Of a DNA stretch of 54,253 bases, positions 1 through 54,253 are shown in pieces. How positions within the stretch are numbered: the first letter of the stretch is position 1; each line of letters opens with the position of its first letter. Position numbers and translations under genes: made by a program. Location of the stretch: the NCBI GenBank assembly GCA_017448795.1, contig JAFSKV010000065.1, positions 1-54,253 of the forward strand, given 5' to 3'. The notes below the pieces were generated by a model. The model saw only the letters and a list, made by a program, of their open reading frames with translations. It made no database searches and was not told the DNA's origin. The DNA comes from Synergistaceae bacterium. Its GTDB lineage: Bacteria > Synergistota > Synergistia > Synergistales > Aminobacteriaceae.

Positions 1-303
1 AGGCTGGTCTTGCACCTCGTGGACTTCCGTCATGGCCTGCTGAAGAATGACCGCGAGCTTCAGGAATGGATACGCGGCGAGGGGAAGAATGTATTTGTTG
101 TGTTCACGAAGGGCGACAAGATTTCGCGGGGGAAGTGGCGGTCAACAAGAGACGGATATATCAGGGACGGGCTGTACTCGCATGATGTCCCTGTGGTTAC
201 GTCGGCGGAAAGCAAAGAGGGAGTCGGCAAGCTGGGGGAGTTTCTCGTGAAGTTTTTGAAGGACTGTGCTACAATGGCGGAAATTTCAGCAGAAAGGATG
301 TAG
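1..303 (+). CDS. engB: Ribosome biogenesis GTP-binding protein EngB (YsxC/YihA), 3' part
   Basis: The reading frame is open from the first base of the window, so the start lies upstream and only about 100 C-terminal residues are visible. The visible part begins in the switch II region (VDFRHGLLKND), continues to the G4 motif as TKGDK where most GTPases have TKxD, and ends with a G5-like TSAES. This order and spacing fit the EngB family of TRAFAC GTPases, which help mature the large ribosomal subunit. The P-loop is outside the window. A promoter-like sequence begins exactly at its stop codon. Confidence 0.85.
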   Translation, partial: RLVLHLVDFRHGLLKNDRELQEWIRGEGKNVFVVFTKGDKISRGKWRSTRDGYIRDGLYSHDVPVVTSAESKEGVGKLGEFLVKFLKDCATMAEISAERM

Positions 304-329
304 ACAGATTGCTTTTCGGCGGCTATAAT
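301..329 (+). promoter_or_regulatory. Candidate sigma-70 promoter
   Basis: TAGACA at 301-306 and TATAAT at 324-329 are separated by 17 bases. The -35 matches the consensus at five of six positions and the -10 is perfect. Transcription would begin near 336, just after engB, and would reach a terminator-like hairpin at 390. Confidence 0.55.
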
Positions 330-335
330 CGAACC

Positions 336-425
336 ACGAACCACGCCATAACTATGCGCTGAAATCCACAGCCCTGACTAGAAGATTCCCGCTCTCATGT
401 CGTGATGATGTGAGGGCGTTTTTGT
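336..425 (+). ncRNA. Candidate short transcript or attenuated leader
   Basis: A good promoter (301-329) and an intrinsic terminator (390-425) enclose about 90 bases that hold no convincing reading frame. This could be a small RNA, or a leader that controls read-through into the methyltransferase gene at 447. I do not recognise a known RNA family here. The call rests only on the promoter and terminator pair. Confidence 0.3.
390..425 (+). terminator. Intrinsic terminator
   Basis: The stem CGCTCTCA (390-397) pairs with TGAGGGCG (411-418), including one G-U pair, and is followed by a run of five T. It separates engB and the short transcript from the methyltransferase gene. Confidence 0.6.
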
Positions 426-446
426 GTGCGGGATGGAGGGGCGGCC

Positions 447-1418
447 ATGTTTAAGCGTATAAGAAGGAGGCTGATGGACAAAATTTACGGTAATAGCCCG
501 GTGCTTGGCTGTGCGTTAAGAGGTCTGTTTGCCACGCATCCGTGTAAGGCTGCTATACTGTCGCTTTACATGCTTCCTGTACGTAATGCCTTCAAGATTG
601 CGTTCACCCAAGAGCATACGTTTAGCGTCTCGAAAGAGTACTATGACGAGCTTCATAGTCTGCTCCATATCGCGAAGGCAGAAGGCCATGAGCTTATGCG
701 GACTGGTGATGAAAATGACGGAGGCTATGTCATGCTCGACGATTTGCCCGGAGGAATCGCCTACTCGTTCGGAATTGCCAGGAATGTCTCGTGGGACAGG
801 GACATGGCCTCGCGGGGCTATGATGTCTACATGTACGACCATACGATTGACAGCCTCCCCGAAGAGAACGTGCGCTTTCACTGGAGCAAGCTCGGAATTG
901 GGGACGGAAGCGGCAATGATGTGTTGTTGAAGACATTGGAGGAACTAATCGCGGTCAACGGCCATGAAGGAAAGAGCGACATGATTCTGAAGATGGATGT
1001 CGAGGGGGCAGAGTGGGGATTCCTTGAGAGCGTGAAGCCTGAGACATTGCTACGGTTCAGGCAGATATTGTTCGAGTTTCATGGTCTCATGGATCCCAAG
1101 AAATACGGCCTTAGTGTCAAGTATTCCCGTATTCTGGAGATGCTCGAAAAGGTTAACGCAAGCCATCAGCTCATTCACCTTCACCCTTGCAATTTCAGTA
1201 ATTGTGCTTCATTTGGCGGAAAAATTTTCCCTCAAACAGTCGAGGCAACGTATGTAATCCGCGACAAATACAAATTCGAACAGGATTACGACGTGGAGCT
1301 TCCGCTGGAAATTGACGCGCCGGACAGAAGAGGAGTGCCTGATATTGATTTGGGTCGATGGAACAGAGACGTTTCACATGATGCTGAGACGATAACGTCA
1401 ATCGTTAGAGTAATGTAA
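447..1418 (+). CDS. FkbM-family methyltransferase
   Basis: This is a 323-residue protein with an FkbM-like SAM-dependent methyltransferase domain in its central and C-terminal part. The clearest motif is MILKMDVEGAEWGFLESV around residue 175-195, the acidic D-V-E-G-x-E signature of FkbM enzymes. GGYVMLDD and SFGIARNVSWD near residues 90-115 fit the SAM-binding region. FkbM enzymes usually O-methylate sugars or other small substrates, but the substrate here is unknown. The ATG at 447 is preferred over the GTG at 426 because GGAGGG (435-440) lies six bases upstream. The next gene is a paralogue. Confidence 0.75.
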   Translation: MFKRIRRRLMDKIYGNSPVLGCALRGLFATHPCKAAILSLYMLPVRNAFKIAFTQEHTFSVSKEYYDELHSLLHIAKAEGHELMRTGDENDGGYVMLDDLPGGIAYSFGIARNVSWDRDMASRGYDVYMYDHTIDSLPEENVRFHWSKLGIGDGSGNDVLLKTLEELIAVNGHEGKSDMILKMDVEGAEWGFLESVKPETLLRFRQILFEFHGLMDPKKYGLSVKYSRILEMLEKVNASHQLIHLHPCNFSNCASFGGKIFPQTVEATYVIRDKYKFEQDYDVELPLEIDAPDRRGVPDIDLGRWNRDVSHDAETITSIVRVM

Positions 1419-1425
1419 CTCATTG

Positions 1426-1462
1426 TCAGCCTCTCGTTCTTTGGGGGGCTGATTTTTTTTTT
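1426..1462 (+). terminator. Intrinsic terminator
   Basis: TCAGCC (1426-1431) pairs with GGCTGA (1447-1452) and runs directly into about ten T. The stem is almost the same as the one after the paralogue (2497-2530), so the duplication seems to have included the terminator. Confidence 0.85.
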
Positions 1463-1478
1463 GCCCGCCAACCCCGTA

Positions 1479-1487
1479 TGATATACT
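1479..1487 (+). promoter_or_regulatory. Extended -10 promoter candidate
   Basis: TGATATACT is an extended -10 element (TGn followed by TATACT at 1482-1487) with no clear -35. It lies about 35 bases upstream of the second methyltransferase gene. A very similar TGGTATACT precedes rpsB at 2534. Confidence 0.5.
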
Positions 1488-1522
1488 AACCCCGCAATCC
1501 CAGCAGAAAGGACGCGGACAAG

Positions 1523-2489
1523 GTGAAGCCTAGCGCAAGAGAATTTGTACGCTCACTGTCAGAAAAACTCTCAGGTGGAAATCCTCTCATCTCACACATA
1601 GCCCGCAGGGAGTTCAACAAAGGCAACTACATCAGGGCGGCTATCCTCATGCTTTACCTTCTTCCCGCAAGAAAGTATGTCAGGCTTGATGAGGTCGTGA
1701 GGAAGTGCGGCGTTTTCACGGATCCGGAATATTACGATGGGCTTCAGGAGCTTCTTCATGTCGCATTGACGAAAGGCTTCAGCCTCGTACGTATTGGGCG
1801 ACAATAATGACGGCGGGTATATCATGCTGGACGACCTGCCCGGCGGAATCGCGTACTCGTTCGGAATTGCCCAGAACGTTTCGTGGGACAGGGACATGGC
1901 CTCACGCGGCTACGATGTCTTCATGTATGACCACACAATCAGCAGGCTCCCGGAAAGCAACCCCCGCTTTCACTGGAGCAGGCTCGGACTCTCGGACGGC
2001 TCTTCACAGGATGACAGGCTGAGGACTCTTGAGGAGCTTATCACAGCCAACGGCCATAAAGACAGGCGGGATATGATCCTGAAGATAGATGTTGAGGGGG
2101 CTGAATGGGGCTTCTTGGAGACGGTGAGGCCTGAAACACTCGCGAAATTCAGCCAGATAACATTCGAGCTTCATGGAATGATTAACCCCGCACAGCCTAG
2201 TAAGACACTCAACGCTCTTCGCAAACTCAACGCAACTCATCAGCTCATACACCTTCACCCAAACAACAACGCCAGCTGCATCACAGTTGGAGGAAAAATT
2301 TTCTGCAACACCCTCGAAGCCTCGTACGTCTTGCGGGAAAATCACAGCTTCGTTCAGGACTACGACGTGAGCCTTCCGCTGGAAGTTGACATGCCTGACG
2401 CGAAGCCCCTTCCTGATATTGAGCTGGGACAATGGAACATTAAGGCCGAATGCGGAGAAAGGATTATCGTTTCAGCAAGAGCAATATGA
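1523..2489 (+). pseudogene. FkbM-family methyltransferase paralogue, frameshifted
   Basis: This paralogue of the gene at 447 is split by a one-base frameshift near 1795-1800. The 5' frame runs from the GTG at 1523 and ends at a TAA at 1805-1807. The rest, which holds the SAM-binding motif GGYIMLDD and the MILKIDVEGAEWGFLETV motif, is in the next frame up to 2489. Removing one G from the GGG at 1796-1798 restores ...VRIGDNNDGGY, matching MRTGDENDGGY in the intact copy. The downstream part remains very similar to the paralogue. This suggests a recent mutation, a sequencing error, or much less likely programmed +1 frameshifting. Confidence 0.75.
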
Positions 2490-2496
2490 ATCCCGC

Positions 2497-2530
2497 CAGC
2501 CTTCCGAAATATTGGGAGGCTGATTTTTTT
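2497..2530 (+). terminator. Intrinsic terminator
   Basis: CAGCCTTCC (2497-2505) pairs with GGGAGGCTG (2514-2522), with one G-U pair, and is followed by A and seven T. It closes the methyltransferase region just before the rpsB promoter. Confidence 0.85.
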
Positions 2531-2533
2531 GTG

Positions 2534-2542
2534 TGGTATACT
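2534..2542 (+). promoter_or_regulatory. rpsB extended -10 promoter candidate
   Basis: TGGTATACT is an extended -10 (TATACT at 2537-2542) placed directly after the upstream terminator. Transcription would start near 2549 and produce a leader of about 105 bases before rpsB. No good -35 is visible. Confidence 0.55.
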
Positions 2543-2548
2543 AACCGT

Positions 2549-2654
2549 GCTTTAATCCCAAAACGCCCATACTAAGGCCAAAGGTGTCATGCTGGATTTC
2601 AGCGTGATGATTTTGGGCGCAAGATTATAACCTTTAAGGAGGCAAATTGTTTTT
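2549..2654 (+). promoter_or_regulatory. Structured rpsB leader, candidate S2 autoregulatory element
   Basis: The leader holds a long-range stem, CCCAAAA (2557-2563) with TTTTGGG (2611-2617). This encloses a second hairpin, TCATGCTG (2587-2594) with CAGCGTGA (2600-2607). No T run follows, so it is not a terminator. The Shine-Dalgarno AAGGAGG (2636-2642) lies just downstream. In E. coli, ribosomal protein S2 represses its own rpsB-tsf mRNA through a leader, and this structure is well placed for the same role. That function is inferred. Confidence 0.45.
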
Positions 2655-3470
2655 ATGGCAGTAGCAAGCATGAAGCAGCTTCTCGAATGCGGAGTCCACT
2701 TCGGACATCAGACACGCCGCTGGAACCCCAAGATGAAACCCTACATCTTCACCGAACGCAACGGAGTCTACATCATCGACCTCCAGAAGACCGTGAAAGG
2801 CCTCGACCGCGCTTATGACTTCATCCGCGAGACAGCCGCGGCGGGCGGGCACGTCCTCTTCGTGGGGACTAAGAGGCAGGCCCAGGACACAATCCGCGAC
2901 GAGGCGACAAGGTGCGGGCAGTACTACATCAACCAGAGATGGCTCGGCGGACTCATGACCAACTTCCCCACAATCAAGCGCAGAATCTCACGTATGCTCG
3001 AACTCAGGCGCTACGACGAGGAAGGCACATGGGAGGATTTCACCAAGAAGGAAGTCGCCGCCCTCAAGAAAGAACAGCTCAAGCTGGAGAAATATCTCGG
3101 CGGAATCGCGAACATGGCCGCAACACCCGACGCGATTTTCCTGATTGACCCACGCCGCGAGGAAAACGCAATCGCCGAGGCTCGCAAGCTCCACATCCCC
3201 GTCGTCTCAATTGTCGACACCAACTGCGATCCTGAGATGATCGACTACCCCATCCCCGGCAACGACGACGCAATCCGCGCAATCAAGCTCATCACCGGGC
3301 TGATGGCCAACGCCGTAATCGAGGGCAGGCAGGGAGAGGACGCAGTATTAATCCCCGTCCAGGAACTCAGCGAACCCGAAGCAATCAGCAACGAGGAGCT
3401 TATCGCCGCAAGTGAGAGGCTCTACGAGAAGTACGAAGGCAACATCGACGACGAAACCAGAGAGGACTAA
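2655..3470 (+). CDS. rpsB: 30S ribosomal protein S2
   Basis: This 271-residue protein has the S2 start ([20 protein letters not shown]) and continues with [27 protein letters not shown] and the C-terminal [11 protein letters not shown] and IPGNDDA motifs. All of these are hallmarks of bacterial S2, which sits on the head of the small subunit. Length is typical. AAGGAGG lies 12 bases before the ATG. It begins the rpsB-tsf-pyrH-frr block common in bacteria and is probably controlled through the structured leader upstream. Confidence 0.97.
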
Positions 3471-3475
3471 CGACA

Positions 3476-4348
3476 ATGGCAGAAATCACAGCCGCAAAGG
3501 TTAAGGAATTACGCGAGCGCACCGGCTCAGGGATGATGGACTGCAAGAAGGCTCTTGCCGAGACCGGGGGCGACATGGAGAAGGCTATAGACTACCTCCG
3601 CGAAAAGGGGCTCGCCAAAGCCGCGAAGAAAGCCGAACGCACAGCCGCTGACGGAAGGGTGTTCTACATGGTCAGCGATGACGGCAAGCTCGGTGTCATG
3701 ATTGAGCTGAACAGTGAGACCGACTTTGTAGCCAAGACTGACGAGTTCAACGGGCTGGGCGACAAGATAGTAACCCACCTTGCCGCGAAATCGTTTGACG
3801 ACGTTCCTTCACTCCTCGCGAGCGCGCACGAGTCAGGCGGTACGGTGAACGACCTCGTAACAGCAATCATCGCGAAACTGGGTGAAAACATCGTGCTGAA
3901 GAGATTCGCCCGCTACGATGCCGCCAACGGAAAAGCCTTCTGCTACATTCACAGCAACTACAAGGTCGGCGCGCTGGCAGAGCTTGAGGCTGACGACAAG
4001 GCCGCCCTCACCAAGGATGAGTTCGCGGAGCTGGGACACGAGATTTGTATGCAGATAGCCGCCGCGGCTCCCCAGTACTTGGTCTCAGACGAAATCCCGG
4101 AGGATGTCATTGACCGCGAGAAGGCAGTTTACCGCCAGCAGCTCATCGATGAGGGCAAGCCTGCCGACAAGGTGGAGAAGATCATCCCCGGCAAGCTCAG
4201 GAAGTACTTCGAGACAGTGTGCTTGCTTGAGCAGGAATACATCCGCGACACCGACAAGAAGGTAAAGGACATAATCGCGGAAGCCGGAAAGAAGCTCGGC
4301 GCGAAAATCACGGTGAGACGGTTCGAGCGTTTCGCGATAGGCGAGTAA
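3476..4348 (+). CDS. tsf: Elongation factor Ts
   Basis: This 290-residue protein begins with VKELRERTGSGMMDCKKAL, the conserved N-terminal UBA-like domain of EF-Ts. NSETDFVAKTDEF near residue 80 is the signature that contacts EF-Tu. EF-Ts is the nucleotide exchange factor that recharges EF-Tu with GTP. The gene starts five bases after rpsB and must be co-transcribed with it. A weak terminator-like hairpin follows before pyrH. Confidence 0.97.
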   Translation: MAEITAAKVKELRERTGSGMMDCKKALAETGGDMEKAIDYLREKGLAKAAKKAERTAADGRVFYMVSDDGKLGVMIELNSETDFVAKTDEFNGLGDKIVTHLAAKSFDDVPSLLASAHESGGTVNDLVTAIIAKLGENIVLKRFARYDAANGKAFCYIHSNYKVGALAELEADDKAALTKDEFAELGHEICMQIAAAAPQYLVSDEIPEDVIDREKAVYRQQLIDEGKPADKVEKIIPGKLRKYFETVCLLEQEYIRDTDKKVKDIIAEAGKKLGAKITVRRFERFAIGE

Positions 4349-4362
4349 CAGGACAAGTGAAT

Positions 4363-4403
4363 ATCCCCGGTGTGAGTGAGGAACTTTGCGCTGGGGATTT
4401 TTT
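4363..4403 (+). terminator. Terminator or attenuator between tsf and pyrH
   Basis: ATCCCC (4363-4368) pairs with GGGGAT (4393-4398) and is followed by a T run to 4403. The loop is long, so termination is probably partial. That would lower pyrH and frr expression relative to rpsB-tsf. Confidence 0.5.
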
Positions 4404-4423
4404 CATCAACGGAGGCTGATATT

Positions 4424-5137
4424 ATGCCAAAGTACAAGCGTGTGCTGCTGAAGCTGTCGGGCGAGGTTCTCGCGGGGAAGAATCATGTCGGAATTGATTT
4501 TGCGACTGTGAGGGATTTTGCCGCAGGTTTGGCCGAAATAAGGAACGCTGGAATCGAATTGTCCCTCGTCATTGGCGGAGGGAACATGCTTCGTGGCCGT
4601 GATGCTGAGGAGCTGGGCTATGACCGCGTGAGCCTCGACGGAATCGGGATGCTCGGAACTGTCATGAACGCCCTGGCCGTCAAGACCGCCCTCGAAGCCG
4701 TCAACGTCCCCGCAAAAGTCCTGTCAGCAATCGCAATCCCACCAATAGCCGAACTCTACAGCCGTGAACATGCCCGCGAATGCCTCAAGGCCGGGAATGT
4801 CGTGCTTTTTGCGGCGGGAACAGGGCATCCCTTCTTCTCGACTGATACGGCGGCAGCACTCAGGGCGGCGGAATTAGGACTCGACTGCGTGATTAAGGGT
4901 ACGAAGGTTGACGGGATTTATGACCGCGACCCCAACAAGTACCCTGACGCAAAATTTTTCCCGGCACTGACATACAGCGAGGCAATTTCACGGAATCTTG
5001 ATGTTATGGACATGGCCGCGTTCACCCTGTGCAGGCAGAGCAGGATTCCCGTGTGGGTGATGAGCATCAATGACTCCGCCTGGGTCAGGAACATCATAGA
5101 CGGGGCGGACGTAGGAACAACCGTAAAGGAGGACTGA
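4424..5137 (+). CDS. pyrH: Uridylate kinase
   Basis: This 237-residue protein makes UDP from UMP. It has the amino-acid-kinase fold start YKRVLLKLSGEVLAG, the glycine-rich GGGNMLRGRD, GTGHPFFSTDTAA for UMP binding and GTKVDGIYDRDP. All are typical of bacterial PyrH. The ATG at 4424 is chosen because GGAGG (4411-4415) precedes it at eight bases; upstream codons would fall in the hairpin region. It sits between tsf and frr as in most bacteria. Confidence 0.96.
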   Translation: MPKYKRVLLKLSGEVLAGKNHVGIDFATVRDFAAGLAEIRNAGIELSLVIGGGNMLRGRDAEELGYDRVSLDGIGMLGTVMNALAVKTALEAVNVPAKVLSAIAIPPIAELYSREHARECLKAGNVVLFAAGTGHPFFSTDTAAALRAAELGLDCVIKGTKVDGIYDRDPNKYPDAKFFPALTYSEAISRNLDVMDMAAFTLCRQSRIPVWVMSINDSAWVRNIIDGADVGTTVKED

Positions 5138-5143
5138 ATATCA

Positions 5144-5698
5144 ATGCCAGACGTATTATCTGAGCTTCGCGCGAACATGGACAAGGCAGTAGCTTTCTTG
5201 CAGAGTGAGTTTCTCTCGATACGCACAGGCCGGGCGCACCCGGGGCTCGTCAGCGACATCAAAGTAGACTACTACGGGACACCCACGCCCATAAAGAGCC
5301 TCGCCAACGTAACAATCCCCGAAAGCCGCTCGATACAGATTGCGCCGTTCGACAAGACCGTGCTGAAAGCGATGGAGAAGGCAATACTCGCCGCCAACAT
5401 CGGGATGACCCCCCAGAATGACGGGCAGGTTATACGCCTGACACTCCCGGAGCTCACTAAAGCCAGGCGTGTTGAGCTGACGAAATTACTTGCGAGGAAG
5501 GCGGAAGAGTCGAAGGTCGTAATCCGCAACTACAGGCGCGACGCGATAGAGGCCCTCAAGAAGCAGGAGAAGGCATCGGAGATAACGGAGGATGACCTGA
5601 AGAAGCTCACGAAGGAAGTCCAAGACGTAACCGACAAATACATCAAGAAGATTGACGAGGTCTACAAGGTCAAGGAGAAAGAAGTCCTCGAAGACTGA
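5144..5698 (+). CDS. frr: Ribosome recycling factor
   Basis: The protein is 184 residues, the usual RRF length. It shows SIRTGRAHPGLV near the start, VDYYGTPTPIKSLANV, the central FDKTVLKAMEKAI, and a C-terminal helical region rich in Lys and Glu (VVIRNYRRDAIEALKK). RRF splits terminated ribosomes together with EF-G. The gene follows pyrH by six bases and has AGGAGG (5127-5132) upstream. Confidence 0.97.
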   Translation: MPDVLSELRANMDKAVAFLQSEFLSIRTGRAHPGLVSDIKVDYYGTPTPIKSLANVTIPESRSIQIAPFDKTVLKAMEKAILAANIGMTPQNDGQVIRLTLPELTKARRVELTKLLARKAEESKVVIRNYRRDAIEALKKQEKASEITEDDLKKLTKEVQDVTDKYIKKIDEVYKVKEKEVLED

Positions 5699-5771
5699 CG
5701 GGGAAATCACAAGGCTGTTTGCTGAGGCCGTAATCACATACACGCGGCCATGAAAGGAGAAATCGCACGGG

Positions 5772-6575
5772 ATGGAAGAAGCAAGCCAGTACAATTCACC
5801 GGGCTACACTACATTCAAGATGAAGATGAAGAAGCTCATCGGCATAGATCTTAATTCCTACAAGGAGCAGATTCACAGGAGGACGCATGAATTGATGTCC
5901 CGCTGGGGATGCAAGACCTACGATGAGTACTACGACATGATAAGCAAGGACGAGAAGAGGCTACGCGAGTTCCTCGACCACCTCACAATCAACGTCTCAG
6001 AGTTTTTCCGCAACGACACGCAGTGGTGGAAGCTGAGGGACAAAATCATTCCCGAACTCATCGCTAAGCGCAAAACAAAACGCCTCAAGCTCTGGAGCGC
6101 GGGATGTGCCACAGGTGAAGAGCCTTACTCCCTCGCAATACTATCTGCTGTCTGCGGACTGGACACAATGAACCCTGTATTAGCCGCCGACATAGACCAG
6201 GGCGCAATCTCAACCGCTCAGAGGGCAAATTACCGCAAGGCACAGCTCCTCAACGTCCCCAAGGAATACCTCGCCAAGTACTTCACCACAAGGGACGCGG
6301 GCGCAACATATGACGTGAACGCCGACATAAAACGCCGCGTGAGCTTCAAGCGCATGAACATGATAGATGACGCTTTCGGCGGGAATTTCGACCTCATACT
6401 GTGCAGGAACGTCGTAATCTACTTCACGGCCGAGACAAAGGACAAGCTGTATCACAAGTTCTATGACGCGCTTGCGCCTGGGGGGTATTTCCTCGTGGGG
6501 TCAACAGAGCAGATATTCGGCTACCAGAAAATAGGCTTTGTTTCAGCAGGCCCGTTCCTTTACACGAAGAATTAG
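5772..6575 (+). CDS. cheR: CheR-type protein-glutamate O-methyltransferase
   Basis: This 267-residue enzyme matches CheR, which methylates glutamates on chemoreceptors using SAM. The N-terminal helical CheR domain covers about residues 15-75, with TINVSEFFRN near 70-80. The SAM-binding SAGCATGEEPYSLAI lies near residue 110, the acidic DIDQGAISTAQRANY near 140, and FDLILCRNVVIYF near 205-220. No other chemotaxis gene is in the window. It starts about 70 bases after frr with its own AAAGGAG. Confidence 0.93.
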   Translation: MEEASQYNSPGYTTFKMKMKKLIGIDLNSYKEQIHRRTHELMSRWGCKTYDEYYDMISKDEKRLREFLDHLTINVSEFFRNDTQWWKLRDKIIPELIAKRKTKRLKLWSAGCATGEEPYSLAILSAVCGLDTMNPVLAADIDQGAISTAQRANYRKAQLLNVPKEYLAKYFTTRDAGATYDVNADIKRRVSFKRMNMIDDAFGGNFDLILCRNVVIYFTAETKDKLYHKFYDALAPGGYFLVGSTEQIFGYQKIGFVSAGPFLYTKN

Positions 6576-6581
6576 CGGGCA

Positions 6582-6944
6582 ATGTATGAGTTCACCCTGA
6601 CAAATTCCGTGAATGACGCGGTGCAGAGGCTTTGCAGGCAGACGGGCTGGACTAAGATACGCCGTATCATGATCAGAGTCGGAGGCATAAGGGAAGTAAA
6701 CCCTGAATTGATGGCGTTCATATTCGCCGCGGCCGCAAAAGATACGCCTGCTGAGGGCGCAGTTCTGTCGGTGATGCTCCTGCCTGTAACAGTAAAGTGC
6801 CGTTCATGCGGGAAAATTTCGGCGCGTGATGACTCTGATTTCGCCTGCTCCTTTTGCGGAAGCAGGAATGTGCAGATATTATCAGGGCTTGAGTTCAACA
6901 TAGAAGCCCTCGAAGTGGAGAGCAATAATCCCAGCTATGACTGA
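6582..6944 (+). CDS. HypA-like hydrogenase nickel metallochaperone with Tyr at position 2
   Basis: This 120-residue protein has the HypA/HybF fold. The zinc site is intact, with CRSCGK and CSFCGS around residues 75-95, and the N-terminal IRVGGIREVNPELM is conserved. HypA proteins begin with Met-His-Glu, where His2 is a key nickel ligand for [NiFe]-hydrogenase and urease maturation. Here the start reads Met-Tyr-Glu. The ATG at 6582 is the only plausible start because the cheR stop is six bases upstream. No other hyp or hydrogenase gene is nearby. Nickel delivery may be lost or altered. Confidence 0.8.
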   Translation: MYEFTLTNSVNDAVQRLCRQTGWTKIRRIMIRVGGIREVNPELMAFIFAAAAKDTPAEGAVLSVMLLPVTVKCRSCGKISARDDSDFACSFCGSRNVQILSGLEFNIEALEVESNNPSYD

Positions 6945-8967
6945 AAACGGAAAAAGTATACTGCTCGCCCTGTCACCAAGACAGCAGGAAGCAGTACAGT
7001 ACATTGACGGGCCTTTGCTTGTTCTCGCAGGTGCAGGGAGCGGAAAGACCCGTGTTTTGACGCGCAAAATAGCATGGCTCACAGCCGAAAGAATAGCAGA
7101 CCCCCGCAGTATCATGGCCGTAACGTTCACCAACAAGGCCGCCGGAGAAATGAAGTCCCGAATCAATTCCCTAGTCCCAAACTCAGCAGGAATCTCAGCC
7201 GGGACATTCCACGCTTACGGACTCAGATTTCTTTTCCGTCATCCTGAGCAATGCCGGGAATTTGCCGGGCTTAAGCCTGATTTCTCGGTCTTGGACAGGA
7301 ACGACAGCAGGGTACTCGTTCAGGAAATCATGAGGGAGATGAAGTTCCCGGAGAAAGAGTCTTCCCCCGCGTCAATGCTTGAGCTTATATCACGCGACTA
7401 TATGACGTGGACACCAATCCCCCATGAGACGACGCTTGATGATGAGAACGTGTACAAGCTGGCAAAAGAATACCGCAGGCGGCTGCGTGAGCTTAACGCG
7501 GCGGATTTTGACGACCTCATGATACTTCCCCTTGAGATTTTCAGGCAGGACATAGACACTCGCAGGCGCGAACAGTCCCGGATAAGCTGGCTTCTTGTCG
7601 ACGAATACCAGGACGTGAACAAGCCTCAGTACCTGCTGATACGCTACCTTGCCGGGCCGAATTGCACAGTGAATGTTGTGGGAGACCCTGACCAGTCAAT
7701 ATACGGCTGGAGGGGCGCGGAGATAGGAATGATACTTCATTTCACGGACGATTTTGACGGCGCGAAAACTATAGTCCTCGATGAAAATTACAGGTCAACA
7801 GGAAACATCCTCACGGCTTCCAACGCGTTAATCCGCAACAACAAGGCTCGCCTCAAGAAGAACCTTCACACAGCGAAATCATCAGGCGAAAAGGTTTACA
7901 CGCTGATGTCCCAGTCAGATTTTCAGGAAGCAGACTTTCTCGTGAGCGAAATCGAGCGTCTTGTGTCTGTCTACAACTACAGCTACAGCGATATAGCCAT
8001 TCTATACCGTCAGAACGCACTAAGCCGGGTCTACGAAAACAAGTTCCTTGAGAACGATATACCCTACAGGATAATCCGGGGGCTGTCGTTCTATGAGCGC
8101 ATGGAAGTCCGTGATGTCCTCTCAGTCCTCAGAACAGCAATGAACCCCTTTGACAGGTCAGCCTTTGACAGGGCGGCAGGCTTCGCGGTGAAGGGAATGG
8201 GTGCCAAACGCCGCGAAAACTGGTACGAGTGGCTCGCATCACAGCCTGAAGATGTCCAGAATGACCCGGTCAAAATCTGGAGCATAACAGCCGGGGGAGC
8301 ATGGCCGGTGAAGGGTCAGTTGGGCGAAAACATGAGGGCTTTTGCGTCCCACATGTGCGCGATTCTGGGAATGGCCGACGACGGAATCAAGCCCGCAATC
8401 GATTACGTTCTTGCTGACATGGGATATGAGGCTTACATCAAAGGCTATGACCCTGAGACTTACCGGGACAGGCTCGAAAACGTCAGGGAGCTGAAATCTG
8501 TTGTTCCTGACGGGAATCTGTCTGAGACACTCGCAGAAGCCGCGCTGTTCACTGACGCTGACACTGACGGAAATTCGGAGGACGCTGTAGGACTGCTGAC
8601 ACTTCACGCCTCTAAGGGGCTGGAATTTCCCGTAGTCTTCATTGTGGGAATGGAGGAGGATATTTTCCCTCACTCACGCGCTAAGGACAATGATGAAGAG
8701 CTGGAAGAAGAACGCAGGCTATGCTACGTGGGAATGACGCGGGCGGAAGAAAGACTCTACCTTACGGCGGCAAGGTCAAGGAGGCTTTACGGCACTGTGA
8801 AGGAAAACGAGCTTTCACGCTTCCTGTTTGAGATCCCTGACGGCTGCAAGAAGACAGATGACAGGGGAAAACGCCCGGACTTCCGGGACAGGCCCAGGAC
8901 ATTCTACAGGGACAGGGGACGAGGCTATGACAGTTACGGCGGTTACAGGGGAAATAGGCTCTGGTAA
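6937..8967 (+). CDS. pcrA: UvrD/PcrA-family superfamily 1 DNA helicase
   Basis: This 676-residue SF1A helicase has all the main motifs: LSPRQQEAV (Q motif), GAGSGKT (Walker A, near residue 32), LVDEYQDVN (Walker B), GDPDQSIYGWRGA (III), ILYRQNALSR (IV), LLTLHASKGLEFP (V) and CYVGMTRAEERLYL (VI). It unwinds DNA 3' to 5' in repair and in clearing recombination or replication blocks. It is somewhat shorter than the usual 720 or so residues. The C-terminal tail is rich in Arg, Gly, Tyr and Asp. It overlaps the hypA-like gene by eight bases and coaE by 41. Confidence 0.92.
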   Translation: MTENGKSILLALSPRQQEAVQYIDGPLLVLAGAGSGKTRVLTRKIAWLTAERIADPRSIMAVTFTNKAAGEMKSRINSLVPNSAGISAGTFHAYGLRFLFRHPEQCREFAGLKPDFSVLDRNDSRVLVQEIMREMKFPEKESSPASMLELISRDYMTWTPIPHETTLDDENVYKLAKEYRRRLRELNAADFDDLMILPLEIFRQDIDTRRREQSRISWLLVDEYQDVNKPQYLLIRYLAGPNCTVNVVGDPDQSIYGWRGAEIGMILHFTDDFDGAKTIVLDENYRSTGNILTASNALIRNNKARLKKNLHTAKSSGEKVYTLMSQSDFQEADFLVSEIERLVSVYNYSYSDIAILYRQNALSRVYENKFLENDIPYRIIRGLSFYERMEVRDVLSVLRTAMNPFDRSAFDRAAGFAVKGMGAKRRENWYEWLASQPEDVQNDPVKIWSITAGGAWPVKGQLGENMRAFASHMCAILGMADDGIKPAIDYVLADMGYEAYIKGYDPETYRDRLENVRELKSVVPDGNLSETLAEAALFTDADTDGNSEDAVGLLTLHASKGLEFPVVFIVGMEEDIFPHSRAKDNDEELEEERRLCYVGMTRAEERLYLTAARSRRLYGTVKENELSRFLFEIPDGCKKTDDRGKRPDFRDRPRTFYRDRGRGYDSYGGYRGNRLW

Positions 8968-9499
8968 GTCCACAGTCTCGGCTGTATTAGCCCGGCTCAT
9001 GGAGTGCAGGCTTGTTGACGCTGACAAAGTCGCCGCTGAAATCTGGACGCGCCCGGACGTTAAGGAAGCCGCTGTATCACGCTGGGGCAACGGCATTCTT
9101 GATGCTGACGGAAATATCATCAAGGCTGAGATTTCCCGGCGTATTTTTGCGGACGATGACAGTTACAGGTTCTGCGACTCTCTCATTCACCCGCTAGTCA
9201 TGGATGAGATTCACGGGCTGGCGGGTGATTCTGACATTGTCGCGGAGATTCCTCTTCTGCCGGAAGCCGGGCGGCCTTCATGGGCTGACCGGGCTGTGTA
9301 CGTCATGGCCGGGTTCAGCGTGAGGGCTGAGAGATGCCGGGCTAGGGGCTGGGATGACGACGAGCTTTTACGGCGTGAGAAGTTCCTGCTTCCTGAGAGT
9401 GAGCGGATTGCGGTGTGCGATTATGTCATACGGAACGAAGGCAGCCTCGCGGATTTGGAGGGGCAGGCCGTGAAATTCTTACAGGAGAATGATAGATGA
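8927..9499 (+). CDS. coaE: Dephospho-CoA kinase
   Basis: This 190-residue P-loop kinase performs the last step of coenzyme A synthesis. The P-loop GEIGSGKST lies at residues 7-15, followed by RLVDADKVA (substrate Asp), SLIHPLVMDEI and VAEIPLLPEAG, all in the order seen in CoaE. The ATG at 8927 is chosen because GGGGACGAGG precedes it and the P-loop then falls at the normal distance. This places the start 41 bases inside the helicase gene. Its stop overlaps pepF by four bases. Confidence 0.87.
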   Translation: MTVTAVTGEIGSGKSTVSAVLARLMECRLVDADKVAAEIWTRPDVKEAAVSRWGNGILDADGNIIKAEISRRIFADDDSYRFCDSLIHPLVMDEIHGLAGDSDIVAEIPLLPEAGRPSWADRAVYVMAGFSVRAERCRARGWDDDELLRREKFLLPESERIAVCDYVIRNEGSLADLEGQAVKFLQENDR

Positions 9500-11292
9500 C
9501 CAAAACAAACGAAGTACCAGAAAGAAAAGATATTCCCGAAAATTTCAGGTGGAACCTTGAGGCAATATATCCCACGTTTGACGACTGGCAGAAGGCTTTT
9601 TACGATGTATCAGCCAAGATTGACCGTCTCAGGAGCTACGAGGGAAGACTCGGCGAAGGCTCGTCAACACTGCTGGCCTTCATCAAGGATGACGAGGCAT
9701 TGACGCTTGAGCTTGAGAAGCTGTACGTTTTCGCCAACATGAAATCTCACGAGGACCTGCGCGAGTCAAAGCCTATGGAGCTTGCCGGGCTTGCAGAGTC
9801 CCTCATGGTGAAATACGCGGCGGCCGCGGCATTCTTTGAGCCGGAAATTCTCGCCCTCCCTCATGACTACATCAACGACTGCATCAAGAATGAGCATGAG
9901 CTGACACGCTACGAGTTCTTTTTCCGCAAGCTCCTCCGCGAACGTGAACACATCCTCCCGCATGAACAGGAAGTGCTGCTCGCTAAGGCCGGAGAAATGC
10001 GCTCAGTCCCGGAAAATGCCTTCACCCTCCTCACAGATGCTGACATGAAATTTCCCGACATAACGGACGAGGACGGCAATGTGTCAGAGCTGACCGAGGA
10101 ACGCTGGTACAGGTTCAGCAGGAGCCGGGACAGGAGAGTCAGACATGACGCTTTCATGGGGATATACGGGACGTACGCGAAATTCAGGAACTCAATCGCG
10201 GCCATGTACGCAGGCTCGGTGAAGGGCGATGTCTTCTACTCACAGGCCCGGAAATACTCAAGCTCCCTAGATATGGCGTTGTTCTCTGAGAACGTCCCGG
10301 AAGATGTCTACGATCATGTTGTAGGCACAGCCCGCGAATTTTCCCCGCTAATGCACAGGCTTGTTGCTCTCAGAAAGAAAGTCTCAGGCCTGGACGATTT
10401 CCGCTTCTACGACATAAGCGCGCCGATGACACAGGAGCCGGAAACAAGAATAGATTTCCCGGACGCTGTGGAGCTGGCCGTGAAGGCATTAGCCCCGCTA
10501 GGTGATGAGTATCTTGCTGACTTCAAGGACGGAATAGCCTCACGCTGGATTGACATCTACGAGAACAAGGGCAAACGCAAGGGCGCGTACTCATGGGGAG
10601 CATACGGGACTCATCCCTATGTGTTGCTCAACTATGACGGGACACTTCACGATGTCTTCACGCTGGTTCACGAGATGGGACACAGTATGCACAGCTACTA
10701 TTCACGCAGGACACAGCCCCAAGTCTACGCTGACTACACGATACTGCTTGCAGAAGTCGCGTCAACCACAAACGAAGCCCTCCTCCTCGAATACCTGCTG
10801 AAGAACTCGCCCAGTCCCGAAAACCGCAAGTGGCTTCTCAGCTACTACTATGACATGGTGCGGACGACATTCTTCCGCCAGGCCATGTTCGCGGATTTCG
10901 AGCGCGAGACACATTCATACGCCGAGTCCGGGGGAGTGCTGACACCCGATTACCTGTCGGAACTGTGGCAGAAGCTCAACGCGGAGTATTACGGCCCGGA
11001 CTTGGTGATTGACCCGGAGCTTTGCGCGGAATGGGCGAGAATCCCGCACTTCTACACGGCCTTCTACGTCTACAAGTACGTTACAGGCTTCACAGCGGCG
11101 AATGCTTTTGCGTCATCAATACTTGCTCACGAGGACAAGGCGGCTGAACGTTACCTGAGATTCCTCAAGAGCGGCGGGAGTGATTACAGCCTGAACATCT
11201 TGCGCAGGGCAGGGGTTGACCTTACGAGCAGTGAGCCGTTCGGGCGGACTATGAAATTCTTTGAGGAGAGGCTGGACGCATGGGAAATGTGA
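9496..11292 (+). CDS. pepF: Oligoendopeptidase F
   Basis: This 598-residue M3B-family zinc metallopeptidase has the catalytic motif VHEMGHSMHSYYS, with HEMGH near residue 391, and the downstream third-ligand region LAEVASTTNEALLLEYLL. Length is typical of PepF (about 600). It cleaves short peptides in the cytoplasm, which fits an amino-acid-fermenting organism. The start codon overlaps the coaE stop as ATGA, and its 3' end overlaps the next gene by 13 bases. Confidence 0.95.
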   Translation: MTKTNEVPERKDIPENFRWNLEAIYPTFDDWQKAFYDVSAKIDRLRSYEGRLGEGSSTLLAFIKDDEALTLELEKLYVFANMKSHEDLRESKPMELAGLAESLMVKYAAAAAFFEPEILALPHDYINDCIKNEHELTRYEFFFRKLLREREHILPHEQEVLLAKAGEMRSVPENAFTLLTDADMKFPDITDEDGNVSELTEERWYRFSRSRDRRVRHDAFMGIYGTYAKFRNSIAAMYAGSVKGDVFYSQARKYSSSLDMALFSENVPEDVYDHVVGTAREFSPLMHRLVALRKKVSGLDDFRFYDISAPMTQEPETRIDFPDAVELAVKALAPLGDEYLADFKDGIASRWIDIYENKGKRKGAYSWGAYGTHPYVLLNYDGTLHDVFTLVHEMGHSMHSYYSRRTQPQVYADYTILLAEVASTTNEALLLEYLLKNSPSPENRKWLLSYYYDMVRTTFFRQAMFADFERETHSYAESGGVLTPDYLSELWQKLNAEYYGPDLVIDPELCAEWARIPHFYTAFYVYKYVTGFTAANAFASSILAHEDKAAERYLRFLKSGGSDYSLNILRRAGVDLTSSEPFGRTMKFFEERLDAWEM

Positions 11293-12110
11293 GGCTGATT
11301 GCGTTTGACCTTGACGGGACTCTGTTCAACGACAAGAAGGAAGTTACGCCTGAGACGTTCAGGACTCTTGAGCGGGCAGCGGAAATGGGGATTGAGATTG
11401 TCCCGGCTACCGGGCGTTTCTGGGACGCTATACCCGACAACGTGAAGGCACTGGATTTCGTGCGTTACGCTCTGACGCTGAACGGGGCGGCAATATTCGA
11501 CGTGAAGGAACGCAGGACGATAGCAGAGTTCCCGATTCCTGCAATGAGGGCTGAGACATTGTGCCGTGTGTTCGGGGATTTGGGCGTTGTGTATGACTTC
11601 GTGGCTGACGGGAAGGGCTACATGAGGCGCGACAACTACGAGAGGCTCGCGGAAGTAATGATAGGCGAGTGGCAGGTGAAAATCGTGCGTGACATGCGCT
11701 CGCCTGTTGATGATGTCTACGATACTTTGAGCCGTGTCAGCGGTGTTCAGAAAATGCAGATATACACTAAGGACGCGGAACTCCGTGCGAATCTCATGAA
11801 GTCCCTTCCTCATGTGTTCCCCCGCCTGCTGTTCACGTCGTCAGTCCCCAACAACATCGAGATCAACGACACCCGCGCCAACAAGGGGGACGGCCTGAGA
11901 TTCCTTGCCGGTCATCTTGGAGTGGCGATGGGTGATACGCTGGCTTTCGGTGACGGGCTGAATGATATTGCTATGATTGAGGCGGCCGGGATTGGTGTCG
12001 CTATGGGGAATGCCGCTGACGAAGTGAAGAATGCCGCTGACTATGTTACCGTCGACAATAATAATAACGGTGTTGCTGAAGGGATAAAGAGATTTTGCTT
12101 CGGTCAGTAA
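11280..12110 (+). CDS. Cof-type HAD-superfamily phosphatase
   Basis: This 276-residue protein belongs to the Cof/YidA branch of HAD hydrolases (C2 cap). Motif I is FDLDGTLFND near residue 10, motif II lies in PATGRFW, motif III uses the Lys of NKGDGLRFL, and motif IV is FGDGLNDIAMIEAAG. Such enzymes dephosphorylate sugar phosphates or flavin precursors, and the substrate cannot be predicted. It overlaps the end of pepF by 13 bases and the following lspA-like gene by 16. Confidence 0.9.
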   Translation: MGNVRLIAFDLDGTLFNDKKEVTPETFRTLERAAEMGIEIVPATGRFWDAIPDNVKALDFVRYALTLNGAAIFDVKERRTIAEFPIPAMRAETLCRVFGDLGVVYDFVADGKGYMRRDNYERLAEVMIGEWQVKIVRDMRSPVDDVYDTLSRVSGVQKMQIYTKDAELRANLMKSLPHVFPRLLFTSSVPNNIEINDTRANKGDGLRFLAGHLGVAMGDTLAFGDGLNDIAMIEAAGIGVAMGNAADEVKNAADYVTVDNNNNGVAEGIKRFCFGQ

Positions 12111-12478
12111 CAATAATAGCCTTGTGCGTGGATATTGAGCATATAGGGCGGCTGTGGCTGTCTGACCCTAACGCCCTTGTGTTCAATTACGGAATGGCAT
12201 TCAGCATCCTTCAGGACATGCCGGGCCTGAGCACTGCGCTGTCGCTGCTCGCGTGCGTGATGATCGGGCTTGTGTTTGTCTTCGGGGAGCTGAACGGGGG
12301 CGAGCGACTGGGCTTCTCCATAATGCTTGGGGGTGCTGTGTCGAACTGCGCGGAGAAACTGATACTGGGTTACGTGATTGACTGGATACACCTTCCGTTC
12401 ATACCGCTGACGATTAATATTGCTGATATTGAGGTGTCATTAGGGGCGTTGATTGCGTTCGTGAATTTCTGGAGGTGA
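12095..12478 (+). CDS. lspA: Divergent, short signal peptidase II-like protein
   Basis: The protein is 127 residues, against about 160 for normal LspA, with about four membrane segments. NYGMAFSIL (residues 31-39) matches the NxGxAF box. GGAVSNCAEKLILGYVIDWI matches the GGALGNxxDRxxxGxVVD box, and NIADIEVSLGA the NxAD box. LspA removes lipoprotein signal peptides with two Asp residues. The second is kept (NIAD), but the first, in GNxxDR, is Glu here (SNCAEK). The N-terminal part is compressed. The TTG start at 12095 is uncertain. It may be a diverged LspA or an inactive relative. Confidence 0.65.
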   Translation: MLRSVTIIALCVDIEHIGRLWLSDPNALVFNYGMAFSILQDMPGLSTALSLLACVMIGLVFVFGELNGGERLGFSIMLGGAVSNCAEKLILGYVIDWIHLPFIPLTINIADIEVSLGALIAFVNFWR

Positions 12479-12515
12479 GAGACTCCCCCGCGATTCCTCA
12501 CAAGAGAGCCTCAAT

Positions 12516-12917
12516 CTACTTCATCAAGTCCGCAATCGTTATCCCGTCAAAGAACCCCTGAATCATCCCTCCGAGTTTCTTCCACATGGGAAGAGTCCGG
12601 CATTCCCCCGCACGAGGGCACGTGTTAGGCTCGCACGACACACACGCAACAGGCGCAAGCTCCTCATTCATGGCCGCAAGAACATCACTCACCCGGCAAT
12701 CCTCCGGCCTGACACTGATACGGTAGCCGCCGCCGACTCCGTGCTGTGCCTCAACTAACTTCCCCCGCGACAGCAAGGCCATGAGCCGCTCTGCGTACTT
12801 CTTTGAGACTTCCTGACGCTCCGAAAGCTCCTGAGTAGTGATATATCCCCCGCTGTCATTCTCCGCAAGGTCAACAAGAAACCTCAGCGCATACCTTCCG
12901 CGTGTCGAAATCAGCAT
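12516..12917 (-). CDS. Rrf2-family transcriptional regulator
   Basis: This 133-residue protein has the Rrf2/IscR winged helix (STRGRYALRFLVDLAEN, SERQEVSKKYAERLMALL, GVGGGYRISV). Around residues 92-108 is a cysteine cluster, CVSCEPNTCPRAGEC, like the iron-sulfur ligands of IscR or NsrR. It lies directly after metY on the same strand with no gap. It may therefore sense iron-sulfur or sulfur status and control metY, as the Rrf2 protein CymR controls cysteine genes in Bacillus. That role is inferred. Confidence 0.88.
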   Translation of the reverse strand: MLISTRGRYALRFLVDLAENDSGGYITTQELSERQEVSKKYAERLMALLSRGKLVEAQHGVGGGYRISVRPEDCRVSDVLAAMNEELAPVACVSCEPNTCPRAGECRTLPMWKKLGGMIQGFFDGITIADLMK

Positions 12918-14210
12918 TTACCCCTTCACTGCCTCGAATCCGTGCTGTAGGTCAGCAAGAATATCATCAATATGTTCCGTGCCGACTGAAAGACGAATCG
13001 TTGTCGGACGAATCCCGCATGACAGCAATTCTTCTTCACTCAGCTGTGAGTGTGTCGTTGATGCCGGGTGAATGACGAGCGATTTCACGTCAGCAACATT
13101 CGCCAGCAGCGAGAACAATTCCAGGCTCTCAGTGAACTTCTTGGCGGTCTCAGCAGTCCCCTTTATGTCGAACGTGAATATTGACCCCGCGCCGTTGGGA
13201 TAATACTTGGCGTAAAGCCCGGCCTGTTTCCCTGTCTCAAGCGACGGATGATTGACCCGCTCAACCTGCGGATGACCCTTCAGGAATGAGACGACCTTAA
13301 GCGCGTTCTCAACATGGCGCTCAACCCTAAGCGACAAAGTTTCGAGCCCCTGCAGCAGCAAGAACGAGTTGAACGGGGACTGACACGCCCCAAGGTCCCG
13401 CATGAGCGTGGTGCGCAGCTTGATGATGTACGCGAGCTTCCCCGCGGCTTCCGTGAACTTCACGCCGTGATATGACGGATTGGGCTGTGAGAGTCCGGGG
13501 AACTTGTCATTCTGAGACCAGTCGAAATTTCCGCCGTCAACCACAACTCCCCCCATGACCGTGCCATGTCCGCCGATGAATTTCGTTGCCGAATGTACCA
13601 CAATGTCCGCCCCGTACTCAATCGGCCTGCACAGGTAGGGCGTGGCAAATGTGTTGTCGATTACGAGGGGGATACCGTGTTCGTGGGCTACTTTTGCGAC
13701 TGCCTCAATGTCGACAACGTCAGAATTTGGGTTGCCGAGCGTCTCAGCGTAAAGCAGTTTCGTGCTGGGCTTGACGGCCTTGGCGAAATTCTCCGGGTCT
13801 GACGGGTCAACGAATGTAGTCGTGATTCCCTGCTCCGGGAGGGTGTTGGCGAAAAGATTGAACGTACCGCCGTAAAGGTTGGTTGACGAGACCACATGAC
13901 TCCCGGCTGTTGCTATGTTCTGGACGGCGTAAGCTATTGCCGATGATCCTGACGACGTGGCCAGCGCGCCCGCTCCCGACTCCAACGCCGCAATTCTCTT
14001 CTCGAACACATCATTTGTCGGGTTCATGAGGCGTGTATAGATGTTGCCGGGGGTTGTGAGGGCGAATCTTCCTGCCGCTGTTGCCGAGTCCTTGAAGACG
14101 TATGACGTTGTCGCGTAAATCGGCACTGCCCTTGCGTCTGTGGTGGGGTCGGCTGTTTCCTGGCCTGCGTGAAGCTGGATTGTCTCGAACTTGTACTTGC
14201 TGTTAGTCAT
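12918..14210 (-). CDS. metY: O-acetylhomoserine sulfhydrylase
   Basis: This 430-residue PLP enzyme of the Cys/Met metabolism family has TIQLHAGQE near the start, [35 protein letters not shown] and the PLP lysine in [15 protein letters not shown] near residue 210. It makes homocysteine from O-acetylhomoserine and sulfide. The ATG at 14210 has AAGGA upstream and gives the normal N-terminus. The frame stays open upstream to an ATG at 14315 with its own GAAGG, so a 35-residue longer form is possible. It is followed without a gap by an Rrf2 regulator. Confidence 0.93.
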
Positions 14211-14350
14211 TGCGCTTGTGTCCTTTCTTGTGATGTTTGCCGGGGGGATGTCAGGTGATGAAGCCGCGCTGTTCCTCCGTGAAAATATCCGCTCAAGAAG
14301 TCTGCCTATGCTCATTAGCACACCTTCTCAGTATGAAATCAGTTGCGGAA

Positions 14351-14378
14351 ATTCTACACGCTTAACTCACAAAGTCAA
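14351..14378 (-). promoter_or_regulatory. metY promoter candidate
   Basis: On the minus strand TTGACT (14373-14378) and TAGAAT (14351-14356) are 16 bases apart. Transcription would start near 14344, giving a leader of about 130 bases before the metY ATG at 14210. Confidence 0.55.
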
Positions 14379-14517
14379 GCCTCACAAATTGCCGGGACAT
14401 TGGCGGGGTCTGCGGAATATTCGTGATGACGTTCCTGCGTGCTGCTGGCCGTGCGGTGATACATGGCGGTTATTTCTTGATTATATGCAGTAATAATCAT
14501 CAATGTAAGCGTTATAA

Positions 14518-14546
14518 TTGACAAAATTTCTGCTTAAGACTAATAT
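14518..14546 (+). promoter_or_regulatory. Promoter of the ATP-grasp operon
   Basis: A perfect -35, TTGACA (14518-14523), is followed after 17 bases by TAATAT (14541-14546). The start point would be near 14553, about 25 bases before the GTG start at 14579 and just ahead of the GGGGAGG ribosome site. A TATAAT at 14513 overlaps the -35 and lacks its own -35. Confidence 0.65.
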
Positions 14547-14578
14547 TCGTCCCAAAAATTGCAGGGGAGGTTTTCGCG

Positions 14579-15904
14579 GTGAAGGTAACAGAAGAAGAGC
14601 TTTGCCGGCATTCTGACAGCGTGAACGAACAATTAGCTCGTTACGGGGTCAAGTTCGGCATCTACAGGAACGGGGAATTTCACGAGCAGTTGTTCCCATT
14701 TGACGTGATACCAAGAGTGATAGGGAGCGGGGAATTTGTGTACCTTGAGCGCGGACTTAAGCAGAGAGTCGCGGCACTTAATGCGTTTCTGAGGGACATA
14801 TATTCTGACAGGAAGATTATTGCTAACGGGGTAATCCCTGAAGAGTTCGTGTTCTCAGGAAGCGGCTACCTTGCGCAGTGTGATGGTGTCTCGCCGCCGG
14901 GAGGAGTCTATTCCCACATATCAGGCATTGACCTTGTGCAGGGCAAAAACGGAAGCTGGTACGTCCTCGAAGACAACCTGCGCATTCCGTCGGGAGCCTC
15001 ATACCCCATGGTAGCCCGCGAGCTGTGTATGAGGAGCATCCCGTCAGCATTCTCCGACAATCTCACGGAGGACAACAGGAATTACCCGGAGCTTCTGCGC
15101 AAGATGATGGACTACGTGAACACTGGCGGGCATTCCGTCATACTCACGCCGGGACGCTTCAATGCCGCATACTTCGAGCATTCGTATTTTGCCGAAAGGA
15201 CGGGGGCAAGGCTCGTAACGTGCGAGGATTTGACGGTCGAGAATGACAGGCTGTATTTCATCGATTACTCAGGCAAGAAGGAGCAGGTCGGCGCGGTCTA
15301 CCGCAGAATCTCGGACGAATATATTGACCCGGTCAGCTTCAACAGGGAGTCGCTCATCGGAGTCCCGCACATTTTCGACATCTACAGGAAGGGCAATGTC
15401 GCTCTCATCAACGCCCCAGGCAACGGCGCGGCTGACGACAAGGGGATATATTACTTCGTCCCGCGGATGGTGAAGTACTATCTCGGTGAAGAAGCTATCT
15501 TGCAGAACGCCCCGACATACCTGCCGTATTACGAGGAAGATATGAAGTATGTACTCGCGAAATTCGACAGCCTCGTGATTAAGGATGTTGCTGAAGCCGG
15601 GGGGTATGGTGTTGTTTTCGGAAGCAAGCTGTCAGCAAAAGAGAAGGCTGACTTCATGGCCATGCTTAAGGCCGAACCCAGGAGATTCATCGCGCAGGAA
15701 GTGATAGACTTCCGGGACATTGACATTTACGAGGGCGGAATTAGAGTCCCAAGAAAAGCAGACCTGCGGGCGTTCGTGCTGACGGGTGATGAGCCTGTTG
15801 TGTGGAAGAGCGGGCTGACCAGATTTTCCCGCAACCCCGACTCCTTCATCGTGAACTCATCACAGGGCGGGGGCTTCAAGGATACGTGGGTCATGAAAGA
15901 CTGA
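14579..15904 (+). CDS. Circularly permuted ATP-grasp protein (DUF404/DUF407 type)
   Basis: This 441-residue protein matches the circularly permuted ATP-grasp family. Visible motifs include SGYLAQCDGVSPPGGVYSHI, the nucleotide-binding YVLEDNLRIPSGASYP, VDVLTP-like VILTPGRFNAAYFEHSY, VGAVYRRISDEYIDP, VALINAPGNGAADDKGIYYFVP, and VIKDVAEAGGYGV. These proteins are thought to be amide or peptide ligases. It is the first gene of a three-gene set with an alpha-E protein and a transglutaminase-like protein, a neighbourhood found in many bacteria and proposed to make a peptide tag or small peptide. The GTG start follows GGGGAGG. Confidence 0.85.
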   Translation: MKVTEEELCRHSDSVNEQLARYGVKFGIYRNGEFHEQLFPFDVIPRVIGSGEFVYLERGLKQRVAALNAFLRDIYSDRKIIANGVIPEEFVFSGSGYLAQCDGVSPPGGVYSHISGIDLVQGKNGSWYVLEDNLRIPSGASYPMVARELCMRSIPSAFSDNLTEDNRNYPELLRKMMDYVNTGGHSVILTPGRFNAAYFEHSYFAERTGARLVTCEDLTVENDRLYFIDYSGKKEQVGAVYRRISDEYIDPVSFNRESLIGVPHIFDIYRKGNVALINAPGNGAADDKGIYYFVPRMVKYYLGEEAILQNAPTYLPYYEEDMKYVLAKFDSLVIKDVAEAGGYGVVFGSKLSAKEKADFMAMLKAEPRRFIAQEVIDFRDIDIYEGGIRVPRKADLRAFVLTGDEPVVWKSGLTRFSRNPDSFIVNSSQGGGFKDTWVMKD

Positions 15905-15917
15905 AGGAGGGCTATTG

Positions 15918-16517
15918 ATGTCGATATTGTCATGCGGTAACAGCGGGCGTTTGTTCTGGCTTGGGCGGTACACTGAGCGGGTATTCACTGGAATCCGGGC
16001 ATTGCCGGGACATTCCGGGATGTGGACTGAGGCAGAAGCGGAAAAATGTTTTGACGGCAGCAATCCCGAATCCCTGTATTGCAGCCTCATGTATGCTTAC
16101 GACAACGCAATAGTCCTGCGGGACGAAATAGGCAGCGACACATTCAGCTACATTCAGATGGCGGTCTACGAGATGAACTCGGCGAAGAAATCCCACGCTC
16201 CGATGCTCAACCTCCAGAAGGTCAGCGACAACATAGCGGCTTTCTGGGGCATGGCCGATGACGCAATCAGTGATGAGAACGTCAGGGGGATAATCAAGCT
16301 CGGCAAGAGGATTGAGCGTGTTGACCTTTACGCGAGGGGGAATGCAGGCAATGACGAGATACGCCGGGAAGTTACGCGCCTCACGTACAGAATCGAGAAG
16401 ACCGGGCTTCATTATGACCCCGAAAATTTGTCCGCCCTGAATGAGCTTGCGGAAAATGAGACCATAGACCGCCCCGAAATGATACGAAAGGTTGAGAGCC
16501 TCGTTTATTTTCCCTGA
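15918..16517 (+). CDS. Alpha-E domain protein (DUF403)
   Basis: This 199-residue, mostly helical protein begins with LSCGNSGRLFWLGRYTERV, the start expected of the alpha-E family, in which the RxxWxGRYxERxE-type motif is conserved. Its partner genes on both sides are the ATP-grasp and transglutaminase-like genes with which alpha-E proteins always occur. Biochemical function is unknown. The ATG at 15918 is preferred because GAAGGAGGG lies just upstream. It is shorter than many homologues (about 300 residues). Confidence 0.82.
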   Translation: MSILSCGNSGRLFWLGRYTERVFTGIRALPGHSGMWTEAEAEKCFDGSNPESLYCSLMYAYDNAIVLRDEIGSDTFSYIQMAVYEMNSAKKSHAPMLNLQKVSDNIAAFWGMADDAISDENVRGIIKLGKRIERVDLYARGNAGNDEIRREVTRLTYRIEKTGLHYDPENLSALNELAENETIDRPEMIRKVESLVYFP

Positions 16518-16519
16518 TT

Positions 16520-17326
16520 ATGCGAAGACTTCAATACAGCTATCACATGAGCTTGGACTTTGAGCGGCCGGCGTGGGAGCACAGCTTCAAGCTGAGGTGC
16601 TTTCCTTCCAGCGACGGCAGGCAGAAGATTTCCGGCGAACACATAAAGATTTCCCCCGTCCACTTCAGCAGCTCGGAGCGCGACTCTTTCGGGAATATGT
16701 GCATTTACGGGACGGCTAAACAGGTTCACACTCATTTTTCGGTTGACGTTGGCGGGATTGCTGAGACTGACATTCACGGGGTAATCCCGGCTGAGTCCCA
16801 CAAGGCCGCAATCTTCAAGTACGAGACTCCTTTGACCAAAGCAGGAGTGAACATCAGGGAATTTCACAGGAGTCTTGAGCCCCGCGGATGGATGGGGGAA
16901 TTTGAGCGGGCTGTGTACGTTATGGGGATGCTGTGTGATGATTTCTCGTACGTGTCGGGGTCAACAGGAATCGCAACGACAGCGGAGGAAGCCTTCACGA
17001 TGAGGCGGGGGGTGTGTCAGGATTACGCGCAAATATTGCTGGCGCTGTGCAGGCTTGAGCGGATACCGTGCAGGTACGTTGCCGGGATGATTCCGGGAGA
17101 GGGTGCGACTCATGCGTGGACGGAGATTTTTGACGGGGGGACATGGCGCGGGGTTGACCCGACTCACAACAGGGCTTGCGATGATACGTACATCAAGATT
17201 TCTGCCGGACGGGATGCTGGGGACTGCGCGATAAATCAGGGTGTCTTTTACGGGGGAGGAAGGCAGACTCAGACGGTGAGGGTAGTTGTGAGTGAGGTGC
17301 AACCCGGAAAAAACAGCAGGCCGTGA
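16520..17326 (+). CDS. Transglutaminase-like cysteine peptidase family protein
   Basis: This 268-residue protein has an N-terminal beta domain followed by a transglutaminase-like core. The catalytic triad is visible: Cys in RRGVCQDYAQ near residue 170, His in GATHAWTEI near 200, and Asp in GVDPTHN near 215. In this gene neighbourhood the enzyme may cut or transfer the product of the ATP-grasp ligase. It starts two bases after the alpha-E gene. Its last bases overlap the terminator of the convergent minus-strand gene. Confidence 0.87.
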   Translation: MRRLQYSYHMSLDFERPAWEHSFKLRCFPSSDGRQKISGEHIKISPVHFSSSERDSFGNMCIYGTAKQVHTHFSVDVGGIAETDIHGVIPAESHKAAIFKYETPLTKAGVNIREFHRSLEPRGWMGEFERAVYVMGMLCDDFSYVSGSTGIATTAEEAFTMRRGVCQDYAQILLALCRLERIPCRYVAGMIPGEGATHAWTEIFDGGTWRGVDPTHNRACDDTYIKISAGRDAGDCAINQGVFYGGGRQTQTVRVVVSEVQPGKNSRP

Positions 17327-17345
17327 GTCTCCTAATGACCTGCCG
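17308..17345 (-). terminator. Terminator of the surface-protein operon
   Basis: Read on the minus strand, GGCAGG pairs with CCTGCT around an 18-base loop and is followed by six T. It sits between the convergent transglutaminase and leucine-rich protein genes and overlaps the 3' end of the former. Confidence 0.6.
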
Positions 17346-17351
17346 TGAAAA

Positions 17352-19025
17352 TTACTCCCGTTTCCTCCTGAACATCGCTATCACAATTCCTATCGTGAAC
17401 AGCGACAGCGCAAATTCCGTGTTGCAGCCTCCGTGAGAGCCAACGCCCTGAATTTCACTCTCCGCCGCGAAAACAGTAACATCCATCAGCACATCCCCGA
17501 AACCAGTAACGTAGTCATACGCTATCTTCTCAGGAACGCCGCCGAATGTCGCAGTACCGGTGTCAGGGTCATATTCCGCCGTAATCTCATTGCCGTCAGC
17601 GTCCCACGCCTTGAAGTTGGTGATGTTCTCAGTGCCTGAGTCAGCCTCACCGTCAGCCGCCGCAAGAATCCCCGCGAATTGTTCCGTGAAGCTGAACACC
17701 CGTCCGATCCGCCAGCCCGTGATTCTCTGGTTGTAGCAGATGAGCTCGTCAAGCCGCCCGAACATATACGCGTCCAGCATGTGAAGGCTGTTGTTGTGGC
17801 AGTCCAAGACGTTCAGCGACTCACAGCCCGAAAGTTTCAGCTCAACTAGCCAGCAGTCCGAGCAGTCGAGTATCTCAAGCCTTGTGCAGTTCTCAGCGTC
17901 AAGCCTCGTTATCGGCGTGCTGCTTACGTCAAGAGTCCTCAAAGCCTCACAGCCTGCGACGTTCACCTCTTCAAGATTCTCACAGCCCGAAGCGTCAACC
18001 GTCTCAACATTGCTCCCAGTCAGCGTCAGAGTCCGCAAGGCGGTGTTGCCCGAAATGTCCACGCTCTTGACGGCCGAATTGTCCCGAAGGTCAACAGTCT
18101 CAAGGCTCACAGCTTCTTTCAAGTCGAGACGCTCAAGGTTCGTGAACTCCTCAAGCCCGGCTAGGTCCGTAACGTTCGAGTTCACCTTCAGCGTCCTCAC
18201 TGCGGCCTTCTGCTCTGGTGTCATGTTCCGCGCAATGTCCGCAAGGCTGATTTTCCCTGTCCCGGAATTGGGCGGCTCTTCGTCCTTAGTCTCGACATAT
18301 TCCGGCGGCTTGGGCACAACGTCCGGCGATATGTCCGGCGACTCAGGCACAACGTCCGGCGACTTAGGCACAACATCGGGCGACTTAGGCACAATCTCAG
18401 CGGATATAGTTACGTCCTTGCTCCCGGTCGCGAGCATCACAGGCGTATCACCCGAAACGTAAACCAGTGCCGTGAATCTCAATGCCGCATAGTCAGACTC
18501 ACCCGGAGTCCCTGAAAGCGCAAACTCGTAGTGATGCCTCGTCGTCCCGGCAGTAAGAGCGTCAGCACTCAGCAGCTCGCCCGAAGCATACAGCCATCCG
18601 GGAAGCCCCTCAATTCCGAGCGTGTACGTGTACTCGTCATACCTGCCGTCATAGAGCGACAGTGTTACGTCAACGCTGAAAGTCTCCGCGAAAGTCTCAC
18701 CTGATTTCACCGTGAAGTCATCCGAACGCGCCGTTATCGTTACGTCCGCTGACATGAGAAGCCCGCCGTGAATGTTCCTGTACTCCGTCTCAGTCTCAGT
18801 CGCGCTCCGGCCATGTGAGTCCGTGAATGTACGCGTCTCAGTGCTTGAGCCTGTGAAGACTCCGCGCCCGTCAAGGAGATCCGCGCTGACCTCGTGAGTG
18901 AGTTCGTCCGCGTGAGTCTCAGTGATGGTGAGTGTGAGCTTAGTCCTCATTGCCGCGTCAGCAGGAAGCCCCGCAAACGCAGCAAGACATGCGAGGATTG
19001 TTGCCGCAAGTATATTCTTCCTCAT
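17352..19025 (-). CDS. Secreted leucine-rich surface protein with a Synergist-CTERM-like tail
   Basis: This 557-residue protein has a signal peptide (MRKNILAATILACLAAFAG), a beta-rich N-terminal part, a proline-rich linker near residues 220-255 built on VVPKSPD repeats, and about ten irregular leucine-rich repeats (NLERLDL, ALRTLTL, NLEEVNV, LEILDCS, LNVLDCHNN). It ends with GSHGGCNTEF, a hydrophobic segment and FRRKRE. This layout resembles the Synergist-CTERM sorting domain, which anchors surface proteins in Synergistota. The ATG at 19025 has GGGAGG nine bases upstream. Likely a cell-surface protein of unknown ligand, last gene of the minus-strand operon. Confidence 0.75.
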   Translation of the reverse strand: MRKNILAATILACLAAFAGLPADAAMRTKLTLTITETHADELTHEVSADLLDGRGVFTGSSTETRTFTDSHGRSATETETEYRNIHGGLLMSADVTITARSDDFTVKSGETFAETFSVDVTLSLYDGRYDEYTYTLGIEGLPGWLYASGELLSADALTAGTTRHHYEFALSGTPGESDYAALRFTALVYVSGDTPVMLATGSKDVTISAEIVPKSPDVVPKSPDVVPESPDISPDVVPKPPEYVETKDEEPPNSGTGKISLADIARNMTPEQKAAVRTLKVNSNVTDLAGLEEFTNLERLDLKEAVSLETVDLRDNSAVKSVDISGNTALRTLTLTGSNVETVDASGCENLEEVNVAGCEALRTLDVSSTPITRLDAENCTRLEILDCSDCWLVELKLSGCESLNVLDCHNNSLHMLDAYMFGRLDELICYNQRITGWRIGRVFSFTEQFAGILAAADGEADSGTENITNFKAWDADGNEITAEYDPDTGTATFGGVPEKIAYDYVTGFGDVLMDVTVFAAESEIQGVGSHGGCNTEFALSLFTIGIVIAMFRRKRE

Positions 19026-19091
19026 TGTATTCATCCCTCCCTTCTTCCTCTGGATTTTGGGTTCCCTTTGCCGCGCGTGGCGGACTGTCGA

Positions 19092-19463
19092 TTACTCGGC
19101 CTCAATCGTTACCCTTATCTCCGCGCCGTTGAGCCTTGATCCGTCATGAACTGAATAGCACTCGTACTTCATGAGGGCGTTGCTGTACCTCCCTTTTGGG
19201 ATTGCCCGTTCAAGGTCGATTCTGAGGAAGACCTCGCCCGGGTTGAGAACGTCATCTGCTGTCCATATCTCCGTGCCGTCCTCAAGGCAGATGCTCATAC
19301 GGAATGAGCATTCATTCTCTGAGGGGTTGCGGAAGAATACATCCTGCGTGATTTCTCCGGCCTTGAAGTGAATCACATCGTAGCCGGGAATGAGGATATT
19401 TCCGCAGAGTGCGGGGCTTGCGGCGAGAATCAGGGTGAACGTGAGCAGAGCTGTCTTCATCAT
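19092..19463 (-). CDS. Small secreted protein, unknown function
   Basis: This 123-residue protein has a signal peptide (MMKTALLTFTLILAASPALCG) and a compact beta-rich domain. The features NPSENECSFRMSICLEDGTEIW, LNPGEVFLRIDLERAIPKGRY and LNGAEIRVTIEAE recall small secreted proteins that sit beside surface or pilin-like proteins in gut bacteria. I do not recognise a named family. It lies between the leucine-rich protein and the interrupted surface paralogues on the same strand, six bases after the latter's stop, so it is probably part of the same operon. Confidence 0.65.
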   Translation of the reverse strand: MMKTALLTFTLILAASPALCGNILIPGYDVIHFKAGEITQDVFFRNPSENECSFRMSICLEDGTEIWTADDVLNPGEVFLRIDLERAIPKGRYSNALMKYECYSVHDGSRLNGAEIRVTIEAE

Positions 19464-19469
19464 GACGCG

Positions 19470-20314
19470 CTACTCTTGCTGTGTAAGCGTGCTGGTTATG
19501 TCCGTGCCGTTGACTGAGACGCTGTCGAGAGCAATATACGTTTCCACAAGGTTAGCTTCATTATTTATCGTGTAGGTGTTAGCATTCACGTTGAAGGTGT
19601 ACGAGAACTGAGGGTAGAACATCTGGTCCGACTCCTGAATGTAACCAAACGTTACGACAAGATTACCGGAGGTTGCCGTTGCTTGACCTGCTTGATCTTC
19701 TACATCGCTGGTCTGTGTGAATGTGCCGTTGTCATTCCTGAAGCTGACCTCATCACCGCCGGAGCATGAGACCGTTAGAGTTGCGCCGTTCGTGAGTACG
19801 TCTGCCAGTGTTACCGCGCCTGCGTTCTGAACCGCAACCGTGTACGTGATTTAGTCCGTGTAATCCCCAGCAGGAAGGCTCTGGCTGGTCCAGTTCGTAA
19901 CGTCGACTCCGATAGTCTTGCTTGTTCCGCCGGACGCGTTGACCTCAGAGGCCGTGAACTCGTACGCTGTCGCTGCTGCCGTGTCAGTGCTTGCCGCCTT
20001 GATGGTATAGGGCACTGAGCTGCTGCCGTAGACGAGCATGGAGTCGTTGCTTGTGGTGAGCGAGACAACGAGCTTCTTGGCCACGTCAAACGATGTAGTC
20101 ATGTCCGCGCTTCGTGTTACCGTGATTTTGCCGAGATCGTTCCAGCCCGGAGCAGTTATCGCGAAGTCTGCCGGGATTGTGAGGATATATCCCTCGTCGT
20201 ATGTCGGGCCCGCCGCCTTTATCGTGAGCGTTTGTAGTCCGCCTGCGCTGAGGCCGCCGCAATGAGGAGCGTTGCCAGAGCGAGAAGCAGTGCTGATGCT
20301 TTCCTGATACTCAT
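19470..20314 (-). pseudogene. Secreted surface protein paralogue A, frameshifted and with an internal stop
   Basis: A signal peptide begins at 20314 (MSIRKASALLLALATLLIAAAS). After AQADYK the frame ends, and the matching sequence TLTIKAAGPTYDEGY continues in the next frame. One extra A in the AAA run complementary to 20231-20233 would join them. Further on, an in-frame TAA (19851-19853) interrupts GDYTD|ITYTVAVQNA, a stretch that in related secreted domains reads through. The frame then runs to a TAG at 19470-19472. The N-terminal domain is clearly homologous to paralogue B upstream. Two lesions argue for a decayed gene, unless both are sequence errors. Confidence 0.7.
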
Positions 20315-20411
20315 ACTGTGAGTCTCCTTTGTGATTATGATTGTGATTGACGAATGCGGGCAGATTCTCCGCACGTGAAATTGCGCGTTTTCCTTTTGCG
20401 GGGAAAACGTC

Positions 20412-20425
20412 ATGTGAAGCCGAAG
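20412..20425 (-). repeat. Leader motif shared by paralogues A and B, copy A
   Basis: On the minus strand this reads CTTCGGCTTCACAT, about 100 bases before the ATG of paralogue A. The leader of paralogue B has CTTCCGGCTTCACAT at 21629-21643. Both leaders also share CCTTCA upstream and AAAGGAGA at the ribosome site. The duplication therefore included the 5' untranslated region. Confidence 0.5.
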
Positions 20426-20519
20426 ATGTCGGTTGACTGAAGGCATATGTTAAACGTCAGCTTGAGGTCGGCTCGTAACGAAGCCGTGTACACTTGATTC
20501 ATGATGCTGTGTTGCCGGG

Positions 20520-21575
20520 CTAGTAGGCCAGCCAGAAAGCGGGGCGAACATCGTTTCTGTCGTCGTCAACACTGAAGCCATCGTCATGAACAGAGCCCTC
20601 ATCATCGACAGCTGCGAGATCATTATAAGAGCCAGGCGACCGAAGCCACCAATACGAGGCCTCACCGTCAATTTGACATATGCGGGCGTTGTTGTCGGCA
20701 AAGTAGGCTGTATTATTTGCGTCCGTTGCACTCAACAGGAACACCATATCGCTCCCTGAACTGTTGATGATGGTTGAGCTGTCCGAGTTGTCGCCGTCAG
20801 AAATCGATACCTTCAGCATCTTGGCTTTCTCCTCGTCCGTGAAGCTGGCAATGAATGTGCCGTTGAGCCAAGTTTTGACATCGCTTGTTGACCAGTTGTT
20901 GCTTTCGCCTGCGTACTGATAAGCCATTGACGCAACAGCATCTTCCGTAACGAGCAGGGCACGCTTGTTGTCCTAGTCAACCGCAAGGACTCTCCACGTG
21001 AGAGCAGCATTGTTGTACGTCCCGAATGTCCATGTTCCGCCTACTGTGGGAGCTGATACCGCATTCTCGACCGCAACGTTGTAGATGATGTCGTCCACAT
21101 AGTCCCCCGCCGAAAGGTTCAAGCCGCTGTAGTCCGTAACGTTGACACCGATGGGCTTGCTCGTTCCGCCATCCTTGTTGATTTCGTCAGCAGTGAACTT
21201 GAACGTTGTTGCCTCAACCGCTGATTCGGCATTGTCGCCAGACATAACGGAGTAAGATACCGTGTCAGTAATTCCGCTTGCCATGAGCTTGAAGTCGTTT
21301 GAGCTTGTTACAGTAACGACGAGCTTCTTTGACGGGTCGAAAGCGTCACGGGAGTCAGTTGCGTGTGATGCCGTGATGACTCCGAGCGATTTCCAGCCCG
21401 AATCGGTTATCGGTGCGTCTGCCGGGACTGTGAGAACGTATGCCTCATCGTATGACGGGTTTGCGTTTGCGACTGACAGTGTGAGCTTGGTCTTGTAGGT
21501 GGCCGCCTGCGCGAGCGTTGCGCCGAAGAACATTGCGCCCACGATTAAGATTGCTGATAGTTTCTTGGGTGTCAT
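20520..21575 (-). pseudogene. Secreted surface protein paralogue B with DUF6273-like C-terminus and an in-frame TAG
   Basis: The frame starts at 21575 with a signal peptide (MTPKKLSAILIVGAMFFGAT) and a beta-rich domain like that of paralogue A. It then enters a DUF6273-like domain at TWRVLAVD. A TAG (20973-20975) stops it there. The same frame continues without any other stop as DNKRALLVTEDAV, VKTWLNGTFIASFTDEE, MVFLLSATDA, WWLRSPG and NDVRPAFWLAY to the TAG at 20520-20522. The whole would be about 350 residues. A single nonsense change, an error, or read-through are possible. The first is simplest. Confidence 0.75.
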
Positions 21576-21628
21576 GTGTGCTTCTCTCCTTTGCGTGATA
21601 GTCTGTGTGCCTCTGGAGAGAACGCGCT

Positions 21629-21643
21629 ATGTGAAGCCGGAAG
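21629..21643 (-). repeat. Leader motif shared by paralogues A and B, copy B
   Basis: On the minus strand this reads CTTCCGGCTTCACAT, about 55 bases before the ATG of paralogue B. It matches the motif before paralogue A at 20412-20425 except for one extra base. It could be part of a leader structure or a protein-binding site. Confidence 0.5.
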
Positions 21644-21688
21644 GTTGAAGGGATTTCAGGCAACAGCTAGGCCGACAGCCGATAGCCG

Positions 21689-21718
21689 ATTGTAGGCATG
21701 ATTTGTGTGATGTGTCAA
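21689..21718 (-). promoter_or_regulatory. Promoter of the surface-protein operon
   Basis: On the minus strand a perfect -35, TTGACA (21713-21718), is followed after 18 bases by TACAAT (21689-21694). The start point would be near 21682, giving a leader of about 105 bases for paralogue B and the genes behind it. I see nothing else in the remaining gap up to 21858. Confidence 0.65.
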
Positions 21719-21858
21719 GTGTGAGATTGCTGGTGCTGACTGGTACACTGTGTTATGCGCTTCATTTCCGCGTGAGATTTTGGGTGAGGATATTTTACAC
21801 CATGAGGGGCGATGTGTTGCGCTGAATTTCCGTGAGGCGAAAATACGAAGCTCCCCCG

Positions 21859-22368
21859 TCAGCCAGAGGAGCCGAAACGTATCACCCTGCTGTAGCCTTC
21901 GGGAAGATACTTGTACATGAGGACATACACTGCACTGCTGAGTCTGTTCAGGACGTGGCAAATCCTCAGCCCGTCATCATCACCGACACCGTAAGGGCAG
22001 GCCGCAGGACTGAACGCCCTGACCGCACAAAGCTCCGTCTCACGCACCAGAGTCCGCAGCACGTTCAAGCCCGCCGCAAGCCTTCCCATTTCGTGATGAG
22101 GCATGATGTGGCCGAGACCGCAGTACATGGCCGGGTTATGTGAGCGCGTGTGAAGCTCCTCAGAACCGAGTCCCCAAAGCGTGAAGTCATCCCCGAAATT
22201 TTCCCCGCAAGCCTCGCACCGTTGCAGCCGATTCACCACCGCCCGCAGTTCCTCAAGGTCAGCAATGTATTCCGCCGAGTCAGACTCTGACTGTAACAGG
22301 ATGATTCTTGCGTTGAGACTGTCGAGCCGTCCGCGAAGCTCAATGCGCGGTGAGTCCTTGTAGCTCAT
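21859..22368 (-). CDS. Cobalamin adenosyltransferase, EutT-type core
   Basis: This 169-residue protein matches the cobalamin adenosyltransferase fold found in EutT. Features are [68 protein letters not shown] and [18 protein letters not shown]. Such enzymes attach the adenosyl group of ATP to cob(I)alamin to make coenzyme B12. A CxxC (RCEACG) near residue 50 recalls the metal-binding cysteines of EutT. It is shorter than EutT (about 260 residues) and lacks its N-terminal domain. The start overlaps the argF stop by four bases, an unusual pairing. Confidence 0.78.
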
Positions 22369-23303
22369 GCCCCAAGCGTCGCGACCATCACGGCCTTGAT
22401 TGTGTGCATCCTGTTTTCTGCCTCGTCAAAAACTTTCGACCGCTCAGACTCGAAGACTTCCTCCGTAACCTCAGCCCCCTTCACCGCCGGCAGACAGTGC
22501 AGGAATATCGTGGTGTCCTTGCCCGTAGCGTTCATGATTTCCGCCGTAACCTGCCACGCGCCGAGCAGTTTATACCGTTCCTCCTTGAGCGCTTCCTCGC
22601 CCATCGACACCCACACGTCCGTATATACCGCGTCAGCTCCCTTCACCGCCTCGAACGGGTCATTGATGACTGTGATTGTTGACTGTGATGCTACAGCCCG
22701 GCATTTCGCGAGGAGTCCTGCGTCAGGCTCTAACTCTTTTGGTGTGCTGATGACGTAGTTGATGCCCATTTTCGCGCACCCTATCATGAGGGCGTTGCTC
22801 ATGTTGTTGCGTCCGTCTCCGAGATACGCGAGCGTGAGTCCCCTGAGTGAGCCGAAATTCTCGCGGAGTGTCAGGAAGTCTGCGAGGACTTGAGTCGGGT
22901 GGTCTGTGTCAGTGAGTCCGTTCCAGACCGGGACACCTGAATATTTCGCGAGGTCTTCTACGGTTGACTGCTTGAAGCCGCGGAACTCTATTCCGTCAAA
23001 CATCCGGCCTAATACGCGGGCGGTGTCTTTCACGTCTTCCTTTGCGCCGAGCTGTATGTCATTCTTGTTGAGGTATTCGGGGAACGCTCCTTCATCATTG
23101 CACGCTACTGTGAATGCGCATCTTGTTCGTGTGGATGACTTCTCGAAGATGAGCGCGATATTCTTTCCTGCGAGTGCTGACCCGCGGATGCCTGCACGTT
23201 TTTTTGCCTTGAGGTCGGCTGACAATGTGAGGAGATAATCTATTTCGCTTGGGGAAAAGTCCATGAGAGTCAGAAAGCTCCTGCCCCTGAGATTTACTGC
23301 CAT
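22365..23303 (-). CDS. argF: Ornithine carbamoyltransferase
   Basis: This 312-residue enzyme makes citrulline from ornithine and carbamoyl phosphate, or runs in reverse in the arginine deiminase pathway. The carbamoyl-phosphate motif SSTRTRCAF lies near residue 55, followed by [39 protein letters not shown] and the catalytic HCLPAVKG near residue 270. The ATG at 23303 has AAGGAGG eight bases upstream. The arc genes are not in this window, so the direction of use is unclear. Confidence 0.95.
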
Positions 23304-23334
23304 GATGTGGCCTCCTTGTGTGGGAATTTCCGCG

Positions 23335-23343
23335 ATTATATCA
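23335..23343 (-). promoter_or_regulatory. argF extended -10 promoter candidate
   Basis: On the minus strand TGATATAAT forms an extended -10 (TATAAT at 23335-23340). It lies about 32 bases upstream of the argF ATG. It overlaps a possible plus-strand extended -10, TGCTAAACT (23347-23355), for the divergent acyltransferase gene. Confidence 0.5.
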
Positions 23344-23408
23344 CCGTGCTAAACTATGAAGAAATCCATGAAAGGAGTCTTGACAATGCCGGAAAAATCT
23401 GCGTACAA

Positions 23409-24380
23409 TTGCTCACAGCTCACAGCTCACCCCGTATTGTCTCCCTCGACACAGCAAAAGGCATCGCCATCATCCTCGTAGTAATCGGCCATGAATTACA
23501 GCATCGTTACGGAACGGACGGACTGCCCTTCAGGCTGATATACTCGTTCCACATGCCGCTATTCATGTTCCTGTCAGGCATGGTGTTTTCCCTCAAGCTC
23601 CGAAATTTCCCCTCACAAAGTCTCAAGCCATCACGCGAAATCCTCAAGTCAGCGCGCGGACTCCTGATACCGTTCGTGTGCTGGACTCTGGTTGCAGCCC
23701 TCATCAGGCACAGGGATAACATGGCCGGGTACTTCCTGAGAGTCGCGGAGTCCCCTGACCGCTCATTGTGGTTCCTGCTTGTGCTGTTCTGGTGCCGGGC
23801 ATTCTTCGTTCTGGTTCACCGGGTGTGCGCAAGGGCATTCAGGAATCTCACGGCCATGAAGCTGGCTGCCGTGATGGCTGTGATGTTCGTGCTGATGAGA
23901 CTACTTGCACCGGGGAACTTCATGGGGGCGGGGCTGTTCAGGGCGCATTTCCCGTATTTCGCGCTGGGTGTGTTCGCGTGGCAGTACAGGGTGAGGCTGT
24001 CAGGGTTTCTTGCTGACCTTCCCGCCGTCCTAGCGATGATTGCGCTGTTCGCCGTGATTGCCCCGTGCTGGCATCTCACAGAGCCTAATCCTTTCTCGCT
24101 GGCTCATGGCCGGGTTCTCTTCTTGATAGTGAGGAGGTTGTCGCCAATTCCGGGAATATTCCTGACGTTGTCGCTGACGAGATTCCTGGCAAGATGCGCC
24201 ACTCACGCTGCAGTGAACGCGCTGTGCATGACTGGGACGATGACGCTCGGAATATACGCCCTTCATCCGTACTTCTTGGGGATGTTCCCGCCCGTCATAG
24301 CCCCGCTGTGCGTGAGCGTGCTGCTGACTGTGGTTATAGGGAGGATACCTGTGATGAGAGTCCTTCTTCTGGGGAAATGA
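23409..24380 (+). CDS. Membrane acyltransferase (acyltransferase 3 family), 5' end out of frame with its best start
   Basis: This is a multi-spanning membrane protein of about 320 residues, probably an O-acetyltransferase for surface polysaccharide. The family signature is IVSLDTAKGIAIILVVIGHELQ near the N-terminus (catalytic-type His in IGH), then FHMPLFMFLSGMVF and about ten hydrophobic segments. The best start is the ATG at 23386, with AAAGGAG (23371-23377) eight bases ahead, but its frame ends at a TAG about 30 codons later. The body frame has only a TTG at 23409 without a ribosome site. A 7-base tandem repeat lies between them. One more repeat unit would join the ATG to the body. Confidence 0.75.
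   Translation: MLTAHSSPRIVSLDTAKGIAIILVVIGHELQHRYGTDGLPFRLIYSFHMPLFMFLSGMVFSLKLRNFPSQSLKPSREILKSARGLLIPFVCWTLVAALIRHRDNMAGYFLRVAESPDRSLWFLLVLFWCRAFFVLVHRVCARAFRNLTAMKLAAVMAVMFVLMRLLAPGNFMGAGLFRAHFPYFALGVFAWQYRVRLSGFLADLPAVLAMIALFAVIAPCWHLTEPNPFSLAHGRVLFLIVRRLSPIPGIFLTLSLTRFLARCATHAAVNALCMTGTMTLGIYALHPYFLGMFPPVIAPLCVSVLLTVVIGRIPVMRVLLLGK
23411..23430 (+). repeat. Heptanucleotide tandem repeat GCTCACA x 2.9
   Basis: GCTCACA is repeated twice and followed by GCTCAC, at the very start of the acyltransferase gene. Because seven is not a multiple of three, each unit gained or lost changes the reading frame. An increase by one unit would put the ATG at 23386 in frame with the enzyme body. Confidence 0.8.
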
Positions 24381-24436
24381 CCGCCCGCCGTGCTACACTG
24401 TAACAATCCCAACACACAAGGAGGCAATATCCCCCG

Positions 24437-25249
24437 ATGATACCGACAAGAGAGCAGATGCAGGAAGTCTTCGATGACACACTGCGCTTCATTGAGGAGG
24501 ACTCATATCTTGTCCGGTCAGCAGTACACACAGAGAATCACACGAGGGTATACCCTGCTGATTTCGCGGAAGAAGCTGGCGCGCACAAGGCCGGAACCGT
24601 GAGGGTGGTACAGGGCCGGACATTGCGGACAGCATTGAGCCTTCACGGTGAGTTCCCCGACATGAAGATAGCCGCGCTGAATTTCGCCGCCTCACAGCAC
24701 CCCGGCGGAGGAGTCCGGGCAGGAAGCCTCGCCCAAGAAGAGAGCCTCTGCCGGTCGTCAACACTTTACCCCTCACTCATCACTGACACAGCCCGCAGAG
24801 GATTCTACGAGTACCACGCATACAATCACGGATGGGAGGCAAGCGACACTTGCATATACTCGCCTGATGTTGTGATTTGCCGCGACGATGACGACTACAT
24901 ACCCGCAAGGCTGAAGCCGGAAGATTTCGTTGCGGCCGACATAATCACCTGCGCCGCCCCTCATGTTTTCCGCAATGTTGAGATTTCCCCCGCTGGCCTG
25001 TACGCAATGCATCTCTCACGCGCAAGAAACATCCTCCGTGTGTGCGCGTACAACGGCGCGGATATTCTTGTCACTGGCGCATTCGGCTGCGGTGCGTTCC
25101 ACAATCCGGCTGAGCTTGTTGCAAGGGCTTGGCGTGAGGCTCTGAGTGTTTACCGGGAGAAGTTCGAGCTTGTTGTGTTTGCGGTGAAGTGCCACAAAGA
25201 ATCCCCCAACAATTACGACATATTCAGAAAGGAATTACTGCGGCCATGA
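24437..25249 (+). CDS. Microbial PARG-like ADP-ribose hydrolase (TIGR02452 type)
   Basis: This 270-residue macrodomain-type protein carries the bacterial PARG signature: LNFAASQHPGGG near residue 85, then eight residues to AQEESLCRSSTLYP. In PARG enzymes the GGG loop binds diphosphate and the paired Glu residues cut ADP-ribose bonds. VLVTGAFGCGAFHNP-like DILVTGAFGCGAFHNP near residue 215 is the other conserved macrodomain loop. It may remove ADP-ribose from proteins, DNA or metabolites. It is followed, with a four-base overlap to a possible ATG, by the NAD-precursor transporter gene pnuC, which suggests a link to NAD metabolism. AAGGAGG precedes the ATG. Confidence 0.87.
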   Translation: MIPTREQMQEVFDDTLRFIEEDSYLVRSAVHTENHTRVYPADFAEEAGAHKAGTVRVVQGRTLRTALSLHGEFPDMKIAALNFAASQHPGGGVRAGSLAQEESLCRSSTLYPSLITDTARRGFYEYHAYNHGWEASDTCIYSPDVVICRDDDDYIPARLKPEDFVAADIITCAAPHVFRNVEISPAGLYAMHLSRARNILRVCAYNGADILVTGAFGCGAFHNPAELVARAWREALSVYREKFELVVFAVKCHKESPNNYDIFRKELLRP

Positions 25250-25274
25250 AAAAATTTTCCGTCGGCATGTTCGA

Positions 25275-25850
25275 GTGATTAACTTCGTCAGCGCGGTGTG
25301 CGGAATATTCTGCGTTTTCCTGACAGCAAAGGCCAGCATCTCCAACTTCATTTTCGCCGTGATTAACACGTTCGTCTACTCTGTCTACCTGTTCTACTGG
25401 AGGATATACGGGACATTCTTTCTTGAAGTCGCGTTCTACCTTCCTGTTGAGATAGTCTCTTGGGTCTTGTGGAGCAGGCACAGGGACGACATAGACCACG
25501 AGAAGACAAAAGCAAGGAAGCTGTCCATCACTCAGAATCTGTTGACGGCTGTTGTTGTTGGTACTGTTGGGATTTCGGCGCATTATGTCCTTGTGGGGAT
25601 GAACGGCACTGCGGCATGGCTTGACGCTTTCACGCTGGCAATAGGAATCGTTGCGGTCATTCTGGAGCTGTTCAGGTACAAGGAGCAGTATGTGTGGTGG
25701 ATAATCACGGACATAATCACTGTGGCACTCTACATAGTACACTTTGACGCTGTATATCTCACCAAGCGGGTAATATATCTCATTGTGGCACTGGCCGGTC
25801 TGCGCAACTGGCACATCCTCAACAAGGAACGCAACGCCCTGAATGTATAA
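25275..25850 (+). CDS. pnuC: Nicotinamide riboside transporter PnuC
   Basis: This 191-residue protein has about seven membrane segments and the PnuC pattern FVSAVCGIFCVFLTAK, FAVINTFVYSVYLFYWRIYG and a C-terminal WWIITDIITVALYIVHF. PnuC proteins take up nicotinamide riboside or related vitamins by facilitated diffusion. The GTG at 25275 has no ribosome site. A better-coupled ATG at 25246 overlaps the upstream stop (ATGA) but reads only ten codons to a TGA at 25276. One base inserted there would give a continuous N-terminus, so a frameshift or re-initiation is possible. Confidence 0.82.
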   Translation: MINFVSAVCGIFCVFLTAKASISNFIFAVINTFVYSVYLFYWRIYGTFFLEVAFYLPVEIVSWVLWSRHRDDIDHEKTKARKLSITQNLLTAVVVGTVGISAHYVLVGMNGTAAWLDAFTLAIGIVAVILELFRYKEQYVWWIITDIITVALYIVHFDAVYLTKRVIYLIVALAGLRNWHILNKERNALNV

Positions 25851-25887
25851 TGTTACCGCAACAACATCAAAGGAGGAATAATCCGCA

Positions 25888-26928
25888 ATGGGAGTAATGA
25901 AACACTACCGGGATCTGCTGCCCGTAACAGACAAGACACCCGACGTAAACCTTGAGGAAGGAAACACGCCGCTGATCTACCTTCCCCGCGTGAGTGAGAG
26001 GCTAGGCATCAAGCTCTACGGAAAATTCGAGGGCTGCAACCCTTCCGGCTCGTTCAAGGACAGGGGAATGTTCCTCGCTGTAGCAAAAGCACTTGAGGAC
26101 GGCAAGAGGGCTGTAATATGCGCGTCAACAGGAAACACATCCGCATCAGCCGCCGCATACGCCGCAAGCCAGGGCATACCGTGCTTCGTGTTGCTTCCGG
26201 CCGGGAAAGTGGCACTCGGCAAGCTCGCTCAGGCTCTCATGTACGGCGCAAAGGTTATCGCGGTGAAGGGCAACTTCGACCGGGCGTTAGAATTGGCGCG
26301 TGAGGGAGCTGACAAGACCGGGTGTGCTATGGTCAACAGCGTCAACCCCTACAGGCTCATCGGTCAGCGTTCCGGGGCGTGGGAAATCTGCGACGTTCTC
26401 GGCCATGCCCCCGACTGGCACGCAATCCCCGTCGGCAACGCAGGCAATATCTCCGCTTACTGGGCAGGCTACAACGAGTACCACAAGCTCGGCAAAATCT
26501 CAGCATTACCCCGCATGATGGGCTTCCAGGCAGAAGGAGCAGCCCCCCTCGTCTACAACAAGCCATGCCCCAACCCTGAGACAGTCGCAACAGCAATCCG
26601 CATCGGCAATCCCGTTAGCGCGCACCTCGCACGGGCGGCAGTGAGTGAGTCGGGCGGCGAGTTCAACGCTGTAACGGATGAGCAGATTCTTGAGGCACAG
26701 AGGATACTTGCGGCTGAAGGAGGAGTCTTCGCAGAGCCTGCATCTTGCGCGCCACTCGCCGGACTCCTCAAGCTCAAACGCGCCGGAAAACTCCCGGAAG
26801 GCATCACAGTAACAATGATACTCACAGGCAACGGCCTCAAAGACCCTGATACGGCCATGTCCCAAGTAGGCAGACCCGTCGAGATTGGCGACACGTTAGA
26901 CGAATTGATGCGGGTGCTTGAAGCATGA
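25888..26928 (+). CDS. thrC: Threonine synthase
   Basis: This 346-residue PLP enzyme converts O-phosphohomoserine to threonine. The PLP lysine lies in NPSGSFKDRGMFLAV near residue 55, followed by ICASTGNTSASAAAYAA, the NAGNISAYWAGY loop and GNGLKDPDTA at the C-terminus. Length matches the short class of bacterial ThrC (about 350). AAAGGAGG precedes the ATG and a TATAAT lies at 25846-25851. The gene overlaps thrB by four bases. Confidence 0.95.
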   Translation: MGVMKHYRDLLPVTDKTPDVNLEEGNTPLIYLPRVSERLGIKLYGKFEGCNPSGSFKDRGMFLAVAKALEDGKRAVICASTGNTSASAAAYAASQGIPCFVLLPAGKVALGKLAQALMYGAKVIAVKGNFDRALELAREGADKTGCAMVNSVNPYRLIGQRSGAWEICDVLGHAPDWHAIPVGNAGNISAYWAGYNEYHKLGKISALPRMMGFQAEGAAPLVYNKPCPNPETVATAIRIGNPVSAHLARAAVSESGGEFNAVTDEQILEAQRILAAEGGVFAEPASCAPLAGLLKLKRAGKLPEGITVTMILTGNGLKDPDTAMSQVGRPVEIGDTLDELMRVLEA

Positions 26929-27839
26929 TATTACGCCTGAAAGTCCCGGCCACGACGGCGAACCTCGGCTCCGGCTTCGACACTCTCGGAATGGCTCTCA
27001 ACCTGTACAACATCTTCACCGTAACGGAGCTTCTCCCGGCGGGCGAATATCGGTCGGAAGTGTGGGGCGAGGGTGTCGACCTGCTGAAGGACGCGCGCAA
27101 GAACATGCTCGTAACCAGCTACCTCAAGGCCTGCGATGAATGGTGCGTAACTCCTCAGGGCTTCGCGTTCGAGAGCTGCAACGCCGTCCCACTGAACCGA
27201 GGACTCGGCAGCTCGTCGACTGCTGTAGTTGCCGGGGTAATGATTGCTGACATTTTGTCGGGGCGGAAAAATTCTGAGGCCGAGCTTCTCCGTGTCATGA
27301 CGAAAATCGAGGGGCACCCGGACAATGTCGTACCCTGCTGTATCGGCGGAATGACTGTGTCATGCTGGGACGGGGAGTCTTTGCGCTACGTTAGGCTTCC
27401 TGCTTTGCCTGCTGACTTGAACGTGATAGCCGTTGTGCCGGATTTTGAGGTGAGGACGGAGGAGGCGAGGCGGATACTGCCTGAGAGCGTGCCGTTCCGT
27501 GATGCCGTGTTCAACGTGAGCCATGCCAGCATACTCTGCGCGGCGTGGGCTATGGGACGCTGGGACTTGTTGCGCGTGGGAATGGAGGACAGATTGCACC
27601 AGGCTCACAGGGCGAAGCTCTTTCCGGGCGAGACGGGGGAAAAGTTCTTCAGCGAGATCGCTAATCACCCTGACTGCGTGGCGACGGCGATTTCGGGTTC
27701 TGGGCCGACGATGATTGCGATTGTTCACGGCCCGGCGGCTAAACTGTCTGAGGCTATGTGCAGGATTTTCACGGAGGGAGGAGCGGCATCACACTTCTTC
27801 GTCCTGAGCTGTTCGAGTTCCGGGACAGCCGCCGAATAA
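26925..27839 (+). CDS. thrB: Homoserine kinase
   Basis: This 304-residue GHMP kinase phosphorylates homoserine, the step before ThrC. KVPATTANLGSGFDTLGMAL is the N-terminal signature, PLNRGLGSSSTAVVAG near residue 90 the ATP-binding loop, and TAISGSGPTMIAI near 265 the third GHMP motif. Its ATG overlaps the thrC stop (ATGA), so the two are translationally coupled. A strong terminator follows. Confidence 0.95.
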   Translation: MILRLKVPATTANLGSGFDTLGMALNLYNIFTVTELLPAGEYRSEVWGEGVDLLKDARKNMLVTSYLKACDEWCVTPQGFAFESCNAVPLNRGLGSSSTAVVAGVMIADILSGRKNSEAELLRVMTKIEGHPDNVVPCCIGGMTVSCWDGESLRYVRLPALPADLNVIAVVPDFEVRTEEARRILPESVPFRDAVFNVSHASILCAAWAMGRWDLLRVGMEDRLHQAHRAKLFPGETGEKFFSEIANHPDCVATAISGSGPTMIAIVHGPAAKLSEAMCRIFTEGGAASHFFVLSCSSSGTAAE

Positions 27840-27842
27840 ATG

Positions 27843-27876
27843 AATCCCCCTGACGTTGTGCCGGGGGGATTTTTGT
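27843..27876 (+). terminator. Terminator of thrC-thrB
   Basis: ATCCCCC pairs with GGGGGGAT around a 12-base loop, and a short T run follows. It closes the thr operon and faces the convergent secreted-protein genes. Confidence 0.8.
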
Positions 27877-27882
27877 TGCGTG

Positions 27883-28413
27883 TCAGTTCCACTTGTCAGT
27901 CTTGTATATAATTTGAATAAACTTGCTTGTGAGAGAACTTCCCGGAAATCTCTTCGACATCTCAGGGTTATACGTCAGAGTTATCGTCGTGTACCTGTCG
28001 GGTGTCCACACGTTCTTGAGCATGATTTTCCCGGCCGCCCTCGTGTTCGCTGTGGGAGTCTCGTTGGTCTTCCCGTAAAGCGCATTCATCCCCTTCTGTA
28101 ACGCCTCGTAAAATTTCCTGTCATACTCAGCGTTGCCCATGCTCTGAAGGTAGACCGCCTTGGACTTAAGGATCTTGTTCTTGTGGAAGCCGAATATGAA
28201 CGTCGCCGGGTAGCTCTCAAACATTCCTTCCATTGTTATTGTGTCTTTCCTGGGAGTGAGAACTTTTGCCCCGCTGTTCTCCATTCTCTTTTGTGTCCTC
28301 GCGTAAGTGTGTCCGAACGGCAGCGACAAAAACGCCTCTGAGCTATTGCCCGCCGGGAATGCCTCACCAGTCAGCACAAAGCACAGTATCAGCGCACAAA
28401 TTATCTTCCTCAT
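27883..28413 (-). CDS. Secreted protein, unknown function
   Basis: This 176-residue protein has a signal peptide (MRKIICALILCFVLTGEAFP) and a soluble domain with FLSLPFGHTYARTQKRM, FIFGFHKNKILKSKAVYL and ITLTYNPEM. No family is recognised. The ATG at 28413 is preferred over the one at 28428 because GGGAG lies at a suitable distance and the signal peptide then has a normal length. The region just upstream overlaps the stop of the adjacent small secreted gene, so the two are probably co-expressed. Confidence 0.65.
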   Translation of the reverse strand: MRKIICALILCFVLTGEAFPAGNSSEAFLSLPFGHTYARTQKRMENSGAKVLTPRKDTITMEGMFESYPATFIFGFHKNKILKSKAVYLQSMGNAEYDRKFYEALQKGMNALYGKTNETPTANTRAAGKIMLKNVWTPDRYTTITLTYNPEMSKRFPGSSLTSKFIQIIYKTDKWN

Positions 28414-28415
28414 CC

Positions 28416-28760
28416 TCAGAACTCCCATTCCAGATATTTCGCCCTCTTAGCATCCTCGCCAGTCCCGCAGCTGAAGAACCCGCTGTACCTTCTCGATGAA
28501 CGCCGCTTGATTTTCGCCGTGAGAATCTCAGCCTTGGCTATGACCCTGTAATTCTTGTCGAGAAACACCATAGTCCCCCCGAAATTCACGTTGTACTTCG
28601 TCCTGTTCCTAACTGTTACGCTGAGTCCCTTGAACGTGTACGATATTGCGGTGAAAGACAGCCCGTTTTTCCCGCGTATTGCTCCGTCCCTGATTAATGC
28701 CTCAGAAATCCCCGCCGTAAACATCACAGCCATCAAAGCGGCCGCAAATACCCTCTTCAA
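28416..28760 (-). CDS. Small secreted protein, unknown function
   Basis: This 114-residue protein has a signal peptide (MKRVFAAALMAVMFTAGISEA) and a short beta-rich domain (LSVTVRNRTKYNVNFGGTMVFL, IKRRSSRRYSGFF). The pattern recalls small domains that describe substituted or unmodified beta-strands in periplasmic proteins, but I cannot name a family. It is the first gene of a two-gene minus-strand unit with the 176-residue secreted protein and is divergent from the precorrin-2 dehydrogenase gene. Confidence 0.6.
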   Translation of the reverse strand: MKRVFAAALMAVMFTAGISEALIRDGAIRGKNGLSFTAISYTFKGLSVTVRNRTKYNVNFGGTMVFLDKNYRVIAKAEILTAKIKRRSSRRYSGFFSCGTGEDAKRAKYLEWEF

Positions 28761-28823
28761 TTTTCACGCACTCCCTGTGAGAATATATGCCGTGAATTAT
28801 AACAGCAAGGGAGGCTTTCAACA

Positions 28824-29303
28824 TTGACAGACAGCAGGCAGGCTCCGTTTTTCCCCATGATGGTTGACCTTAAGGGCCGGAAAATTCTGATTGCAGGCGG
28901 CGGAGCTGTTGCTTCAAGACGGGCAGGGACACTGCTCACTTGCGGGGCGGAAATTACGGCGGTAAGTCCCTCGTTTATCCCCGGATTCCCGGAAGGCATC
29001 CTCAGAGTTGCCCGGAAATTTTCGCCGGATGACATAGCTCCCGGATTATCCCTGATTGTCGCCGCCACAAATGACCGGGCTGTCAACCATATGATTCACG
29101 TCATGGCCAAATCCGCCGGGATTGCTGTGAATGTTGCTGACTGCCAGGAGGAATGCGACTTCTTTTTTCCCTCGCTGATTAACTCCGGGCCTGTTGCTGT
29201 GTCTGTGTGCAGTGCCGGTATAATGCCCTCATTGACACGGCGTTTGTCTGACCGTCTGCGCAGGGTCTGGCCTATATGGATTACGCAGGAAAATGACCGT
29301 TAA
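28824..29303 (+). CDS. Precorrin-2 dehydrogenase (siroheme synthase N-terminal type)
   Basis: This 159-residue NAD-binding protein matches the Met8p/CysG-N family. It has FPMMVDLKGRKILIAGGGAVASRRAGTLL, where GGGAVA is the dinucleotide loop, and VAATNDRAVNHMI and NVADCQEECDFFFPSLI in the usual order. It oxidises precorrin-2 to sirohydrochlorin and may also insert iron, feeding siroheme or cobalamin synthesis. The C-terminal helical part is short. The TTG start follows GGGAGG by ten bases. Confidence 0.88.
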   Translation: MTDSRQAPFFPMMVDLKGRKILIAGGGAVASRRAGTLLTCGAEITAVSPSFIPGFPEGILRVARKFSPDDIAPGLSLIVAATNDRAVNHMIHVMAKSAGIAVNVADCQEECDFFFPSLINSGPVAVSVCSAGIMPSLTRRLSDRLRRVWPIWITQENDR

Positions 29304-29330
29304 TTACGCTGAATGCCTGAATTTATGCTG

Positions 29331-29339
29331 TGTTATAAT
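29331..29339 (+). promoter_or_regulatory. Extended -10 promoter candidate
   Basis: TGTTATAAT is an extended -10 with a perfect TATAAT (29334-29339). It precedes the small reading frame at 29385 and the peptidase gene at 29507. No good -35 is visible. Confidence 0.5.
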
Positions 29340-29384
29340 AGCCGCGTTCGGGAGCGTGTGAATTTACAGGAGGCCTAAGTATTT

Positions 29385-29468
29385 ATGACTAGTTGCGAAT
29401 ATGCTATAATGCTTAACGGCCACCCAAGATTTCACAAATTCAGAGGTATCAAAAATTTCATGTCGTAA
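29385..29468 (+). CDS. Possible 27-residue small protein
   Basis: A short frame begins with an ATG at 29385 that has a perfect AGGAGG (29368-29373) 11 bases upstream and a promoter-like element at 29331. The peptide (MTSCEYAIMLNG, then a basic C-terminal half rich in His, Arg, Lys and Phe) shows no known family or signal peptide. A second promoter-like TGCTATAAT lies within it. It may be a real small protein, a leader peptide for the peptidase gene, or chance. Confidence 0.3.
   Translation: MTSCEYAIMLNGHPRFHKFRGIKNFMS
29402..29410 (+). promoter_or_regulatory. Second extended -10 candidate before the peptidase gene
   Basis: TGCTATAAT (TATAAT at 29405-29410) lies about 100 bases before the peptidase start. 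Two such elements in tandem suggest dual promoters. The inner one would give an mRNA without the small reading frame. Confidence 0.45.
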
Positions 29469-29506
29469 GATTACGTAATTGCGCGGCAGGTCGGGAGGAA
29501 TCGTTT

Positions 29507-32716
<3,210 letters not shown>

Positions 32717-32717
<1 letters not shown>

Positions 32718-33883
32718 TGCAGTCAATGAAGGCTGTACGAATTGCGGCGGCGGTAATGCTCGTATTCATGGCCGGGGCGTGCATGGCATCGGAGGCAGTC
32801 CCGGACCCTGAAGCAAACGCAGGTTCATCACGCCAGATGATGGGGCAGATTGAGCAGATAATATACGGCTATACCGCGCAGGGAGGACTCATAGAGAGGC
32901 TCGGAAAAGTTGAGGAGGATTTATTCGGCCGAAGCCTGCCCGGCACAATCGCAGAGAGACACGCGGCTATCCTGAATTTTCTTGAGACAGGGACGGATGA
33001 GCAGCCTTCCATGATGTTCAAGCTGGGAGTAGCTGAATGGGTAGTAGACAAAAAGATCCGCGCCTCAGAACCTGCTGCAAAACGTCTCGAGGACTTGGAG
33101 TCAAACCTTACAGGCGCATCACGTGCGGGCAATCCTATTGTGATGAGGGTAGAGAGCCTTCTTGCCACTCTTATTATGGACCCGGTAACAGCGACTCCCG
33201 TAACAATTCCTGCTAACACTGTGATGAAATTCCGCTTCATGGACGAGCTTAGTCCCGGAAAGTCAAAGGCAGGCGACTCCGTCAGGCTTGAACTTACACA
33301 TGACCTTATCGTGAATCAGAATCTTGTTGCTCCGGCAGGCTCATTGATGATTACGGAAGTGAGATCTGTGAAGCGTCCGGGAATGTTCGGAGTTCCCGGT
33401 GAAGTCAGGCTGTCATTCAACGGACTCAAGCCGCTTGGACCGCAGAGAGTTCCTGTTTTGGTGGGCAATGAGTCCCAGAAGGCCATCAAGGAAGCCCGTC
33501 AGGTAGGAGGGCGCGGTGAAGGGGCAGTGATTGGCGCGGGTGCAATGAGCATAGCAGGGGCTGCGCTGCTTGGGCCTGTCGGTCTGGTCAGCGGGGTATT
33601 CATCCGCGGGAACTCGATAAAGATAGCGGCGGGTTCTGTGACATTCATGCAGACATCGGGGGACTGCACGGTCTCAGCGTACCCTATACCGATAAGCCTT
33701 CAGACAGCCGACAACAACATAGTAACGGTCAAGCCGTCGCAGGCGGAAGACCCTCCGTCAACAAGCTACAACCCTGACCGTGACACGATAATCAAAGGGG
33801 ACGTGTTCAAGCGCGACACTTACGGAGCCCCAGCGACTACAGGAGGAGACTTTGAGCTTCCGCCGGAACAGAGCGTCAATTAG
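32717..33883 (+). CDS. Secreted protein upstream of the LPS-transport genes
   Basis: This 388-residue protein has a signal peptide ending near MAGACMAS, where a Cys might be lipidated. The first part holds a heptad-like motif, IEQIIYGYTAQGGLIERL and KVEEDLFGRSLPGTIAERH. A middle domain (TIPANTVMKFRFMDELSPGKSKAGD) looks like a beta-rich accessory fold, and a glycine/alanine-rich hydrophobic segment lies near residues 270-300. Function is unknown. The ATG at 32717 overlaps the pyrG stop, and its end overlaps the next gene. The position suggests a role in the envelope. Confidence 0.7.
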
Positions 33884-35015
33884 CGTCATGAGATTTCTAC
33901 TCGCCGCGATATTAACGGCGGGTATTTTTTTTGCTTCATCACAGGCTGCCGAACTGTCTCCGTCAGACCAGACGATACGCATACTGGAACGCTGGACATC
34001 CGCGCACTGGGGGCAGGACTGCTTTGTGTGGGTCGTGCATTACCCGGAGGAGCTTGCGGAGCCTTGGGCAGAAGCTGAAGCTGTAAGAGCCGGGATGAGT
34101 GAGACGGAGAGGGAGCGCTTCAGGGAAAATTTCGTGTCTGAGCTGAAACTTGACACGTCAGAGACATTCCTTGTGAGCGTGTACTCATTCGGAGCAAGAC
34201 CCGTGAACCTTTCTCCCGTGAAAGACAGCGTGTCCCTCCTGGCGGCGACAGGCGAGAGAATAAAGCCGTCAAGGTACGACTCATCCCTCGACAACCCTTC
34301 AGCCGGAGTCGTCCAAGGCCTCGTGTTTTTCCCGAAGCAGTCAAACAAGGATTACGTCATCGGCATAAAGGGACTGGGACGCAACGAGCGCATATTCTCA
34401 TTCGCGCCTCCTGAGACTCCGTCTCCTTCTGAGCCGCCCAAGTCTGATGTTGTTGTCGTGGATGTCCCCAAACGCCAGACAAGAAGGCCTGCTCCTGTAG
34501 TCCCCGCAAAGAAGCCTGCTCCTGTTCCTCCTCCTCCTCCTGCTATTCCCCCGAGGCCTATAACGCCCATATTCCGCGAAGAGTCAAGCGACATGGCCGG
34601 GTTTGTGCAGTCAGTGAGGGAGCGCGGCAGCATATCGCGGGACAATCCTGCTTCTTCCCCGCCTCCTCCTCAGACACCAAGAAGTTCCCCGCCTAACACA
34701 GATAACTCATATTCAAGCCGTGAGACAGTGCTAAGGAGATTCCTGAATCTTTGGGCTGAAGGGAATTACGGCGGAATGTATGACATGCTTTCTGACGGGT
34801 CAAAGCGCGCGCTCTCCCGTGAGAATTTCGCGAAGGAAGCGGGGAAGGCCTCAGACATCCGGGCGGGAATCAAGGGCGGAGATTTTAGGATTGACTGGCT
34901 AGGCGAGGAAAGAGCAAAGGTCATAACAGTAAGAAAGACTCTCGTGTTCAGATCCGTATCATCAAGGACTCTGGGAATCACCCGCGAGGGGTCATCATGG
35001 CGGGTTGTCTGGTGA
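33852..35015 (+). CDS. Secreted proline-rich protein, unknown function
   Basis: This 387-residue protein has a signal peptide (MRFLLAAILTAGIFFASS) after an optional basic leader. A soluble N-terminal domain follows, then a proline-rich linker near residues 200-290 (several PPPPP runs), and a C-terminal domain (VLRRFLNLWAEGNYGGMYDML) like the small NTF2-type domains in secreted proteins. The TTG at 33852 has AGGAGG five bases upstream. The ATG at 33888 is an alternative without a clear site. It overlaps the upstream gene by 32 bases and precedes lptC. Confidence 0.68.
   Translation: MSFRRNRASISVMRFLLAAILTAGIFFASSQAAELSPSDQTIRILERWTSAHWGQDCFVWVVHYPEELAEPWAEAEAVRAGMSETERERFRENFVSELKLDTSETFLVSVYSFGARPVNLSPVKDSVSLLAATGERIKPSRYDSSLDNPSAGVVQGLVFFPKQSNKDYVIGIKGLGRNERIFSFAPPETPSPSEPPKSDVVVVDVPKRQTRRPAPVVPAKKPAPVPPPPPAIPPRPITPIFREESSDMAGFVQSVRERGSISRDNPASSPPPPQTPRSSPPNTDNSYSSRETVLRRFLNLWAEGNYGGMYDMLSDGSKRALSRENFAKEAGKASDIRAGIKGGDFRIDWLGEERAKVITVRKTLVFRSVSSRTLGITREGSSWRVVW
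33902..33932 (+). terminator. Terminator-like hairpin inside a signal-peptide coding region
   Basis: CGCCG (33902-33906) pairs with CGGCG (33916-33920) and eight T follow shortly. The sequence codes for LAAILTAGIFF, so coding demand alone may explain it. If active it would act as an intragenic attenuator for the lpt genes. The T run is also a slippage-prone site. Confidence 0.3.
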
Positions 35016-35025
35016 GGTGCGGGGA

Positions 35026-35604
35026 ATGAGAAATATCTTCACCCGGGTCACGCCCAAGAAGCTGCTCCTTGCCCTCCTGATCGCCGGAGTGTGCTGGCTC
35101 GTGCAGCTCGCGATACAGGACTCAAGCCTCGACATCGACCTTCTCCGCGAGAGCCTCCTAAACATGCCCGGTATTGTCATGGAGAACATAAGGTTTTCCC
35201 GCGAGATTTCCGGGGACTTGTGGCAGGTCAGGCTTCCCTATCTCGAACAGAGAGACAAGACCGTAAACTTCCGCTCCGCCGACATAAAGCGCACACTGAG
35301 CGGGGACAAAGGGCAATGGTCATTCTTCGGGAAGGCCGGCGTTTATTCCGACGACAAAAAGGCCGCAAGCCTCTACGGACTCACGGGTACGCTTCATGAC
35401 GAAGGCAGGACATGGACGCTTGACAGCCCGGTTCTCACGTGGCAGGAGACGGGCAACACTTTGATTTTTCCGCAAGGACTCACGCTTCGTGATGATGAGT
35501 TTTCACTGGACACTCCGATTGCAAGCACAGATAACAGCCGCGTGATATTATTACAGCATGGAGGCGTAATCATATGGCGAAAACCAAAATCATCGGCGCG
35601 TTGA
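35026..35604 (+). CDS. lptC: LptC-family LPS transport protein
   Basis: This 192-residue protein has a single N-terminal membrane helix (KKLLLALLIAGVCWLVQLAIQ) and a beta-rich periplasmic part. VRLPYLEQRDKTVNF, WSFFGKAGVYSDDKKAASLYGLTG and LDSPVLTWQETGNTLIFP fit LptC. LptC receives lipopolysaccharide from the inner-membrane LptBFG complex and passes it to LptA. The ATG at 35026 is chosen over a TTG at 35005. Its end overlaps lptD by 31 bases, supporting the assignment. Confidence 0.75.
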   Translation: MRNIFTRVTPKKLLLALLIAGVCWLVQLAIQDSSLDIDLLRESLLNMPGIVMENIRFSREISGDLWQVRLPYLEQRDKTVNFRSADIKRTLSGDKGQWSFFGKAGVYSDDKKAASLYGLTGTLHDEGRTWTLDSPVLTWQETGNTLIFPQGLTLRDDEFSLDTPIASTDNSRVILLQHGGVIIWRKPKSSAR

Positions 35605-37316
35605 TATTCTCTCTCGCACTGTCGCTGCTGGCGGCCTGCCCGGGTTTCCCGGCTGACTTCGAGGACTACTACACCGCTGACTCCCGGGACACGTCCGAGA
35701 TAATCCCGGAGCAGGTGATACTTAATGCCGACCGTGTTTCTTTCAACGATGAGACAGGGCAGGCAGTGGCAGAAGGAAGCGCGGTTCTGACATACAGCGA
35801 CACAACGATAATGGCCGAGCGCATAGAGTATGACGCGGACAGCCAGAGGGTGAAGGCGATGCCCCTTCCAGGTGAAAAAGTGGTGATGACCAACGGGACG
35901 CGCTCAATCAGGGGAGACCAGATAGATTATGACCTTCAGAGCGGCGAAGGGATTCTCTCAGGCCCGGCGACTCATCTTTCAGTCGGGGAGCACGGCGAGA
36001 CGCTCTATATTTACGGCGGGGAAATAAGCGTTGTCCCCTGGGAGCTCGCGGAGGAACGGGGGCTGGTCAAAGGCACCCCGCAGGAATACATGTTACAGTG
36101 GCGGAATGTGGCGATCACTACATGTGCACTTGAGCATCCACATTACAGGCTAGAGACGAAGCAGATAACCTTTATCCCCAACAGGAGGCTCATCGCAAAG
36201 AAGCCCCGCGTCTATCTAGGAAACACATACCTTTTCACGTCCCCGCTTGATTATGTCGTCCAGCTCAAACGTAGGAGGGTCGGCTACAGCATGACACCTT
36301 TCTTCAGCAAGAGCGAAGTGCGCGGCTCACGGGGCGGGATCACCGGTACACTCGGCTGGGAAACAGGCTCTGTCTCGCTGGGGCTGTCATATTCCCGGAG
36401 CTCAGGCCTTGAGTACATGCTTGAGGTCGAGCAGGAAATCAACCGGGATTTCGCGCTGCGTGTAGGCGTTGAGCATTCTTGGGACGATGTGTGGGACGAG
36501 AAGATATGGCGGCCATATGCCACCCTCATGTATGACAGAAGCGGCTGGTCGGCTCATCTCAACTGGTCAAGCAACGAGTACATTTCCGACAAGAAGGACA
36601 GCTATTATGACTACAAGGGGAGGCTTGACCGCCAGCCCGAGCTTATCGTGTGGGCCCCGTGGTTCAGGAACTCGCAATACTCATGGTCAAGGATATTCGC
36701 CACAATCGGCCACTATAAGGAGACGCTCTACATGATGCCGGAGGAGGGCTTTGAGACACGTTACGGCATCGGTGTCAGGAATTACGCTGAAAAGAGGGCG
36801 GGGGATGTTGAGTTTTTCGCGAACACTGAGGGGGTTTTTCTCATGTATGACGGCACAGACCAGGAAATGCTGAGGAGTTTTCTGGGCGCGCGGTATAAAA
36901 TAGGCGTGTTCGAGTTAGGCACAGGATATGAACGCCAATACGCTTGGGGAAGCAGTGCGATGCGCTGGGACAAGTACAGCAACAGACGGCGCATTCACCA
37001 GCGTGTAAGATTCCCAATCGGTCGTGAGGTGTACCTTGCAATGAGGGGAAGCTATGACCTGTTCGAGTCTATGATTGATGAGACGTTCTACAGCGTCCAG
37101 TGGGATACTGACTGCATGATATGGGATCTCCACTACAAGAACGACAGGACAAGGAGCGGCGATGACTCTATCGGGTTGAGCATCATGCTGAAGGCGTTTC
37201 CTGGAAGGTCGGCGGCTTTCGGCCAGAAGATTGAGGTTGACCCGTTCGACAGGCCGTATGACATCCCTGACAATGACGGCAAAATTCTCAGAGAAAGTTG
37301 GTATCAGCTGCAATGA
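35574..37316 (+). CDS. lptD: LPS assembly outer-membrane protein LptD-like
   Basis: This 580-residue protein has a signal peptide ending near residue 26. An OstA/LptA-like domain follows (VILNADRVSFNDETGQAVAEGSAVL, IEYDADSQRVKAM). The long C-terminal part is rich in aromatic, alternating strands such as LGLSYSRSSGLEYMLEVEQ and YATLMYDRSGWSAHLNWSS, as expected for an outer-membrane beta barrel. It is shorter than E. coli LptD (784). LptD inserts LPS in the outer leaflet, so this supports a diderm envelope. GGAGG lies eight bases before the ATG. Confidence 0.82.
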   Translation: MAKTKIIGALIFSLALSLLAACPGFPADFEDYYTADSRDTSEIIPEQVILNADRVSFNDETGQAVAEGSAVLTYSDTTIMAERIEYDADSQRVKAMPLPGEKVVMTNGTRSIRGDQIDYDLQSGEGILSGPATHLSVGEHGETLYIYGGEISVVPWELAEERGLVKGTPQEYMLQWRNVAITTCALEHPHYRLETKQITFIPNRRLIAKKPRVYLGNTYLFTSPLDYVVQLKRRRVGYSMTPFFSKSEVRGSRGGITGTLGWETGSVSLGLSYSRSSGLEYMLEVEQEINRDFALRVGVEHSWDDVWDEKIWRPYATLMYDRSGWSAHLNWSSNEYISDKKDSYYDYKGRLDRQPELIVWAPWFRNSQYSWSRIFATIGHYKETLYMMPEEGFETRYGIGVRNYAEKRAGDVEFFANTEGVFLMYDGTDQEMLRSFLGARYKIGVFELGTGYERQYAWGSSAMRWDKYSNRRRIHQRVRFPIGREVYLAMRGSYDLFESMIDETFYSVQWDTDCMIWDLHYKNDRTRSGDDSIGLSIMLKAFPGRSAAFGQKIEVDPFDRPYDIPDNDGKILRESWYQLQ

Positions 37317-38137
37317 TTCAGTTGTGCTTTGTTGACGGAAAATTCGTGAAGGCTGATGAGGCGTTCCTGCCCCTGTCAGACCTGATTATACAGCGCGGAG
37401 TAGGAGTGTTCGAGGCGTTCGCGTCATTCGGCGGAAAATCGCTGATGCTCACTCCACACATGGAGAGGTTCATTGCCAGCGCGAAAAGTTCAGGCATCGC
37501 CAACCTGCCGGATATTGAGTACATGAAGGGCATAGTCCGCGAGGGAATCGCGAGGGTCGGCCATGACGTGAGAGTCCGCACGTTCCTGACCGGGGGGGAT
37601 GAGTTTGACGCGGAGAAGGGCTGCTTCCCTGAGCCTAGGTTCTTCGTGATATTCGACGATGCCGGGCTGATCTCCGAGGAAGACCGCGAAAAGGGCGTAA
37701 TCCTCGAACCCGTGTCATTCGGGCGCGACAATCCGGAAGTCAAGAGCGTCAATTACCGCGCAACCTACAAGATGCCCAAATACGCCTACGATATACTTTA
37801 CTGTCCCGGCGGAGAAATCACGGAATGCGGACACAGCAACTTCTTCCTTGTTGTTGACGGGAAAATCATCACAGCCCCGTTATCGCGAGTCCTCAAAGGC
37901 ACGACAAGAGGAGCGGTGATTGAGCTGGCAAAACAGGAAGGCTACACTGTCGAGGAACGCTGCCCGCTTTGGTCTGAGCTGACGGGAGCAAGTGAGGCGT
38001 TCATCACAGGGAGCATGAAGCTGGTTGTTCCTGCCGTGAGAATCGGAGGGATTACGATTGCTGACGGGAAAATGGGGAAAATCACCCGCAGGCTCGTCGA
38101 ACTCTACAAGAAGTATATGCAGAAGTGGCTTGAGTAA
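37313..38137 (+). CDS. Class IV aminotransferase (branched-chain or D-amino acid / aminodeoxychorismate lyase type)
   Basis: This 274-residue PLP fold-type IV enzyme has FLPLSDLIIQRGVGVFEAFASFG near the start, the PLP lysine likely in SVNYRATYKMPKYAYDIL near residue 150, GEITECGHSNFFLVVDGKI (cofactor phosphate region) and PLSRVLKGTTRGAVIELA. The family includes branched-chain aminotransferase, D-alanine aminotransferase and 4-amino-4-deoxychorismate lyase. Sequence alone does not settle which. The ATG at 37313 overlaps the lptD stop as ATGA. Confidence 0.85.
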   Translation: MIQLCFVDGKFVKADEAFLPLSDLIIQRGVGVFEAFASFGGKSLMLTPHMERFIASAKSSGIANLPDIEYMKGIVREGIARVGHDVRVRTFLTGGDEFDAEKGCFPEPRFFVIFDDAGLISEEDREKGVILEPVSFGRDNPEVKSVNYRATYKMPKYAYDILYCPGGEITECGHSNFFLVVDGKIITAPLSRVLKGTTRGAVIELAKQEGYTVEERCPLWSELTGASEAFITGSMKLVVPAVRIGGITIADGKMGKITRRLVELYKKYMQKWLE

Positions 38138-38210
38138 CAACGCAACAACGGCAACACCTCCGGGACACGCAAAGTTTCGGAGTAACACATAAACAGGAGG
38201 AATAACTCTC

Positions 38211-39143
38211 ATGGAACAGATACGCTCATTGTCTCAGCTCATCGAGGAAGCAACAAAGCTCTGCGCGGAAAAAGGACGCAAACGCATATCCGTAGCAATG
38301 GCAGAGGACGCGGGACTCATTTCAGCCATCGAGGAAGCAAGGAAGATCGGGCTCGTTGAGGCGACGCTCGTAGGCAACCCCGAAAAGGTCAAGGCCTGCA
38401 TCGCCGAAGCCGGAGCAAGCGAGTCCAGCTACCACATCATCCCGGAGAACAACGAGGCTGCCTGCGGAATCGTCGCGGTAACAGAAGTGTCGTCAAAGCG
38501 CGCCGACATCTACATGAAGGGTCAGCTCCACACCGACAACTTCCTTCGCGGAATGCTCAACAAAGAAGTCGGCCTCCGTGTCGGGAAAAGGGCAATCTCT
38601 CACTGCTACTTCCACTCAATCCCCGGCTATGACCGCGTAATCTTCATTGCTGACGGCGCATTCAACATGTATCCTGACCTCAAGATGAAGGCTGACATCG
38701 TCCAGAACACCGTGAATTTCGCCCGCTCACTCGGAGTCGAACTGCCCAAGGTAGCCTGCCTTGCCGCCGTTGAGATGGTCAACCCTGATATGCCCTGCAC
38801 GCTCGACGCAACAGCACTCGTCCAGATGAACGCACGCGGACAGATCAAGAACTGTGTCGTTGACGGGCCTCTTGCTCTGGACAACGCCATTGACGAGGAA
38901 GCCGCCCGCATCAAGCACATCAAATCACCCGTGGCAGGACATGCTGACGTTCTCTTCGTCCCGCAGATCGAGGTCGGCAACGCTCTCGCAAAGTCCATCA
39001 GCTTCTTCGCAAAGGGAAGCGAGACAGCCGGACTCATCATCGGTGCCGCCGCTCCCGTAGTCCTCACAAGCCGTGCAGACTCACCGCGCGCAAAACTCCT
39101 CTCAATCGCCGGGGCTGTCATGCTCGCACATCACCAGGGATAA
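38211..39143 (+). CDS. ptb: Phosphate butyryltransferase / acetyltransferase family
   Basis: This 310-residue protein matches the PTA_PTB family, closest to Ptb: KRISVAMAEDAGLISAIEEA, ADIYMKGQLHTDNFLRGML, DGAFNMYPDLKMKADIVQN, CLAAVEMVNPDMPCT and DGPLALDNAIDEEA. It swaps CoA for phosphate on butyryl-CoA or related acyl-CoA, a step before ATP is made by an acyl kinase. A kinase gene (buk) is not next to it. A strong GGAGG precedes the ATG and a terminator follows, so it is probably a single-gene unit. Confidence 0.88.
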   Translation: MEQIRSLSQLIEEATKLCAEKGRKRISVAMAEDAGLISAIEEARKIGLVEATLVGNPEKVKACIAEAGASESSYHIIPENNEAACGIVAVTEVSSKRADIYMKGQLHTDNFLRGMLNKEVGLRVGKRAISHCYFHSIPGYDRVIFIADGAFNMYPDLKMKADIVQNTVNFARSLGVELPKVACLAAVEMVNPDMPCTLDATALVQMNARGQIKNCVVDGPLALDNAIDEEAARIKHIKSPVAGHADVLFVPQIEVGNALAKSISFFAKGSETAGLIIGAAAPVVLTSRADSPRAKLLSIAGAVMLAHHQG

Positions 39144-39162
39144 CACAAGGAATGAAATTCTT

Positions 39163-39197
39163 GCGGGGGATTCTTTCGGGAGTCTCCCGCTTTTCTT
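39163..39197 (+). terminator. Intrinsic terminator after ptb
   Basis: GCGGGGGA (39163-39170) pairs with TCTCCCGC (39183-39190), with one G-U pair, and a short T run follows. It separates ptb from the ankyrin genes. Confidence 0.75.
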
Positions 39198-39220
39198 TGG
39201 CCAATGAAAGGAGGGCTGAA

Positions 39221-40504
39221 ATGAAGAAACTGTTTGCCGCGCTGGCTGTTGTGATGCTTGCTTTCTGCGCAACGTCTTGGGCCGGCATTCGCGAACTCAC
39301 CCCGGAAGAAACCGCTACAGTCAATCTCTATAATGTCTTGGACAACGCTAACGTAACTCTTGAGGAAATTGTGAGATTGGTGCTTGCCGGAGCAAAAATC
39401 AACAAGCCCCTGACCCTGAACAAAATAACCCCCCTCATGAAAGCCGCCAGAAGATGCTACAGTTCCGAAGTCGTCAAGTATCTTATTGACGAGGCGCAAA
39501 GACAGTACAACGACAATAAAGGCTGGCTTGACACAATCGGCGGGGCAGTCTGGCTCGTCGACAACAACGCGCTTAATATCAGGGACGAAAACGGAATGAC
39601 AGCCCTAATGTATGCGGCAAAAGACAACTACAACGCCGAAATCACACGCGCATTCATCAGCGCAGGAGCAGGCATAAAATTTGAGGACAATGAAGGCTTC
39701 TCTGCCTTGGGACTGGCCGGGTGTTACAGCAAGAATCCCGAAATCATAAGGATACTGGCCGGGAAAGGTGCTGACGTAAACGCAAAAATCTGGTCGGGAA
39801 TATCACGGCGTTCCCTACTCATGTACGCAGTAGAGAAGAACAAGAGCCATGAAGTTATACGTGAGCTCGTCAGGGCAGGGGCTGACGTGAATTATTGGTG
39901 GCTGGATGAGTCTCCCCTCTCAATCGCGGCGGAACACTCGACTCCTGATGTCGTGGAAGTCCTGCTTGAAGCGGGGGCAAAACTCAGCGAGAACGGAGGC
40001 GGCTCAGAAATGGCATGGGCGGCTAAGAATGAGTCATACCCGGAGATATTGACGCTCCTTATTAGGCACGGAGCAAAGGCAGACGCAAGATACCCGGTAG
40101 GCAAATCGACTCCTCTTATGCACGCGGCAAGCAATCCCAACCCTGAAGCGGTGAACATACTTCTCAGGCACAAGGCCGACGTTTTCGCAAAAGACAGCGA
40201 CGGCGCAACACCGTTAATGTATTCCGTCTACAACAAGAATCCCCAGGTCATAAAGATACTCATCAAGGCAGGCTCTGACATTGAGGCTAGGACTTCTTCA
40301 GGTTACACTGCTCTGATGGCCGCGGCCAATATCGACCCTCCAAACATAGAGGCGGTCAAAGTTCTCCTTAATGCGGGGGCTGATGTCATGGCCAAAGACA
40401 GCAAGGGCAACACAGCTCTTGACCACGCCAGGAATGACAGCGTCAAGGAGCTCTTGAGGGAAGCAATGAGGCGGAGAACGTCGAAATGGTGGCCGTTCTT
40501 CTAG
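39221..40504 (+). CDS. Exported ankyrin-repeat protein 1
   Basis: This 427-residue protein has a signal peptide (MKKLFAALAVVMLAFCATSW) and about nine ankyrin repeats of 33-38 residues, such as DGATPLMYSVYNKNPQVIKILIKAGSDIEA. Ankyrin repeats bind partner proteins. Many repeats here have an extra NPE or NPQ turn, as in related periplasmic ankyrin proteins. The C-terminus is basic and ends with KWWPFF. The ATG at 39221 has AAAGGAGG. It is the first of three consecutive exported or anchored ankyrin genes. A periplasmic or surface role is likely, but the target is unknown. Confidence 0.85.
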   Translation: MKKLFAALAVVMLAFCATSWAGIRELTPEETATVNLYNVLDNANVTLEEIVRLVLAGAKINKPLTLNKITPLMKAARRCYSSEVVKYLIDEAQRQYNDNKGWLDTIGGAVWLVDNNALNIRDENGMTALMYAAKDNYNAEITRAFISAGAGIKFEDNEGFSALGLAGCYSKNPEIIRILAGKGADVNAKIWSGISRRSLLMYAVEKNKSHEVIRELVRAGADVNYWWLDESPLSIAAEHSTPDVVEVLLEAGAKLSENGGGSEMAWAAKNESYPEILTLLIRHGAKADARYPVGKSTPLMHAASNPNPEAVNILLRHKADVFAKDSDGATPLMYSVYNKNPQVIKILIKAGSDIEARTSSGYTALMAAANIDPPNIEAVKVLLNAGADVMAKDSKGNTALDHARNDSVKELLREAMRRRTSKWWPFF

Positions 40505-40526
40505 AATAAGCGAAGGAGTGAATATC

Positions 40527-41294
40527 TTGTACAGGAAAATATTTATTGCGCTGATGATTACGGCTGTTATGTCATGCTTGGCTTTTGCTGAGACTGACAC
40601 GAGGCTTATGCGCACGCTCAGGAAGCCGGACGTAACTGCTGAGGACGTGAAGAGGGTTATTGCTGACGGCGCGGACTTGAACGCTACGGACAAAGACGGC
40701 TATATCCCGATTATATACGCGGCGGGATTCCGCAGCACTGAAATCATCAGGATTGTTGCTGAGGCGGGAGCTGACATTGACGTTCAGGGTCTGCATTGGG
40801 CGCAAAAGGGAAGGACTGCACTCATGGAAACGGTCGTACGTTTCAGCGACATGGACACAATACGCCTTCTCATCAGCGAGAAGAATATCAACATGGCCGA
40901 CAATGACGGAATGACTGCTCTTATTGAGGCGGCTATACACAACAGCAAGGCTTATGTCGTGAAAGCACTGATTGACGCGGGGTCTGACGTGAAGAAATAC
41001 GGCTCAAGGGCTCTCATGGGCGCGGCCTCGTGGAACTGCAACCCGGAAACCGCAAGACTCCTCATTGAAGCAGGGGCTGACGTGAACATAAGAACTTCCG
41101 ACGGAAAAACTCCCCTCATGCTAGCGGCCTCTGCACCTTCACGCATGGTTGACCCGGAAAAAGCCGCAGACTTTATCCGCGTGCTGATTTCCGAAGGCGC
41201 GGATGTCAACGCTAAGGACAAAAACGGGGAAACAGCCCTAGATTTTGCAAATAACGAAAATATACGTAAAATTCTCCGTGATGCAATAAAGTAA
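40527..41294 (+). CDS. Exported ankyrin-repeat protein 2
   Basis: This 255-residue protein has a signal peptide (MYRKIFIALMITAVMSCLAF) and about six ankyrin repeats (DGYIPIIYAAGFRSTEIIRIV, DGMTALIEAAIHNSKAYVVKAL, DGKTPLMLAAS). It is shorter than the first gene's product and seems to be a paralogue. The TTG at 40527 is preferred to the GTG at 40518, because GAAGGAG (40512-40518) would lie directly against the latter. It starts 22 bases after the first ankyrin gene. Confidence 0.82.
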   Translation: MYRKIFIALMITAVMSCLAFAETDTRLMRTLRKPDVTAEDVKRVIADGADLNATDKDGYIPIIYAAGFRSTEIIRIVAEAGADIDVQGLHWAQKGRTALMETVVRFSDMDTIRLLISEKNINMADNDGMTALIEAAIHNSKAYVVKALIDAGSDVKKYGSRALMGAASWNCNPETARLLIEAGADVNIRTSDGKTPLMLAASAPSRMVDPEKAADFIRVLISEGADVNAKDKNGETALDFANNENIRKILRDAIK

Positions 41295-41319
41295 CACAAG
41301 AAAGGACTCATCACAAACA

Positions 41320-42225
41320 ATGCGAAAGTTACTCAGATGGATTATTCTCCTGCTTGTCATTGCCCTTGCCGTCATGATCTGGCAGAAAGCCCCACAGTCA
41401 GCAATATCAATGACAATAGCACTCCTCATAGCCGCAGCGTCAATGACAATCCTGCACAAGACACCAGACGCAGAATTATTGTCAGCCGCAAAGAAACGTG
41501 ATGCATCCATCGAGCTTATACAGGATCTCATCAATGCGGGGGCGAACCTCAAATCCCGCGACAAGGACGGAAGGACACCGCTGATCCTCGCCGCCTCGCG
41601 CTCGCCGTCAATAGAAATCGTCAGCCTCCTCATCGACTCAGGCTCAGACCTTGAAGCGCGCGACAATGACGGAAATACCCCCCTCATCACAGCGGCCATG
41701 CTCAACCCGGAACCGCCCGTCATGAACGTCCTCGTGAAATCCGGCGCGAACGTCAACGCAAAGAATGACAAGGGAAATACCCCCCTCATGATGGCGGCCA
41801 TGTTCAGCGCAAACCCTGAGTGTGTCAGAATGCTCATAGACAACGGCGCGAACGCTAGGACCCGCAACGTGGACGGACTCACAGCACTGCACAGGGCATC
41901 AAGGCCGGAATACGTCGCCATGCTCATTGCTTCAGGCGCGGACGTGAATGCCGCTGACACCATGGGGCACACGCCACTGATGAGCGCGGCTTTTGACGAC
42001 AATCCTGAAGTCCTCTCGGCTATCCTCAACTCAGGCGCGAACGTCAACGCACACGACAGGGAAGGCAAGACTGCCCTCATGTACGCGGCGGAAAAGAATC
42101 TGCCTGAGAACGTGAAGGCACTGCTGAGTTACGGAGCTGACAGAGCCGCGAAGAATATTGACGGGAAAACCGCGGCGGGTTTAGCGCAGACTGAGGCCGT
42201 GAAGAATATCATCCTCAGCAGGTAA
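41320..42225 (+). CDS. Membrane-anchored ankyrin-repeat protein 3
   Basis: This 301-residue protein has two adjacent hydrophobic segments at the N-terminus (residues 6-20 and 28-45) and no obvious cleavage site, so it is probably anchored. About seven ankyrin repeats follow, including DGRTPLILAASRSPSIEIVSLL, KGNTPLMMAAMFSANPECVRML and MGHTPLMSAAFDDNPEVLSAIL. It lies 25 bases behind the second ankyrin gene, and the three look like an operon. A weak terminator follows. Confidence 0.83.
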   Translation: MRKLLRWIILLLVIALAVMIWQKAPQSAISMTIALLIAAASMTILHKTPDAELLSAAKKRDASIELIQDLINAGANLKSRDKDGRTPLILAASRSPSIEIVSLLIDSGSDLEARDNDGNTPLITAAMLNPEPPVMNVLVKSGANVNAKNDKGNTPLMMAAMFSANPECVRMLIDNGANARTRNVDGLTALHRASRPEYVAMLIASGADVNAADTMGHTPLMSAAFDDNPEVLSAILNSGANVNAHDREGKTALMYAAEKNLPENVKALLSYGADRAAKNIDGKTAAGLAQTEAVKNIILSR

Positions 42226-42237
42226 CACGCAAAGAAG

Positions 42238-42280
42238 CGGCAGGGATTACACACACTGACACTCTGCCGTTTCACCCTTT
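42238..42280 (+). terminator. Possible terminator after the ankyrin genes
   Basis: CGGCAG (42238-42243) pairs with CTGCCG (42264-42269), followed by an interrupted T-rich stretch. The loop is long and the T run poor, so this call is weak. Confidence 0.4.
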
Positions 42281-42285
42281 CTGCA

Positions 42286-42294
42286 TGGTATAAT
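42286..42294 (+). promoter_or_regulatory. Extended -10 promoter of the sugar transferase gene
   Basis: TGGTATAAT is a strong extended -10 (TATAAT at 42289-42294) about 50 bases before the ATG at 42344. No matching -35 is seen. Confidence 0.55.
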
Positions 42295-42343
42295 CTCCCA
42301 AATTCCACGCACATAACGCAGGAAGGAGCTTGACACAAGAATC

Positions 42344-43738
42344 ATGGCCGCGTATAATCGCACATCGCACATCGCACATCGCCTCTCTTATGCGCTCTTC
42401 ACACTCTTACAGATCATCATTGACATAGCACTCTTCCAGGCCTGCATAGCGTTCACAGTTCCGTTAGAAACAAGAATATTCATGACCGGGACAATGTCAG
42501 CCTGCTTCATGTTCGGGAAACTTTACGGCTTCCGCAACCTCTCACTCTGGGACGAAACCGGGGCAGTCCTCCGCTCGTCAGTCCTCGTGATTCTCGTCAG
42601 CATGCTCTATCTTTACGCGGTGAAGTCAGCCGTCTCATCCCTCGCTGTCATGGCCGGGACAATGGCATTCACTCTCCTCACTCTGGCGGCAAGATACCTA
42701 GTGAGGGTGATATTCTTCCGGGCGGGATGGCTCGTGAAGTCGGTGATAATTCTGGGGGCTGGCGAGGCAGGGAAAACTTTTGCCGACAAGATAACCGCTT
42801 CACCCTTCACGATACGGCGGGTGCTGTGCTTCCTTGATGATGACGGGGCGAAACTTGGCGCGGAAATCTCAGGTGTTCACGTAGCAGGGAGGATTGCTGA
42901 CTTTGCGGACGTTCAGGCGGAACTTCACGCGGACGAGGCGGTGATAGCCATCCCCACAGCGTCGAGGCAGGAGCTGGCCGGGATACTGAGCGCGGTTGAG
43001 GACAGAGTCAGGCGCGTGCTGTATATCCCGGATATGTACATGCTCACGACATCAGCCGCTGAGATTCGCACGATTGACGGTATGCCGGTGATCTCGTCGT
43101 CTCAAGGCCTGCTGAATCCCGTCAACATAGCAGTGAAGACCGTGATCGACTACATAGGGGCGGCGGCTGCGCTGGCGGTGTTCTCGCCGTTCATGGTGTG
43201 GGCGGCGTGGAAGATTTGGCGCGAGGACGGAAGGCCGATATTCTTTGTGCAGGACAGAATCGGCTGGAAGGGTAAGCACTTCATGACGTACAAGTTCCGC
43301 TCGATGCACAAGAACGCTGACGAAATCACCCGGAAACTTTTCAGTGACCCGGAAATTTTCGCGTCCTACAAGCAGGGCAACAAGATGAAGGATGACCCAA
43401 GACTCACGAAAATAGGAGCGTTCATCCGTAAGACCAGCATAGACGAGCTTCCCCAGCTCCTTAACGTCCTCAAGGGGGAAATGAGCCTTGTAGGTCCGAG
43501 ACCGCTTCCACAGCTTGACGTTGATTTGCTGTACAGTGACGAGCATGTTCTGAGGAAGGTTTACGCCGCAAAGCCCGGACTCACCGGGATATGGCAGGTG
43601 TCAGGACGGAGCGACCTCGACGCTGATTTCCGCCGCAAGATAAACTGCTACTACGTCCACAACTGGAGCGTCTGGCTCGACCTCGCAATCCTCATCAAGA
43701 CTCCTCTGGCCGTAATCACGCACAAAGGCGCATACTGA
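42344..43738 (+). CDS. Polyprenyl-phosphate sugar phosphotransferase (WbaP/WcaJ type)
   Basis: This 464-residue enzyme starts exopolysaccharide or O-antigen units by moving a sugar phosphate to undecaprenyl phosphate. It has four N-terminal membrane segments, a CoA-binding-like middle domain ([17 protein letters not shown]) and a C-terminal sugar transferase domain: [34 protein letters not shown] and [17 protein letters not shown]. The AAGGAG lies 15 bases from the ATG, rather far. Codons 6-13 contain a CGCACAT heptanucleotide repeat. The gene is in frame as sequenced. Confidence 0.92.
42359..42381 (+). repeat. Heptanucleotide tandem repeat CGCACAT x 3.3
   Basis: Three perfect CGCACAT units and a partial fourth lie within the first 13 codons of the sugar transferase gene and encode the stretch RTSHIAHR. 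Gain or loss of one unit would shift the frame and stop translation early. A similar repeat with a different sequence lies at the start of the acyltransferase gene at 23411. Confidence 0.85.
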
Positions 43739-43807
43739 CACCAAGCCCGCAATACTTCATGGCCGTGTATAATTGTCCGCGAAAATCCCGAAAAGGAGAC
43801 ACACACA

Positions 43808-45091
43808 ATGAATGCGTTTGAGACTCTGAGGGAGCGCGGTTATTTCGAGTGGTGCACCAGCGAAGAACGCCTAGCCCAAGTCATGGATGAAGAGATGGTT
43901 ACCGCTTACGTCGGCTTTGACCCCACAGCGGACAGCCTCCACGTCGGCCACCTTATACCGCTTATGGCACTCGGCTGGCTTCAGCGGGCAGGACACAGGC
44001 CCATAGCCCTCGCAGGCGGAGGAACAGGACTCATCGGCGACCCTTCAGGCAAAAGCAAGGAGCGCAACCTCATCACACTTGAGGCCGTCCAGCACAACAT
44101 CGAGGGCGTGAAGAAGCAGCTGGTGAAGTTCCTCGATTTCGACTGCGGGGAAAACTCAGCACTCCTCCTCAACAATTACGACTGGTTAAGCAAGTTCACA
44201 TTCCTGGAAGTCCTCCATGACGTGGGAAAATACTTCTCCGTCAACAATCTCATTGCCCGCGAATACATACGCTCGCGCCTCGAAGACCCCGAAAAGGGAA
44301 TCTCCTACACCGAGTTCTCCTACGTCCTCCTTCAGGCTATGGACTTCAAGTATCTCAACGAACACTACAACTGCCGTCTCCAGATGGGCGGGAATGACCA
44401 GCAGGGGAATCTTCTTGCCGGGTCTGACTACATACGCAGGACGACGGGCGCGGAAGTTTTCGGCCTCACTCAGCCGTTACTCCTCACGTCATCCGGGACT
44501 AAGTTCGGGAAGACTGAGGCCGGGGCTGTCTGGCTTGACCCGGAGAAAACCAGCCCTTACCGCTTCTATCAGTTCTGGTTCAACACTGACGACCGCGACG
44601 TTGAGCACCTCCTGAAACTCTACACGTTCCTTCCGCTGGACGAAATAGCCCAAATCATGGCCGAACATACACAGTCCCCAGAAAAACGAACAGCACAGAA
44701 GAAACTTGCCTACGAGGTTACGGCCACAGTGCACGGAGCTGACACAGCACGGAGCGTCATCACAGCAAGCGAGATTCTCTTCAACCCGAAAATCGACTTT
44801 GCCGACGTGAGCGAGGAAACATGCGGGATGCTGAAACAGGAAGTCCCGTTCACCCGTCTTGAAGGCGTGAGTCTTCCGGCGGGAGTTGTGGGCATCATGT
44901 CGGCTTCGGGCGCATGTGAGTCCAACGGCGAGGCAAAACGCGCAATCCGTCAGGGCGGTGTGTCAGTCAACGGCGTGAAAATCTCAGACGAGAAAGCGGA
45001 AATCACCCCTGAGTCCCTCGTGTGCGGAAAATATTTGTTCGTCAGGATTGGCCGCAAGAAATTCAGCATGGCCGAAATCTCGCAGTCATGA
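43808..45091 (+). CDS. tyrS: Tyrosyl-tRNA synthetase
   Basis: This 427-residue class I synthetase has the HIGH-type motif in FDPTADSLHVGHLIPL near residue 44, the QMGGNDQQGNLLAG tyrosine and tRNA region, and a KMSKS-type motif as KFGKT near residue 232. The C-terminal S4-like RNA-binding domain includes AIRQGGVSVNG. It charges tRNA-Tyr. AAAAGGAG precedes the ATG, and TATAAT lies at 43768-43773. It overlaps the next gene by four bases. Confidence 0.97.
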   Translation: MNAFETLRERGYFEWCTSEERLAQVMDEEMVTAYVGFDPTADSLHVGHLIPLMALGWLQRAGHRPIALAGGGTGLIGDPSGKSKERNLITLEAVQHNIEGVKKQLVKFLDFDCGENSALLLNNYDWLSKFTFLEVLHDVGKYFSVNNLIAREYIRSRLEDPEKGISYTEFSYVLLQAMDFKYLNEHYNCRLQMGGNDQQGNLLAGSDYIRRTTGAEVFGLTQPLLLTSSGTKFGKTEAGAVWLDPEKTSPYRFYQFWFNTDDRDVEHLLKLYTFLPLDEIAQIMAEHTQSPEKRTAQKKLAYEVTATVHGADTARSVITASEILFNPKIDFADVSEETCGMLKQEVPFTRLEGVSLPAGVVGIMSASGACESNGEAKRAIRQGGVSVNGVKISDEKAEITPESLVCGKYLFVRIGRKKFSMAEISQS

Positions 45092-45861
45092 ACACCCACA
45101 CATGCACGTGGTACATTTCGGACTCGGTGAGTGATGTCCTCGCTCAGGTCATAAAGGACATGGCCGCGGCGTTACGGACTCATTCGCGGAATATCGACCT
45201 CGACGTAATCAGCGCGAAAGAACCCCACAAGGCAGCCTTCGAGAGGGTCAGCAACATTTTCCGCAGGCGTGAGGTCTGGCACTTGTTCGGGCGCGCTCCT
45301 GTCTGGTGGCGGATTGTGAGGATGCATTCACGGACGGTTCACACTCTGCTTGAGCGCGACAACTGGGCGGGATGGCCGACTCGTTTCTTCACTGAGGGCG
45401 CGAAAACGGGCGAGTCTGTGATATTCCCTGTGTTTGACCCGCTGAGTTCGTACAGTGAGGACGGGAAGAAGGCTGTCTTTGTCCGGGACGGGCGCAAAGT
45501 CCCGGAAGGAGACTACGAGGTCGCTGACATAACGGAGCGTCTTCTGAGGCCTGAAGCACTGGGCGGGGTCTACATTGCCAGCGACACCGGGCCGCGTGAG
45601 GCTATGAGGGCAGGTATCTTGACGATGAGGGGGGTTGCTGTAGCGTCGGAGAAGTCCGGGTATCTTGACGAGATTCTTGGGCCTGACGGTTACTTCCTGA
45701 TACGTGATGAGGAAGACCTGCCCCGCATAATCCGGCAGGGACTCGGCGACAAAGGGCGGCATCTGGCCATGTCAGCGCGTCATTTCCTGAAGTCCCGGCG
45801 GTCTCACGAACGCTGCACGGACTCAATCATCAGCCTTTACAGGAAAGTCATAGCCCAATGA
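45088..45861 (+). CDS. Putative GT-B glycosyltransferase-like protein
   Basis: This 257-residue protein has no sharp signature. Its C-terminal part (VYIASDTGPREAMRAGILTMR, then a DEILGPDGYFLIRDEEDLPRII stretch and a basic RHFLKSRRSHE tail) looks like the nucleotide-sugar binding half of GT4-type glycosyltransferases. Its ATG overlaps the tyrS stop, and its end overlaps the following LpxL-like gene, so the three are coupled. Its role next to a lipid A acyltransferase may be in envelope glycan synthesis. The assignment is tentative. Confidence 0.5.
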   Translation: MNTHTCTWYISDSVSDVLAQVIKDMAAALRTHSRNIDLDVISAKEPHKAAFERVSNIFRRREVWHLFGRAPVWWRIVRMHSRTVHTLLERDNWAGWPTRFFTEGAKTGESVIFPVFDPLSSYSEDGKKAVFVRDGRKVPEGDYEVADITERLLRPEALGGVYIASDTGPREAMRAGILTMRGVAVASEKSGYLDEILGPDGYFLIRDEEDLPRIIRQGLGDKGRHLAMSARHFLKSRRSHERCTDSIISLYRKVIAQ

Positions 45862-46724
45862 GCAGGCTGGCAGTGCACGCAATAGACATCTTCCGCCATC
45901 TCGCTGACACAGGGACAAGGGGGCGCATCACGCAGAAATTTCTTGCCGGACTCCTGAGACTGATTCACCCCCGCGCAAAAGTAGCCGACGAGAATTTAGC
46001 CCTCGTTTATCCGCAAAGTCCCCGGCAGTGGCGCAAGGACATCCGCACGGCCATGTATGACAATCTCGCTTGGACAATAACGGAGATACTCGCCCTACAG
46101 CGCAGCCCAAGGCAGATATTCGGCTGGGTCAAAAACGTGAAGAACATTGAGCTTGCTGACAGGCTGATTGACGCGGGGAAGGGGGCTGTCTTTATGTCGG
46201 GGCATTTCGGGAACTGGGAGATTATGGCCTCGTGGTACGCACAGTACGTGAAGAAGCGCGGTCATCAGATGTACGTTGTAGCGCAGGGCATCCATGACAG
46301 GGACATATCAGCCTACATTGACGGACTCCGCCGGAACATGGGGGTTGAGACTCTGCCGTCAGATTACTCAGTGCAGAAATACGCCCGACTCCTCAAGGAA
46401 GGGAATCACATAGCCCTCCTGAATGACGTAGCAGGAACGGGGAAAATGATTGTGCCTTTCATGGGACATGACGCAACGAACATGCCCGGCCCGGCAATCA
46501 TGGCCATGTTAGCGGGAGTGCCTATAATCCCGGTCTGCATGTACAGGAACGCGCCGTTTGAGCATGAGCTTGAGTTTTTCCCGCCCGTTGAGATGCCGGA
46601 TGTGAGCCTGCCGCGTGAAGAGAGACTCCGCCGGATAATCAGTGAGTGCAACGGGGCAATAGGGAGATTCATACGCAGGAGGCCGGAATTATGGTTCTGG
46701 CTGCACAAAAGATGGAGGCCATGA
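45858..46724 (+). CDS. lpxL: Lipid A late acyltransferase, LpxL/HtrB family
   Basis: This 288-residue protein belongs to the lysophospholipid acyltransferase family of lipid A late acyltransferases. The catalytic HFGNWEIMASW motif lies near residue 115, with the structural motif LLNDVAGTGKMIVPFMGHDA near 190 and a following VPIIPVCMYRN segment. It adds a secondary acyl chain to lipid A at the inner membrane. With lptC and lptD it indicates a diderm LPS-bearing cell. It starts inside the end of the glycosyltransferase-like gene. Confidence 0.88.
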   Translation: MSRLAVHAIDIFRHLADTGTRGRITQKFLAGLLRLIHPRAKVADENLALVYPQSPRQWRKDIRTAMYDNLAWTITEILALQRSPRQIFGWVKNVKNIELADRLIDAGKGAVFMSGHFGNWEIMASWYAQYVKKRGHQMYVVAQGIHDRDISAYIDGLRRNMGVETLPSDYSVQKYARLLKEGNHIALLNDVAGTGKMIVPFMGHDATNMPGPAIMAMLAGVPIIPVCMYRNAPFEHELEFFPPVEMPDVSLPREERLRRIISECNGAIGRFIRRRPELWFWLHKRWRP

Positions 46725-46727
46725 AGA

Positions 46728-47102
46728 ATGTTACTGTGCAAGGATTTCACGTTTGATGCGGCTCATAACTTGGTGAACTATCACGGCAAGTGCGAGCGTC
46801 TTCACGGACACACGTACAGGCTTCGTGTAGTGCTTGAGGGAGTCCCGGACGCTGAGGGGATGATTATGGACTTCATAGAGCTGAAGGCAATCGTGAGGGA
46901 GCGTGTTTTGTCCCGGCTTGACCACGCTTATATCAACGACATAATCCCCCAGCCCAGCGCGGAGAATATAGCCCTGTGGATTTGGGGGGAGCTTGAAGGC
47001 CATGTTAGCCGGGAGAACTGCGGGCTGTATGAAGTCCACGTGTGGGAGACAGAAGACAGCCGGGTGATACTCAGAAGGGAGGATATGACGTGCCGGAAAT
47101 AG
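46728..47102 (+). CDS. queD: 6-carboxy-tetrahydropterin synthase QueD
   Basis: This 124-residue protein is a QueD/PTPS-type enzyme that makes 6-carboxytetrahydropterin for queuosine (preQ0) synthesis. FTFDAAHNL has the first zinc His, CERLHGHTYRL has the catalytic Cys and the other zinc His residues, and MDFIELKAIV and LDHAYIN complete the signature. GGAGG lies nine bases before the ATG. A DUF4160 gene and a DUF2442 gene separate it from folE2, the GTP cyclohydrolase that would supply its substrate. Confidence 0.92.
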   Translation: MLLCKDFTFDAAHNLVNYHGKCERLHGHTYRLRVVLEGVPDAEGMIMDFIELKAIVRERVLSRLDHAYINDIIPQPSAENIALWIWGELEGHVSRENCGLYEVHVWETEDSRVILRREDMTCRK

Positions 47103-47344
47103 CGAGGTTTTACGGGCTAATCATCAAGATGTACTTCATGCAGAGCGAACATAACCCGCCGCATTTTCACGCGCTGTACGGCGAATACATGGGGGAATTT
47201 GACATTAACACACTGGAGATGCTCAGGGGAGATTTGCCGCCGCGGGCCGTGAACATAGTCCGGGAATGGGCGGGGCTTCATCAGTCAGAGCTGCGCGAAA
47301 TGTGGGACTCCCAGAAGATTCGCAGGCTTCCTCCGCTGGATTAA
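47090..47344 (+). CDS. DUF4160 protein
   Basis: This 84-residue protein matches DUF4160: VPEIARFYGLIIKMYF, HNPPHFHALYGEYMGEFDI and AVNIVREWAGLHQSELREMW are the family pattern. The GTG at 47090 is preferred as GGGAGG lies seven bases upstream, and it lies within the last codons of queD. DUF4160 genes are typically paired with DUF2442, as here, and such small two-gene pairs are suspected to be toxin-antitoxin-like. That function is inferred only. Confidence 0.82.
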   Translation: MPEIARFYGLIIKMYFMQSEHNPPHFHALYGEYMGEFDINTLEMLRGDLPPRAVNIVREWAGLHQSELREMWDSQKIRRLPPLD

Positions 47345-47348
47345 TGTC

Positions 47349-47603
47349 ATGGAATTTCACAGGCTGAAGAATATTACCCCGCTTCCTGATTTCGTGCTTA
47401 GGGCGGAATTTCTTGACGGCTCGCGGAGAATCTATGACGTTAAGCCGCTCATGAAGAAAATCCCCGTGTTTCAGATGTTGGAATATGTTCACGGACTCTT
47501 CGGGCAGGTCAGGGTTGACACAGGAGGCTGCGGGATAATCTGGAACGACGAAATCGACATAAGCAGTGATGAGATATACGAGAACGGAATGATAACCCAA
47601 TGA
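47349..47603 (+). CDS. DUF2442 protein
   Basis: This 84-residue protein has the DUF2442 pattern: LPDFVLRAEFLDGSRRIYDVKPLM near the start, FQMLEYVHGLFGQVRVDTGGCGIIWNDEIDI, and an acidic C-terminus. It starts four bases after the DUF4160 gene and overlaps folE2 by four bases, so all are likely co-transcribed. The biochemical function is unknown. See the DUF4160 entry for the paired context. Confidence 0.82.
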   Translation: MEFHRLKNITPLPDFVLRAEFLDGSRRIYDVKPLMKKIPVFQMLEYVHGLFGQVRVDTGGCGIIWNDEIDISSDEIYENGMITQ

Positions 47604-48370
47604 AGGACGTACAGAAAGAATATGACCCCCGCAACATCCAGATAGACCGCGTAGGAGTCCGCAACGTCAACTACCCAATAACAGCCCTATACCATGACGG
47701 CGGGACACAAAGCACAATCGCCCAAATCTCAATGAGTGTCATGCTCCCCCGCGAATACAGAGGAACACACATGAGCCGCTTCATCGAAACGCTTGAAGAA
47801 TACCGCGGCCGGGTAACCCCCCACAACCTTGAGGGCTTCACGCGCAGGCTGTGCGAGAAACTCAGCGCGTCAGAAAGCTCCGTGCGCTTCCTCTTCCCCT
47901 ACTATTTCCGCAAGAAAGCCCCCGTCTCCGGGATTGAGAGCTTCAGCAAGTGCGACATTGACCTTCAGGCAAATTACAGCGCGGGGAATTTCGACATGGT
48001 TACAGGGCTTGCGCTTGATGTTCAGACTTTATGCCCATGCTCAAAGGAAATCTCACGTTACGGAGCGCACAACCAACGGGCTACTGTCTCACTCAGCGTA
48101 AAGTGCAGGGGACTCGTGTGGTTCGAGGAGCTGATAGCAATGATAGAAAACGCGTCATCATCTCCGCTTTACACGCTATTGAAACGAGAGGATGAGAAAT
48201 TCATCACGGAACACTCCTACGAGAATCCCCGCTTTGTCGAGGATGTTATACGGGAGCTTGCCACCAGGCTTGACGCTGACGGGCGGATAACGTGGTACAG
48301 GGCGGGTGTTGAGAGCTTCGAGAGCATCCACGGGCATAACGCCTTCGCCGAGATTGAGCGCGCGAAATGA
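47600..48370 (+). CDS. folE2: GTP cyclohydrolase I type IB
   Basis: This 256-residue enzyme is FolE2, the metal-flexible GTP cyclohydrolase that makes dihydroneopterin triphosphate. Motifs are VGVRNVNYPI, HMSRFIETLEEY, and the catalytic Cys in LCPCSKEISRYGAHNQRA near residue 145. The product feeds queuosine (through QueD upstream) and folate. FolE2 often replaces FolE under zinc limitation, but no zinc-responsive site is seen here. It is coupled to DUF2442 and to the following envelope gene by short overlaps. Confidence 0.94.
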   Translation: MKDVQKEYDPRNIQIDRVGVRNVNYPITALYHDGGTQSTIAQISMSVMLPREYRGTHMSRFIETLEEYRGRVTPHNLEGFTRRLCEKLSASESSVRFLFPYYFRKKAPVSGIESFSKCDIDLQANYSAGNFDMVTGLALDVQTLCPCSKEISRYGAHNQRATVSLSVKCRGLVWFEELIAMIENASSSPLYTLLKREDEKFITEHSYENPRFVEDVIRELATRLDADGRITWYRAGVESFESIHGHNAFAEIERAK

Positions 48371-49299
48371 GCCGCAGAAGGAAACGCAGGGGGCTTCCCC
48401 AGAGGCTGCTGTACTACTCCCTCCTCCTGTTCATATTCATCATGGCCTACAGGCTCTACCGCTCATGGTATGACGAATACGCCAGCTCGCACCCCAAAAT
48501 CATCGAGGCAGTAACGACAAACTACAGGGAGGAGCAGCCCCTCGACGGAATATTGCTGTGGGACGAGCAGCTTATCCACGCGACCCAGGACGGAATACTC
48601 ACCTACCCGTCCCCCCGCCCGCGTATGGCAGCAAAGGGTGAAATTCTCGCGGCGTTGGACGGCTCACCGGTACATGCGCCTTACCCGGCATACTTTTACC
48701 CCGCTCTTGACGGCCAAGAAGGAAGCTGGGTTTACTCTAGGCTGTGGCCTGATTTCGCACCTTTCCCGGAATTCCAAGACGCAAGCCTCATAGAGAACGG
48801 CACAATGATGCGCAGAGGCGAGCCGATCGGGAAATTAGTCCCCCAGCCCCAGACCCTCAGGTGCATAGCCTACCTGGACTCCACGCCGTCGCTTGAGCGC
48901 GCTCTCAGGAACAAGAGCAGCCCCACAGTCAGAATACGCACAGAGCAGGGGGGCAAGGAACGCAAGGCCGAGGTTGTGGCGGTGAAGTCCTCGGCGCAGA
49001 AGCTCAAGGTCTACCTGAGACTGCCTTTCTTCCCGCCCGGGCTGCTGAGGTCAAGGAGATTCACGGCAAGCGTTGTTACAGATGTGCAGAAGGGCATCAT
49101 GGTTCCTGACTCGGCTGTGATAACACGCGACGGGAAAAACAAGGTCTTCATCCTCCAGGGAAATACCCCTGTGCTTCATGACATTGAAGGCTTCCCTGCC
49201 GATGAGCATAATTTCTTCATTGAGCAGGGAGTCAGGCACGGCGACAAGCTCATTCTAGACGCAAATACAATCAAGGACGAAAACGGAAGGATATGGTAA
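48367..49299 (+). CDS. HlyD-like membrane protein of the division gene cluster
   Basis: This 310-residue protein has one N-terminal membrane helix (LLYYSLLLFIFIMAYRLYRS) and a beta-rich outer part that resembles HlyD-type adaptor proteins (RCIAYLDSTPSLERAL, MVPDSAVITRDGKNKVFIL). It sits directly before yggS and sepF, a place often filled by a HlyD-like protein in Firmicutes division clusters. A role in the envelope is likely but unproven. The ATG overlaps the folE2 stop. Confidence 0.7.
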   Translation: MSRRRKRRGLPQRLLYYSLLLFIFIMAYRLYRSWYDEYASSHPKIIEAVTTNYREEQPLDGILLWDEQLIHATQDGILTYPSPRPRMAAKGEILAALDGSPVHAPYPAYFYPALDGQEGSWVYSRLWPDFAPFPEFQDASLIENGTMMRRGEPIGKLVPQPQTLRCIAYLDSTPSLERALRNKSSPTVRIRTEQGGKERKAEVVAVKSSAQKLKVYLRLPFFPPGLLRSRRFTASVVTDVQKGIMVPDSAVITRDGKNKVFILQGNTPVLHDIEGFPADEHNFFIEQGVRHGDKLILDANTIKDENGRIW

Positions 49300-49301
49300 C
49301 A

Positions 49302-49985
49302 ATGAACGCAGAAGAAATCCGTGAACGAATAGACTCGGCCATGACAAAAGCAGGACGGAATGACCGCGTGAGCTTCGTAGCAGTCAGCAAGACAAGAACA
49401 GTCAGCGAGATGAAGGAGGCCGAACGCATCCCTTGGGTTGACTTCTTCGGGGAAAACAGAGTCCAAGAAGGCGAAGCCAAACGCAGGGCTTACGGAACTT
49501 CCCGGATTCCCTGGCGGCTCATAGGACACCTTCAGGCCAATAAAGCACGCAAGGCCGTCGAAATTTTCGACACTATAGACAGCGTAGACAGTGCGGACTT
49601 GGCCCGGAGGCTCGGCAGAATCGCGGGGGAAATGAAGCGAGTTGTCCCCGTGCTGATCGAGGTGAACACGTCAGGCGAAGACAGCAAGTCAGGCGTTTAC
49701 CCGGAGAAATTCCCGGAGCTTCTTGACGAGGTTATGACGCTGGAAAATCTCAGGCTTGAAGGATTGATGACAGTCGGGCCTATAACGGATGACGAGGGGG
49801 AAATACGCCGGGCATTCTCGCACCTGCGCGGGCTGAAAGAGTCAGCAGTAACGAAAACGGGACTCACACTGCCTGTGCTGTCTATGGGGATGAGTGATGA
49901 TTTTGAGCCTGCGATACTTGAGGGAAGCACGATGATTCGTATAGGGACGCTTCTTTTTGGGCCGAGGGATTACAGCAAACACTAG
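49302..49985 (+). CDS. yggS: YggS-family PLP homeostasis protein
   Basis: This 227-residue protein is a PLP-binding TIM-barrel protein of the YggS/PROSC family, which buffers pyridoxal phosphate in the cytoplasm. The PLP lysine is in VSFVAVSKTRTV near residue 30, with GENRVQEGEAK, WRLIGHLQANKAR and SMGMSDDFEPAILEGSTMIRIG. The ATG at 49302 is preferred to the one at 49293, as AAGGA lies at a better distance. It precedes sepF as in many Gram-positive bacteria. Confidence 0.93.
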   Translation: MNAEEIRERIDSAMTKAGRNDRVSFVAVSKTRTVSEMKEAERIPWVDFFGENRVQEGEAKRRAYGTSRIPWRLIGHLQANKARKAVEIFDTIDSVDSADLARRLGRIAGEMKRVVPVLIEVNTSGEDSKSGVYPEKFPELLDEVMTLENLRLEGLMTVGPITDDEGEIRRAFSHLRGLKESAVTKTGLTLPVLSMGMSDDFEPAILEGSTMIRIGTLLFGPRDYSKH

Positions 49986-49997
49986 CCGCTGTTTTTA

Positions 49998-50006
49998 TGG
50001 TATATT
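49998..50006 (+). promoter_or_regulatory. sepF extended -10 promoter candidate
   Basis: TGGTATATT is an extended -10 element (TATATT at 50001-50006) in the gap between yggS and sepF. It would give a leader of about 40 bases. Confidence 0.4.
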
Positions 50007-50049
50007 TAGCGTATTCACAACTGCATAATTTTACGGGAGGTTGTTAGCC

Positions 50050-50463
50050 TTGAACTTGATGAAATTCTTTGGGTTCGAGAATGACGAGGACGACTACGAC
50101 GACAGCGAAGACTATTCGGAAGAAAGACGCAAGAAGCCTTCACGCAAGGAAAATTCTTCACGCCCCTCATCAGCAGGCTCCGGCAGCGCGTCCGGGAAAC
50201 TGATACTCTTCAACGGCGTTGCTTCAGACAGTGAGAAGAAGAAGCTCCGTGCTGCCTTCAACAGCGGCGCGATGATTCTTGTTGATCTTCACGAGCTGAA
50301 CCAGCGCGAATTTGACGAGGAAGGAAAAGAGTTCGTTACCTTCATGGGCGGGCTTGCATATGCGCACGAGGGGGAAATGAAGTTCATTGAGCCTGCGCAG
50401 TATATCTTCACGCCTAGGGCAGGAATGTTTGAGACATGGCCGGAAGAGGAGGCGCATGAATGA
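50050..50463 (+). CDS. sepF: Cell division protein SepF
   Basis: This 137-residue protein has a membrane-binding start (MNLMKFFGF), a low-complexity acidic then Lys/Arg/Ser-rich linker, and a C-terminal SepF domain (ILFNGVASDSEKKKLRAAFNSGAMILVDLHEL, FVTFMGGLAYAHEGEMKFI). SepF anchors FtsZ filaments to the membrane at the septum. The TTG at 50050 follows GGGAGG by nine bases. SepF is typical of Gram-positive lineages, but here it is next to divIVA in a diderm. The divIVA start overlaps its stop. Confidence 0.9.
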   Translation: MNLMKFFGFENDEDDYDDSEDYSEERRKKPSRKENSSRPSSAGSGSASGKLILFNGVASDSEKKKLRAAFNSGAMILVDLHELNQREFDEEGKEFVTFMGGLAYAHEGEMKFIEPAQYIFTPRAGMFETWPEEEAHE

Positions 50464-51269
50464 GCGATCTTCTCACAGCAAAAGATGTCGAGGTCAAAAT
50501 CTTCAAGAAGGTGCGCTTCGGGGGCTACTCAGTCCCGGAAGTCGAGGATTTCCTGAACCAGGTGGCCGACGATCTGGAAGCCTATGTTACCCAGCTTGAC
50601 GAGAAGGAAGCAAGAATACAGGAGCTTGAGTCTTTCGTGAAGAAGCAGGAGTCCATGACCGACGCAATCAAGGACGCGCTCATACAGGCACGCAAAGCCG
50701 CCAAGGACATGGAGGAGCAGGCACGAACCCAGACCGAGAAGATACTTGCCGACGCTGACGAGGAAGCCAGGCAGCATGTAGCGGAAGCGGACGGGCTTGT
50801 TCAGGCTAGGCTTGACGAGGCAGAGCGCAAAGCCAACGACATAATAGCCCAGGCAAGAATCACGGCCAACGAAATCACCCAGTCATCCCAAGACAGGCGC
50901 GCCAAGGCAGAGCACTCGCTTTCCAGCATAGAGCAGGAGATAGAGGCAAGAAGGCGGGAAGCTGAAGCTCAGGCAGAAGAAATCATTTCGTCAGCAAAAA
51001 ACGAGGCCATGAAGCTCCTTGATGACGCGGAACTTGAAGCATCACACCATGAAGGGCAGATGCGCTACCTGACTCAGCAGAAGCAGCAGTTCCTGAAAGA
51101 CGCGTATTCGCTCCTTATTGATTTCGGGAAGATCATTGACCGCGCGCAGGAAGACATTGACGCGGAGCTTGCCTCAGGACCGCAGGAGCATTACGGCGGA
51201 GACGAATCCCTTCCCGTCCGGGAACAGCCCCAAGAGTCCGCGGATGACATTCCAGACCAAGAAGAATAA
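50460..51269 (+). CDS. divIVA: DivIVA-family protein
   Basis: This 269-residue protein has the DivIVA N-terminal lipid-binding domain (FKKVRFGGYSVPEVEDFLNQVADDLEAY) followed by a long coiled coil, rich in Glu, Lys, Ala and Gln to about residue 215, and an acidic tail. DivIVA marks poles and septa and recruits partners in growth or division. It overlaps sepF by four bases and recG by 26. As a whole the block resembles the sepF-divIVA region of Firmicutes. Confidence 0.9.
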   Translation: MSDLLTAKDVEVKIFKKVRFGGYSVPEVEDFLNQVADDLEAYVTQLDEKEARIQELESFVKKQESMTDAIKDALIQARKAAKDMEEQARTQTEKILADADEEARQHVAEADGLVQARLDEAERKANDIIAQARITANEITQSSQDRRAKAEHSLSSIEQEIEARRREAEAQAEEIISSAKNEAMKLLDDAELEASHHEGQMRYLTQQKQQFLKDAYSLLIDFGKIIDRAQEDIDAELASGPQEHYGGDESLPVREQPQESADDIPDQEE

Positions 51270-53310
51270 TGCCCGCCTGAACTCTCCTGTGACAGCCCTC
51301 CCAGGAGTCGGCTCAAAGAAAGCACAAGCACTAGGCAGGCTCGGCGCGTTCACCCTTGAGGATCTCCTGTACCTTATGCCAAGACGCTACGAGGACAGGA
51401 GATTCCCCAAGCCATTGGCCGACCTTCAGCCGGGAAACACCGAGTGCGCAACAGCATATGTCGCGGAAATCGCGGAGAACAACGGAAGGACTGAGGCAAT
51501 AATCACGGACGACTCAGGGTCAGCGCGTGTTGTGTGGTTCACAGAGAGAATAGCCGGGTTCGTCAGAAAAGGTATGAGGCTCGCTCTTTACGGCCCGGTA
51601 GGCAATTACTACATTGAGCCGCAATTCACACATCCTGAGTTCGAGATTCTTAGACAAGGCAAACCCCCTTCACTCATAGGCCGAATATTTCCCATTTATC
51701 CCGGAACTGCTGACCTTACACAGCGGGCAATCAAGAAATTTGTTGACACAGCTCTTGAGACTTATGCTGACACACTGCTTGCTGACTTCCTGCCCTCAAG
51801 GATATTGACGCGCTACAAGATGATGAGCCTGAAAGAAGCCCTCTTGACAGTGCACAACCCCCCCGATGAAAAGCAGTTCATACGCGCAAGAAACAGGCTG
51901 TCCTTTGATGAGCTGTTCCTATTGCAGGCGGGTGTAATCATGAGGAGGCGGGCATTCACCGGGAAATACCGCGCAAATATTCTCAGGCCGGGAAAAATTT
52001 TCTCTGAGTTCACGGAGAGCTTGCCCTTCAGGATGACTGACTCACAGAGGGCAGCGGCCTATGAGATTCTCGACGACATGGAGAAGCCCTGCCCTATGAA
52101 CAGGCTGCTTCAGGGTGATGTAGGCTCCGGGAAAACCCTCGTGGCAATCCTCGCAATGTTAGCGGCGTGTGATTCTGGCGTTCAGTCAGCATTCATGGCA
52201 CCGACGGAAATTCTTGCGCAGCAGCACTACATGAACCTGACGAAATTTCTTGCGCCCCTCGGTGTGAATACAGCACTCCTCACAGGAAGCCTCAGAGCCT
52301 CAGAACGCCGGGAGATTCTTGACGGTCTTGCTGACGGGAGAATAGATATAGCTGTTGGGACTCATGCCCTGTTTTCGGAGGGGGTAACGTTCAGGAATCT
52401 TGCGCTGGCTGTGATAGATGAGCAGCACAGATTCGGGGTGTTACAGCGCGGGAATCTCACAGCAAAAGCCGACTCCCCCCACGTTCTGGCCATGACAGCG
52501 ACACCGATTCCCCGTACCCTCGTCATGTCTATATACGGCGATCTTGAAGTCTCAACCCTCAATGAGATGCCCAAGGGACGCAAGCCAATCATCACAGCTT
52601 CCCTCACTCACTCACAGCAAAAGAAGGTTTACGGGATGATACGCGATGAAGTCGGCAAAGGTCATCAAGTCTACTGGGTATGCCCCGTTATCTCTGAGAG
52701 TGAGCGCGAGCTCGCCAGCGTTTCGGCGGCATATGACACGCTCACGTCTGCAATGCCTGAGATGAGGGCGGCAATCCTTCACGGACAGCTCCCAATCGAC
52801 GAGAAAGCGCGGGTAATGCGTGATTTCAGCGCGGGGAATGTCGATATTCTCGTGGCTACAACTGTGATTGAGGTCGGTGTTGACGTTCCTAACGCGACAA
52901 TGATTGTGATACAGGACGCGGGGCAGTTCGGCTTGTCTCAGCTTCATCAGCTAAGGGGGCGTGTTGGCCGCGGGGATGCTCAGAGTTTTTGTGTGTTACT
53001 GGAGAACAAGGGCATCACTGATTCGGGGCGTGAAAGGATTGCGGCGATGTGTGAGACTTCTGACGGCTTCGAGCTTTCGGAGCGTGATTTGATACAGCGC
53101 GGGCCGGGGGAAATCTGCGGGACTCATCAGCATGGTGTTACGGATTTCCGTGTTGCTGACTTGGTGAGGGACGAGAAGATTCTCACTCTTGCGCGGAATG
53201 AGGCCAGAGGGTTGCTTGATGATGACCCGGATTTGAGGGATGAGCCGGGCTTGAGGCGGGAAATCTTGCGCCGTCTCGGCGGAGTCCTGGAATTGGCGGC
53301 GGTGTCATGA
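51244..53310 (+). CDS. recG: ATP-dependent DNA helicase RecG
   Basis: This 688-residue helicase remodels stalled replication forks and branched DNA. It has a wedge domain (ALPGVGSKKAQALGRLGAFTLEDLLYLMPRRYEDRR), Walker A as LQGDVGSGKT near residue 290, Walker B as VIDEQHRFGVLQR near residue 392, and the C-terminal TTVIEVGVDVPNATMIVI and LRGRVGRGD motifs. The ATG at 51244 gives the normal RecG length. The longer frame upstream lies within divIVA. recX follows with a four-base overlap. Confidence 0.95.
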   Translation: MTFQTKKNNARLNSPVTALPGVGSKKAQALGRLGAFTLEDLLYLMPRRYEDRRFPKPLADLQPGNTECATAYVAEIAENNGRTEAIITDDSGSARVVWFTERIAGFVRKGMRLALYGPVGNYYIEPQFTHPEFEILRQGKPPSLIGRIFPIYPGTADLTQRAIKKFVDTALETYADTLLADFLPSRILTRYKMMSLKEALLTVHNPPDEKQFIRARNRLSFDELFLLQAGVIMRRRAFTGKYRANILRPGKIFSEFTESLPFRMTDSQRAAAYEILDDMEKPCPMNRLLQGDVGSGKTLVAILAMLAACDSGVQSAFMAPTEILAQQHYMNLTKFLAPLGVNTALLTGSLRASERREILDGLADGRIDIAVGTHALFSEGVTFRNLALAVIDEQHRFGVLQRGNLTAKADSPHVLAMTATPIPRTLVMSIYGDLEVSTLNEMPKGRKPIITASLTHSQQKKVYGMIRDEVGKGHQVYWVCPVISESERELASVSAAYDTLTSAMPEMRAAILHGQLPIDEKARVMRDFSAGNVDILVATTVIEVGVDVPNATMIVIQDAGQFGLSQLHQLRGRVGRGDAQSFCVLLENKGITDSGRERIAAMCETSDGFELSERDLIQRGPGEICGTHQHGVTDFRVADLVRDEKILTLARNEARGLLDDDPDLRDEPGLRREILRRLGGVLELAAVS

Positions 53311-53732
53311 GGGACTGGAGAGAGCTTGTGCCCCCGGATGAGGATGCGCGGGGAAAATTCTTCGCCCACCTTCTGCGCAAGACCTGCACCCGTCAGCAGG
53401 CAAAAGAATACCTGTCGTGCATGAAGTTTCCTGAGTCGCTCCTGAATGAGGCTGAGGACGCGGGGCTGGTTGACGATCTGGCGTATGCGAGGCTTTTTGC
53501 GGACGGCCATGCTTCTTGGGGGAACGCTAAGATTTCGCATGAGCTGGCCATGAGGGGAGTATCGCGGGAAAATGTGAGGCTTGCTCTTGATGAGATTGCT
53601 GACGAGGCGGACAGGGCGCGGGAGATTGCGGAGGGGCTGAGGCGTTCAGGGCTTGAGGAACGGAAGATACGGGCGCGGTTAATGTCGCGGGGGTTTTCCG
53701 GGCGTTCGGTGAGCGAGGCGGTGAGGGAATGA
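53307..53732 (+). CDS. recX: RecA regulator RecX
   Basis: This 141-residue, helical, charged protein matches RecX. It has the repeated three-helix units with LLNEAEDAGLVDDLAYARLFADGHA, KISHELAMRGVSRENVRLAL and KIRARLMSRGFSGRSVSEAV. RecX inhibits RecA filaments. It overlaps recG by four bases. recA is not in this window. It is somewhat short, as RecX is often 150-200 residues. Confidence 0.87.
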   Translation: MRDWRELVPPDEDARGKFFAHLLRKTCTRQQAKEYLSCMKFPESLLNEAEDAGLVDDLAYARLFADGHASWGNAKISHELAMRGVSRENVRLALDEIADEADRAREIAEGLRRSGLEERKIRARLMSRGFSGRSVSEAVRE

Positions 53733-53742
53733 CGGCCATGTT

Positions 53743-53771
53743 TTGACGGGAAAAGTATTCCGTGCTATCAT
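53743..53771 (+). promoter_or_regulatory. Sigma-70 promoter upstream of the final surface-protein gene
   Basis: TTGACG (53743-53748) and TATCAT (53766-53771) are 17 bases apart, with five of six and four to five of six consensus matches. The start point is near 53778, giving a leader of about 230 bases to the gene at 54009 that contains the 13-C tract. A further TATAAT at 53909-53914 has no -35. Confidence 0.55.
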
Positions 53772-53839
53772 CCTCAAAATCCAGCGAGGCAGGCAGCAAT
53801 GTTATGATGATTCCCAGAAGTCCACAAAAATATTTTGCG

Positions 53840-53852
53840 CCCCCCCCCCCCC
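53840..53852 (+). repeat. Homopolymer tract of 13 C
   Basis: Thirteen C in a row lie in the 276-base gap between recX and the next gene, in the predicted leader. Such tracts change length easily by slippage. A short frame from the ATG at 53803-53806 (MMIPRSPQKYF) crosses the tract and ends soon after it. A length change of one would extend or end it at other codons. The tract could switch a small peptide or the leader structure. The rest of the gap, apart from the promoter, shows nothing recognisable. Confidence 0.8.
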
Positions 53853-54008
53853 TTACGGTGATTCACGCGCTCTGACACCCTTTCACGGAAAGAAGAACAC
53901 CAAGCCTCTATAATACCACAGAAATCAATTCACGCGCATTTGTCCGCGCCTTGAAGTCCGGGACGTGAGGTGGAATTTTTGCGTTCACATTTACGGAGGA
54001 TGAACACA

Positions 54009-54253
54009 ATGAAGAAATACACGGCGGTATTGGCGGGCGTTATGGTGATGATTGCGGCTTCGTGGGCGTGGGCTGACGTGGCTATCAGCCCGGAGAATTT
54101 CCCGGATGAGGTGTTCGGGCAGTACCTGTTGCAGTTTGACGCGGACGGGGACGGGGTATTGAGCGTGGCGGAAATAGAAGCCATTGACGGAATAGACGTT
54201 CAGGGCATGGGCATAAAGTCGCTGGAAGGAATAGGATACCTGACGGCCATAAA
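54009..54253 (+). CDS. Secreted EF-hand and leucine-rich-like protein, 5' part
   Basis: Only the first 81 codons are inside the window. A signal peptide (MKKYTAVLAGVMVMIAASWA) is followed by ISPENFPDEVFGQYLLQFDADGDGVLSVAEIEAID, where DADGDGVLSVAE is a calcium-binding EF-hand-type loop, and then IKSLEGIGYLTAI, which looks like the start of leucine-rich repeats. Proteins of this build are common surface proteins in gut bacteria. GGAGGA (53995-54000) precedes the ATG by eight bases. The 3' end is outside the window. Confidence 0.75.
   Translation, partial: MKKYTAVLAGVMVMIAASWAWADVAISPENFPDEVFGQYLLQFDADGDGVLSVAEIEAIDGIDVQGMGIKSLEGIGYLTAI

Follow-up and report, generated by a model that had tools for sequence, protein, structure and literature searches.

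The stretch of DNA analysed here, called the window in the following, comprises the 54,253 nucleotides of contig JAFSKV010000065.1 from a Synergistaceae bacterium (assembly GCA_017448795.1). It carries a gene for a WbaP/WcaJ-type sugar-phosphate transferase, the product of which (464 aa) matches the Pfam families Bac_transf (2e-60) and CoA_binding_3 (1e-12). A preliminary description had reported a repeat of CGCACAT in 3.3 copies at 42359-42381 within this gene and had regarded the gene as being in frame (ON). The repeat is real and represents the same array read in another register, but its ends were set slightly short, as it covers 42357-42382 as a perfect ATCGCAC repeat of 3.7 units (TRF score 52), the top-scoring period-7 array of the window; the ON state stands, with the 464-codon open reading frame from ATG 42344 running through the array up to 43738. 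The array spans codons 5-13, and its 7-bp unit, which is not a multiple of three, thus lies inside the translated 5' region. The gap between Shine-Dalgarno sequence (SD) and ATG is about 15 nt and therewith above the usual optimum, a spacing that array-free orthologues share: in L059/L268 the SD AAAGGAG is followed after about 14 nt by ATGGCC at the same place, which supports the start codon of the transferase. A perfect sigma70 promoter, P2, overlaps the ATG, and its -10 leads straight into the array, while a second -10 further upstream, P1, probably drives the SD-bearing mRNA. Directly upstream of the transferase, three ankyrin-repeat genes lie in a row (39152-42225), and the end of similar ankyrin-like sequence also precedes the transferase homologues L286 and L290. 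The features are compiled in Table 1.

Table 1. Features of the repeat modules in the window, and arrays of a second heptamer class at other loci
Feature	Position	Strand	Basis
Transferase module
P1 -10, TGgTATAAT, upstream promoter	42289..42294	+	sequence; TANAAT at a like position in 51/69 modules
SD AGGAAGGAG	42320..42328	+	sequence; SD kept in all modules and array-free orthologues
P2, TTGACA-N17-TATAAT, 12/12 sigma70 consensus, -10 abuts array	42330..42358	+	sequence; array linkage across genus
Start codon ATG	42344..42346	+	ORF; position shared with array-free orthologues
Tandem array ATCGCAC x3.7, in frame (ON)	42357..42382	+	repeat finding, frame analysis, shuffles
WbaP/WcaJ-type sugar-phosphate transferase, 464 aa	42344..43738	+	ORF and Pfam
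Second module
Probable P1 -10, TAAACT, weak match	23350..23355	+	sequence; position as in other modules
SD AAAGGAG	23371..23377	+	sequence
P2, TTGACA-N18-TACAAT	23380..23409	+	promoter scan
Start ATG, out of frame with gene (OFF), locus L161	23386..23388	+	frame analysis
Array GCTCACA x2.9	23411..23430	+	repeat finding
Acyl_transf_3 gene after array, open in a single frame	23431..24380	+	ORF and family search
Third module
P2-like TAGACA-N17-TATAAT, then CGAACCA x2.3, in leader	301..345	+	promoter and frame analysis
FkbM-type methyltransferase gene downstream	447..1418	+	family search
Further sites
TTGACA-N18-TACAAT directly followed by imperfect CGGCTAT x2.7; no SD, no coupled leader; secreted-protein gene downstream	21671..21718	-	promoter scan
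TAGTGAT/TAGTGGC-class arrays, source genome	L172:15451, L183:15758, L229:12134, L233:10915, L234:7982		
TAGGGGT/CCCTAAT-class arrays, G026	L204:4940, L218:17353, L221:19354		

Besides the transferase module, the window contains two further modules. Among 40 shuffled windows, perfect runs of period 7 reached at most 17 bp (mean 14.8) compared to 26 bp at 42357 and 20 bp at 23411, which confirms the earlier claim that two such heptamers are hard to explain by chance. Both sites have an identical anatomy of SD, P2, and array, and the mechanism suggested to be shared by them is therefore supported on the level of sequence. Read from its SD-served ATG, the acyltransferase gene behind the second array is OFF in the assembly. 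The open frame of the leader of the third module terminates at the start of the FkbM-type gene; this leader appears to be OFF in the assembly as well, which is less sure because its start codon is TTG. A terminator-like hairpin (in 346-446) separates the FkbM-type gene from its CGAACCA array. The site on the reverse strand indicates that array and P2 can exist without the translational part, and a similar site is present at G031:C12:161288.

All data derive from assemblies, and the source genome was surveyed by searches and in sampled stretches. Used as query, the promoter/array stretch of the transferase matched several other loci of the source genome and then many genomes of its genus, a rumen/gut genus of Synergistaceae, with rumen Synergistaceae and 'uncultured Fretibacterium' as the nearest named records, and a 21-mer of the ATCGCAC heptamer was absent from all 145 genomes searched of other Synergistota. 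We also discarded a viral link, as the single match to a viral contig did not contain the module. The same anatomy with differing units is common to 69 modules of the genus and, as read from these sequences, the module is composed of a putative promoter P1, the SD AAAGGAG, a start codon, a near-perfect sigma70 promoter P2 (TTGACA-17/18-TATAAT), and a tandem array against the -10 of the latter. The units have 7 bp, some 5 bp and rarely 4 or 8 bp, with no length divisible by three, and their sequences vary by locus. About half of the matches to TTGACA-N16-18-TANAAT in the source genome run into tandem units (CAGCTCT, CGCCCAA, CGGCTGT, GGCTCAC, and others), and the tRNA-type promoters found by the same scan have no tandem units after the -10. 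Eight related genomes gave a like pattern, and eight outgroup genomes one clear case among the matches listed. In unselected stretches of the source genome and G026, 11 of the 22 period-7 arrays abut a promoter scoring at least 9/12, compared to 1/46 for arrays of periods 6 and 8-13 and to 1.0-1.5% of random positions. Seven of the remaining arrays belong to a second heptamer class with no promoter at its edge, namely TAGTGAT/TAGTGGC in the source genome and TAGGGGT/CCCTAAT in G026. The combination of SD and P2, searched with a repeat-free query, is present in 25 of the 43 genomes of the genus vs. one of 145 other Synergistota, and the backward-read control gave one match in total. All of 40 fresh SD-P2 sites, picked blind to repeats, abut tandem units, of which 33 arrays were found by script (21 with 7-bp, 11 with 5-bp, and one with 8-bp units) and seven short ones, with about two or more units, by eye; again no unit length is divisible by three. 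The original observation was thus correct but understated, with the embedded P2, the leader version of the module described below, the spread throughout the genus, and the OFF gene at the second repeat having been missed.

Among the transferase homologues, P2 and array occur together. All nine array-bearing copies have P2, eight of them with scores of at least 10/12 and L274/L036 with a perfect -10 but a poorly matching -35 (P2 of L272 and L274 was read from the sequence, because the best score of the script fell on another spot), whereas array-free copies reach 7-9 at best, which is background level for such a search. Aligned base for base with the window, the array-free L268 retains SD and ATG but reads TTATCA where the window has TTGACA, and AAAAAT in place of TATAAT. 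It follows that point mutations created or eroded P2 in parallel with the array; a cassette insertion at the transferase is ruled out by the collinearity of the array-free orthologues. Two other copies, L278 and L288, resemble modules that have decayed. The unit number per homologue ranges from 2.7 to 8.7, and the unit sequence differs, too. The -10 of P2 shares the frame of the leader ATG in 45 modules but not in 13 others, and since P2 is present whatever the reading frame, it is not a by-product of the codons. For P1, a TANAAT, often as TGnTATAAT, is found 25-60 nt upstream of the P2 -35 in 51 of the 69 modules, and due to this position a P1 transcript would include SD and start codon.

Two designs of the module can be distinguished. 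In the fused design, to which the transferase belongs, one frame behind the array is open for at least 600 nt, and in the leader design a gene with its own ribosome-binding site (RBS) begins 41-118 nt past the array. In 28 of 30 leaders one frame stops between -6 and +14 nt of the gene start, vs. 9.9 ± 2.4 for shuffled leaders, most commonly with an offset of +4, i.e., ATGA; with wider limits the numbers are 29/30 vs. 13.0 in shuffled leaders and 15.5 at ordinary genes, and an independent set of leaders gave 14/14 vs. 6.1 ± 1.7. The remaining two frames commonly stop right after the array. This pattern as a whole matches the expectation for translational coupling in one of three frames. For the RBSs of the leader-design genes a lower accessibility is moreover predicted than for those of ordinary genes (0.32 vs. 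0.43), a modest difference that is supportive only. Regarding the phase, 16 of 55 modules start in the productive frame (8/26 fused, 8/29 leader), as do 14 of 27 in the test set (8/13 fused, 6/14 leader), giving 30/82 overall and thus about the one third expected of freely wandering lengths, although modules sharing a unit family are homologous and the ON/OFF counts are not fully independent, and array lengths from short-read assemblies can err, especially near contig ends. Long intact ORFs are kept in the out-of-frame copies.

The genes downstream of the modules predominantly encode surface-making products, i.e., glycosyltransferases, acyltransferases, and allied enzymes. In the source genome these are three GT2, two GT4, one GT8, and a Core-2/I-branching enzyme, two transferases and two Acyl_transf_3 proteins, furthermore FkbM and other methyltransferases, a sugar-transfer ATP-grasp protein, a nitroreductase, and secreted or unassigned proteins. 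Sixty ordinary genes used for comparison had no glycosyltransferase among the 25 families listed, a comparison in which weaker matches may be missed. Judged from the sampled loci, the targets show a clear bias towards glycan genes. The roughly one third in-frame and two thirds out-of-frame copies and the mostly glycan-related downstream genes also speak for the earlier proposal of ON/OFF switching by frameshift, as far as sequences can. It had further been claimed that a frameshift in the transferase would block the first step of polysaccharide synthesis. A changed unit number would indeed shift the frame, but the block need not be total, because two further transferase paralogues are encoded on contig C72. 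These lie in tandem (12334-13713 and 13791-15140, locus L154), the first one (C72:12309, 2.7 units) being out of frame (OFF) and the second one located just behind.

It is highly probable that the transferase array is a frameshift phase variation (contingency) locus within a surface-glycan system that extends over the whole genus. The mRNA made from P1 would carry a start codon behind a strong SD, ribosomes would enter the array within about 4-10 codons, and gain or loss of a 7-bp (at some loci 5-bp) unit would shift the reading frame. In fused copies the gene would then be reached in one of three frames, with the others stopping shortly past the array, and in leader copies the single frame open to the start of the next gene would couple translation at one third of the array lengths. 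As the targets are mostly glycan enzymes, a population with mixed surface structures would result. We infer that in living cells slipped-strand mispairing alters the length of the arrays, with expression following. Short arrays of two to three units may switch rarely, and the OFF state of leader-design genes may be leaky, because these genes carry their own RBS. If this holds true, the many standardised glycan-gene switches of this genus would clearly exemplify bet-hedging at the surface of gut and rumen bacteria, with a bearing on the evasion of phages and of the immune system, and would account for target genes being truncated or overlooked by gene callers. Two contigs of the source genome are broken within ATCGCAC arrays (C41:1 and the end of C49) and possibly represent the halves of a single module; such breaks were set aside as evidence for variation, as repeats break assemblies anyway.

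For this frameshift scheme P2 is not needed. In fused genes a P2 transcript would start inside the array without a start codon, and it is therefore unlikely that P2 serves their expression; possible roles are promotion of slippage, a pause site, or a second transcript in leader-design genes. We only tentatively consider, and rather doubt, that P2 acts as a mutator promoter, at which opening and scrunching by RNA polymerase would melt the first unit or two and raise slippage, so that initiation would set the switching rate of each locus. Since array and consensus promoter come and go together among homologues, it can be directly tested here whether initiation of transcription drives repeat instability.

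A working P2 is, on the other hand, the core of a different explanation, according to which the array forms the 5' end of the transcript and the unit number tunes expression like a rheostat, with the frame being incidental. Its near-consensus sequence, the -10 lying against the array in every module and kept in any frame, the arrays that adjoin a promoter without SD (as at 21718 in the window), and the hmw1A gene of Haemophilus influenzae, where a heptamer overlaps the -10 of its P2 and more units lead to less expression (PMC8262952), would all fit. However, the P2 transcript of fused genes would lack SD and start codon, and neither the in-frame start, nor the frame-specific opening of genes, nor the leader stops at gene starts, nor the absence of unit lengths divisible by three would be predicted, which makes this explanation improbable. 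The perfect P2 had at first suggested that the repeat belongs to a promoter or 5'UTR, a view that the frame evidence overturned. Attenuation, in which in-frame translation of the leader prevents a terminator hairpin ahead of the gene, corresponds to the mechanism of Streptococcus gallolyticus pil1 (PMC3894217), and a terminator-like hairpin between array and gene is found in three of 30 leader modules, including the one at 330 of the window, vs. about 1% of shuffles. The third module may therefore work like pil1, judged by this analogy, but as 27 of the 30 leader modules have no hairpin and fused genes have no leader gap, attenuation would apply to a minority of copies at most and is improbable as the general principle. 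That the modules are merely a dispersed repeat or spreading promoter element, with the arrays being relics of copying, is hardly credible at all: the ATCGCAC modules within the source genome share 90-97% of their sequence over about 60 bp, which means that some were copied between loci, and the TAGTGAT/TAGGGGT class is not tied to promoters, but this would explain neither the relation of frame and gene start, the intact out-of-frame ORFs, the glycan bias, and the differing units at unrelated genes, nor the base-for-base alignment of the transferase module with its array-free orthologue, which shows that the module was not inserted into the transferase.

That simple repeats, pentamers and heptamers among them, can cause phase variation by frameshift is well established, as in H. 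influenzae (PMC2651432), and repeats are known to exert control through a leader at pil1. No description of phase variation in Synergistota or of the present combination was found in the limited open-access literature. Many tandem heptamers near gene starts of one genome are also known as the TAACTGA direct repeats of Beggiatoaceae and Cyanobacteria (PMC4679880), but there one fixed heptamer without known role is located just before the start codons, whereas the Synergistaceae arrays have many sequences, lie inside ORFs, and are tied to a promoter. Similar, too, are the contingency loci of H. influenzae with tetranucleotide, pentamer or heptamer repeats (PMC2651432), where units that are not multiples of three lie close to the 5' end of genes for LPS or surface structures and shift the frame as well; the Synergistaceae differ in units (7 or 5 bp) that vary by locus, in one shared module of SD, P2, and array, and in the leader version. 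In hmw1A/hmw2A of the same species a heptamer array overlaps the -10 of a promoter also called P2, with a second promoter adjacent (PMC8262952). The array abuts the -10 in the Synergistaceae modules, but instead of being untranslated and tuning the level it lies in the ORF, with P1 upstream, and the frame matters. The pil1 locus has GCAGA repeats in a leader peptide with RBS and ATG, the unit number of which alters the frame, the end of the leader, and the downstream gene (PMC3894217). In our leader class, too, the repeats sit in a leader equipped with SD and start codon, which does not apply to the fused transferase. While pil1 acts on a terminator and no embedded promoter is described for it in the part consulted, the Synergistaceae modules contain such a promoter and most of their leaders end at the start codon of the gene without a terminator, which points to translational coupling. 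Leader ORFs that would couple in one frame of three are thus an additional, translational design beside frameshift within the gene, promoter change, and attenuation.
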